This document shows, piece by piece, positions 1 through 36,629 of a DNA stretch of 36,629 nt; the first letter of the stretch is position 1, and each line of letters starts with the position of its first letter. Below the pieces are notes generated by a model. It saw only the letters and a list, made by a program, of their open reading frames with translations. It had not been told where the DNA came from and searched no databases. A program made the translations under genes and the position numbers. The DNA comes from a virus, in IMG/VR virus record IMGVR_UViG_3300032217_000592, positions 1 to 36,629 of that record; one strand, 5' to 3'.

Positions 1-93
1 ATGGAACGCTTGGCTGGACACTACCAACCATTCCTCGTTATGCCAACTTTACATCTCTTACTGCAACAAATATTACAGATGTCGGCTTTACTG
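1..93. repeat. 93-bp direct terminal repeat, left copy
   Basis: Bases 1-93 are identical to bases 36537-36629. The repeat lies inside one continuous reading frame that leaves the right end and re-enters at the left, so the physical molecule or the assembly graph is circular here. It may be an assembly overlap of a circularly permuted genome or a real short terminal redundancy; the sequence alone cannot tell. Confidence 0.95.
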
Positions 94-344
94 CTAACTT
101 CAGTGTAGACGCAACCTGTGACCAATATGCAATTAGTACAGACAATGGCTCTACTTATGGTGCATGGGTCAACGGTGATTTCACTAGCAGGTCTATAGCT
201 GTCGGTGGCAATTTGCCAAGCGATACAGCCATACAATGGAGAGTTAAGGTCAGAAGAAAAGACAGCCAGCTAGAAACAACATCAGGCACACAGACAGCAA
301 CCACACTATCGCAGAGCAACTTTGCAGTATGGAGTATCATATAA
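1..344 (+). CDS. C-terminal half of a fibre/minor tail protein (rest at 36194-36629)
   Basis: This frame is open from base 3 to the TAA at 342-344 and is the direct continuation of the gene that starts at 36194. Joined across the junction it encodes about 228 residues. The N-terminal half is a beta-rich jelly-roll-like region rich in Asn, Gly and Thr. A TLPTIPRYANF hinge follows, and the C-terminal half resembles an Ig/fibronectin-like domain (IQWRVKVRRKD near the end). Repeated IPR-type hinges followed by such domains are usual in phage minor tail proteins (DUF859-like). Its stop overlaps the ATG of the next gene (TAATG), so the two are translationally coupled. The role as fibre or receptor-binding appendage is inferred from composition and from its place after the ejection and fibre genes. 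Confidence 0.75.
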   Translation, partial: GTLGWTLPTIPRYANFTSLTATNITDVGFTANFSVDATCDQYAISTDNGSTYGAWVNGDFTSRSIAVGGNLPSDTAIQWRVKVRRKDSQLETTSGTQTATTLSQSNFAVWSII

Positions 345-637
345 TGCCTGCTAAAGTCGCTAAAGAACCAGACTTGGTCCAGCTACAAACAGATGTAGCT
401 TTACTAAAACAGTTCAATGAAAAGTTTGTTGAACCATCTCTTAAAAGAATTGATGCAAAACTTGACAGCCTTTCCTATGTAACTGTTGATGATTTTGAAG
501 AACACAAATCAGATATGAACCGTCGCTTCAAAGAACTTGCTAAGAAAACTTGGCTACAAAACACTCTGTCTGCTATTGCTGGTGCAGTTCTCACTTTACT
601 TGCTACCTACTTCGTAAAAGATTTATTAAACAAATAG
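344..637 (+). CDS. XhlA-like small membrane-anchored lysis accessory protein
   Basis: 97 residues, starting at the ATG that overlaps the previous stop; an in-frame ATG at 329 lies inside the preceding gene and is less likely. The N-terminal two thirds is charged and helical, with a heptad-like pattern (LVQLQTDVALLKQFNEKFV) that suggests a coiled coil. A single hydrophobic helix near residues 75-92 (NTLSAIAGAVLTLLATYFV) is followed by a short basic tail. This coiled coil plus C-terminal membrane segment is the plan of the XhlA family, which works with a holin in host lysis. It is followed after 9 bases by the endolysin and then the holin, so it belongs to the lysis cassette. Family assignment rests on architecture and context. 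Confidence 0.65.
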   Translation: MPAKVAKEPDLVQLQTDVALLKQFNEKFVEPSLKRIDAKLDSLSYVTVDDFEEHKSDMNRRFKELAKKTWLQNTLSAIAGAVLTLLATYFVKDLLNK

Positions 638-646
638 GAGGATAAA

Positions 647-1339
647 ATGGCATACAATTATCAGACACAATGGGATAGCCCAAACTTCACAAAAGGAAGA
701 AAAGCCTATGACTATATAGTAATCCACTGGTGGGATGACCCAGCAAAACAACCAAGCTACGAGGGTGTCATTGGAACGCTTTGTAACCCTGCTAGACAAG
801 CTTCAGCTCATTATGTGGCAACTGGTACAGATAGACGAGTTGCATGCATTGTATCGCCTCTAGACACTGCATGGCATGCAGGAAACTGGGATGCAAACCT
901 TCGTTCTATTGGAATAGAATGTGACCCACGATGCCGAGAAGAGGACTACGATGTGGTGGCTGAACTTGTTGCAGATATTCGTTCTGCCTTTGGTAATATG
1001 CCCCTTAGACGACACAGCGATATTGTAGCTACCCGATGTCCTGGCAATTATGACTTAGGCAAGATAGATGCTTTGGCAGCCAACAAGATTTCACATGACA
1101 AGTGGGGCGATGTAACAAACAAAGTTATTCCTGAGCCACCTAAACCAGAGCCAGTGCCTGTTCCTCCTGCACCTCCTGCACCAGAACCACCTAAACCTGA
1201 ACCTACACCCGAACCAACTCCCGTTCCTCCTGTTCCACCAGTCCCACCTGTACCACCAAAGCCTGCAGTAAATGTAGTTGTCGCTATCATAGAGTTCTTC
1301 TGGAACATATTAAAGAAACTAATAGGAGTAAAAAGATGA
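647..1339 (+). CDS. Endolysin: N-acetylmuramoyl-L-alanine amidase with Pro-rich linker and C-terminal hydrophobic anchor
   Basis: 230 residues with a strong AGGAGG ribosome site. Residues 20-140 match the zinc-dependent Amidase_2/PGRP fold: IVIHWW gives zinc ligand H27, RRHSDIVATRCPG gives H123 and C131, and there is a WHAGN motif at 76-80 and a conserved Glu at 91. The enzyme would cut the bond between MurNAc and L-Ala in peptidoglycan. Residues about 160-205 are an extended Pro/Glu/Lys linker (PEPPKPEP and PPVPP repeats). The last 25 residues form a hydrophobic amphipathic segment (VVVAIIEFFWNILKKLIGV) with basic ends instead of a cell-wall binding domain. This suggests membrane tethering or membrane perturbation. 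The holin start overlaps its stop (ATGA). Confidence 0.9.
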   Translation: MAYNYQTQWDSPNFTKGRKAYDYIVIHWWDDPAKQPSYEGVIGTLCNPARQASAHYVATGTDRRVACIVSPLDTAWHAGNWDANLRSIGIECDPRCREEDYDVVAELVADIRSAFGNMPLRRHSDIVATRCPGNYDLGKIDALAANKISHDKWGDVTNKVIPEPPKPEPVPVPPAPPAPEPPKPEPTPEPTPVPPVPPVPPVPPKPAVNVVVAIIEFFWNILKKLIGVKR

Positions 1340-1578
1340 ACAACGCAAAAAAACTATTTAGCTCGTCAAACGGAGTCGGACGAAGCATCAGGACAACCCT
1401 TCAATCATTTGTAGGAATCCTTGCCTTCTTCACTGCGCTTATCGCAATCCCTCAAGTGCAAGAGTTTGTTTTAACCAATGGTGTTGTCACTGCAGGTACA
1501 CTTGCAACCACTATTGGGCTTGTCGCAGCCTTGCAAAATGCTGTGGAAAAGTTCCTGCGTGACTACTTTGGTGAATAA
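1336..1578 (+). CDS. Holin
   Basis: 80 residues. The ATG overlaps the endolysin TGA, with TAGGAG upstream. There is a basic N terminus, one hydrophobic helix at about residues 24-46 (SFVGILAFFTALIAIPQVQEF), a second at about 50-66 (GVVTAGTLATTIGLVAAL), and a charged C-terminal tail (EKFLRDYFGE). Small size, two membrane helices and position directly behind the amidase make a holin the best call. It would form the inner-membrane lesion that releases or activates the endolysin. No specific holin family is recognised with certainty. Confidence 0.75.
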   Translation: MNNAKKLFSSSNGVGRSIRTTLQSFVGILAFFTALIAIPQVQEFVLTNGVVTAGTLATTIGLVAALQNAVEKFLRDYFGE

Positions 1579-1584
1579 AAGCAC

Positions 1585-1613
1585 TTGCATTATATAAATT
1601 CTTATGTTACATT
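1585..1613 (+). promoter_or_regulatory. Promoter for candidate small RNA
   Basis: TTGCAT (-35), 17-base spacer, then an extended -10 (TGTTACATT). The predicted start falls near 1620, at the edge of the foldable element rather than at a gene start. Confidence 0.55.
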
Positions 1614-1619
1614 GACACC

Positions 1620-1732
1620 GTTATGCTTAGGCTGACTCATCTGGGGATACGCAACTGCGTCGATAGACAGCCCTCAAGCATGGCATTAATTACACATCAC
1701 TTAGAAAGCACCGACCTACAGGTGCTTTTTAT
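1620..1732 (+). ncRNA. Candidate small structured RNA of about 110 nt
   Basis: The interval between the holin and the metallophosphoesterase gene contains a promoter, a foldable body and an intrinsic terminator, and no plausible ORF. The body is closed by ATGCTT (1623-1628) with AAGCAT (1676-1681), then GGCTG (1630-1634) with CAGCC (1668-1672), separated by an A / CTC internal loop. Inside are ATC/GAT (1639-1641 with 1662-1664) and a small hairpin ACGC-AACT-GCGT (1649-1660). A second hairpin at 1705-1728 is the terminator. I do not recognise it as a known riboswitch, ribozyme or RNA family. It could be a regulatory sRNA or a 5' leader of the next gene, whose ribosome site lies just past the terminator. 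Confidence 0.55.
1705..1732 (+). terminator. Intrinsic terminator
   Basis: Stem AAAGCACC (1705-1712) with GGTGCTTT (1721-1728), 8-base loop, followed by a T-rich run. It ends the lysis cassette and/or the candidate small RNA, directly before the GGGGGG ribosome site of the next gene. Confidence 0.8.
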
Positions 1733-1744
1733 ATAGGGGGCTAC

Positions 1745-3046
1745 ATGGCACAGCGTTGGGCAGAACAAGATTTAATCAACCTAATGACTTTGGATGTGGA
1801 TGAGTTAATAAAACTCTACCCATCACAAACGAAAAAGAACATAATAAGAAGGAAACAAGAATACGCTAAAAAATTACGGGAGGTCAACTTGGAGCGACAT
1901 CATGGGGGGACAGAACATAACGACTCTCCTGATGACAAATTGTCGGCACTGTCACGAGAATTTGGCAAGGCAGGCATTGAATTGTCTGCAAGTGAGTTAA
2001 AGAAAGCCACTCGTGCAGGCTTTCATGTTGGGTATATTCGTAATGCAGACGGAGAAATTGAATATACAAAGCCTCTGCCACATGTAGAATATGCTCCAGA
2101 ACGCTCTGAGAGCCTCTTAGACGCATGGAAACCTGCAACACCAGCAAAGATAGTACCTAGCAAAAGGAAGCCTCTTGTACGGGATTACAAAACGCTTCTT
2201 GTGTTTGGAGATATGCAGATAGACTATCGCAGAATAGATAATGACCTTATTCCAATACATGATGAAGCTGCGATGCAAGCTCTTGCACTATTCGCAAGTG
2301 ACATACGACCCGATGAAATGATAAATCTTGGCGACACCGTTGACTTCGCTGCACTTTCTCGTTTCCAGAAAGACTCAGACCATTTCTATAGGACACTCGG
2401 TCCATCATTCCAGCGAATCCATGATTTCTATGCACAACTACGGTCAGATAATCCAAACGCCAAGATAGTTGAGGTGGACTCTAACCACCATAAACGACTG
2501 ACTGATTTTGTACTAAAGAACATGCCTGACTTTTATGGAGTAAAACAAGCTGGCTCTAATGATGATTATCCAGTGTTCACCTATCCATACCTTGCAAACC
2601 TGAAACATGTCGGGGTGGACTGGGTAGGTGGCTATGGTGCTGCAGAGTACCAATACAAAGATGACCTTGCGTTTATACATGGTAACTTTGCTGTGTCTAA
2701 TGGTTCAACTGCCGCAAAACTTGCAAAGGCGAATCCAGATAGAAACATTGTGCAGGGACATGTGCATCGTGCAGAAACTCAGTACCAGACAGATAGACGA
2801 GGGCGCATGCTAGGAGCGTTCACTGTTGGAGCGTTGTGTCGTTCTGATGGAGTTGTGCCAAGCTACCACAGTTCAGTCAACGAGCGTGGGCGACCAGTCA
2901 CCTATCAGGAAAACTGGCAGTCTAGTGCGATGGTCATTCAAGATTACGGGGATGGTAAATATAACTTTGAGCATGTGATGATTCGGGATGGGAAAATCAT
3001 ATATCATGGCAAAGAATATGACGCAGCCCAATCAAAGCAGTCATGA
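1745..3046 (+). CDS. Calcineurin-like metallophosphoesterase
   Basis: 433 residues. From about residue 150 the metallophosphoesterase motifs appear in order: FGDMQ (154-158, a variant of DxH with Gln in place of His), LGDTVD (195-200), SNHH (246-249), FIHGN (310-314, H312) and QGHVHR (337-342). These bind two metal ions in phosphodiesterases or phosphatases. The N-terminal 140 residues are helical and charged with no recognised domain; the first 45 could hold a helix-turn-helix. Such enzymes occur in many phages, where the substrate is mostly unknown. It lies alone behind a terminator, after the lysis genes, so it may be separately expressed. The ribosome site is the G-run at 1735-1740. Confidence 0.85.
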   Translation: MAQRWAEQDLINLMTLDVDELIKLYPSQTKKNIIRRKQEYAKKLREVNLERHHGGTEHNDSPDDKLSALSREFGKAGIELSASELKKATRAGFHVGYIRNADGEIEYTKPLPHVEYAPERSESLLDAWKPATPAKIVPSKRKPLVRDYKTLLVFGDMQIDYRRIDNDLIPIHDEAAMQALALFASDIRPDEMINLGDTVDFAALSRFQKDSDHFYRTLGPSFQRIHDFYAQLRSDNPNAKIVEVDSNHHKRLTDFVLKNMPDFYGVKQAGSNDDYPVFTYPYLANLKHVGVDWVGGYGAAEYQYKDDLAFIHGNFAVSNGSTAAKLAKANPDRNIVQGHVHRAETQYQTDRRGRMLGAFTVGALCRSDGVVPSYHSSVNERGRPVTYQENWQSSAMVIQDYGDGKYNFEHVMIRDGKIIYHGKEYDAAQSKQS

Positions 3047-3293
3047 GGGATTCTTTGAAGGCTGGCGTAAACACTGGCGACCTCGCCTTGCATGGCTTGC
3101 TATAGGAGCATTTGTTACCTTATATGATGCGACCTGTCCAAAGGGCGAAACTCTCAGTGAAGAAGCGGAGCGTGCTATGGAACATCCGCTTGGCAAATTA
3201 GCTGTTCATGCTCTTGTGTGGACAACTGCTGGACATCTTACAAGGGTAATACCAGAAAAATACGACTGGATTCATAAACTAGTAGAAATGTGA
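3018..3293 (+). CDS. Small membrane protein (DUF7427-like, as in actinobacteriophages)
   Basis: About 91 residues from ATG 3018; ATGs at 3006 and 2988 in the same frame are alternatives. The start region overlaps the end of the metallophosphoesterase gene. Residues about 20-38 (RLAWLAIGAFVTLYDATCP) form a membrane helix followed by CPKGETLSE, and a second hydrophobic stretch (LAVHALVWTTAGHLTRVIP) precedes YDWIHKLVEM. The pattern of AWLA-helix, CP-GE-LSE and a C-terminal LHL..LP-YDxxHxL motif recalls a small membrane protein family of mycobacterial and other actinobacterial phages, as I remember it. Function is unknown; location near the lysis genes suggests a lysis or superinfection role. Confidence 0.65.
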   Translation: MTQPNQSSHEGFFEGWRKHWRPRLAWLAIGAFVTLYDATCPKGETLSEEAERAMEHPLGKLAVHALVWTTAGHLTRVIPEKYDWIHKLVEM

Positions 3294-3319
3294 GATAATA
3301 AACGCAAGAGGAACATAAA

Positions 3320-3358
3320 AAATCCTCCTACTCGGCTTTAATCAAACAGGAGGACTTT
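3320..3358 (+). promoter_or_regulatory. Hairpin sequestering the ribosome site of the HNH gene
   Basis: AAATCCTCCT (3320-3329) pairs with AGGAGGACTTT (3348-3358), with one bulged C and an 18-base loop. The right arm is the Shine-Dalgarno of the HNH gene at 3361, so translation should be blocked while the hairpin is folded. Phage homing endonucleases are often held down by this kind of structure. Confidence 0.7.
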
Positions 3359-3360
3359 AT

Positions 3361-3954
3361 ATGTCTAGTATAACAAAAAAATGTGTTGTCGATGGTTGCA
3401 TAAAAACAAATAAGAATGATAAGAACTTCAACATGAAGCGTTCTCTTTGTAATGCTCATTGTTTAAGACTAAAAATATATGGTGATGCATCAATGCCATA
3501 CAGACGCAAAATACATGGCATGTCAAATAGCCTTACTTACAAAACATGGACAACCATCAAAAATCGTTGCTATAACGAGAACGAGCCGTCATATAAGTAC
3601 TACGGAGCGCGTGGCATAAAGATGTGTGATAGATGGCTTGGTGTTGATGGATTCAGTAACTTTCTAGCCGATATGGGCGAAAAGGGAAATGGTATGTCTA
3701 TTGACAGGATTGACAACAATGGTGATTACTCCCCAGAAAACTGTCGATGGGCTTCAGTAATTACTCAACAACGGAATAAGCGTACACCGATAACTAATAA
3801 GAGTTCATATAGGGGTGTTTTTCAAACAAAAAAGAGTGGCAATTTTTCCGTAACGATTGGAACTGGGTCAGGGCGGATGAGGATTGGAACCTTCAAGACG
3901 CTAGAGGAAGCCCTATCAGCAAGGTTCATGGCAGAGTCTATCTTTGACTACTAG
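3361..3954 (+). CDS. HNH homing-type endonuclease with N-terminal zinc knuckle and C-terminal AP2 domain
   Basis: 197 residues. The N terminus has CVVDGC and CNAHC, a likely zinc site. The HNH core follows: [25 protein letters not shown], then a Gly-Phe-xx-Phe element and the [20 protein letters not shown] block, which carries the catalytic D-R-x-D-N-N and N-C-R-W residues. Residues 145-197 form an AP2-like DNA-binding domain ([17 protein letters not shown]... [13 protein letters not shown]). This is the standard free-standing phage HNH-AP2 enzyme, which nicks or cuts DNA and spreads its own gene. It is flanked by a 5'-less coding remnant (3948-4088), which suggests it landed in or beside a gene. 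Its ribosome site is masked by a hairpin. Confidence 0.9.
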
Positions 3955-4088
3955 AGGAGTGCTACAGACAGCGTGAGAGCAAACTGGGCAGGTTTCTGAT
4001 AGATAAGTTGATGAAGGATACAGTTGAGCATCTGCAGGGTCAGGAGAACTGGATAAACAAAGTTGCTCAGTTATCACCAAAAGAGTAG
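3948..4088 (+). pseudogene. 5'-truncated coding remnant behind the HNH gene
   Basis: The frame reading ...CYRQRESKLGRFLIDKLMKD... and ending NKVAQLSPKE stays open from 3948 to the TAG at 4086-4088. It looks like ordinary helical protein but has no usable start: an in-frame TGA sits at 3945-3947, and the only ATG (about 4011) would leave 25 residues without a ribosome site. A strong GAGGAG at 3954-3959 lies just inside it. The simplest reading is the 3' end of a gene whose front was replaced when the HNH gene arrived. Confidence 0.55.
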
Positions 4089-4132
4089 TAAATCAAATAC
4101 TGTTCGTGCTTTACTTAAGGTGGGTAGCCCCT

Positions 4133-4333
4133 ATGGAAAAATATGAATTGTCCAGTCCAGGTGATTTAATTAGCCCGTCAGATGAAGAACTGTCGGATAG
4201 GTTACAAAGGCTGGAAGATAATCTTCGTAACATTCATTATCCAGAAGGTAGAAGAAAACAAATAGAACGAGAAATGGCTCACTTATATCTTGAGCTTACT
4301 TGGAGAGTGGAGGAAGCTTGTGGAGAACTTTGA
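4133..4333 (+). CDS. Hypothetical protein, helical and charged
   Basis: 66 residues from ATG 4133, chosen because AAGGTGG precedes it; an ATG at 4106 has no ribosome site. Residues 24-60 (DEELSDRLQRLEDNL... RRKQIEREMAHLYLELTWRVEEA) are strongly helical and probably form a coiled coil. No family is recognised. Its 3' end overlaps the next gene, whose Shine-Dalgarno GGAGG lies inside it, so the two are coupled. It is the next-to-last gene of the late transcription unit. Confidence 0.6.
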   Translation: MEKYELSSPGDLISPSDEELSDRLQRLEDNLRNIHYPEGRRKQIEREMAHLYLELTWRVEEACGEL

Positions 4334-4670
4334 AGATAACTGGAACATGCTTCCAGAAAATGAACCAGCTATTGAAGTAGAAATAGGCGAGGACTCCTAC
4401 GAGTTTCGCCCTGAGAATGCTGAACTTTACACTCATGTTGGTCGGTTAGCTATGTATAACTGTATCTTTTATCAGCCTGATGAAGACACAGCTATGTATG
4501 TCTTTGCTGAACAAGAAGGTTTTATTGAGCTTGCCACTCTCATGGCTAACTATGGGTTTCCAGTATTCTTTAATATGAGAGAAGTGGAACCATATATTAA
4601 AAGAGCGTATGAGAATATGCTAATGCGTCAGGTATTTGAAGGTATTCCTGATGGGATGGACGAGGAATAG
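4320..4670 (+). CDS. Hypothetical acidic protein, last gene of the late unit
   Basis: 116 residues from GTG 4320, preferred because GGAGG stands 6 bases upstream; a TTG at 4290 would add ten residues but lacks a ribosome site. It is acidic throughout (ENFEDNWNMLPENEPAIEVEIGEDSYEF), with a mixed alpha/beta middle containing YVFAEQEGFIELATLMANYGFPVFF and an acidic end (DGMDEE). There are no membrane segments or known motifs. The stop codon is one base from the stop of the converging early unit (4672), with no terminator between, so transcripts from both sides probably overlap here. Confidence 0.65.
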   Translation: MENFEDNWNMLPENEPAIEVEIGEDSYEFRPENAELYTHVGRLAMYNCIFYQPDEDTAMYVFAEQEGFIELATLMANYGFPVFFNMREVEPYIKRAYENMLMRQVFEGIPDGMDEE

Positions 4671-4671
4671 T

Positions 4672-4833
4672 CTATTCGCAACCGTCACAAATAGTGAGTG
4701 TCGCTGGGTCTACAGGTACTGCATTAGGATTAAAGGTGGTTCGTTTAGCTTCAGCTTCGGACACAGCCTTGTCTATTGCTGCTAGTTTTTCTTCTAAGGT
4801 CATCGTGTCGTTAATAATGTTATTTGCATTCAT
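4672..4833 (-). CDS. Small hypothetical protein at the end of the early unit
   Basis: 53 residues. The ATG overlaps the stop of the upstream gene (ATGA). The sequence begins MNANNIINDTMTLEEKLAAI, continues with a charged helix (DKAVSEAEAKR) and ends in a Pro-rich tail with a C-x-x-C pair (TICDGCE). No family is recognised. The four-base overlap and a compact helical N terminus support real translation as the last gene of the initiator operon. Confidence 0.6.
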   Translation of the reverse strand: MNANNIINDTMTLEEKLAAIDKAVSEAEAKRTTFNPNAVPVDPATLTICDGCE

Positions 4834-5135
4834 GAATCCATTATATCGAGATGATTTTTACTCCGCAGTTGTGCTTTTAACTTTTGAATACGAGTAAGAT
4901 TGTGCTGTCGTTGTGCGTCTGTGAGGTCTTCAGATGGCGCAGAAAGTGCTAGTTCCTTAAAAGATGAGTATTGACCCGTCTGCCCAGTGTTTTCAACACT
5001 TAGGATAGCTGAAGCCTTAATTAGTGAGTCTTTGATGTCAATATACTCTACGCCCTGACGCAGGGCTTCTTTTATTTGCTCGCCTTGTTCTGTTGTGACA
5101 TATATTGTGGAGCCTGTTACTGTTTTGATTACCAT
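4830..5135 (-). CDS. Hypothetical protein co-expressed with the replication initiator
   Basis: 101 residues. The start overlaps the initiator stop by seven bases. The N-terminal 45 residues (MVIKTVTGSTIYVTTEQGEQ then IKEALRQGVEYIDI) look like a small beta/alpha fold, and the C-terminal part is a basic helix (DAQRQHNLTRIQKLKAQLRSKN). No known domain. Position directly after the initiator in the same transcript suggests a role in replication, for example helicase loading or regulation, but nothing in the sequence proves this. Confidence 0.65.
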   Translation of the reverse strand: MVIKTVTGSTIYVTTEQGEQIKEALRQGVEYIDIKDSLIKASAILSVENTGQTGQYSSFKELALSAPSEDLTDAQRQHNLTRIQKLKAQLRSKNHLDIMDS

Positions 5136-5983
5136 ATCTTTGCTACCTTTGGTCGCTGACCGTTATTACTTTGATTCCTTCCCCATACAAGTAACTGTGT
5201 TAGTTTTGTTTGCAAGTCGCAGAAGTCAGCAATTCTTGGTGCAAACCTATCTTGATGTGCGAGCGCAACCCCATCGATGAGGCGATGGGTCCCATCAATA
5301 CTGTGTTTTCTAATAAGGTTGTGTGCTGCAATACGGTTTTGCTTATGGCGTGAACTTATTGCTACACCAACAACCTTTTCCCAGTAAGCAAATACTTCAT
5401 TTATTTGAGTGTCTCCGAATTCTTTATTAGACGCAGTCAATAGTACTTTAGTACTATTCTTACTTTCACTTACTTTCTTCTTACTTTCCGACAGGGGTCG
5501 CACCTCTGGAGCCAAGTACTCCCGTGTAGTAGTTTTGCTACTACGCTGTAGTAGTTCAGGTACTACACTGTAGTAGTTGGAGGTGTCTAAGTACTCCGCT
5601 GTAGTAGTTGAAAAACCTCGTTTATAACGCTCGTTTGATACCCAAGTTCGCCTCACATTTCTAAATACTGGCTCGCTATGTTCAATCCATTTACCAAGCT
5701 TATACTTAGTAGTGAGATTATTATATGCCCGTTCAATTTGCTTTGGCGTTACACCAAATTGCTCGGCTAATGTTTCTTTAGACGCAACTGATATTCCTAA
5801 ATGGAGCTTCCCAAACTGCTCATAGAATCTAATCTGGTTATATAACCTAAATGTTAATGGCAACTGAAAGTTAAATTCTTTCATCGCATCTTTTAATAAT
5901 GGTTCTGTTTGCCTATTTATCTCATCCATTAGTGGATTGATAGTCTGGCGTTTTGTTGTATCGAACGATGTATCCTCGTTCAT
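5129..5983 (-). CDS. Replication initiator (phage O-protein-like plan) containing the origin
   Basis: 284 residues with AGGAAGGGG upstream of the ATG. Residues about 40-100 form a winged-helix-like domain with a clear helix-turn-helix (SKETLAEQFGVTPKQIERAYNNL). A low-complexity Ser/Thr/Tyr linker follows (about 125-190). A C-terminal domain (about 195-265) contains INEVFAYWEKVVG and an IADFCDLQTKLTQLLVWG segment, the Phe-x-Tyr-Trp type of motif seen at the ends of phage replisome-organiser proteins. The linker-coding DNA holds four palindromic iterons (5516-5607) and a repeat tract, as the ori does inside lambda gene O. It would bind the iterons and recruit the host helicase. The leader at 5984-6110 carries an attenuator. 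No polymerase or helicase gene accompanies it. Confidence 0.75.
   Translation of the reverse strand: MNEDTSFDTTKRQTINPLMDEINRQTEPLLKDAMKEFNFQLPLTFRLYNQIRFYEQFGKLHLGISVASKETLAEQFGVTPKQIERAYNNLTTKYKLGKWIEHSEPVFRNVRRTWVSNERYKRGFSTTTAEYLDTSNYYSVVPELLQRSSKTTTREYLAPEVRPLSESKKKVSESKNSTKVLLTASNKEFGDTQINEVFAYWEKVVGVAISSRHKQNRIAAHNLIRKHSIDGTHRLIDGVALAHQDRFAPRIADFCDLQTKLTQLLVWGRNQSNNGQRPKVAKIW
5439..5607. other. Probable replication origin inside the initiator gene
   Basis: Two adjacent parts: four iterons at 5516-5607, and at 5439-5488 a perfect inverted repeat AATAGTAC-TTTA-GTACTATT (5439-5458) followed by three CTTACTTTC direct repeats at 5459, 5469 and 5480. The direct repeats recur every 10-11 bases and the iterons every 22, 22 and 31 bases, so both sets face one side of the helix. 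Iterons beside an easily melted asymmetric tract, inside the initiator gene, is the organisation of lambdoid origins. Confidence 0.7.
5516..5607. repeat. Four palindromic iterons
   Basis: 17-base units at 5516-5532, 5538-5554, 5560-5576 and 5591-5607. Read on the minus strand they fit CTACTAC-N3-G(T/G)AGTA(C/G). The unit at 5538 is a perfect inverted repeat with a 3-base centre (CTACTAC / GTAGTAG). They code for the low-complexity linker of the initiator, so protein and DNA function are superimposed. Confidence 0.85.
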
Positions 5984-6004
5984 ATATACCCCTTCCTATT
6001 CTAA

Positions 6005-6080
6005 GAAAAAAGCCAGCCAGCAATTTAGAGTTGCGATAGACTGGCTAGCTTATTTCTTACCCTAAATTTTTATCTATCGC
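6005..6080 (-). promoter_or_regulatory. Attenuator-like leader: terminator with competing upstream pairings
   Basis: The terminator stem is AAGCTAGCCAG (6051-6041) with CTGGCTGGCTT (6020-6010), one mismatch, then a T6 run. Its loop contains TCTATCGC (6040-6033), fully complementary to GCGATAGA earlier in the leader (6080-6073), and CTAAATT (6028-6022), fully complementary to AATTTAG (6068-6062). Either pairing crosses the terminator stem, so they are antiterminators or pseudoknot partners. The initiator start is about 20 bases further on. Confidence 0.7.
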
Positions 6081-6086
6081 CACTAC

Positions 6087-6115
6087 ATCATACATCGTGC
6101 TTATGTGATTTGCAA
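6087..6115 (-). promoter_or_regulatory. Promoter 2 of the initiator gene
   Basis: TTGCAA (6115-6110), 17-base spacer, TATGAT (6092-6087). The spacer contains AATCACATAAGC, the same 12 bases found in the spacer of the promoter at 8121-8149. Confidence 0.6.
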
Positions 6116-6123
6116 TAGACATA

Positions 6124-6155
6124 TAAAAAATCCCCAATGTGGTGGTAGGGGATTT
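6124..6155 (-). terminator. Intrinsic terminator
   Basis: AAATCCCC (6155-6148) with GGGGATTT (6135-6128), 12-base loop, then a T run on the minus strand. It lies only about 20-30 bases after the start expected from promoter 1, so that promoter would make an RNA of roughly 50 nt unless antiterminated. Confidence 0.75.
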
Positions 6156-6182
6156 CTTATCAACACTTCACAACAACTTTAA

Positions 6183-6197
6183 CATTATAGCACATTG
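6183..6197 (-). promoter_or_regulatory. Promoter 1 (extended -10)
   Basis: TCAATGTGCTATAAT on the minus strand, with a perfect TGCTATAAT extended -10 and no good -35. The same 15 bases recur at 8275-8261, again directly behind a terminator hairpin. Confidence 0.6.
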
Positions 6198-6204
6198 AAT
6201 ACAA

Positions 6205-6235
6205 AAAGAAAAGCCCCTAAGGTACCAAGGGACTT
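6205..6235 (-). terminator. Terminator of the glycosyltransferase operon
   Basis: AAGTCCCT (6235-6228) with AGGGGCTT (6218-6211), including one G-U pair, followed by TTTTCTTTTT on the minus strand. Confidence 0.75.
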
Positions 6236-6344
6236 CTCTCGACCTGGCGTGTTTGTTTGTGGCGGCAGGGTAATATACCAATGACAATATAATACCCTAA
6301 TGTACGAGCAGGTTTTAAAGACCTACTATGAATACACTATATAC

Positions 6345-7004
6345 CTAATTGTTTTTTTGCACAAGCTTTTTCAGCATATATTCTAACAATTCATCATGCT
6401 TGCTGATTGAGCCACTGACCATACTAGTCCCATGCTTCCTGTAATAGAATAAATACTCCTGAACAGTTGCCACTGAATAGCCTGCTTGAGTGGCTCGTAT
6501 CCAGAAATCCCAGTCCTCATAGCCATCTCGCATAGCCTCATCATAGCCACCTAGTTTCTCCCACATACTCTTTCTAAATAATGAGCAACAGTTTATCTGA
6601 TTCCATTTAAGAAAGTTTGCAGGCTGAGGATTCCTATCAAACATGTGTTGCTCAACATAGTCACCAAAAGTTTCTTGCCCCACTCCCGCAATATCTGCAC
6701 CAACTGCCAAGCATTTCTCCACCATAGTCGGGTCTATTTTGTCATCTGCATCAAGTGGCAATACCCATTCTGTAGCTACACATCGTATGCCAGTGTTTCT
6801 TGCCCCAGAGAGTCCCTTATTTTGCTGTCTAATATATGTAACAGGATATTTGCTGGCAACCGCATATGCATCGTCAGGCGAGCCATCATCAACGACAATC
6901 ACCTCACAAGGCACTGTCTGAGCTAGAGCAGACTCAATCGCATCAGGAAGAAAGTGGGCTTGCCCATAGCAAGGAATAACTATCGTGGCTGGCTTGCTAT
7001 CCAT
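6345..7004 (-). CDS. Glycosyltransferase family 2 (GT-A)
   Basis: 219 residues. A typical GT2 N terminus (ATIVIPCYGQAHFLPDAIES, then CEVIVVDDGSPDDA) leads to the metal-binding LDADD motif at about residues 80-84. The acceptor-side motif YEDWDFWIRA near 165 supplies the probable catalytic Asp. It would transfer a sugar from a nucleotide-sugar donor in the cytoplasm. There is no membrane segment. The start overlaps the methyltransferase by 25 bases, so the two are co-translated, and they may modify one glycan or nucleotide target. Unlike the late glycosyltransferases (22377-24021), this one is in the early unit, so host surface or DNA modification is as likely as virion glycosylation. Confidence 0.9.
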   Translation of the reverse strand: MDSKPATIVIPCYGQAHFLPDAIESALAQTVPCEVIVVDDGSPDDAYAVASKYPVTYIRQQNKGLSGARNTGIRCVATEWVLPLDADDKIDPTMVEKCLAVGADIAGVGQETFGDYVEQHMFDRNPQPANFLKWNQINCCSLFRKSMWEKLGGYDEAMRDGYEDWDFWIRATQAGYSVATVQEYLFYYRKHGTSMVSGSISKHDELLEYMLKKLVQKNN

Positions 7005-7516
7005 ACTGAGCAGAAATGTCCTGTGTCACGAATGTCAACTTGTTTGAAGAATGTTTCTAATATGCCCTTTAGTTCTTCTAGGGTGTATTCATATAAATGG
7101 TATGGATTAGTCGTTGGTACAACCTTATTAGGGGTAGAACCAATGAACTTACCATCATCTTTCAATCTTGCTTTTACCTGTTCCAGTAGTGGCTCTAACT
7201 GCTTACGCTCGATGTGTTCAATAAATTCAGTGGATACAATCGTGTCATACTTGCCACCTGGAAGTTTGTCTGGATATACCCATTGTTTCATCGCAAGTTT
7301 GTCGTGTTTAAATGCTTCTTGGAACTTATCCACAGCTATAACAGAGGTAACATCTTCTTTATTGAGATACTGAGCGGTGAACATTAAGCCACCAGCACCA
7401 ATGTCTAACACATCGCCAGTCACATGTGGCAACAGATAATCCCAGTAAGCTTTATCATATGCTAATTGGTCTGGGTTCTCATCATGGGTAACCTGTGTGC
7501 TTCTTTCGTGTGCCAT
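6980..7516 (-). CDS. Class I SAM-dependent methyltransferase
   Basis: About 178 residues. ATG 7516 is preferred over 7519, because AAAGGAG then sits at a normal distance. Motif I is VLDIGAGGLMFT (about 37-48), the acidic end of beta 2 is VIAVDKF, motif IV region is YDTIVSTEFIEHI, and a C-terminal NPYHLYEYTLEEL segment follows. This resembles the Methyltransf_11/23 small-molecule and glycan methyltransferases more than DNA methylases, since no DPPY or NPPF motif is present. It sits between RusA and the glycosyltransferase in one overlapping operon and may methylate a sugar made by the neighbour. The substrate is unknown. Confidence 0.85.
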   Translation of the reverse strand: MAHERSTQVTHDENPDQLAYDKAYWDYLLPHVTGDVLDIGAGGLMFTAQYLNKEDVTSVIAVDKFQEAFKHDKLAMKQWVYPDKLPGGKYDTIVSTEFIEHIERKQLEPLLEQVKARLKDDGKFIGSTPNKVVPTTNPYHLYEYTLEELKGILETFFKQVDIRDTGHFCSVWIASQPR

Positions 7517-7866
7517 CATAACTCCTTTATTGCTAATTCTACTCGTGGGTTTTCTCTATCTAATTGTGCATCTGCGTAGCCAATAACCAAGTGTTGCCAG
7601 TCATCATCAGGCACGATGCCTTCATCTACGAGTAAATCGTTTATACTTTCAATCATATTTGAAATGTCCCTACGCCTCAGGTCTTGTACATAGAACATAT
7701 AAGTAATCTCAACCTTGTTCTCATATTTGGCTTGTTGAGAGGCTCTCAGTTGCGTTGTAGCATCTTTATGCCATGCAGAATACCTTTTGCTAGGAAACGA
7801 CCTCCCAGAGCGTGTATTGATGCGAGAGTTTTTTTTACTTGGCACTTGTCCCAATATAGTAATCAT
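7516..7866 (-). CDS. rusA: RusA-family Holliday junction resolvase
   Basis: 116 residues. The RusA signature is visible: an N-terminal beta strand and basic loop (VPSKKNSR), then RRRDISNMIESINDLLVDEGIVPDDDW (residues 64-90), giving the acidic metal-binding residues D67, D77 and D87-89. Dimers of this enzyme cut four-way DNA junctions during late replication and recombination, often before packaging. Its ATG overlaps the AP2 gene stop, and its stop overlaps the methyltransferase start. The length is normal for the family. Confidence 0.9.
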   Translation of the reverse strand: MITILGQVPSKKNSRINTRSGRSFPSKRYSAWHKDATTQLRASQQAKYENKVEITYMFYVQDLRRRDISNMIESINDLLVDEGIVPDDDWQHLVIGYADAQLDRENPRVELAIKEL

Positions 7867-8114
7867 CAGCTTATCCCTCTAAACTTCTCTCGTTGTTCCT
7901 TACGCTGCAATTCCCACCACTTCTTAGAATACTTCTCTATTACTGGAGCTGGTGGGTTCTTTGCGTATTCTTCGAGGAAAGAAAAAAGAGCTTGCTTTGC
8001 TTCGTCAAACTCTTTATATTTTCCCAGATTGTAGGTTACATTCTGTCTATTTATCCGCACATCAAACTTACCAGACTGTTTATTGAGAAAGATGCCCTTA
8101 ACCCCGTTTATCAT
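7866..8114 (-). CDS. Stand-alone AP2-like DNA-binding protein
   Basis: 82 residues. Residues 3-50 follow the AP2/ERF pattern: a Gly-Val strand (GVKGIFLNKQSGKFDVRI), a short turn, YNLGKYKEFDEAKQALFSF as strand plus helix. A basic helical tail (WWELQRKEQREKFRG) follows. AP2 domains in phages normally form the C terminus of HNH nucleases such as the one at 3361; here no nuclease part exists. It could be a transcription regulator or a decayed homing gene. It is first in the RusA-methyltransferase-glycosyltransferase operon. It has no Shine-Dalgarno, and the -10 hexamer ends exactly six bases before the ATG, so it should be translated from a leaderless mRNA. Confidence 0.75.
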   Translation of the reverse strand: MINGVKGIFLNKQSGKFDVRINRQNVTYNLGKYKEFDEAKQALFSFLEEYAKNPPAPVIEKYSKKWWELQRKEQREKFRGIS

Positions 8115-8137
8115 AAGCGAACTGTATCACGCTTATG
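8112..8137. promoter_or_regulatory. Inverted repeat across the AP2 gene promoter and start
   Basis: CATAAGCG (8112-8119) and CGCTTATG (8130-8137), 10-base centre. It spans the -10 and the ATG. Because transcription should begin at the ATG, the left arm alone is in the mRNA, so this is more likely a DNA operator than an RNA hairpin. Confidence 0.5.
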
Positions 8138-8149
8138 TGATTAGGTCAA
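8121..8149 (-). promoter_or_regulatory. Leaderless promoter of the AP2-RusA operon
   Basis: TTGACC (8149-8144), 17-base spacer, extended -10 TGATACAGT (hexamer 8126-8121), then six bases to ATG 8114. The spacer contains AATCACATAAGC, shared with promoter 2 of the initiator. Confidence 0.65.
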
Positions 8150-8250
8150 GACTCTTTTATTGTTCTGTCTTTCAGTTGCTTTCGGATGCTTCGGAGCGTT
8201 CCCTCATACTCATAGTGCAGAGTGAACTTTTCTAATTTGGATGCTGTCAT
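8146..8250 (-). CDS. 34-residue basic protein
   Basis: MTASKLEKFTLHYEYEGTLR then SIRKQLKDRTIKES. A short strand-like start is followed by a basic amphipathic helix. No family is recognised. It has its own promoter: TGCTATAAT ends ten bases before the ATG, leaving almost no leader. Its TGA lies inside the -35 of the next promoter, which fits tight packing of real elements. It could be a small regulator of the downstream operon, but that is only inferred from position. Confidence 0.55.
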   Translation of the reverse strand: MTASKLEKFTLHYEYEGTLRSIRKQLKDRTIKES

Positions 8251-8260
8251 AAGCTTTTTT

Positions 8261-8275
8261 ATTATAGCACATTGA
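8261..8275 (-). promoter_or_regulatory. Promoter (extended -10)
   Basis: TCAATGTGCTATAAT on the minus strand, identical over 15 bases to 6197-6183. The ATG of the 34-residue gene follows ten bases after the hexamer. Confidence 0.6.
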
Positions 8276-8277
8276 GA

Positions 8278-8300
8278 AGCCCCCTCTTGTGAAGGGGGCT
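8278..8300 (-). terminator. Probable terminator
   Basis: Perfect 8-base stem AGCCCCCT / AGGGGGCT with a 7-base loop, then TTCTC on the minus strand. The T run is poor. It follows the end of the small-gene operon (stop at 8326) and directly precedes the next promoter. Confidence 0.55.
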
Positions 8301-8325
8301 ATAGCTGAACCTTGTGAGTTCCCCC

Positions 8326-8544
8326 CTATTGTACCACTGCCTCCTTCTTGTTTGATCCCCGTCGGCTGATACGACCTCCTTTAGCTCCTGCTGCTGCTCG
8401 TTTCTCTGGTGTCATCGCAGCGAATCCTTTGGTTACACCTGTTTTAACTCCACCCATATGTCCGATTAAGCAGTAATACATATCTCCATATTTCTCTTTG
8501 ATTGTTGTTGCTGCACGCTTTCCACCTTCTGATGTCCCACTCAT
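8326..8544 (-). CDS. KGG-motif small basic protein, copy 1
   Basis: 72 residues, rich in Gly, Ala, Lys and Arg. The core GGKRAATTIKEKYG...HMGGVKTGVTKGFA...PEKRAAAGAKGGRISRR shows the repeated K-G-G / G-F-A pattern of the stress-protein-like KGG family, found in many phages. These are usually disordered and may bind nucleic acid. A paralogue with the same order of motifs lies at 10047-10286. It overlaps the upstream gene by four bases (ATGA) and is the last gene of this operon, followed by a hairpin. Confidence 0.75.
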   Translation of the reverse strand: MSGTSEGGKRAATTIKEKYGDMYYCLIGHMGGVKTGVTKGFAAMTPEKRAAAGAKGGRISRRGSNKKEAVVQ

Positions 8545-8723
8545 TGTTCTTCTCCTTTACTTATAACCAGCTCTGCTAGTTTCTCTTTATATAATTTATA
8601 TTGTCTAGATGCGTACTCTTGTTGCCTTGCTGCGTCTTCTTCAACTATCTTCCAGTGGCTCAGCATCATCTCTATGTGTTCTTGGCTGTTCGTTTCCAAG
8701 ATACTGTTGTTCTGTAATTCCAT
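8541..8723 (-). CDS. Hypothetical helical protein
   Basis: 60 residues, nearly all helix-forming and charged (ILETNSQEHIEMMLSHWKIV, EEDAARQQEYASRQYKLYKEK). GAGG stands close before the ATG at 8723, but this start overlaps the upstream gene by 83 bases. An internal ATG-ATG at 8669 would shorten the overlap but has no ribosome site, so the long overlap is kept. No family is recognised. It probably forms a coiled coil. Confidence 0.55.
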   Translation of the reverse strand: MELQNNSILETNSQEHIEMMLSHWKIVEEDAARQQEYASRQYKLYKEKLAELVISKGEEQ

Positions 8724-8889
8724 AATCCTCTACCCTATCTAACTCTGTTAATCTTTTTAATACTTCGTCTTGCATACCCTTGTAGTGTTCATACTCTTTC
8801 CAGATTCTCCCCAGTTGCCATGATAAATGTGCAAGTCTGTCTGTAAGTGCCTGTCGTTCATGGAAGTATGCGTATTTGTCTTCACTCAC
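8641..8889 (-). CDS. Hypothetical coiled-coil protein
   Basis: 82 residues. Residues 8-55 form one long amphipathic helix (ERQALTDRLAHLSWQLGRIW, then KEYEHYKGMQDEVLKRLTEL), likely a coiled coil. The tail is polar. It overlaps both the gene before it (8 bases) and the gene after it. No enzymatic motif. Confidence 0.6.
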   Translation of the reverse strand: MSEDKYAYFHERQALTDRLAHLSWQLGRIWKEYEHYKGMQDEVLKRLTELDRVEDYGITEQQYLGNEQPRTHRDDAEPLEDS

Positions 8890-9253
8890 TTTTCCACTCC
8901 TCTAGTTGTTTCTCAAGCTTTTTTATACGGTCTGCAAGATGTTCGCCTATAAGTGAATCAACCAAGTCGTCCTTATCATCATCGCCCCAATAATGGCTGT
9001 CTAGCCTTTCCAGCTCCTCTATCTGCCTTTTGGTAACATACTGGTTGATAAACCAATCAAGTATTTGTTCAGCTTCAGTGAGTGTGTAGGCATCTCTAAT
9101 ACGGTTGGCTACTTGCCTTTTATCGGGTAGCTCATCCACTGACATAGAACTTTTAAACCTAACGGATTCGTTACCTTTAGAACCCTGAACCCTCGCCAAC
9201 TGATGTTCTCGTTCTGAATACACAGGTGTACGGCTATTAGATGTATCTGTCAT
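8882..9253 (-). CDS. Hypothetical charged protein
   Basis: 123 residues. A polar, probably disordered first 45 residues is followed by helices (RQVANRIRDAYTLTEAEQIL, DWFINQYVTKRQIEELERLD), an acidic patch (WGDDDKDDLVDSLIGE) and a C-terminal charged helix. GGGGAGG upstream is a strong ribosome site. It resembles its neighbour at 9329 in having a helical core and acidic middle. No known family. Two 13-codon ORFs lie between it and that gene. Confidence 0.65.
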   Translation of the reverse strand: MTDTSNSRTPVYSEREHQLARVQGSKGNESVRFKSSMSVDELPDKRQVANRIRDAYTLTEAEQILDWFINQYVTKRQIEELERLDSHYWGDDDKDDLVDSLIGEHLADRIKKLEKQLEEWKSE

Positions 9254-9256
9254 GAC

Positions 9257-9298
9257 TTAGCCTCCCCAGCTAATTGTGTATTCAGTTATTTTACTCAT
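9257..9298 (-). CDS. 13-residue micro-ORF (MSKITEYTISWGG)
   Basis: GGAGG stands five bases before the ATG. The ATG overlaps the stop of the preceding micro-ORF, and the TAA lies four bases before the ATG of 8882-9253. Its own GGGGAGG codons serve as the ribosome site of that gene. It may be a coupling or leader peptide. Confidence 0.4.
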   Translation of the reverse strand: MSKITEYTISWGG

Positions 9299-9332
9299 CA
9301 TTTCCTCCATCTTTAGAATTATTACTTGTCAT
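9291..9332 (-). CDS. 13-residue micro-ORF (MTSNNSKDGGNDE)
   Basis: Preceded by AAAGGAG, with the ATG overlapping the stop of the gene at 9329 (ATGA). Its GATGGAGGAA codons provide the ribosome site of the next micro-ORF. Together the two form a relay of coupled reinitiation sites. Confidence 0.4.
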   Translation of the reverse strand: MTSNNSKDGGNDE

Positions 9333-9607
9333 TGTTTCCACTCCTTTAGTTTTTGGCGAAGTTCTTTACGAAGCTGGTTTCTGGCAGCATAGTCATAATC
9401 TGAGTCAATAGTAAGTGCATCATACTTATCATCTTCACCTATCATCTTCTCAAACTCATCTGCCATTAGTTTTTTGATTTTATCTTGTAGTTCGTCTTTT
9501 GCATTATGCAATACATCTTGTACATTCTGACCTACATTTAATTCTTGCTCAATAAACCACATACGGTCAGCTAGTATCTTATCTAATCGTGTATCTATAT
9601 CACTCAT
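9329..9607 (-). CDS. Hypothetical charged helical protein
   Basis: 92 residues. MSDIDTRLDKILADRMWFIE starts a mostly helical chain with an acidic centre (MIGEDDKYDALTIDSDYDYA) and a basic end (LRKELRQKLKEWKQ). The closing LKEW motif is also found at the end of the neighbour 8882-9253 (LEEWKSE), so the two may be distant duplicates. No known domain. It overlaps the upstream membrane protein gene by eight bases. Confidence 0.65.
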   Translation of the reverse strand: MSDIDTRLDKILADRMWFIEQELNVGQNVQDVLHNAKDELQDKIKKLMADEFEKMIGEDDKYDALTIDSDYDYAARNQLRKELRQKLKEWKQ

Positions 9608-9812
9608 ATACTCTCCAGCTTTTTATAGGCACATAGCGAGTGCTAGTCCTAACAAAACATCCACCGAAGAAATCATACTTTGTCACAGTCAATGTTTCTG
9701 TACCAACTGATTTGCAACTGGCTGAACCTACAAAGTAGAATAGTGACAAGGACAAAGCACCCACCGATACTACAATCACAGTCCATGTGAGTATTGCTTT
9801 GAAAGTATTCAT
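9600..9812 (-). CDS. Small single-pass membrane protein
   Basis: 70 residues. Residues 6-29 (AILTWTVIVVSVGALSLSLF) are a membrane helix; the short N terminus carries one Lys. The outside part has two Cys (SASCKSV, GGCFVR) that could form a disulphide. The start overlaps the upstream stop (ATGA). Membrane-targeted early phage proteins often act in superinfection exclusion, but nothing here is specific. Confidence 0.7.
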   Translation of the reverse strand: MNTFKAILTWTVIVVSVGALSLSLFYFVGSASCKSVGTETLTVTKYDFFGGCFVRTSTRYVPIKSWRVYE

Positions 9813-10084
9813 GACTCTACAACCTCACTGACCAGTTCAACTGGAACAATAGCGATGTCATCTTTGAAGAAACTTCCTTTTTGTTCTGCAAGGCTTAGTG
9901 CTTTATTGCAATCTATCTTATAAATCTTCTTATTCGTACCGAGCTGTACATAGTGATACTTATGTTGCATCAATACTATTTTCTTTACTCCGATACATAG
10001 GCTCCGTTTGTCTTTTTCAAACTGTCCTACAAAGCACATAAATGGTTTATGAACTATATGTATCTTCTGGCTTGTTGTTGTCAT
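9809..10084 (-). CDS. Hypothetical protein
   Basis: 91 residues, starting MTTTSQKIHIVHKPFMCFVG, with mixed strand-rich sequence (YHYVQLGTNKKIYKIDCNKA) and a C-terminal DDIAIVPVELVSEVVES. Probably a small beta-rich fold. AAAGGGG precedes the ATG. The start overlaps the KGG paralogue by 38 bases. No family is recognised. Confidence 0.6.
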   Translation of the reverse strand: MTTTSQKIHIVHKPFMCFVGQFEKDKRSLCIGVKKIVLMQHKYHYVQLGTNKKIYKIDCNKALSLAEQKGSFFKDDIAIVPVELVSEVVES

Positions 10085-10286
10085 CGTGTGTCCCCTTTAA
10101 TTTATTTCGTTCTCTTGCTTCTCTGCCCTTGATTCCTGCGAGTCTAGCCTTTTCTGGGTCATGGGCAAAGCCTTTCTTTATCCCACTGACTTGTCCACCT
10201 TTCTTACTAAACTCCGTATAGAAGTTTGGGTAGCGTTTCTTAATAGTTTCTATAGCCTTTAATCGTCCCTCTGGTGTTTGTGCCAC
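10047..10286 (-). CDS. KGG-motif small basic protein, copy 2
   Basis: 79 residues from GTG 10286, which overlaps the upstream TAG (TAGTG) and has GAGGAG before it. The core AIETIKKRYPNFYTEFSKKG, GQVSGIKKGFAHDPEKARLA, GIKGREARERN follows the same motif order as 8326-8544, so the two genes are paralogues separated by several unrelated genes. The C-terminal tail is acidic and differs. A nucleic-acid or stress role is a family-level guess. Confidence 0.7.
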   Translation of the reverse strand: MAQTPEGRLKAIETIKKRYPNFYTEFSKKGGQVSGIKKGFAHDPEKARLAGIKGREARERNKLKGTHDDNNKPEDTYSS

Positions 10287-10429
10287 TACTCTATCTCCTC
10301 ATATTCCTTTAGGCTGTCTTGATATGCTTCGACTGCTTCTGCGAGCGATTCTAGTGCCTCTCGTTGGTCATCTAGTGCTGCGATGAGTTCATCTAGCTTC
10401 TCAATAAATGTGTCGTTTAAGTCTTTCAT
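10286..10429 (-). CDS. 47-residue acidic coiled-coil protein
   Basis: A nearly uninterrupted acidic heptad helix: FIEKLDELIAALDDQREALE, then SLAEAVEAYQDSLKEYEEIE. AGGGGGC stands before the ATG at 10429. Its stop overlaps the GTG of the next gene. Likely a dimerisation helix or small antagonist. No family is recognised. Confidence 0.65.
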   Translation of the reverse strand: MKDLNDTFIEKLDELIAALDDQREALESLAEAVEAYQDSLKEYEEIE

Positions 10430-10437
10430 ATTGCCCC

Positions 10438-10665
10438 CTAGAATGGTGTCTTTAATTGCTTGACAACTTTGTTTAATCGTTTTGAAGAAAGTTTCAATGC
10501 ATCAAGATGATTGTATGCAAATGTGCGCTCTAGTCTTGTAATGGCATTGTCGAGTTCCACGACTGCCCATGTTGCTTCGTCTGGCTCAGTCACTAATGTG
10601 TCTGGCTCAAGTGTGTCATATGGGGTTGTGTAGTCGTCTGCTAGTAATGTCTTTGTCTTACTCAT
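10438..10665 (-). CDS. Hypothetical protein
   Basis: 75 residues from ATG 10665, preceded by AAGGGGA and overlapping the end of the upstream gene. A longer frame exists but would run through that gene. The first half is acidic and Thr-rich (TTPYDTLEPDTLVTEPDEAT), the second a basic helix (NAITRLERTFAYNHLDALKL, then SSKRLNKVVKQLKTPF). No known domain. Confidence 0.6.
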   Translation of the reverse strand: MSKTKTLLADDYTTPYDTLEPDTLVTEPDEATWAVVELDNAITRLERTFAYNHLDALKLSSKRLNKVVKQLKTPF

Positions 10666-10879
10666 CGTCTTCCCCTTCATATTCATCTGCGCCTTCCCAA
10701 GCATCCATTTCCATATCCATTTGATGGTCATGAAGAGTATCTTGTATGCCATCAATGGCTTCGTCAAATGGTGTGCCAACAAAGTATTGCTCAAGTTGTC
10801 GCTTGATATACTCTGGGTCTTTGTAGAATTTATTGGCAAGGCTATTTATTACTTGCTCCTGTGTTGTTGTGTAGGTCAT
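10658..10879 (-). CDS. Acidic hypothetical protein, first gene of the small-gene operon
   Basis: 73 residues. MTYTTTQEQVINSLANKFYK begins a small helical domain, and the last 20 residues are strongly acidic (MDMEMDAWEGADEYEGEDDE). Such tails can mimic DNA or bind basic partners. AAGGATG precedes the ATG. It directly follows a strong promoter with two palindromic operator-like sites, so it heads the operon that runs down to 8326. Confidence 0.65.
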   Translation of the reverse strand: MTYTTTQEQVINSLANKFYKDPEYIKRQLEQYFVGTPFDEAIDGIQDTLHDHQMDMEMDAWEGADEYEGEDDE

Positions 10880-10897
10880 TGTATAACATCCTTTCTT

Positions 10898-10943
10898 ATA
10901 ACTGTTATGTCATTATAGTAGCAAGGTATAACAGCTATGTCAA
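10898..10943 (-). promoter_or_regulatory. Early promoter with two palindromic operator-like sites
   Basis: TTGACA (10943-10938), 17-base spacer, extended -10 TGCTACTAT (hexamer 10920-10915); an overlapping TATAAT is at 10917-10912. ATAACTGTTAT, a perfect palindrome around one base, lies at 10898-10908 downstream of the -10, and ATAACAGCTAT at 10928-10938 in the spacer. The same motif occurs in the promoter at 12357-12384. Confidence 0.7.
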
Positions 10944-10965
10944 TAGTGATATGCTAGAAAGTAAA

Positions 10966-11430
10966 TTAAAATGGAATTGATGAGAGGTCAATCTTTTCCC
11001 CAAGTTCGATGTCATCATCATCGGGTAGATTATCTTCAACTTTGTCTTGCAACAATTCTTTTTGCTGCCTGAACTTTTCATAGCCATCACCAGCAGGCTG
11101 TGACTCACGAACTGCATTAAAGAAATAGCGAATGTCCATGCCAGACTTACCGTTGCTCTTAACTTCAAATGTTCGCCCGTTGATGTTTGCCTCGCCTTTG
11201 CTGTATACAGCTTCTAGTAATGCACTGAGTTGTCCTGAGCCAATATCTAGTACACCTTTATCTGTTTCGAGCGCATAGACTTTGCGATAGCCCTGTTCGT
11301 ATTTTTCTGATACTAGCATACGCTTTGCATTGTTGTCCCACATTTTCCACTGATAGCCAAAAGCTTTTAATACTTTGAATTCTTTTCCTACTAAGTCAGC
11401 TAATTTGGTGTAAGTTCTTTTTTCTTGCAT
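10966..11430 (-). CDS. SSB-like single-strand DNA-binding protein
   Basis: 154 residues. The first 115 residues are beta-rich with aromatic and basic residues (FKVLKAFGYQWKMWDNNAKR, GRTFEVKSNGKSGMDIRYFF). The end is an acidic linker and tip (NLPDDDDIELGEKIDLSSIPF), ending in the D-x-x-I-P-F type C-terminal peptide by which SSBs recruit partner proteins. A classical OB-fold cannot be proven by eye, but length, tail and neighbour (a Cas4-like nuclease, one base away) fit a phage ssDNA-binding or recombination mediator protein. Confidence 0.65.
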   Translation of the reverse strand: MQEKRTYTKLADLVGKEFKVLKAFGYQWKMWDNNAKRMLVSEKYEQGYRKVYALETDKGVLDIGSGQLSALLEAVYSKGEANINGRTFEVKSNGKSGMDIRYFFNAVRESQPAGDGYEKFRQQKELLQDKVEDNLPDDDDIELGEKIDLSSIPF

Positions 11431-11431
11431 T

Positions 11432-12196
11432 TTATTTCTCCTTTAATAGTTCAAGTGAGCAGCACTCACCTGTTTCTTGATTCTTATAATCACAGTATTT
11501 TGTAACACTTTCATATAGATTGTGTTCTGGTGAGCAAATGCACACAGGTGGCTTCTTTGCTTTCCATGCCTTATTCAATGTATCAAGTCTTGCTTTTACA
11601 TTGTCTAACAATTCTTTTTGCACTTCAGTGCTGTACACGACGATACGCCCAGACAAGCTGATATATACATAGTCTATATTCTTTACATCTATGCCTTCCT
11701 CACCCAGCAGCAACACATAGGCATGGTTCTGGAGTTCGTGGTGAAGGTACGGAGTTTCTTTAATACCCCAAGTGTTCACTTCTCGCCCAGCCCGTTGCAT
11801 TGTGCCAGTCTTTTCTTTTAGGTAGGTCTTGCCATCTCGTTCAACGAACGCCATGTCGTGAACTGACTTGACTTCCACCAACCGACTATCCGATAGCACA
11901 AGGTTATCGAATTCGCCAGTGAGGTCTAGCGTCTTGCTTGTGAGTCGCTGATTGCTCTCAGTTTTTCCATAGACTGTTTCAATTTGAGGTCGTATCATTT
12001 CTTCAAGCAAGTGTCCTGCTCCCCAGCGAATAACCAGTGCTGCCGATGGGTCATTTAATGGCTTGACACCAAGTCGCTTGTAATAATGCGCTCGTGGGCA
12101 ATCTGAAATAGAACTTGCATGCCATGATTCAAACACTCGTCGCTCGTTGCTGTCTTTAATAGCCTGATAGAGTGCAACAGATTTATCGTTGTTCAT
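11432..12196 (-). CDS. Cas4/RecB-like PD-(D/E)XK nuclease with Cys cluster
   Basis: 254 residues from ATG 12196, which overlaps the upstream stop (ATGA); a TTG at 12202 is less likely. SSISDCPRAHYY (28-39) gives C33. GHLLEE (61-66), GEFDNL (94-99, D97), LVEVKS (106-111, E108 and K110) and HHELQNHAY (152-160) are the nuclease motifs. Cysteines at 219, 221, 235, 245 and 246 cluster at the end. One early Cys plus three or more late Cys is the iron-sulphur arrangement of Cas4 and AddB nucleases. No Cas genes are present, so a 5'-3' exonuclease for recombination with the SSB-like neighbour is the likely role. Confidence 0.85.
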   Translation of the reverse strand: MNNDKSVALYQAIKDSNERRVFESWHASSISDCPRAHYYKRLGVKPLNDPSAALVIRWGAGHLLEEMIRPQIETVYGKTESNQRLTSKTLDLTGEFDNLVLSDSRLVEVKSVHDMAFVERDGKTYLKEKTGTMQRAGREVNTWGIKETPYLHHELQNHAYVLLLGEEGIDVKNIDYVYISLSGRIVVYSTEVQKELLDNVKARLDTLNKAWKAKKPPVCICSPEHNLYESVTKYCDYKNQETGECCSLELLKEK

Positions 12197-12318
12197 GCCC
12201 AAACTACTTTGTAAGGTATGCCGTTATACCATTCGATTTCTATCTTGAGTTTCTTGTATGCGAGCTGTTGCAATTCATATGCAGTCAACTCCTCAAGTCG
12301 CTTGATTTTCACCTTCAT
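12193..12318 (-). CDS. 41-residue protein heading the nuclease-SSB operon
   Basis: MKVKIKRLEELTAYELQQLA then YKKLKIEIEWYNGIPYKVVWA. The start at 12318 is chosen because AAAGG precedes it and because an upstream in-frame ATG (12384) lies within the promoter. A helix is followed by two strands. The stop overlaps the nuclease ATG. No family is recognised. Confidence 0.6.
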   Translation of the reverse strand: MKVKIKRLEELTAYELQQLAYKKLKIEIEWYNGIPYKVVWA

Positions 12319-12356
12319 ATCCCCAACCTTTCTTGTTGTTATTAAGTGATGTCTTA

Positions 12357-12384
12357 ATTGTATCAAAACTGTTATGTAAGTCAA
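12357..12384 (-). promoter_or_regulatory. Early promoter of the nuclease-SSB operon
   Basis: TTGACT (12384-12379), 16-base spacer, extended -10 TGATACAAT (hexamer 12362-12357). The spacer contains AAAACTGTTAT (plus strand, 12365-12375), one mismatch from the palindrome at 10898-10908. Confidence 0.7.
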
Positions 12385-13000
12385 TAGGTATTATGCTTTT
12401 TTTATATCCCGATGCGGCTTTTGCAAAAATGCTGACCCACACGATTCTAAAGACCCCCCTCGACTATTTTTTGCTGCTTACTGACTCGCTCGCAGGAAAT
12501 TTCCAAAAATTGCCGATTTATTTTTCCAAAAGTCAAGTCCAAATATCTCTGACCCCTGTTAGCCCTCAATAGGTGCGCAAGTACCTCTGTTATGCAACAG
12601 ATAACAATAATAAGCAATAGGCAAGTGTGTCCATGCATGCAATATGTAAGCAATAGCAATATATTGCCATGTTATAACCGTTGCTATTGACTGTATATAA
12701 GCCTTTGTGTGCTAGTTTTTGCGCTTGTTGATGTAATTATCCTATTTATGCAAGCGTTGCATTGTATAGCCCGTTATATAGCCGTGTAGCGTGGTTATAT
12801 AGTGAATTGTGTCGTGTTGTTGTATCTATAGTGTTGTGTGTGGCGTTGTATAAGCTTGTGTGTTGCGTTGTAGTGCTAGAGTAGTGTTTTATCTCGTAGC
12901 TATTCTAAACGCTTGTCACAGGCGATTATATGCCGTTGTATATTGTCCCCCGTTTAATGTTTTAATGTAATACTTGCCGATAATATGCTTATAAGCAAGT
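12385..13000. other. Large non-coding, repeat-rich region
   Basis: No credible gene: frames here lack ribosome sites and have unnatural composition. 12420-12560 has T-runs and CCC clusters. CAATAGCAA (12651-12659) and TTGCTATTG (12681-12689) form a perfect inverted repeat, and TAAGCAATAG occurs at 12611 and 12647. From about 12700 to 12945 the plus strand is almost only G and T, with GCGTTGTA-like units at 12754, 12843, 12865 and 12933 and TTATATAGC units at about 12775 and 12795. A second origin, a strand-transfer site or a regulatory scaffold is possible. Confidence 0.6.
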
Positions 13001-13026
13001 AAAACAGCCCCATATAGGGGCGTTTT
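13001..13026 (-). terminator. Intrinsic terminator of the upper early operon
   Basis: Minus strand AAAACGCCCC, loop, GGGGCTGTTTT, with one mismatch inside the stem and A/T runs on both sides, so it may work in both directions. It directly follows the stop at 13028. Confidence 0.75.
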
Positions 13027-13027
13027 A

Positions 13028-13240
13028 TTATTCATCTATTGAAATGCCGAGTTTTTGTGCCAGTTCTTTTTCAGATGTAAACAATTCACTAGAACCATTT
13101 GTGCCAATGATGTACTCTATGTCATTTTTTAAATGTTCTTTTGCCTGTTTTTGTGTTTTTACATAGCTTATGTCGCTATCATAATTCCACCCCATAAATT
13201 CATGGTAGTATTTTAATTCATCTATCCAATTATTTGTCAT
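13028..13240 (-). CDS. Hypothetical small protein
   Basis: 70 residues. MTNNWIDELKYYHEFMGWNY has an aromatic-rich start, and the C-terminal half ends ELFTSEKELAQKLGISIDE, which resembles the first helices of a helix-turn-helix. AAAGGG stands at the expected distance. It is the last gene before the terminator. A tiny 11-codon frame upstream (13255-13290) ends at its ribosome site. Confidence 0.6.
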   Translation of the reverse strand: MTNNWIDELKYYHEFMGWNYDSDISYVKTQKQAKEHLKNDIEYIIGTNGSSELFTSEKELAQKLGISIDE

Positions 13241-13329
13241 TGTATTATTGCCCTTTAATTTTCTTTAAATTCTAGCTCTACATCGTCCATGTAGATTATT
13301 AAACTTACTGATTAAGCGTATGGTGCTGG

Positions 13330-13557
13330 TTAATCTTCTTCTCTACTCTTTAATTCTTTTTTAAGCTGTTCAGCACTGTATAAAGCAAGTGAAGTTGTAG
13401 AGCGTGAGTTACCACTATTTTCCAGCCTGTCGTCAAAAATGTCAGCATATCGAGCTATTATTGTTCCTGTTGAAGTTTTTACTCTTGCACTTTCTAAATC
13501 ATCAACAATCTCGTTATACATTTTCCATAAATATTTGAATGTACTCGGTTTAGACAT
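13330..13557 (-). CDS. Hypothetical helical protein
   Basis: 75 residues, MSKPSTFKYLWKMYNEIVDD followed by ARVKTSTGTIIARYADIFDD and a Ser-rich stretch ending in a charged helix (SAEQLKKELKSREED). It overlaps the HNH stop by eight bases. Function unknown. Confidence 0.6.
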   Translation of the reverse strand: MSKPSTFKYLWKMYNEIVDDLESARVKTSTGTIIARYADIFDDRLENSGNSRSTTSLALYSAEQLKKELKSREED

Positions 13558-13948
13558 ATTGTTTCCTTTCTTTTACCTTTGCTCTGTAAACCCGTTGCCA
13601 TGTTGCATGACACGCTTTACATATTCGCCAACCGTTATTTCTTACGTGGATATTATCACTTGTAAGCTCGTGACCTTTGTTGCAATGCGTCTTTCGTGCA
13701 TTCTTGGCAGATGGTGCTTCGCCTCGCATAATGTTTGTTACGTTGTCTACTGGCTCAATATGGTCTGGGTTGATACAATTCCTTACTCTACATAAGTGGT
13801 CGCTATATAGCCCGTCTATATTTTTACCTGTGTAGCTTTCGTACATTACACGGTGCGCTCTGTACTGTTTGCGATTCGCAAGGATAATGCCATACCCATC
13901 GGTATTGATACTTCCTGCAAATAACATACATTCGTCTGTGTTTATCAT
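13550..13948 (-). CDS. HNH endonuclease (HNH_3 type with zinc ribbon)
   Basis: 132 residues. YRAHRVMYE (His-Arg of the HNH strand), then YSDHLCRVRNCINPDHIEPV with the D-H and N-P-x-H metal-binding residues and two Cys. A second half, THCNKGHELTSDN...RICKACHATW, has C-x4-H and C-x2-C and looks like a structural zinc finger. The whole chain is the short two-part form common in actinobacterial phages. It has no ribosome site: TGATATAAT ends six bases before the ATG, so the mRNA should start at the ATG. It sits between small early genes and may be a mobile gene. Confidence 0.9.
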   Translation of the reverse strand: MINTDECMLFAGSINTDGYGIILANRKQYRAHRVMYESYTGKNIDGLYSDHLCRVRNCINPDHIEPVDNVTNIMRGEAPSAKNARKTHCNKGHELTSDNIHVRNNGWRICKACHATWQRVYRAKVKERKQYV

Positions 13949-13954
13949 ATTACT

Positions 13955-13962
13955 ATTATATC
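13955..13962 (-). promoter_or_regulatory. Leaderless promoter of the HNH gene
   Basis: Extended -10 TGATATAAT on the minus strand (hexamer 13960-13955), six bases before ATG 13948. A weak TTAAGC stands 17 bases upstream. Confidence 0.6.
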
Positions 13963-14016
13963 ACACAGCACTACTACGCTTAATTGTTAAACTCTCACCT
14001 CACAAGTGATAAATCT

Positions 14017-14126
14017 CTACACGCTACCATGTATATTACCACCAAACAGTACGATTATTGCAATGATTACTGTAAGAACGGTTATATCTAGTAGTGTATC
14101 TTTTTTGGATATTGTTTTGTTGTCAT
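14017..14126 (-). CDS. Small membrane protein readable only by -1 frameshift
   Basis: A G5 run stands nine bases before the ATG at 14126, just after the stop of the upstream gene. In the starting frame only MTTKQYPKKIHY is made (stop at 14090-14088). The heptamer A-AAA-AAG (minus strand, 14106-14100) is in the correct phase for -1 slippage. After the shift the product is MTTKQYPKK plus DTLLDITVLTVIIAIIVLFG plus GNIHGSV, 36 residues with a clear membrane helix. The helix frame has no start codon of its own. Either the frameshift is programmed, or the gene is damaged by one base in the A6 run, or the assembly is wrong there. Confidence 0.5.
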
Positions 14127-14130
14127 TGTA

Positions 14131-14451
14131 TTATACCCCCAATTCTTTTATTACTTTTAGGCTAGCTTGATATAATGCCCTAGCTTGAACATCTAGCCAT
14201 GTTTCGTCAGCATTTGCCATTTGGTTGAAACTACCATCTTTTCGTGTTCGTCTTTTTATCTCTGATGGTGTTGCAAGTCGTTCAGCTATATCCTCATCGT
14301 ATATAAATGCACAACCGCCATAACTGTATTGTGTCCAGTCGTCCGCCCCATTTAATAAGTTTTCTTTTGTAGCGGTTAAATTGTTTTCTGCTAAGAACTC
14401 TTTTAATTCGTCGGCGTATTCGTTTACGCCATTTTGCCATTTACTAGTCAT
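14131..14451 (-). CDS. Conserved phage/plasmid protein of unknown function
   Basis: 106 residues. The pattern GGCAFIYDEDIAERLATPSE and ETWLDVQARALYQASLKVI belongs, as I recall, to a family widespread in phages and mobile elements of Gram-positive bacteria, with GG-C-x-x-I-Y-D-x-D-I-A-E-R-L as the hallmark. Function is not known to me. AAAGGAC stands upstream of the ATG. Its stop lies just before the frameshift gene, which it probably drives by coupling. Confidence 0.7.
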   Translation of the reverse strand: MTSKWQNGVNEYADELKEFLAENNLTATKENLLNGADDWTQYSYGGCAFIYDEDIAERLATPSEIKRRTRKDGSFNQMANADETWLDVQARALYQASLKVIKELGV

Positions 14452-14465
14452 TGTTGTAGTGTCCT

Positions 14466-14639
14466 TTATTGTCCTTTAAATAAATTTATTGTTACCCATA
14501 GTAGTACATGACCACCGAAATACACCGCAAAGAATATAAGAGTAATCTTTTCGGCTAGTGATAAGTCGATAAGCTTTTGTCGCTTATTACTATATCGTGG
14601 GCGCTTGCTTATAAATGGTGTAGTGTTGTGTTGTGTCAT
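14466..14639 (-). CDS. 57-residue single-pass membrane protein
   Basis: MTQHNTTPFISKRPRYSNKR is a basic N terminus, followed by a helix at about 32-53 (ITLIFFAVYFGGHVLLWVTI) and a short NLFKGQ tail. The positive-inside rule puts the N terminus in the cytoplasm. AGGGG precedes the ATG. It is one of three early small membrane proteins in this phage. Confidence 0.6.
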   Translation of the reverse strand: MTQHNTTPFISKRPRYSNKRQKLIDLSLAEKITLIFFAVYFGGHVLLWVTINLFKGQ

Positions 14640-14654
14640 TGTTTTACCCCTTTT

Positions 14655-14804
14655 TTAAACTGAATAATATAATATGTTACCGCTAGTATCTTTTACTATT
14701 CCCCCCACTTTTTGTGCTTTTTTGATAGCATTAGGTAAACTTTTATAAATATTATGTTTAGTAATAATATTACTGTTTTTTATTTGTACTATATATATTG
14801 TCAT
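14655..14804 (-). CDS. 49-residue hypothetical protein
   Basis: MTIYIVQIKNSNIITKHNIY then KSLPNAIKKAQKVGGIVKDT and SGNILYYSV: a strand-helix-strand pattern typical of a tiny alpha/beta fold. It starts five bases after the upstream stop, with GGAGG inside the upstream gene. No family is recognised. Confidence 0.6.
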   Translation of the reverse strand: MTIYIVQIKNSNIITKHNIYKSLPNAIKKAQKVGGIVKDTSGNILYYSV

Positions 14805-14808
14805 TGTG

Positions 14809-14952
14809 TTACTCCTCCATGTACTCTTTTAATTCGTTGTAGAATATAGTGTCCGTGATGTCTATATTCATATACTCGTCGGCTGTTTCAGCGTCACCGA
14901 CAACATCGTATGGGTGAACGCCTATTTTGTCGCATAATTGTTTTAATGTCAT
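14809..14952 (-). CDS. First early gene, 47 residues
   Basis: MTLKQLCDKIGVHPYDVVGD, then acidic sequence (ETADEYMNIDITDTIFYNEL) and EYMEE. The first 20 residues look like the start of a helix-turn-helix. AAGAGG stands at the normal distance. It is the first gene behind the leftward early promoter, so it is probably made first after infection and could be a regulator or host-takeover protein. Confidence 0.6.
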   Translation of the reverse strand: MTLKQLCDKIGVHPYDVVGDAETADEYMNIDITDTIFYNELKEYMEE

Positions 14953-14986
14953 TGTGCATACCTCTTTTATTGTTGTCTACTCTATT

Positions 14987-15016
14987 ATAGTAGCATAGCA
15001 CCTATATATAAGTCAA
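14987..15016 (-). promoter_or_regulatory. Main leftward early promoter
   Basis: TTGACT (15016-15011), 18-base spacer, extended -10 TGCTACTAT (hexamer 14992-14987). It shares GCTACTATAAT with the promoter at 10898-10943. Confidence 0.65.
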
Positions 15017-15038
15017 TACTATTACATAAGTTTTTTGT

Positions 15039-15052
15039 TATAATAACGGTAT
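15039..15052 (+). promoter_or_regulatory. Rightward late promoter, nearly leaderless
   Basis: TATAAT (15039-15044) ends eight bases before the TerS ATG. There is no good -35 and no Shine-Dalgarno. It faces the early promoter, so the ~100-base gap is the switch between early and late transcription. Confidence 0.55.
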
Positions 15053-15472
15053 ATGGACACTAACAGGGATAAAACAGTGGAAAACTCTACAGAAACTAAG
15101 AAACTACCGAAACTTACAAGAAAACAACGGGCGTTCGTCAATGAATTGAAGAAGAATCCTAAAACGAGCGGCACGGCTGCTGCCCTTAAGGCGTATAATA
15201 CAAAAGACTATATGACTGCTGCCGCAATTAGTAGTGAAAACTTAAAGAATCCTAAAATAGTTAGCCATTTGAATAAGTATAACGATATTATTGAAAGTAC
15301 AATCAGTAATGCAATAACAGAATACAGTGATAGTAATGACATCAAACAGCGTACTCTTGCCGTTACTACTGCTCAATGGGCGCATGACAAACTACACGGT
15401 AAAGCTATAGCCCGTAACATCAATGTCAATGCCTCTGTAGATATTGAATCCATTATTGATAACCTCATATAA
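15053..15472 (+). CDS. terS: Terminase small subunit
   Basis: 139 residues. LTRKQRAFVNELKKNPKTSGTAAALKAYNT (about 22-51) is the typical TerS helix-turn-helix start, followed by an ISSENLKNPKIVSHLN repeat and a C-terminal helix (TTAQWAHDKLHGKAIARNIN) like the Terminase_2 family. It recognises the packaging site and stimulates the large subunit. Unusually, 722 bases with a small antisense gene separate it from terL. It is first in the late unit and has no ribosome site, consistent with a leaderless start. Confidence 0.85.
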   Translation: MDTNRDKTVENSTETKKLPKLTRKQRAFVNELKKNPKTSGTAAALKAYNTKDYMTAAAISSENLKNPKIVSHLNKYNDIIESTISNAITEYSDSNDIKQRTLAVTTAQWAHDKLHGKAIARNINVNASVDIESIIDNLI

Positions 15473-15573
15473 GACACCACCCCTGTTGCTATGGTAGGGG
15501 AGGGCGGTATGCCCCAGCTGTGGCGAGGGTGCTGTAACTTTTTGGCTGAAATAATTACTACTTCCGTTTGCAA

Positions 15574-15735
15574 CTACTTCCTTTTGGATAACCTTTTCTT
15601 TTCTAATCCCTTTTGTATCTGTATATCTCTCTTTGACAAAGTATAGTCTTTATTGTCTACTGTGGTGGAGGGGGTTACTTGTAACAAGGGAGCTTGCTGC
15701 TGAGTAGTAGTCTTCTTATTTTTTTTATGTTCCAT
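15574..15735 (-). CDS. Small lysine-rich protein antisense in the terS-terL gap
   Basis: 53 residues with AAGGAAG before the ATG: MEHKKNKKTTTQQQAPLLQV, a Thr/Asp middle, then a very basic tail (IQKGLEKKRLSKRK). It stands alone on the minus strand inside the late unit. A hairpin (15785-15759) lies directly upstream of its ribosome site. Its charge suggests nucleic-acid binding. No family is recognised, and it could be a moron-like insertion. Confidence 0.5.
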   Translation of the reverse strand: MEHKKNKKTTTQQQAPLLQVTPSTTVDNKDYTLSKRDIQIQKGLEKKRLSKRK

Positions 15736-16180
15736 AACTTCCTTATCTTCTTAGTTGTTGGCGGTGAGTGGCTGTACCTCAGCCGCCCTTCCTCTTTGTA
15801 ATACCTTTGGAAAAGGATGGCGTTTGGGTACAACTCCCCCTACTATCCCCCATAGAAATCCATGTCAGCTAGCTACTAACCTAGCAGGGGCGTAGGGATA
15901 ATTGATACCTTCGGAGCCAAGTTTGACGCCTGGGCAACAATGTAGGTTCCCTAGTTCCTACAACAGAAACTCCAGTTACTATCTGATTCACTACGCAAGC
16001 CCAGTGTCCAGAGTCGTTAATGGTAACTGTTTGAGGATTTGCACCTCTCGAAGCTTCTGCCTCCATAAACCCCGTCCCCTAATAAGAACGGATGTTACTC
16101 TCATTATGAACAAATAAAAATATATTGAATAGTCTTGATATTTATAATCTTCATTGTCTAACTAACTAAACAATCCTCAT

Positions 16181-16188
16181 GCTATAAT
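16181..16188 (+). promoter_or_regulatory. Leaderless promoter of terL
   Basis: Extended -10 TGCTATAAT ending at 16188, exactly six bases before ATG 16195, with no Shine-Dalgarno. Confidence 0.65.
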
Positions 16189-16194
16189 TCAAAC

Positions 16195-17862
16195 ATGAGT
16201 AAGGGGACAAAGCAGGAGCAAGATATTGAGAAGATAAAAGCTATCCTTCTTGACTTTGAACGCTATGCAAAAAACAATCTAAAAATTAGAAGTAAAGCTG
16301 GTGAGATAGTTCCTCTAGAATTCAACAATATCCAAAAACAAATAGTAAAGCATGTCCTTGACGACTTACAAAACGATAGACCAATTAGATACATAATCCT
16401 CAAAGCTAGGCAGGAGGGGGTGTCAACTTTAATTGAGGCTCTTATTTTCTGGTGGACAGCCACTCATAAAAATGTAAAGTCCAAAATTGTGGCACATGAA
16501 AATGAAACAGCCAAAGCCCTCTATGAAATGTTTAGACGCTACTACGATAATACTCTTCCCATATTCCAGCCGAAAGTCAAATACAATACCAGAAGTGACC
16601 TCACCTTCGATACTGAAGACGGCAGAGGACTCAAATCCCAAATTGATGTGGCATCGGCTAAAAATACAGGCGTTGGTCGTGGTCAAACAATCAACTGGCT
16701 ACATGGTTCAGAGATTAGTCTTTGGGCAGATGGTAGTGAGATAGTCGCAGGTCTAATGCAGGCTGTTCCACTACTTCCTAAAACAGCAATCTTTCTAGAA
16801 TCAACAGCTAATGGTATTGGTGATTACTTCCATAAGACATGGCAGGCTGCAAAAGCCAATCAATCGGTGTTTAAGCCATTATTCTTCTCATGGGCAGAAC
16901 ATGAAGAATACCAGATAACACCACCAAAGGGATTCAAGAAAACGGAAGAAGAAAAAGAACTAGCCAAAGAATATAACCTGACTGATGCTCAAATCTACTG
17001 GCGGAGAGAAAAGGTCAAAGAGTTCTCAGGCGACATGGATAAGTTCAAACAAGAATACCCTCTAAACGACGCAGAAGCCTTTCTCGCAAGCGGAAGAAGC
17101 AGGTTCCATATTCCAAGCCTTCTTATGATGGAAGAGAAAGCTAAAGCCCCACAAGAACTAGAAATCCTAGAAAAAGATGATGGCTTTGAAACTATTCCTG
17201 TAGAAAAAGCACCACTCAAAGTCTGGCAACTGCCAGAAGAGGGCAGAACTTATGTGATAGGAGCCGATGTTGCTGAAGGAACAGGTGGTGACTACTCAGT
17301 TGCAACAGTTATGGATGAAGAAAAAGCCGAAACAGTAGCAAGATGGAGGGGGGATGCTGAACCAAGTGAATTTGGTGAAATATTAGAGCAACTCGGTAGA
17401 TTTTATAACAATGCTCTTATTGCCTGTGAGATAAACAATCATGGACTGACAACTGTGCAGCGACTGAGGGACCTGAATTATGACAATCTTTACCGTCGAG
17501 AAAAGGGACTGGACGAACGCTTTGAAGAATACACCAGTGCATTAGGCTGGAAGACAGACCGACGAACAAAACCCCTCATGATAAACGGTCTAGCAGAGTC
17601 TATATTGACACATAAACTTAAAGATTATGACATTACATTTATCCGAGAGTGCATGAGCTATGTTGTAGATGACAGAGGACGAACCAATGCACAAGTTGGT
17701 GAGCATGACGATACTGTTATATCCACAGCCATAGCCCTGCAAGTATTTGATTGGACAGATGTAAGTGTCAGGCGACGAGAAGTTCCAAGTTCTTTGCCAC
17801 AGAAATACATGGACATTCGTAAGCGTCATAGTGGACTAATTAAAAAGGGTGCAAGAATATAG
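16195..17862 (+). CDS. terL: Terminase large subunit (ATPase-nuclease)
   Basis: 555 residues. Walker A variant KARQEGVSTL (70-79), Walker B-like INWLHGSEIS (166-175, E173) and coupling motif ESTANG (202-207) form the packaging ATPase. The nuclease has YVIGADVAEGTGGDYS (353-368, D358), CEINNHG (411-417, E412) and GEHDDTVIS (502-510, D505/D506). It pumps DNA into the prohead and cuts the concatemer. Length and motif order are normal for headful-type terminases of P22-like phages. It is translated from a leaderless start and followed after 55 bases by the portal gene with a separate promoter. Confidence 0.95.
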   Translation: MSKGTKQEQDIEKIKAILLDFERYAKNNLKIRSKAGEIVPLEFNNIQKQIVKHVLDDLQNDRPIRYIILKARQEGVSTLIEALIFWWTATHKNVKSKIVAHENETAKALYEMFRRYYDNTLPIFQPKVKYNTRSDLTFDTEDGRGLKSQIDVASAKNTGVGRGQTINWLHGSEISLWADGSEIVAGLMQAVPLLPKTAIFLESTANGIGDYFHKTWQAAKANQSVFKPLFFSWAEHEEYQITPPKGFKKTEEEKELAKEYNLTDAQIYWRREKVKEFSGDMDKFKQEYPLNDAEAFLASGRSRFHIPSLLMMEEKAKAPQELEILEKDDGFETIPVEKAPLKVWQLPEEGRTYVIGADVAEGTGGDYSVATVMDEEKAETVARWRGDAEPSEFGEILEQLGRFYNNALIACEINNHGLTTVQRLRDLNYDNLYRREKGLDERFEEYTSALGWKTDRRTKPLMINGLAESILTHKLKDYDITFIRECMSYVVDDRGRTNAQVGEHDDTVISTAIALQVFDWTDVSVRRREVPSSLPQKYMDIRKRHSGLIKKGARI

Positions 17863-17865
17863 TTG

Positions 17866-17894
17866 TTTATATCAAAAAATGTATTCTGTATAAT
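17866..17894 (+). promoter_or_regulatory. Promoter of the portal gene
   Basis: TTTATA (17866-17871), 17-base spacer, TATAAT (17889-17894), followed by TCAAAC as at the terL promoter, then a 17-base leader with AAGGAA before ATG 17918. Confidence 0.65.
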
Positions 17895-17917
17895 TCAAAC
17901 CAGATAAGGAATAACAC

Positions 17918-19816
17918 ATGCCAAGAAAATCAAAGACCGCAGCCGATTACGAAATAGACAAGCCAAAGGTTGCTAAAGAGCCAAAGGTAGACCCAGTATT
18001 AGAAAAAGTAATGCGTCGGTTCAACGACTCTCGTAACTACATCCGTCGTGGATTCTGGGAAACTTGGAAAGATGCAAGAAAACTCTACAACTCGCAGCGC
18101 ATCATGGTTAACTACGAAGGCAACTCTGATACATTCATTCCTGAAACATTTACTATCTTGCAATCTATTAAATCTAATGTTGTTGGTGGTCGAATTGCGA
18201 TTGATTATTTCCCAACAAACAAAGACCAAACTGGTGATGTCAAAGTTCTCAAGGCTCTTATGGACCAAGTGTGGACACAGGACAACACGAAATTAAAAGC
18301 AAGCTGGGCAATAGATGACTCACTGCAGGTTGGTAACGGTTATCTGTGGCAATACTGGAACGGTCAATACCCAACGAACAAATATGTACCTACTGAAGAC
18401 AACTTCTTTGACCCTGACTGCACATCTTACGAGAACCTTCGCTACGGTGGCTATCGCTACCTCACAACACTGGATGCTCTTGAAAAAGAAACTATCGCTA
18501 ACACTGATTACAACCCAGAAGATGCAATGAGCGAAAGGCGAGTGCCTCGTTACAAAAACCTTGACCGCATCAACGACTACAAGTATTCAGTTGATAAAAA
18601 GAGTGGACAGTACGGAGAAGACAAAACTGCCAAGCAACTCCGAGAAGAAATGATTGCTGGTTCTGTCCTTTCTACTGATAACAGCGCAAATGATGACAAT
18701 CTTGTAGAAGTTATCTGCTACCACGACAAAGAACGCATTATCAAGGTGGCAAACCGATGCTGTGTTATTGAAGATGTAGAAACTCCTTTCATGCGAAAAG
18801 CTACCAAGATTGATTCTGTAGATGACATGGGTAATCCAGTGAAAGTTGACCTTCCTGAAATCAAACCATTTATTCCAGTGGCTCCAGCACGAGATATTGT
18901 TGACGGTGCGATGTGGTATGCAAAGGGTGAAGTAGAGGTCATCGGTGATTTGCAAGAACTCTTAAACGATACTCAAAACCAAAAGACAGACAATTTGAAC
19001 TTTGCTCTTAACCGAATGTGGACGCTTGACCCAAGCCAAGCTCACAAGATTGACCAAATCCAATCTGTGCCTGGTGCTGTCTTTACTGTCCCTGCTGGCG
19101 CATTACAACCAGTTCAGCAAAGTAATATCGGTGTAGACGCAGATAATGAAATCTTCCGTTTGCAGGGTATGATGCGACGAGCAACTGCGGCTGATGAGAT
19201 TGTACAGGGTGCATCTGTCAAGGGTTCAGCAACTGCGACTGAAATCAATGCACAAGTTATACAGGCTGGCGCAAGATTCTCTAGTAAGCTGGAAAACTAC
19301 GAAAGCGAGTTCTTCAAAATCCTAGCTAATAACATGCTCAAGATTATGCAAATCTTCCTTACACAGGAGCAAGCTGTTCGTCTTATTGGTCAAGAAGGTG
19401 TTGAATGGAAGAACTACAATCCAGGTGAATACTTAGGCGACTACGACATCCGAGTACAACTAGAAGCAACTGCAAGCAGAGTGCGTGAAACTGAGAAGCA
19501 AAATGCAATGCAGTTCTTCCTACTCGCCAGCAAGATGCCATTTGTAAACCAAGAAGCACTCTTTAAAATGACAGCTCGCACACTATTTGAAAAAGACGAG
19601 AACGAACTAGAGGGATTAGTACAGCCAATGCAACAGCAACTACCACCAGAGCTTATGGCGATGGCACAGGGTGGACAAGCACCAGCAGGACCAGAAGGAA
19701 TGCCACAGCAAGGCATGGGCGAGATGGCAAGTATGCCAATGAGTGATGTAGAAGCTGGTGCAACCAACCAAGCTATGCAGGCGCAAGGCATGAACATACC
19801 AGGAATGCCTCAATAA
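17918..19816 (+). CDS. Portal protein (P22-like)
   Basis: 632 residues. The N-terminal part (RRFNDSRNYIRRGFWETWKD, then ARKLYNS) begins the clip/wing region, with PFIPVAPARDIVDGAMWYAKGEVE and the stem/crown helices (ELLNDTQNQKTDNLNFALNRMWTL) in the middle. MRRATAADEIVQGASVKGSATATEINAQV (about 410-440) is the conserved portal segment before the long helix. The Gln/Met/Gly-rich C-terminal 60 residues are low complexity. It forms the 12-fold ring for DNA entry and exit. Size and the region around EIVQG..KGSATA match P22-type podovirus portals better than siphovirus SPP1 or HK97 types. Confidence 0.85.
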   Translation: MPRKSKTAADYEIDKPKVAKEPKVDPVLEKVMRRFNDSRNYIRRGFWETWKDARKLYNSQRIMVNYEGNSDTFIPETFTILQSIKSNVVGGRIAIDYFPTNKDQTGDVKVLKALMDQVWTQDNTKLKASWAIDDSLQVGNGYLWQYWNGQYPTNKYVPTEDNFFDPDCTSYENLRYGGYRYLTTLDALEKETIANTDYNPEDAMSERRVPRYKNLDRINDYKYSVDKKSGQYGEDKTAKQLREEMIAGSVLSTDNSANDDNLVEVICYHDKERIIKVANRCCVIEDVETPFMRKATKIDSVDDMGNPVKVDLPEIKPFIPVAPARDIVDGAMWYAKGEVEVIGDLQELLNDTQNQKTDNLNFALNRMWTLDPSQAHKIDQIQSVPGAVFTVPAGALQPVQQSNIGVDADNEIFRLQGMMRRATAADEIVQGASVKGSATATEINAQVIQAGARFSSKLENYESEFFKILANNMLKIMQIFLTQEQAVRLIGQEGVEWKNYNPGEYLGDYDIRVQLEATASRVRETEKQNAMQFFLLASKMPFVNQEALFKMTARTLFEKDENELEGLVQPMQQQLPPELMAMAQGGQAPAGPEGMPQQGMGEMASMPMSDVEAGATNQAMQAQGMNIPGMPQ

Positions 19817-19835
19817 CGAGTAACAAGGGGGAAAT

Positions 19836-20108
19836 ATGGCACAACGACCACAGTATTCAGACACCATGACACCTGAGCAACGCAATGCACTCAGGGATTT
19901 TATCCAATCTCCAACTGGAGAGGCTCTATTAAGGCTTATGTTGAACCAAGAAGTGGCTCTTAAGGCAGAAGCATGGACACGAGATACCACGACAGACCGT
20001 CAAATACAGCTTGTCAACCAAGAATTTGGCATTTACTGGGTTAGAACACTGATTCAAGACCTTATAACGCCACCGCAGAAGCCTTTGCATGAGTATAATG
20101 GGGAGTAA
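19836..20108 (+). CDS. Hypothetical head protein between portal and scaffold
   Basis: 90 residues with AAGGGGG upstream. MAQRPQYSDTMTPEQRNALR, FIQSPTGEALLRLMLNQEVA and a C-terminal FGIYWVRTLIQDLITPPQKP. Mostly helical, no known motif. Its position suggests a head assembly or DNA-ejection accessory role. Confidence 0.65.
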   Translation: MAQRPQYSDTMTPEQRNALRDFIQSPTGEALLRLMLNQEVALKAEAWTRDTTTDRQIQLVNQEFGIYWVRTLIQDLITPPQKPLHEYNGE

Positions 20109-20218
20109 TTGCACCTTTGCTCCCCTTTACGCCTATGCAAGTGTATTGTAAACAAAAAAATGTTTTCATATTATAAGCATAGGTGCAAGAATATCTATTA
20201 ACATAGGGGTAAAAAGCT
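20109..20218 (+). promoter_or_regulatory. Promoter and overlapping inverted repeats before the scaffold gene
   Basis: TTGTAA (20146-20151), 17-base spacer, TATTAT (20169-20174). TTGCACCT (20109-20116) pairs with AGGTGCAA (20181-20188), while CCTATGC (20132-20138) pairs with GCATAGG (20177-20183). The two pairings share bases and exclude each other. They could control readthrough from the portal transcript. AGGGG precedes the next ATG. Confidence 0.5.
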
Positions 20219-20929
20219 ATGAGTCAAGAGGATACCACAACCTCAACGGTTCAAGACACCGTTCAGGCGCAGGAAACTGCACAACCTGAAGAACTTGGAA
20301 CGAAGGCGGTACAAGAACAGGTAGAATCTGTTCCTGACACTACCGAAGAAGTAACTAATTCAGCACCTGCTGAGGAAAGTACATCTGAGGAAGCCGAATT
20401 ATTATCTTGGGCAGAGAAAAAGGGAGTCAAAACTGACGACCCAGTCGCTCTACTAAAGATGGTAAGGGAATCTGAGAAGAAGATGCACGAAACTTCGCAA
20501 GAAGCTAGGCAACTTCGAGAAACATTTAACACTATTGGTGAAGAACAAGGACTTGATGATACATCATTACTTGTAAATCGCTTAACTGTTACTGATTTCT
20601 ATCTCAATAACCCCGATGCTCGTCAATATGACGATAAGATGGCACAAATTGTCATTGAGCGTCCTTATCTAGCAAACGATTTAGATACTGTGTACAAGCT
20701 TGCACGATTTGAATCTGCTGAACAAGAACTATTGGCTCAAAAACAGAAAGTGCAGAAAGATACGATTGCACAGGTGGCGAAGGCAGAGGTTGCTGCACCA
20801 CCACAGGCATCTGCGTCAACCAGAGAAACAGCTCCAACCGAAGTAACAGATGAGCAAATTGCAAATATGTCACTTCAGGAGTATGAAGAGTGGAAGAAGA
20901 CAACAGGATACAATCCATTTGTCGCCTAG
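20219..20929 (+). CDS. Scaffolding protein
   Basis: 236 residues, acidic N terminus rich in Gln, Glu, Thr and Val (about 1-60), then helices (LLSWAEKKGVKTDDPVALLK, REAR-like coiled coil ESEKKMHETSQEARQLRETF), and a Gln/Ala-rich linker before EEWKKTTGYNPFVA. This composition and its place directly before the coat gene are typical of phage scaffolds, which template the prohead and leave or are cleaved during maturation. No protease gene is present. Confidence 0.8.
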   Translation: MSQEDTTTSTVQDTVQAQETAQPEELGTKAVQEQVESVPDTTEEVTNSAPAEESTSEEAELLSWAEKKGVKTDDPVALLKMVRESEKKMHETSQEARQLRETFNTIGEEQGLDDTSLLVNRLTVTDFYLNNPDARQYDDKMAQIVIERPYLANDLDTVYKLARFESAEQELLAQKQKVQKDTIAQVAKAEVAAPPQASASTRETAPTEVTDEQIANMSLQEYEEWKKTTGYNPFVA

Positions 20930-20975
20930 CAGATACACACATTAAATTTTAATAAAAGAATATAGGAGAAATATC

Positions 20976-21824
20976 ATGGGTCTTGGAACTAATGATATGA
21001 CTGGAACGACTTTGAATGTCTTTCGACCTAATGTATGGTCAAAAGAAACTCTTAAAGCTCGTGAGTCAAACCTTGTGCTTGTTCCTCGTGTCAAGCACTA
21101 CGATAGGGACATCCGTTCTGCAGGTCAAACTGTAGAAATCCCTAACCTAAGCAACTTGTCAGCTAACCTTAAGGTTGCTAACACTCAAGTTACTCTTAAC
21201 GGACCAACTGAAACTAAAACAACTATCACTATCAACCAACACTACGAATCAAGCTTCCTATTGGAAGACTTCGCTGAAGTTCAGTCTGCATACGATGCAG
21301 CTTCTGAATACACAGCTAAGACTGGTTACGCATTGGCTGAGAAGATGGACAGCTTTGTTGCTAGCGGTCTTAAGAACGGTGCAAGCAAAAGCGTCGGTAC
21401 TTTTGGAACTGCTATCAACGATACAGCTATCCTTACTGCTAACCGATACCTTGACGAAGCTAAAGCTCCTACTACTGAGCGATACCTTGTCGTTACGCCT
21501 AAAGGCAAGCAAGAACTTCTTGCAATTGACAAGTTCGTTCGTTGGGACGCTCTTGGAACAGGTGATGCAATCAAGACTGGTCGCATCGGTGAACTTTACG
21601 GTGTAGAAGTTTCTATGTCGCAAAACCTTGTTGTTACTGCTGGTACTCCAGACGAACACAACAACCTGCTCTTCCACAAGGAAGCATACGCAGTCGCTGT
21701 ACAAAAAGACATTAGCTTTGAGTCACAGCGAAAAGCTGAGTATCTTGGTACTCTGTTTGTTGCACAAAGCTTGTGGGGTGGTGCGGTCCTCCGTGCTGAC
21801 CACGCTGTTGTCGTTAAATGTTAA
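20976..21824 (+). CDS. Major capsid protein (P22 coat-like, HK97 fold)
   Basis: 282 residues. It begins MGLGTNDMTGTTLNVFRPNV, followed by SKETLKARESNLVLVPRVKH and GQTVEIPNLSNLSANLK, the N-arm and E-loop type sequence of P22-gp5-like coats. NQHYESSFLLEDFAEVQSAY and the A-domain VTPKGKQELL..FVRWDALG..GRIGELYGVEVSMSQNL are characteristic of this coat family; the C terminus closes with GGAVLRADHAVVVKC. It has the strongest ribosome site of the head region (AGGAGA), uses few rare codons and is followed by a strong terminator, as expected for the most abundant virion protein. Confidence 0.9.
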   Translation: MGLGTNDMTGTTLNVFRPNVWSKETLKARESNLVLVPRVKHYDRDIRSAGQTVEIPNLSNLSANLKVANTQVTLNGPTETKTTITINQHYESSFLLEDFAEVQSAYDAASEYTAKTGYALAEKMDSFVASGLKNGASKSVGTFGTAINDTAILTANRYLDEAKAPTTERYLVVTPKGKQELLAIDKFVRWDALGTGDAIKTGRIGELYGVEVSMSQNLVVTAGTPDEHNNLLFHKEAYAVAVQKDISFESQRKAEYLGTLFVAQSLWGGAVLRADHAVVVKC

Positions 21825-21842
21825 TTTGACACAACTAAGGAG

Positions 21843-21863
21843 AAAGCCCTTCGGGGCTTTTTT
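21843..21863 (+). terminator. Strong terminator behind the coat gene
   Basis: AAAGCCC (21843-21849), CUUCGG-type tetraloop, GGGCTTT (21854-21860), then more T. It is 19 bases after the coat stop. Confidence 0.9.
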
Positions 21864-21865
21864 CT

Positions 21866-21893
21866 TTGCAAACAAAACCTTTTTACACATAAT
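21866..21893 (+). promoter_or_regulatory. Promoter for candidate small RNA
   Basis: TTGCAA (21866-21871), 16-base spacer, CATAAT (21888-21893), immediately behind the coat terminator. Confidence 0.55.
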
Positions 21894-21898
21894 AGAGG

Positions 21899-21969
21899 TG
21901 TCGGGGGCAGTGCCATCCCCACACTGTCCCCTTCCATAGAAAAAGGAGCTAGTCGGTAGGCTCCTTTTT
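21899..21969 (+). ncRNA. Candidate small RNA of about 70 nt
   Basis: Two hairpins fill the expected transcript: GGGGGCAGTG (21903-21912) with CACTGTCCCC (21922-21931), ten pairs including one G-U and a 9-base loop, and the terminator AAAAAGGAGC (21940-21949) with GCTCCTTTTT (21960-21969). There is no ORF. It has its own promoter directly behind the coat terminator, so it is isolated from the coat transcript. Confidence 0.55.
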
Positions 21970-21972
21970 ATT
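21940..21972 (+). terminator. Intrinsic terminator
   Basis: Perfect 10-base stem AAAAAGGAGC / GCTCCTTTTT with a 10-base loop and further T. The A arm makes it work in both directions. Confidence 0.85.
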
Positions 21973-21983
21973 TATAATAATAG

Positions 21984-22040
21984 TAGGAGTGTCCAGACAT
22001 TTCGGTTTATTCCGGTTTGGATGTCAAAGGAACACTCCTA
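21984..22040 (+). ncRNA. Second structured element after the coat gene
   Basis: TAGGAGTGT (21984-21992) pairs with ACACTCCTA (22032-22040); inside, GACAT (21996-22000) pairs with ATGTC (22021-22025) and CGG/CCG (22003 and 22012) close a small loop. TATAAT at 21973-21978 would start transcription near its 5' end. A GGAGAG plus T8 run at 22076-22090 follows. The CTCCT arm can alternatively pair with AGGAG at 22075-22080, so this may be a switch. It matches no RNA family I know. Confidence 0.45.
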
Positions 22041-22097
22041 TCAAGACAAAGACAACCAGAACGGTTTATTGCCTAAGGAGAGTTTTTTTTGTTTATA

Positions 22098-22125
22098 TTG
22101 CTTTCGTTTTTAATTTGTGTATAAT
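22098..22125 (+). promoter_or_regulatory. Promoter of the glycosylation cassette
   Basis: TTGCTT (22098-22103), 16-base spacer, TATAAT (22120-22125), then a 25-base leader with AAGGGGG before ATG 22151. Confidence 0.7.
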
Positions 22126-22150
22126 CTGAAATATAAAATAAGGGGGACCT

Positions 22151-22375
22151 ATGGAAATCAAAGATAGTTATCTACCATCTGTAGCGCAGCGAGTACAAAC
22201 AGTTAAATCACAGATTGATGAATCTAAATCAATCCTATATCGTCTTGTACTTAGTCGTGATGAGGCTATCGATAGAGGCGATTCAAAGACAGCAGATGAG
22301 GATGAGTTCAACATGAAGACTATGGTCCGAAAGATTGACTTCCTCACTGATGTTCTAGACCAACTAGGCGAGTAG
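22151..22375 (+). CDS. Hypothetical coiled-coil protein
   Basis: 74 residues. SVAQRVQTVKSQIDESKSIL and RLVLSRDEAIDRGDSKTADE are followed by FNMKTMVRKIDFLTDVLDQLGE. Two charged helices joined by an acidic turn. Its stop is one base from the first glycosyltransferase ATG. No family is recognised. As the first gene after the coat gene it could be a head decoration or assembly helper. Confidence 0.65.
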   Translation: MEIKDSYLPSVAQRVQTVKSQIDESKSILYRLVLSRDEAIDRGDSKTADEDEFNMKTMVRKIDFLTDVLDQLGE

Positions 22376-22376
22376 T

Positions 22377-23174
22377 ATGCACCACATAGCGGTCATACTG
22401 GCAAGCAGGGGCATGTCATTTAGCCAGACATGTGAAGAATTGCTGCGAGAACTTTACGGTTACTCATACAAGATATTCTTTTCGGTGGGGAATAGCTTAC
22501 CAGACTGCTTCAACATTCCATTAGAAGAAGCCCTCAAAGACAAACGCTATACTCATATCCTTATTGTTGAGGATGACATGATTATTCCTAGGGGAATACT
22601 TACAAAGATGCTTGATAAAAAGCATCCAGTGGTGGCACTTGACTATCCATTCCAAAAAGACGGTGATGCAACAACGCTGCATGACCCATCTGGCATGGCA
22701 TTTTATACAGGAACAGGCTTCATGCTCATTGAACGATGGGTATTAGATGCGATGCCAAAGCCAATCTTCACGACTGACACTGCATGGGACATGATGATTA
22801 CAAAAGATAATCGCCTTGTCTGCTGGTCACGAGATGTATCACGCATCAAGACCTATGGACTGCACGATGTTCACTTTGGCATTACTATGTGGACGAATGA
22901 CCTGCCTATTCTCGTAATGGACCAAACAGCAGGACAGCGAAAGCTCAAAGCTAAGGGTAAAGACCATACAAATGATGGTGTAGATGAAATATATACCTTG
23001 ACTAAGGTGTGGAAGAATAATACTGCAAAGACATCAAACACTGAATTAGTCAAAGGTTATCTTGAACGATTGGCTAAAGTGAAATCAATAGAAGTGCTGG
23101 GTGAGAAACCAGACTTTATTTATTACGAAGACGGACAGGCTCGCTTGAAAGATGAAGACCACATCATTGTTTGA
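22377..23174 (+). CDS. GT-A glycosyltransferase-like protein 1
   Basis: 265 residues. IAVILASRGMSFSQTCEELL begins a Rossmann-like strand and helix. THILIVEDDMIIPRGILTKM (about 59-78) holds the EDD metal-binding motif. TGTGFMLIERWVLDAMPKPI and the downstream H-D of YGLHDVHFGITMW match the acceptor/metal region of GT2-like enzymes. It has no membrane segment. The next gene is a clear paralogue, so this is a tandem duplication. Donor and acceptor are unknown; virion glycosylation is likely from the late-gene setting. Confidence 0.75.
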   Translation: MHHIAVILASRGMSFSQTCEELLRELYGYSYKIFFSVGNSLPDCFNIPLEEALKDKRYTHILIVEDDMIIPRGILTKMLDKKHPVVALDYPFQKDGDATTLHDPSGMAFYTGTGFMLIERWVLDAMPKPIFTTDTAWDMMITKDNRLVCWSRDVSRIKTYGLHDVHFGITMWTNDLPILVMDQTAGQRKLKAKGKDHTNDGVDEIYTLTKVWKNNTAKTSNTELVKGYLERLAKVKSIEVLGEKPDFIYYEDGQARLKDEDHIIV

Positions 23175-24021
23175 TAAACGGATAAGTATCGGTGTCATAC
23201 TACCATCTAGGGGTATGTTATTCACTGAAACATTAAAAGAATTACTAGACGAGTTGTGGGGCATCCAGCACAAGCTTTATTGGTCACATGGCAATAGTTT
23301 ACCTAAATGCTTCAACATGCCCCTCACAAAGGCTCTGAAAGGCTCACACACCCACATATTGATAGTTGAAGATGATATGGTGCTATCTAAAGGCATTCTG
23401 CGAGAGCTTTTAGAAGCAGATGAGGACATTATTGCCTGCGACTATCCAATTAATAGCGAACCAAGCGGCACAGTCCTATATGATACAAAAGGTAAAGCCA
23501 TCTTCACTGGCACTGGATTCATGCTGATTAAAAGAAAAGTGTTTAATGACCTACCAACACCAGTATTTCGCTCAGATATATCATGGCAATACTACGGGCA
23601 TGAGAATAAAGTGAGGTTCTTAGCAAAGAAAAACGACCCAAAGACATCATACGGACAGCATGATATTACTTTTGGACTGTATAACTATCTGCGAGGTAAG
23701 CCGATTGCAGTTTCTAAAACTATTCTTAAACAGCGTAAACTAAAGGCTAAAGGTACAAATGCCAGCAATAACGGTGCAGATGAGATTGTTATCCTTGATA
23801 AATACAAGAAACTGGTTGCCTATATCAATAAAACTAAAAAGAAAGCTGGTGAACTAATAGAAATACAGATTGGTGATAGACGGATGAATGTCAGACAAGA
23901 GCATGCAAATAAGTTGCTCGCAGAAGGAAAAGCATTTATCCCAATTTATACAGCAGGTGATGTCATTGTAGACCCAGACGGTGTAAAGAAAGCAATTAAA
24001 CTATTAAAGGGGATTAAATGA
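23152..24021 (+). CDS. GT-A glycosyltransferase-like protein 2 (paralogue)
   Basis: 289 residues. Motif order is the same as in protein 1: IGVILPSRGMLFTETLKELL, HILIVEDDMVLSKGILRELL, TGTGFMLIKRKVFNDLPTPV, YGQHDITFGLYNYL and QRKLKAKGTNASNNGADEIV. It has an extra C-terminal segment (about 225-289) ending in a lysine-rich tail. The start overlaps the first gene by 23 bases, with a GAAAG ribosome site. Overall the two differ widely but keep the EDD and HD residues, so both are probably active, perhaps adding successive sugars. Confidence 0.75.
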   Translation: MKTTSLFDKRISIGVILPSRGMLFTETLKELLDELWGIQHKLYWSHGNSLPKCFNMPLTKALKGSHTHILIVEDDMVLSKGILRELLEADEDIIACDYPINSEPSGTVLYDTKGKAIFTGTGFMLIKRKVFNDLPTPVFRSDISWQYYGHENKVRFLAKKNDPKTSYGQHDITFGLYNYLRGKPIAVSKTILKQRKLKAKGTNASNNGADEIVILDKYKKLVAYINKTKKKAGELIEIQIGDRRMNVRQEHANKLLAEGKAFIPIYTAGDVIVDPDGVKKAIKLLKGIK

Positions 24022-25031
24022 AAACAAGAGTTCTATTAACAGGAGCAGGTGGCAACATAGGAGTCCACTTTATTGCTCATATTATGCACAATACTGATTG
24101 GGATATTGTTGCAACAGATTCATTTAGGCACAAAGGCTACTTTGACAGAATAACAACTGTATGCGAAGACCACCCAGAGTGGCGAGAACGCATTGAAATC
24201 ATTACACATGACCTCACGGCACCATTTACTGACAGAGAAATCTTTGATATTGGTGTTATCACTCACATTATTCATCTAGCAAGCCTATCTGATGTGCAGG
24301 ACAGCATAGACAACCCAGTTCCATTTGTAAAGAACAATGTAGACCTAGAACTCAATGTCCTGGAACTAGCACGAGAACTAAAACCTCTGTCATTTATTCA
24401 GTTTTCCACAGATGAAGTGTATGGACAGGCGACAAAAGATGGTAAGGGACACGCAGAATGGTCAACTATCCTGCCCAGCAATCCATATGCAGCCTCTAAG
24501 GCAGCTCAAGAAGCAATTGCCATCTCTTATTGGAGAAGTTATGGTGTCCCAGTTATTATCACCAACACGATGAATAACTTTGGCGAGATGCAATCACCAA
24601 GTAAATACACTGCAAAGATACAAAACCTTGTCGAGAAAGATAAAACTGTTACTGTTCACTCTGTTAATGGAGAAATCGGTACTCGTTATTACCTACACTC
24701 CCGTAATGCAGCAGATGCTATACTTTATATACTAAATAATACCACTCCGACATTACACAAACCAGGTGAAATAGATATGCCAGATAGGTACAATGTAGTT
24801 GGTGATGCACAAGTGGATAACCTAGAACTTGCGAAAACAGTTGCAAAGCTCATGGGCAAAGAACTCAAGTATGAACTAGTAGATTTCCACACGACACAGC
24901 CAGGACACGACTTGCATTATGGACTAGACGGTACAAAGTTAAAAGAACTGGGGTGGGAGCCACCAGTAGACTTTGAAACCAGTATGCTGAATACTATTAA
25001 ATGGCAACAAGAAAATAGACTGTGGCTCTAG
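24018..25031 (+). CDS. Extended SDR: NAD-dependent sugar epimerase/dehydratase
   Basis: 337 residues. TGAGGNIG (8-15) is the NAD(P)-binding glycine motif. Around residue 70, HLASLSDVQ follows the dinucleotide fold. FSTDEVYGQ (about 127-135) and YAASK (about 151-155) provide the Ser/Thr-Tyr-Lys catalytic set, and RYYLHSRNAADAI lies in the substrate domain. The DEVYG signature is typical of dTDP-glucose 4,6-dehydratases and related epimerases. It would make or convert the nucleotide-sugar used by the two upstream transferases, to which it is joined by an ATGA overlap. Confidence 0.9.
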   Translation: MKTRVLLTGAGGNIGVHFIAHIMHNTDWDIVATDSFRHKGYFDRITTVCEDHPEWRERIEIITHDLTAPFTDREIFDIGVITHIIHLASLSDVQDSIDNPVPFVKNNVDLELNVLELARELKPLSFIQFSTDEVYGQATKDGKGHAEWSTILPSNPYAASKAAQEAIAISYWRSYGVPVIITNTMNNFGEMQSPSKYTAKIQNLVEKDKTVTVHSVNGEIGTRYYLHSRNAADAILYILNNTTPTLHKPGEIDMPDRYNVVGDAQVDNLELAKTVAKLMGKELKYELVDFHTTQPGHDLHYGLDGTKLKELGWEPPVDFETSMLNTIKWQQENRLWL

Positions 25032-25045
25032 TCAATGCTATTTTG

Positions 25046-25074
25046 TTGTAGATAAAATTATTAAAAGATAGAAT
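25046..25074 (+). promoter_or_regulatory. Leaderless promoter
   Basis: TTGTAG (25046-25051), 17-base spacer, TAGAAT (25069-25074), then TAAGAC and ATG 25081. Confidence 0.6.
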
Positions 25075-25080
25075 TAAGAC

Positions 25081-25767
25081 ATGGATACAAAAAACTTTGC
25101 CGAACTTATGAGCCAAGCTGGGTTAGGCAACAACACACCAGTAGTCAATGTTGCAGACATAGCAAGAGTTTCACAGTCTATTGAACGCCTTATTCCTATG
25201 CTTGAAGTCAAGGGTAAGGGTGATGTAGATGTTGTTAAAGCACTAGACAAAGTAGCAAAAACATTGGCTAGTGTGAGTAAGAACATCACGATACAAAATG
25301 TAGCTGTACCTGATGCTGTTACTGTCAAGAACCAACCTGACTTTAGAAAAGAAATAGACAGAATTGTTGTTGCTATCAATGCACTAACCCTTGCTATGGA
25401 CAAGAAAGAGCGTGAGTCACAAATGCGGCACATGGAACAGATGAAGCGCATGGAAGAGAAAGGCAAAGACAAAGAATACAAAATAGAAGATAAGAAGTCT
25501 GATGATATTGATTTAGAAGACTTCCGTGTTGCCGATAGTGCAGAACCTGTACTTGGCTATCAGTATTTTGGCTTTGTTAATGACAAGGGCGAGTGGTACA
25601 TCATGTACAACGAAGCGGCTGAAGGTAAAGTACGATACAAGTTTGGTAAAGATAACTATGAAAGGAACTGGGAGCTGTATGGTAATCACGAATACATGCT
25701 CTTCAACGAAGCCATCAAAGAAGTAATGCCGTCAGAGGATGAATCAGATGACACGGTACAAGATTAA
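25081..25767 (+). CDS. Hypothetical fibre-cassette protein
   Basis: 228 residues. The N-terminal half is helical, with a charged Lys/Glu coiled coil at about 115-145 (AMDKKERESQMRHMEQMKRM). The C-terminal half is an aromatic, beta-type domain (EPVLGYQYFGFVNDKGEWYI and NYERNWELYGNHEYMLFNEA). It overlaps the tail fibre start, so the two are coupled; it may attach the fibre or act as its chaperone. No known family. No ribosome site: the -10 ends six bases before the ATG. Confidence 0.65.
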   Translation: MDTKNFAELMSQAGLGNNTPVVNVADIARVSQSIERLIPMLEVKGKGDVDVVKALDKVAKTLASVSKNITIQNVAVPDAVTVKNQPDFRKEIDRIVVAINALTLAMDKKERESQMRHMEQMKRMEEKGKDKEYKIEDKKSDDIDLEDFRVADSAEPVLGYQYFGFVNDKGEWYIMYNEAAEGKVRYKFGKDNYERNWELYGNHEYMLFNEAIKEVMPSEDESDDTVQD

Positions 25768-28114
25768 TCCATTAGACCCAACAGGTCTTTCCCCAATAGA
25801 AGATAAAGTTATTTCCACAAGTGGTGGAGGTGGTGGTGGTCCTAGCACCAGCATCTCTGTTACTGGTGAGCCTAAACTAACTGGTGATGTCACCCTGTCT
25901 GCAGGACCTAATGTCGTTCTTACTCAGACTGGACAGGACATTGAAATTGAATCTACTGCATCAGGAATCCCCGTAGGTGGCACTGAGGGTCAGATTTTAG
26001 CTAAGGCATCTGCAACAGACTATGATGTTACATGGATAGACAACTTTGCTTCATCTACCAGACACCTTGTAAAAGCAGCAGAGGCTATTACAAAAGGTAT
26101 GGCTGTGTATGTATCTGGTGCTACTGGTACAAACATGCTTGTATCTAAGGCATCAAACGACTCTGAAGAAAAATCCTCTAAGGTTCTTGGTCTTTCTCAG
26201 TCCACACTAGCTACTAACGGTCAGGGATATGTTGTCACTGAAGGGCTAATCGCCAACATAGATACTTCGGCTGCTGGAACAGAAGGCGACCCTGTATGGC
26301 TTGGAACCAATGGCAACCTGCTCTATGGAGCTTCTAATAAACCTGTTGCCCCAGCAAATCTTGTTTATATTGGTGTGGTTACAAGAAAGAGTGCGACTGT
26401 TGGTGAAATCTTTGTAAATGTTGCCAATGGTTATGAGATAGAAGAACTACACGATGTTCTTGTTACTTCACTAGCAAACAATCAGATACTGGCATATGAA
26501 AGTTCAACTGGTTTATGGAAGAACAAATCTATTCCCACTGTGCTTGGCTACACACCTGAAGATGTGGCAAATAAAGACATTACTGGCACATTAGGTACAT
26601 CTGATACTAAATACCCCAGCCAAAAAGCTGTCAAAACATATGTAGACACAGGACTAGCCACCAAAGAACCAACCCTTACAAAAGGTAATTTGACTGAATC
26701 TACATCCTCAGTATTGACCATTTCTGGTGGTTCAAGTGCTGTCATCGGCTCTGGCACATCAATTCAGGTCAAACAAGCATCAGGCACACAAGCTGGTTAT
26801 TTATCTAGCACTGATTGGACTACTTTTAATAATAAAGAACCTGCTGTTACAAAAGGAAACCTCACAGAATCTACCTCTTCTGTGCTTACTATAAGTGGTG
26901 GCACTGGTTCAGTTATTGGTTCTGGAACTAGTATCCAGGTAAAACAGGCAAGTGGTACACAGGCAGGCTACCTTTCATCCACTGACTGGACTACCTTCAA
27001 TAACAAACAGGCTGCTTTAGGTTTCACTGCAGAGAATGTAGCCAATAAGTCCACCTCGACCAGCCTCGGAACTTCAGATACGCTGTACCCTACTCAGAAC
27101 GCAGTTAAGACTTATGTTGATGCCAACAACTCAACCCTACAAATACGAAATGAAACACCCACAGGCACAATCAATGGAACAAATGTTACTTTTACATTAG
27201 CCAACACGCCTTATACAAATAACCTCCGTCTTTACAAGAACGGTGTTCGCCTCAAACCTGGCGCTGGAAACGACTACACTATTTCAGGTAATACAATCAC
27301 AATGGCAACAGCTCCTGCAACTGGCACTGCACTATTAGCCGACTATGAACTCACTTCAGGCACATTTGCTCAGGGCGTTAGCCAACTAATTACGAACGAA
27401 ACACCTTCAGGGTCAGTCAATGGCACAAATGTCAACTTTACGACTGCTAAAGCATTTATTGGTGGAACACTTGAGGTTTACATCAACGGTGTTAAACAAC
27501 AGCGCACAACGCACTACACTGAGACAACACCAGCTAGCGGCACATTTGCGATGTCGGATGCTCCATTAACAGGTGATGTGATAGAAGTTCGTTATCAGAA
27601 CACCCTCACTTCAACAGGCTCAGCCAGTGATGTCGGTGGTATTCAAGCAAGCTCGACGGCAACGGCAAATAAGCTCATGCCACTGGATGCCAATGCACGA
27701 ATTGTAAGCAGCTTATTCGATATTGGGTCATCAGCTATCCTTGGTGGCTCTGGTTCACAACAAACTACGGCATCTGCCACATATGTTGATTTTACTAATC
27801 TCGGTACAGTCACTGTGAATGTCCCATCATCTGGAAAAATGCTTGTAGTTGGAACGGTCGGAGCACAATCAAATGTTACAGGCATTTTCGACTGTTATTG
27901 TCGAGTAGTTATCGGTTCAACAAATAGTATGGAATTTGCCGTTACGCCAACTGCACAATACGGCGGAGCTAACATTGCCGTAATGGATGTATTGACTGGA
28001 TTAACACCAGGAAGTAATACAATGAAGGTACAAATTAGGGTGAATAGTGCATCATTTACTGGTATATGGACACCAACTCGAACAAAAATTTTAGCGATTC
28101 CGATTGGTGCATAA
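25748..28114 (+). CDS. Tail fibre protein
   Basis: 788 residues from ATG 25748, which has AGAGG at the right distance; ATG 25739 does not. It opens with MTRYKINPLDPTGLSPIEDK, a likely virion-attachment segment, then a GGGGGG hinge and a long series of beta-rich stalk repeats. IASK-free NKDITGTLGTSDTKYPSQKA-type units and VKTYVD motifs are widespread in phage and prophage fibres. A 57-codon tandem repeat lies at 26666-27007. The last 250 residues are beta-sandwich-like and probably form the tip. No chaperone autocleavage motif is seen. Confidence 0.85.
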   Translation: MTRYKINPLDPTGLSPIEDKVISTSGGGGGGPSTSISVTGEPKLTGDVTLSAGPNVVLTQTGQDIEIESTASGIPVGGTEGQILAKASATDYDVTWIDNFASSTRHLVKAAEAITKGMAVYVSGATGTNMLVSKASNDSEEKSSKVLGLSQSTLATNGQGYVVTEGLIANIDTSAAGTEGDPVWLGTNGNLLYGASNKPVAPANLVYIGVVTRKSATVGEIFVNVANGYEIEELHDVLVTSLANNQILAYESSTGLWKNKSIPTVLGYTPEDVANKDITGTLGTSDTKYPSQKAVKTYVDTGLATKEPTLTKGNLTESTSSVLTISGGSSAVIGSGTSIQVKQASGTQAGYLSSTDWTTFNNKEPAVTKGNLTESTSSVLTISGGTGSVIGSGTSIQVKQASGTQAGYLSSTDWTTFNNKQAALGFTAENVANKSTSTSLGTSDTLYPTQNAVKTYVDANNSTLQIRNETPTGTINGTNVTFTLANTPYTNNLRLYKNGVRLKPGAGNDYTISGNTITMATAPATGTALLADYELTSGTFAQGVSQLITNETPSGSVNGTNVNFTTAKAFIGGTLEVYINGVKQQRTTHYTETTPASGTFAMSDAPLTGDVIEVRYQNTLTSTGSASDVGGIQASSTATANKLMPLDANARIVSSLFDIGSSAILGGSGSQQTTASATYVDFTNLGTVTVNVPSSGKMLVVGTVGAQSNVTGIFDCYCRVVIGSTNSMEFAVTPTAQYGGANIAVMDVLTGLTPGSNTMKVQIRVNSASFTGIWTPTRTKILAIPIGA
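26666..27007 (+). repeat. 57-codon tandem duplication in the fibre gene
   Basis: Units 26666-26836 and 26837-27007 encode 57 residues with only five differences (EPTLTKGNLTES... and EPAVTKGNLTES...). The DNA differs at many synonymous positions, so the copy is old and its protein is conserved. Confidence 0.9.
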
Positions 28115-28125
28115 GGAGATAAATC

Positions 28126-28476
28126 ATGGCACGACAGAAGGTCACAAATTCACAATTACAAAACGCGGTAAACAGCCAAGCAAATGCTGGTAACGCTGGT
28201 GGCACGATGTATTACATCAACTTAGGTGGCATAAAAATCCTTTGGGGAGTAAGCACAACTATCTCAACAACGACTACTGCTACTCAGTACAACTTCACCC
28301 TTCCAACCAGTTTTTTCACTACTGTTCAATACGCTGGCGCTACTGCGTACCCCATTAGTGCTGATGCAAAGCAAACCACCAATATCGCCACATACAGCAC
28401 ATCAAATGTAGGCGTCTATATGTGGGCGGCAACAAACGCAACCTGTCAAGTAACAATCATGGTGATAGGTACATAA
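28126..28476 (+). CDS. Fibre-associated hypothetical protein
   Basis: 116 residues with GGAGA upstream. MARQKVTNSQLQNAVNSQAN is polar and helical; the rest (YYINLGGIKILWGVSTTIST then TTVQYAGATAYPISADAKQT) is a beta-sandwich-like, Thr-rich domain like those in small tail-tip proteins. It lies between the fibre and the collar protein and may be part of the same appendage. Confidence 0.65.
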   Translation: MARQKVTNSQLQNAVNSQANAGNAGGTMYYINLGGIKILWGVSTTISTTTTATQYNFTLPTSFFTTVQYAGATAYPISADAKQTTNIATYSTSNVGVYMWAATNATCQVTIMVIGT

Positions 28477-28485
28477 GGAGAATAT

Positions 28486-29295
28486 ATGCCAGCAACTTTA
28501 GTCACTACTAACGAAATGTACTTCCCAGGAACTATCTGGACCTATGCCGGAGTTACCGCTCCTTCTGGTTGGTTGCTCTGTTATGGCCAGACTGTTTCAC
28601 GAACCACTTACGCTGATTTATTCAATGCCCTTGTTCCCTCGCAAGGAACCGTCACGATTACTATTGCTACGCCTGGCGTTGTATCTCAAACAGGACACCC
28701 ATTTGTCACTGGTGATGCGGTGTATCTTACGACAACTGGCGCATTGCCAACAGGACTATCGACTAATACGCTCTACTATGTCATCAAAGTAGATGCCAAC
28801 AGCTACAACCTGGCGACATCTAGGGCTAATGCCGTTGCAGGAACAAAGATTGCGACATCAGGCACCCAGAGCGGCACACATACCTTATTCGGTTGCCCCT
28901 ACGGTCTAGGTGATGGTTCGACAACCTTTACTATCCCTGACGCTCGTGGCCGAGTATTAGCAGGCGCAGATGCAATGGGTGGAACGGCAGCATCACGCAT
29001 GACACTGGCTCGCTCACAAGGCTCCTACGGCAATCTCGGTGCATCTGGTGGTGCAGAATCTCACACGATTGTTACTGCGGAATTAGCGTCACATAATCAC
29101 AGTCCAGTCGGAACTGGTGGTGGGAAGTTTATCACAGTTGATGGTAGTGCTACAACTCAAACAACTATTGGCTCAGGAACATACGCAACTGTCAGATGGG
29201 ATAATGGTCAAACTGTAACTACATCAACTGGTAGCGATACAGCCCACAACAATGTGCAACCAACCTTGCTCGTCAACTACATCATTAAGACCTAA
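28486..29295 (+). CDS. Phage tail collar-domain protein
   Basis: 269 residues. PGTIWTYAGVTAPSGWLLCYGQTVSRTTYADLF (about 15-47) is the tail collar domain, continued by GLGDGSTTFTIPDARGRVLAGAD after an insertion of 90 residues (VTGDAVYLTTTGALPTGLST region). HNH-like SHNHSP and NVQPTLLVNYIIKT close the receptor-tip domain. Collar domain proteins fold as trimeric tips of short tail fibres. The insertion between the two collar halves is a likely variable receptor-binding module. Confidence 0.85.
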   Translation: MPATLVTTNEMYFPGTIWTYAGVTAPSGWLLCYGQTVSRTTYADLFNALVPSQGTVTITIATPGVVSQTGHPFVTGDAVYLTTTGALPTGLSTNTLYYVIKVDANSYNLATSRANAVAGTKIATSGTQSGTHTLFGCPYGLGDGSTTFTIPDARGRVLAGADAMGGTAASRMTLARSQGSYGNLGASGGAESHTIVTAELASHNHSPVGTGGGKFITVDGSATTQTTIGSGTYATVRWDNGQTVTTSTGSDTAHNNVQPTLLVNYIIKT

Positions 29296-29314
29296 CATAC
29301 TAGACAACATAAAA

Positions 29315-29343
29315 TTGCAAAGAGAAATTGTAAAAGATAAGAT
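29315..29343 (+). promoter_or_regulatory. Leaderless promoter
   Basis: TTGCAA (29315-29320), 17-base spacer, TAAGAT (29338-29343), then AAAGAT and ATG 29350. Confidence 0.65.
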
Positions 29344-29349
29344 AAAGAT

Positions 29350-30015
29350 ATGAGTTACAACCTACAAAGTGTTCGCAGTAGAATTGAACAGAAACTAGAT
29401 GATACGAGCTTTGGAGCAGCCAAACTCAATCAGTTTATCAATGATGGTATCAGGGACATTTTAAATGCTCGTCGCTTTCGTTTTATGGAGCGAGAAGCCA
29501 CTATACAGACTGTCATTGGTGATTCCACTGTCACTGGTGTACCTATTGACCTAGAAGTGCCAATATCTCTGCGCATCTATAACCCAAAGAATAAAGCCAT
29601 AGAACTCACCTATGTAGAGTACGAAGACTTTGATACAGTAATGGCTAACCCAAACAATGTAAGCAACACTGTTCCTGCTTACTGGCGAGTATTTAATGGT
29701 GATATATTTGTCTATCCTAATGCAGATGCAGTTTATGACCTCAAACTCAAGTATCTTAAATCAGTTGGTGAACTTGTCAATGATACAGATGTCCCAGAAA
29801 TACCAGAAAGCTTCAGCGAGTTAGTCGTTCTTGCAGGTTACAAGCGAGCATTAGAGCATAACGATGACTATGACCAAGCACAGCTTATCCAACAGCAAGT
29901 AGACATACAAGTAGATAACATGGATGAAAGATTCAAGCGACAGATGGGATTGCCCCATGTCATGCGACAACCTAATAGAAACCGCAGGGTAGGTAGAACT
30001 ATCGGGGGTATATAG
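29350..30015 (+). CDS. Head-to-tail adaptor protein
   Basis: 221 residues. MSYNLQSVRSRIEQKLDDTS and FGAAKLNQFINDGIRDILNA form a helical start. Beta strands (EATIQTVIGDSTVTGVPIDL) and YWRVFNGDIFVYPNADAVYD follow, then a helical C terminus that ends in a basic, disordered tail (VMRQPNRNRRVGRTIGGI). This pattern matches P22-gp4-like adaptors that sit under the portal. It has no ribosome site and its promoter is leaderless, so it starts a new tail unit. Confidence 0.75.
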   Translation: MSYNLQSVRSRIEQKLDDTSFGAAKLNQFINDGIRDILNARRFRFMEREATIQTVIGDSTVTGVPIDLEVPISLRIYNPKNKAIELTYVEYEDFDTVMANPNNVSNTVPAYWRVFNGDIFVYPNADAVYDLKLKYLKSVGELVNDTDVPEIPESFSELVVLAGYKRALEHNDDYDQAQLIQQQVDIQVDNMDERFKRQMGLPHVMRQPNRNRRVGRTIGGI

Positions 30016-30017
30016 TC

Positions 30018-32006
30018 ATGGCACTTTCCCCTTTCGGACCACGCAGACGATTTGTATCCACTAATAAGACAGCACTTGTAGAAAACAACTTCTACGCTCT
30101 TGGTGGACTAGACCTTTATTCACCAGATGAAACAATGAAAGACAGCAACTCGCCATTTGCGAGGAACTTTCGTGTGTATAACCACGACCAGCTAGAGAGT
30201 CGTGTAGCTATCTCTAAGCGTAACGGACACACTAAATACTCTGATGTAGTAGATGAGTCAAAGAATACAGAACAAGCCAGCACAACAGGGGCTGGTGATG
30301 TCAACTTTGGAAACATTACATGGATTGCACAAAAGTTTGTACCAAGTGCAACTAATAATCTTGCTAAGGTTGGTGTCAAGTTAAAAAATATCAATAGTGG
30401 TACCGCGCCTATTATTGTAACTATTCACCAAGACAGTTCTGGTAATCCTGGAACCATTATTGCTACTAGTTCATTTGACCAGACTCTTATTACTTCTAGC
30501 TATGCTATGCAATACGCTCTCTTTGTAGAAGCACCAACACTTACATCAGGTGCTACTTACTGGATAGTCTTGCGTCAACAGGACGAAGGTACTGGCACAT
30601 ATACAGTGTCAACAACCACTAATGCGACAGATGCAAAGATTTCTACAAGCTCTGGTAACACATGGACAGCAGCGACATACGACATTAACTTTGAAACATA
30701 TCTTGCTCCTGGTGGTGGTGTTTTGGCTGTGCATCGCTTTTACCGAACAAATGCTAACCCTGAAACAATCTTTGTCGCTAAGAACTCTACTGGTGTCGGG
30801 CTATACAAAGTGAACGACTCTACTGGGGCTGTCACTCAAATAACAGTGACACTTACATCAACTGCTACTCATTATGAGTTTGTCAATGTGGATAACAAAT
30901 GTTACTTCGTTAATGGTGTAGATAATCCTAAAGTCTACAACGGTACATCTGTATCAGATATGGGTGGCTCACCTGGAGTGAGTGTTGGCATTAGGCTTCA
31001 TAAGCAGGCTCTGTACTTGCTACAAGCCAATAACAAAGTTATTTATTCTACTCCTGATGCTCTTGAGACATTTGATTCAACTGCCTTTATATATATACCT
31101 GCCCCTAGTACAGCAGACTATGTTGTTTACATGGAAACCTTTCAGGGCAACCTAGTGTTCTTTACAAGACGCACTAAATATGTTCTTTATGGAACTAATG
31201 TATCTAACTTCTCACTACTTGAATCTACTGCTGTTAAGGGAGTTGTTGGCAAGAAAGCAGCTTTTAAGTATGAGTCATTTATCTACTTTGTATCTGATGA
31301 CAGGAATGTCTATGCCTATAACGGTGGTACTGACAAAGCAATAGGCACTAATGTTATGCGACAGCTAGACCAAGTGAGTGACATCAGCAATGTTATTGTC
31401 ACTGTAGGTAACGGACTGCTTCGTATCTATTACACGCCATCTGGTAGCAGCCAGCCAACCAGCTGCCTTATAGACAACTTAGACTACTTCCAATGGATGC
31501 AGGACACTGGGGTGTTTGTATCTTGTGGCACAGCACTAGCCTCTCAGACAGACACTAACCAGTTTGTTGTTGGCTCATCTCGTGTTAGCCGATTGATGTA
31601 TGCAGAAACTGGTGGCTCAGATATTGGCAAGCCAATCCTCTTTGACTACTGGACTAAATACTTCTCATTTAATCACCCTTCTCGTAAACATCGCATTAAA
31701 CGACTATACCCTGTATTCAGGGCTGGTGAAGGTCCTTATTATGCAAATGTAGATGTAGATGCAGACTATCTTAACTCACCATCTACAAATCGTGTGTATC
31801 TTGGCACAGATGCTGCAACTTGGGGTGGGGGTGCCACTTGGGGCGGTGGTGCTATCTGGGGTGGCAATCAACTATTCCAGCCACCTCGCCTCAGTGTACC
31901 TGGACAAAACTCCAGACATCAGATTCGCTTCTCACAGTATGGTGTGAACAACCCAGTTCATATACTAGGGTTCTCAACATACACTAGATTGAGAAGACCA
32001 ATATAA
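30018..32006 (+). CDS. Tail nozzle-like beta-propeller protein
   Basis: 662 residues. The first 75 residues (FYALGGLDLYSPDETMKDSN, NFRVYNHDQLESR) are followed by an inserted Ig/carbohydrate-binding-like domain (about 95-230), then FVNVDNKCYFVNGVDNPKVY, LHKQALYLLQANNKVIYSTP and KYESFIYFVSDDRNVYAYNG, which are repeated propeller blades. Near the end is a WGGGATWGGGAIWGG triplet and YANVDVDADYLNSP. This is the plan of P22-gp10-like nozzle proteins that close the tail tube. It begins two bases after the adaptor stop. Confidence 0.8.
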   Translation: MALSPFGPRRRFVSTNKTALVENNFYALGGLDLYSPDETMKDSNSPFARNFRVYNHDQLESRVAISKRNGHTKYSDVVDESKNTEQASTTGAGDVNFGNITWIAQKFVPSATNNLAKVGVKLKNINSGTAPIIVTIHQDSSGNPGTIIATSSFDQTLITSSYAMQYALFVEAPTLTSGATYWIVLRQQDEGTGTYTVSTTTNATDAKISTSSGNTWTAATYDINFETYLAPGGGVLAVHRFYRTNANPETIFVAKNSTGVGLYKVNDSTGAVTQITVTLTSTATHYEFVNVDNKCYFVNGVDNPKVYNGTSVSDMGGSPGVSVGIRLHKQALYLLQANNKVIYSTPDALETFDSTAFIYIPAPSTADYVVYMETFQGNLVFFTRRTKYVLYGTNVSNFSLLESTAVKGVVGKKAAFKYESFIYFVSDDRNVYAYNGGTDKAIGTNVMRQLDQVSDISNVIVTVGNGLLRIYYTPSGSSQPTSCLIDNLDYFQWMQDTGVFVSCGTALASQTDTNQFVVGSSRVSRLMYAETGGSDIGKPILFDYWTKYFSFNHPSRKHRIKRLYPVFRAGEGPYYANVDVDADYLNSPSTNRVYLGTDAATWGGGATWGGGAIWGGNQLFQPPRLSVPGQNSRHQIRFSQYGVNNPVHILGFSTYTRLRRPI

Positions 32007-32019
32007 GAAAGGGGGCTAT

Positions 32020-32211
32020 ATGCCAATGAAAAAAATGTCAGCTAAACAGGCTAAAATAAAGAAAGTTATGGGTGAATACAAGAGAGGCACACTACATGCT
32101 GGTGTTAATCCTAAAGGACCAAAAAAAGCTCCTTCAGCTAAAAGCCGAAAGCAAGCTATTGCGATTGCAATGTCTGAGGCTGGTATGGCTCGTAAACGCT
32201 CTAAGAGGTAA
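32020..32211 (+). CDS. Small basic phage protein (DUF6496-like)
   Basis: 63 residues, mostly Lys and Ala. KIKKVMGEYKRGTLHAG and KAPSAKSRKQAIAIAMSEAGMARKRSK follow the motif order of a small family found in many podoviruses beside the neck genes. Function is not known; a DNA-binding or virion-internal role is likely from its charge. AAGGGGG stands upstream. Confidence 0.75.
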   Translation: MPMKKMSAKQAKIKKVMGEYKRGTLHAGVNPKGPKKAPSAKSRKQAIAIAMSEAGMARKRSKR

Positions 32212-32213
32212 AC

Positions 32214-32684
32214 ATGCCATCTATTGAGAAACCAATTATTCAGTTACACCCTGATGTCAGTTACAGGGATTTAGTTGCGTTGCTCAATGAGAACTTTCGT
32301 CGCCTTGCCTCAAACATAAACTATACTCAAACAAAAGGTACTAAATATAGTTATACTGGTGCTGCATTACCAGCAACAATAGTAAGTGTTACCATCACAA
32401 CTAACGGCAGTCCTGTTCAAATTGTTTGTTCTGGTGATGCTAATCCGTTATCTGCTGGTGGTTGGGGTGTTATAAATCTTTACAGAGATACAACTGCTAT
32501 TGGTCAAAAAGTGCAGTTTGAATCTAGTGCTGCAAATGAGAACAATCCTTACTGTCTTTCTGTAATAGATGCGCCTGTTGCTGGTACATATACCTATTCG
32601 CTCAAAATTACAAATAATAGTGGTGGTAATGTGGATTTCGGTGAAAGTGAAGGTCCTGTTATATACGCTATAGAATTAAAATAA
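32214..32684 (+). CDS. Hypothetical tail protein
   Basis: 156 residues. IIQLHPDVSYRDLVALLNENFRRLA (7-31) is helical, and from about residue 38 the chain is beta-rich with Ser/Thr/Gly (TGAALPATIVSVTITTNGSP, GWGVINLYRDTTAIGQKVQF). It ends EGPVIYAIELK, a fibre or knob-like fold. It may cap or decorate the nozzle. Starts two bases after the previous stop. Confidence 0.65.
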   Translation: MPSIEKPIIQLHPDVSYRDLVALLNENFRRLASNINYTQTKGTKYSYTGAALPATIVSVTITTNGSPVQIVCSGDANPLSAGGWGVINLYRDTTAIGQKVQFESSAANENNPYCLSVIDAPVAGTYTYSLKITNNSGGNVDFGESEGPVIYAIELK

Positions 32685-32694
32685 AGCAATAGTA

Positions 32695-32724
32695 TTGCGA
32701 TAAAAACAAGAACAAGGATATTAT
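32695..32724 (+). promoter_or_regulatory. Leaderless promoter
   Basis: TTGCGA (32695-32700), 18-base spacer, TATTAT (32719-32724), then AAAGAC and ATG 32731. Confidence 0.65.
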
Positions 32725-32730
32725 AAAGAC

Positions 32731-32919
32731 ATGGTATCGGTAGAATCCCTAAAAGAGAAAGGAACAATTACACGAACTGATATTGCAGAACTATTTGCAT
32801 CACTGGGTGAGCCTGGTGAGAACAGAGAAGCAAAGATAGAAGCTGTGAAGTCACTAGGTATAAAGAACTTTCAAGGAATAGGTCTTGAAACGACAGTAGA
32901 GGATTATCAGGAATACTAA
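32731..32919 (+). CDS. Small hypothetical protein
   Basis: 62 residues. MVSVESLKEKGTITRTDIAE then LFASLGEPGENREAKIEAVK and GIGLETTVEDYQEY. Helical and acidic. It heads the ejection-protein unit from a leaderless promoter and lies one base before the next gene. No family is recognised. Confidence 0.6.
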   Translation: MVSVESLKEKGTITRTDIAELFASLGEPGENREAKIEAVKSLGIKNFQGIGLETTVEDYQEY

Positions 32920-32920
32920 T

Positions 32921-33760
32921 ATGGACCAAGCACGATTAGCTCAAGAATATGCGAACCTAGCATCTGTGTATGACCCACAGAGAGCTTTAGTTCAACAACA
33001 GATTGCCGCACTTCCAGCTCAATATGAGGGGCAGAAATCAGCTCTTGAACAGGCTAAAATAAATGCTTTTAGAAACATCGGTGAGGCTGCTCAAACACGA
33101 GGTACATTCTTTAGTGGATTTCGTCCACAAGAAATGGCTCGTTATACTGGTGAGAAGTATTTACCAGCTCTTGCTAATCTAGGTACTCAACAGCAACAAG
33201 CGACTTTCAATTTACAAAAAGCTCTTGCCGATGTAGAACTCGCACAGCGACAGGCTGCAACCACTAATCTTCAAAATGTCCTTAACCGAGAACAACAGCA
33301 GCGACAGTTTGAGCAATCACTTTCTGCACAGCGTTCTGCCGGTGGTGGTGGAGGATACGGCGGTGGACCAACATTTGATTTAAGCGGACTTATGAACGCT
33401 ATGCAGGGTGGTGGACAGCCTGCGGCTTCAACTGGTCCATCCTTTACAAAAACAGCCAGTGGTAAAGGCTACAATTTCTTTGATGTTGGTGGTAAACCTA
33501 TATCTGCTATTCAATTTGCTCAACAAAGCGGTAAAGGCGGAGATATTAAAAACTTCTTGCAAAGTTTGGCTGATGGTGGTGATGCGAATGCTCGTATTGC
33601 TATTCAATATGCGGATTCTAATTTTAGAAATGTCCCAGTTCAATATAAAAATGCCCTACAAGCACTTGGTATAGGTAGTGCATCTTATGTTTCTCCACAG
33701 CCAACACCAAGACCAGGTGCGTTTACTCCTGCTATTAGAGGAATAGGAAGTTTTAAATAA
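32921..33760 (+). CDS. Probable ejection (internal virion) protein 1
   Basis: 279 residues. Residues 1-145 are Gln/Ala-rich helices (LAQEYANLASVYDPQRALVQ, TRGTFFSGFRPQEMARYTGE and NREQQQRQFEQSLSAQR), then a Gly hinge (GGGGGYGGG), a Phe-rich globular part and a Pro-rich tail. Long Gln/Ala helices next to a glycine-rich hydrophobic partner are typical for podovirus proteins ejected with DNA. No enzyme motif. Confidence 0.6.
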   Translation: MDQARLAQEYANLASVYDPQRALVQQQIAALPAQYEGQKSALEQAKINAFRNIGEAAQTRGTFFSGFRPQEMARYTGEKYLPALANLGTQQQQATFNLQKALADVELAQRQAATTNLQNVLNREQQQRQFEQSLSAQRSAGGGGGYGGGPTFDLSGLMNAMQGGGQPAASTGPSFTKTASGKGYNFFDVGGKPISAIQFAQQSGKGGDIKNFLQSLADGGDANARIAIQYADSNFRNVPVQYKNALQALGIGSASYVSPQPTPRPGAFTPAIRGIGSFK

Positions 33761-33769
33761 GGCAAATAT

Positions 33770-35698
33770 ATGGACCCACTAGATAAATATCTTAAACAGC
33801 CAGTTAAACCTCAGCCACAAGGTTTTAATCCTGCATCTTTATTACCTGCTGTTCTAGGAACTGCTGGCACTATTGGTGGAGCAATTATTGGTGGTCCAGT
33901 TGGTGCTGGTGTTGGTGGAGCGTTGGGTGGTGGAGCAGGTTCTGCTCTTGAGCAAGCATTAAGTGGTCGTGCTTTAGACCCTGGTACAGTGGCAAAAGAA
34001 GCTGCTATTTCTGGTGTGTTGGGTTACGGTCCATTGAGGGCTGTTGGTGCTGTTACTGGCATTCGTGCAGGTAGAACTGCTGCTGAAGCTGTAGCTCGTA
34101 GGACTGGCACACAGGCTGCTCAGGCTCTGGCTCCAACTGCTGCTGGCGTGCCGAGATTAACAAGTGCTGCTGGTCGTGCTGCTACAATGCAGACTGGTAT
34201 AGGTGCTGAAACTCGGTATCTTGGTCAAAATCTTGGAACAAATCGTGCAACACGAGTATTAAGTGTTGTTTACAATAAAGCTGGTGTAAGTTCAATAGAT
34301 GATTCCGTAAACGCACTGCCAAAAGTTGAACAGTTTGCAAAACAGGTTGGTAAAAATATATCTGATACAATTAAGCCAGTTAAAATTCCAGCACAAACAT
34401 TTACCGCTGAAAAAAATACTTTACTTAGTGACCTAACTAATAAATTTTCTGCTGTCAAAAGTGTCAACTATAAGAATAGTGAATTTGCTAAGAACACACT
34501 TAAAGCTGTTCGTTCTGCTAAAACACCAGATGACCTATGGCAAATTAAAAAGCAAATTTCAAATGAGGCTATTAGCTGGACACGAAACCCACAGTCTATG
34601 GTTCCTGGTTCTGAGATGTTTGCTCGTAGTGCAACACAATCTCTTAATAGTTCAATCAACAAGTTAGTACCTAGTGTTAAACCACTAAACGCTGACTTTA
34701 GTGATGCAATGGTAGCGCAAGATATACTTGGTGCAATAGCTAGGTCTCCAAGGGGAATCAATGCCCCACTTCCGCTTATGAACAGAATTAGTGGTCGTCC
34801 ATTACAAAGAGCCGCTGGTGTTCTTGCTGGTACTGGCAGACAAGCTGCTCCTGCCACTGGACAAGTAGCACAGCCTCTTGTTCCATCTGCTGCACAAGGC
34901 ATGACTCGGCTAGAACAAGCCCTACGCTTTGGTGGTCAGGGTCGTGCGCCATTGGTTGAAGGTGGTATTGGTGCAAACATAGCAACCCTTCGTGGCTTAG
35001 CTCCTGGACAAATAGCAGGTGCTGTTAGAACTGCTGCTCCTAGTGCTGCCAAACGACAATTGGTTGGTGCTGTTATCGGCGGTAAATTCAATCTTGAATC
35101 TGCTAACCCATCTATCGCTGATGAACAGGCATTTGTTGAAACAACACAGCCAGTAGCTGCTCCACAAGCAGTTAATCCATACCCAATAGAGAACATGCTG
35201 TACGATGTGTCTCGTGACCCGAAGAACGCTAACAAGTACATTGCTATCTTTAATACTGTTCAGTCTAATATCAAGAACCAGACTAAGACTCAGAATCTTA
35301 CTGAAGCACAACAGGCTCGCCAAGACATTATTGGTTTGCTTAATGATGTTACTAACCAAATCAATTCTGGTGGTGTCATTATCGGTCCTAAAGGTATCCT
35401 TGGAAAGATTGAAATGGCTAAAGCTGGCTTTGGCATAGGTGACCAGAACACTGTTGACTTCTACACAAATCTTGGTAACCTCCTTGCAACAATCGCTCGT
35501 ACTCGTGGTGGTACATCATTTACTGCCAATGAACAGAAGATGTTGGAACGATACGCACCTAACATTAACGACAGCGAACAAGAGATTCGCTCTAAGCTCA
35601 ATAACTTAGCTAAACAGTTCCCAGCAGGCGGTACAGGCACAACAGTATTTAGCCCAGCAGATATACAAAATCAAGCGTTAATGGGGTTAGGAGAATAA
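33770..35698 (+). CDS. Probable ejection protein 2, with glycine-rich membrane segment
   Basis: 642 residues. Residues about 22-55 (LLPAVLGTAGTIGGAIIGGP, VGAGVGGALGGGAGSALEQA) form a glycine-zipper hydrophobic stretch, as in proteins that insert into the host envelope during DNA entry. The rest is Ala/Gly-rich helical (IRAGRTAAEAVARRTGTQAA) with a central charged domain (about 185-290) and a C-terminal helical domain (about 440-600). It is the longest late gene after the fibre. It probably forms the trans-envelope channel with the product of 32921-33760, by analogy to P22 gp7, gp16 and gp20. Sequence similarity to those is not evident. Confidence 0.6.
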   Translation: MDPLDKYLKQPVKPQPQGFNPASLLPAVLGTAGTIGGAIIGGPVGAGVGGALGGGAGSALEQALSGRALDPGTVAKEAAISGVLGYGPLRAVGAVTGIRAGRTAAEAVARRTGTQAAQALAPTAAGVPRLTSAAGRAATMQTGIGAETRYLGQNLGTNRATRVLSVVYNKAGVSSIDDSVNALPKVEQFAKQVGKNISDTIKPVKIPAQTFTAEKNTLLSDLTNKFSAVKSVNYKNSEFAKNTLKAVRSAKTPDDLWQIKKQISNEAISWTRNPQSMVPGSEMFARSATQSLNSSINKLVPSVKPLNADFSDAMVAQDILGAIARSPRGINAPLPLMNRISGRPLQRAAGVLAGTGRQAAPATGQVAQPLVPSAAQGMTRLEQALRFGGQGRAPLVEGGIGANIATLRGLAPGQIAGAVRTAAPSAAKRQLVGAVIGGKFNLESANPSIADEQAFVETTQPVAAPQAVNPYPIENMLYDVSRDPKNANKYIAIFNTVQSNIKNQTKTQNLTEAQQARQDIIGLLNDVTNQINSGGVIIGPKGILGKIEMAKAGFGIGDQNTVDFYTNLGNLLATIARTRGGTSFTANEQKMLERYAPNINDSEQEIRSKLNNLAKQFPAGGTGTTVFSPADIQNQALMGLGE

Positions 35699-35699
35699 C

Positions 35700-36191
35700 A
35701 TGGGTCTTATTAGCTTTAGTAACATTCCAGACGGAACAACCATTGATGGTTCAGATGTCAACACCCCTATGAACACCATCTATGATGAGTTCAATGGAAA
35801 AATAGATAGCAATAACTTAAAGGATGGCGCTGTAACTGGTGCGAAAATTGCTGCCACTACTATCACGCCAGACAAGGTTGCTGGTCCAACTACTATCACT
35901 TCTAATGCTACTATTACACCTACAACTACTACTCGTGGTGTTGTTGTCACAGCTCTTGCAACTAACGCTACAATCGCTGCACCTTCTGGAACACCATACG
36001 ATACACAAACTCTTATTATCCGAATCAAGGACGATGGAACTTCTCGTACACTTACTTGGGACGCAACCTATGTAAACTGTGGCGTGACAAAACCTGCTTC
36101 TACAACTGCTGGTAAAACCGTGTATGTCGTAGTTGCCTACAATAGTTCACTGACCCGTTGGGATGTGGTGTCTGTTAGTCGTGAGGCATAA
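35700..36191 (+). CDS. Short tail fibre-like protein
   Basis: 163 residues. ISFSNIPDGTTIDGSDVNTP, FNGKIDSNNLKDGAVTGAKI and TTITPDKVAG give a stalk pattern with the I-x-x-x-N-L-K-D-G-A-V-T motif common in fibres of Gram-positive phages. A Thr/Ala-rich middle and a beta-sandwich tip (TLIIRIKDDGTSRTLTWDAT to VVVAYNSSLTRWDVVSV) follow. Its stop is two bases before the next start. Confidence 0.75.
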   Translation: MGLISFSNIPDGTTIDGSDVNTPMNTIYDEFNGKIDSNNLKDGAVTGAKIAATTITPDKVAGPTTITSNATITPTTTTRGVVVTALATNATIAAPSGTPYDTQTLIIRIKDDGTSRTLTWDATYVNCGVTKPASTTAGKTVYVVVAYNSSLTRWDVVSVSREA

Positions 36192-36193
36192 CA

Positions 36194-36629
36194 ATGGCTA
36201 ACTGGGACAGAAAATTCTCCAATGGTTCGTTCTTCAATAACTGGAACGGGCGATTGGTTTACAATGTCAACAGCCAAAGTATTGCAAACAATACAAGCAA
36301 TATATCCTTAACCCTGCAAGCATTTTCAGATAGTGGTGCATACACACAAAACGGAACTTGGGACGGGCGTATCTATATAAATGGAAACCAAGTTGCTCGC
36401 TCAGTTATAAGTGCCAATATTGCTAACTCTCCTGTAACGCTAACATCCTGGACTGGTGATGTGGGGCATAACGGTGACGGTACATTAACCATCACTCTTG
36501 GTGACTATATAAATGCACCAATTAATGAAATGGTTTATGGAACGCTTGGCTGGACACTACCAACCATTCCTCGTTATGCCAACTTTACATCTCTTACTGC
36601 AACAAATATTACAGATGTCGGCTTTACTG
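36194..36629 (+). CDS. N-terminal part of the wrap-around fibre/minor tail protein (partial)
   Basis: Begins MANWDRKFSNGSFFNNWNGR, with ISLTLQAFSDSGAYTQNGTW and GTLTITLGDYINAPINEMVY, a beta-sandwich-like region. The frame is open to the window end and is continued by bases 3-344 after joining the 93-base repeat. The complete protein has about 228 residues. There is no separate ribosome site beyond coupling to the upstream stop. Confidence 0.8.
   Translation, partial: MANWDRKFSNGSFFNNWNGRLVYNVNSQSIANNTSNISLTLQAFSDSGAYTQNGTWDGRIYINGNQVARSVISANIANSPVTLTSWTGDVGHNGDGTLTITLGDYINAPINEMVYGTLGWTLPTIPRYANFTSLTATNITDVGFT
36537..36629. repeat. 93-bp direct terminal repeat, right copy
   Basis: Identical to bases 1-93. 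Removing one copy gives a circle of 36536 bases with the tail gene intact. Confidence 0.95.

Follow-up and report, generated by a model that had tools for sequence, protein, structure and literature searches.

Does the probable replication initiator gene of an uncultured phage also contain the origin from which the phage replicates, as gene O of phage lambda does? The sequence-only reading of this DNA proposed a lambda-type origin inside the gene. Here we examine that proposal in the window, i.e. the whole stretch of 36,629 nucleotides that was analysed, and the features discussed are collected in Table 1. We think it quite likely that the locus is a theta origin of the iteron type that lies within the gene of its own initiator and works like the lambda ori. 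The arrangement is thus most likely a known one, here with an initiator of no recognised family.

Table 1. Features of the window and of the candidate origin.
Feature	Positions	Strand	Remarks
Window, IMG/VR record IMGVR_UViG_3300032217_000592	1-36,629		Uncultured virus, whole stretch
101-aa ORF	4830..5135	-	Start on initiator stop codon (ATGGTAA overlap)
Probable replication initiator gene, 284 aa	5129..5983	-	ORF; weak HTH_36 and 'replication initiation' matches
Perfect inverted repeat AATAGTACT-TT-AGTACTATT	5439..5458		Adjoins purine tract
Purine-rich, A+T-rich tract, three GAAAGTAAG units	5459..5490	-	Candidate unwinding element
Iteron 4, AACTACTACACGGGAGTAC	5516..5534	-	Gene frame 2, encodes TTTREY
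Iteron 3, AACTACTACAGCGTAGTAG	5538..5556	-	Gene frame 1, encodes LLQRSS; perfect 7+3+7 palindrome inside
Iteron 2, AACTACTACAGTGTAGTAC	5560..5578	-	Gene frame 0, encodes NYYSVV
Iteron 1, AACTACTACAGCGGAGTAC	5591..5609	-	Gene frame 2, encodes TTTAEY
Initiator mRNA leader	6080-5984	-	Starts near weak promoter match
Leader hairpin, terminator-like	6002..6059	-	Stem, then TTTTTT
Candidate initiator promoter TTGCAA-17-TATGAT	6087..6115	-	9/12 match, chance level by itself
RusA gene	7516-7866		
Cas4-like nuclease gene	11432-12202		

The gene and its genome

The window carries a 93 bp terminal repeat and is therefore probably a complete phage genome in circular form. The terminase, portal and capsid genes run rightward from 15 kb, with about 700 bp that hold no convincing ORF between the small and large terminase genes (15473-16190). 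The early genes form a leftward block from 14.5 to 4.8 kb, in which the initiator gene is second from the end; the 101-aa ORF that follows it is probably translationally coupled to the initiator. The early ORFs scanned encode RusA, a Cas4-like nuclease, HNH nucleases and products of no recognised function, and none of the ORFs scanned is recognisable as a helicase, loader, primase or polymerase. These missing replisome matches are weakly consistent with a phage that passes its origin to the replisome of the host.

The 284-aa protein is a probable replication initiator, judging from its context and from sub-threshold helix-turn-helix (HTH) matches. An HTH_36 or winged-helix domain at its N-terminus is plausible: the match to HTH_36 reaches 17-19 bits, below the curated cut-off of 25, with E=4e-5 at single-genome scale. 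The same module matches a PHROG 'replication initiation protein' (E=0.016) and, again below threshold, a GntR-type HTH. A predicted pair of helices at residues 69-76 and 80-93 fits an HTH in a structure model of low confidence (the pLDDT values of the predictions are 36 and 49). The C-terminal domain has no family match in the profile and PHROG comparisons, and the DnaT profile (PF17948) does not match the protein. The resulting layout is an HTH module (residues ~1-122), a linker encoded by the repeats (~125-157), a basic, serine-containing linker and a C-terminal domain (~190-284).

Repeats that cross reading frames

On the coding (minus) strand the gene contains four copies of a near-palindromic 19-mer, AACTACTACAGYGKAGTAC, which they match at 19, 19, 18 and 17 of 19 positions. 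Outside the array the best match in the window is 15/19. The start positions of the units and their spacings of 22, 22 and 31 bases had been given exactly in the sequence-only reading. At 10.5 bp per turn the spacings correspond to ~2.1, 2.1 and 2.95 turns, so that the proposed near-whole-turn phasing holds as well. The units had also been described as being of the type CTACTAC-N3-GTAGTAG. This palindrome is perfect in the unit at 5538 but imperfect in the other three, where the best dyads are 18/23 (unit at 5560) and 14/21 (units at 5516 and 5591); the minus-strand 19-mer describes the array best.

Because the spacings (31, 22 and 22 in the coding direction) are not multiples of three, the units occupy all three reading frames, and the same DNA word is translated into three different peptides. 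A repeat in the protein can therefore not explain the array, while selection on the DNA can. Further, when the codons of the gene were shuffled synonymously, none of 1500 shuffles equalled the observed cluster. Among the other 32 window genes tested, none has more than one out-of-frame repeat pair. In the whole window, 9-mers that occur at least three times within 120 bp are found only in the iterons, in the repeats of the purine tract and in one Gly-rich coding repeat, whose spacings of 39 and 15 are multiples of three. The iterons are thus multiple candidate initiator sites inside the initiator frame and are constrained at the DNA level, as in a nested origin.

The neighbouring A+T-rich tract

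In the coding direction the iterons are followed by a GC-richer spacer of ~25 bp, then by GGAAAGTAAGAAGAAAGTAAGTGAAAGTAAG and then by AATAGTACTAAAGTACTATT. An A+T-rich region thus lies beside the iterons, which is the other element of a nested origin. The three repeats every 10-11 bases that had been pointed out here are present, with CTTACTTTC at 5459, 5469 and 5480. No other 40 bp of the gene are as biased towards purines as this tract (80% purine), and its A+T content is 72-75%. It had been called suited to melting, and its composition and low stability agree with this, but it is the second and not the first least stable region of the gene. Melting at the tract is for this reason plausible rather than proven. 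The perfect inverted repeat next to it had been given as 8 bases; it is indeed perfect, but its arms are 9 bases long, with a spacer of 2 bases.

The cumulative GC skew, which had been suggested as a check for an origin near 5.5 kb, does not support one: it is highest near 5 kb, where genes transcribed in opposite directions meet. At fourfold sites the skew of the 15-24 kb sector differs from that of the 24-36 kb sector as expected, but the 0.3-4.7 kb sector does not behave as expected, and the pattern by sector is not what one bidirectional origin at 5.5 kb would give. Since it is confounded by transcription, we regard GC skew as uninformative here.

Comparison with lambda and other nested origins

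In the lambda ori, dimers of the O protein bind to the iterons and a 40-bp A+T-rich region opens upon binding, with all of these elements inside gene O (PMC5043065, PMC7466680). The analogy with lambda that had been proposed holds when the two genes are run side by side. In the same shuffle test lambda O, serving as a positive control, returns exactly its four annotated iterons, out of frame and near-palindromic. In both genes the iterons lie at about 40-50% of the gene, and the most purine-rich 40 bp (80%) follow directly after. Both have iterons of 18-19 bp (spaced 20, 24 and 23 bases in lambda against 31, 22 and 22 here) that encode a linker joining the N- and C-terminal parts, and both genes overlap the next gene. 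The differences are that the iteron sequence is another one, that a perfect inverted repeat abuts the purine tract of the window, that no lambda P is recognisable in the window, and that the initiator gene has its own candidate promoter and leader hairpin, whereas lambda uses the distal pR.

It had also been stated that the protein is not obviously related to that of lambda, and indeed neither half aligns with lambda O (best BLASTP E 2.1; no match to phrog_678). One weak collinear BLASTP match (AHQDRF.../ACQDNFW..., E 2.1) had raised the C-terminal domain as a candidate relative of lambda O, and it failed both HMM and shuffle tests. The domain scores -0.1 bits against an O/DnaD-type HMM. In the comparison with 15 O/DnaD-type domains its z score relative to shuffles of itself is 0.84, against 30-42 for true members that were held out. 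We therefore do not place the protein in the lambda O family.

The oriL of phage SPP1 lies in gene 38, the gene of the replisome organizer G38P; there too, origin repeats and an A+T-rich region are contained in the gene of the initiator (PMC6316719). In this published layout SPP1 oriL resembles the window. SPP1 differs, however, in having a second origin as well as a helicase and a loader of its own, of which no counterpart was found here.

When the shuffle test was applied to 16 other phage initiator genes, lambda, Edwardsiella phage GF-2 and Lactobacillus phage BH1 gave 0/300, Streptomyces phage PapayaSalad 3/300 and Polaribacter phage Danklef_1 17/300, and the remaining genes did not clearly exceed chance. 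As only a few of the genes stand out, repeats inside the initiator gene are recurrent but not universal. In GF-2, Danklef_1 and BH1 the repeats fall within the stretch of the initiator gene that encodes the linker, as in the window; their C-terminal domains are of the O/DnaD type, whereas that of the window is not.

Relatives of the initiator

Among 2.9 million viral contigs the initiator has, at the sensitivity used, a single relative, L001 (IMG/VR 3300035670_000659), and no further relative was found in the viral contigs, genome contigs, phages and plasmids searched. The HTH protein of L001 is 63% identical to residues 1-122 of the initiator and ends at residue 124; L001 lacks the linker, the C-terminal domain and any iteron array. 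This sets the edge of the N-terminal module. Since the similarity ends at residue 122 and the linker begins at about residue 125, the iterons start exactly at that edge, in agreement with the earlier claim that they encode a linker behind the HTH domain. Searches anchored on the 101-aa gene and on the Cas4-like gene returned no relatives, and the terminase relatives (L003-L007) yielded no homologous initiator.

Alternative explanations

The HTH protein could instead use the repeats as operators or silencers to control its own gene or the tail of the operon; the origin would then lie elsewhere, for example in the non-coding region at 12.4-13.0 kb. The resemblance of the HTH to the GntR and HTH_36 types agrees with this, as does L001, a stand-alone, regulator-like HTH protein that lacks a C-terminal domain and whose gene has both GTAGTAG and CTACTAC a short way upstream. 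However, the protein of the window does have an additional C-terminal domain, and its promoter carries no copies of the iteron. Further, four phased sites in the middle of a gene, ~370 bp past the start codon and followed by an A+T tract, would be odd for an operator and are usual for phage origins. We therefore consider control of transcription unlikely to be the function of the array.

Clustered palindromic repeats are also found in parS or centromere sites and in recombination sites, and the array might accordingly serve partition, packaging or site-specific recombination. The ORFs scanned include none recognisable as ParA/ParB or integrase-like, and the placement in an HTH gene beside an A+T tract suits an origin better, which makes such a role very unlikely.

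An action of the repeats as RNA, as hairpins in the initiator mRNA that affect stability or cause translation pausing, would agree with the fact that dinucleotide shuffles of the region fold less well (z -2.8, 0/200). Yet near-palindromic DNA always folds, and the predicted fold pairs the iterons with each other and does not give four hairpins. Hairpins in RNA need neither the identity of direct repeats nor helical phasing, and the iterons of lambda are palindromic too. We judge an RNA function to be highly improbable.

Finally, CTA/TAC microsatellites are common, and a scan of the viral contigs for the iteron pattern returned 108 stretches, but those that were fetched are microsatellites only, with no clustered palindromic units or out-of-frame spacing; together with the synonymous shuffles this leaves a negligible probability for chance or a low-complexity trinucleotide repeat.

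How the origin may work

If the locus is an origin, the N-terminal HTH module would bind the four near-palindromic iterons, probably with one dimer per iteron. Given the near-whole-turn phasing, the complexes would stack on one face of the helix and bend the DNA. The strain in supercoiled DNA would then open the purine-rich, A+T-rich tract next to the iterons. Recruitment of the helicase and replisome would fall to the C-terminal domain, perhaps aided by the coupled 101-aa product; we propose that these are the host's because none of the ORFs scanned was recognised as a phage helicase, primase or polymerase.

The locus provides a concrete candidate origin for an uncultured phage lineage that has no annotated replication protein. 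It also means that the lambda arrangement is met again around an initiator for which no alignment with lambda O can be made. Repeats in an HTH gene that run across its reading frames would then offer a usable, homology-independent signature for spotting initiators, and with them origins, among viral dark matter. A rather unlikely scenario for how such an origin arose is that a stand-alone HTH protein, like that of L001, acquired by fusion a linker encoded by iterons and a new domain that recruits the helicase. This would have given a lambda-like nested origin with an initiator that has no detectable kin and whose level is set by a new type of leader, in which the loop of a hairpin pairs with the 5' end of the transcript.

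The leader and other features of the early region

In the leader of the initiator mRNA the loop of the hairpin is perfectly complementary to 6080-6073 (8 bp) and to 6068-6062 (7 bp); the pairing words are GCGATAGA/TCTATCGC. The leader of L001 (5891-6000, plus strand) also has a hairpin before the ribosome-binding site, with a loop complementary (8 bp) to upstream RNA, and the two hairpins are unrelated in sequence. In both phages the 8-bp partner of the loop lies close to where the transcript presumably starts. With loop and upstream region shuffled separately, the chance of such complementarity is 0.010 and 0.005, for a feature noticed post hoc in two sequences. No Rfam family matches the leader. 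In the window it may be an attenuator or a pseudoknot that sets the level of the initiator. In L001 the complementary words (GTAGTAGC/GCTACTAC) resemble the half-site of the window iteron, and DNA binding by the HTH protein is therefore an alternative reading there.

Upstream, at ~6190-6122 on the minus strand, an extended -10 (TGCTATAAT) precedes a hairpin (about 6155-6125) whose last bases are TTTTTT. The two may mark a small RNA, or else terminators stacked where the early operon gives way to the initiator gene.

HNH endonuclease-type genes, one of them perhaps a fragment, lie at 3361-3954, 7866-8114 and 13550-13948; in the second, the family match is confined to the outside of the catalytic core. 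A 154-aa protein (10966-11430, minus strand) has no family matches, and its acidic tail ending in IPF (DDDDIELGEKIDLSSIPF) resembles the protein-binding tail of SSB, which makes it a candidate phage SSB. Finally, the ~630 bp at 12390-13020, in which there are no clear genes, contain a long imperfect dyad (12642-12698), a direct repeat (12611/12647) and a TG-rich stretch, and are possibly a regulatory region or an alternative origin.
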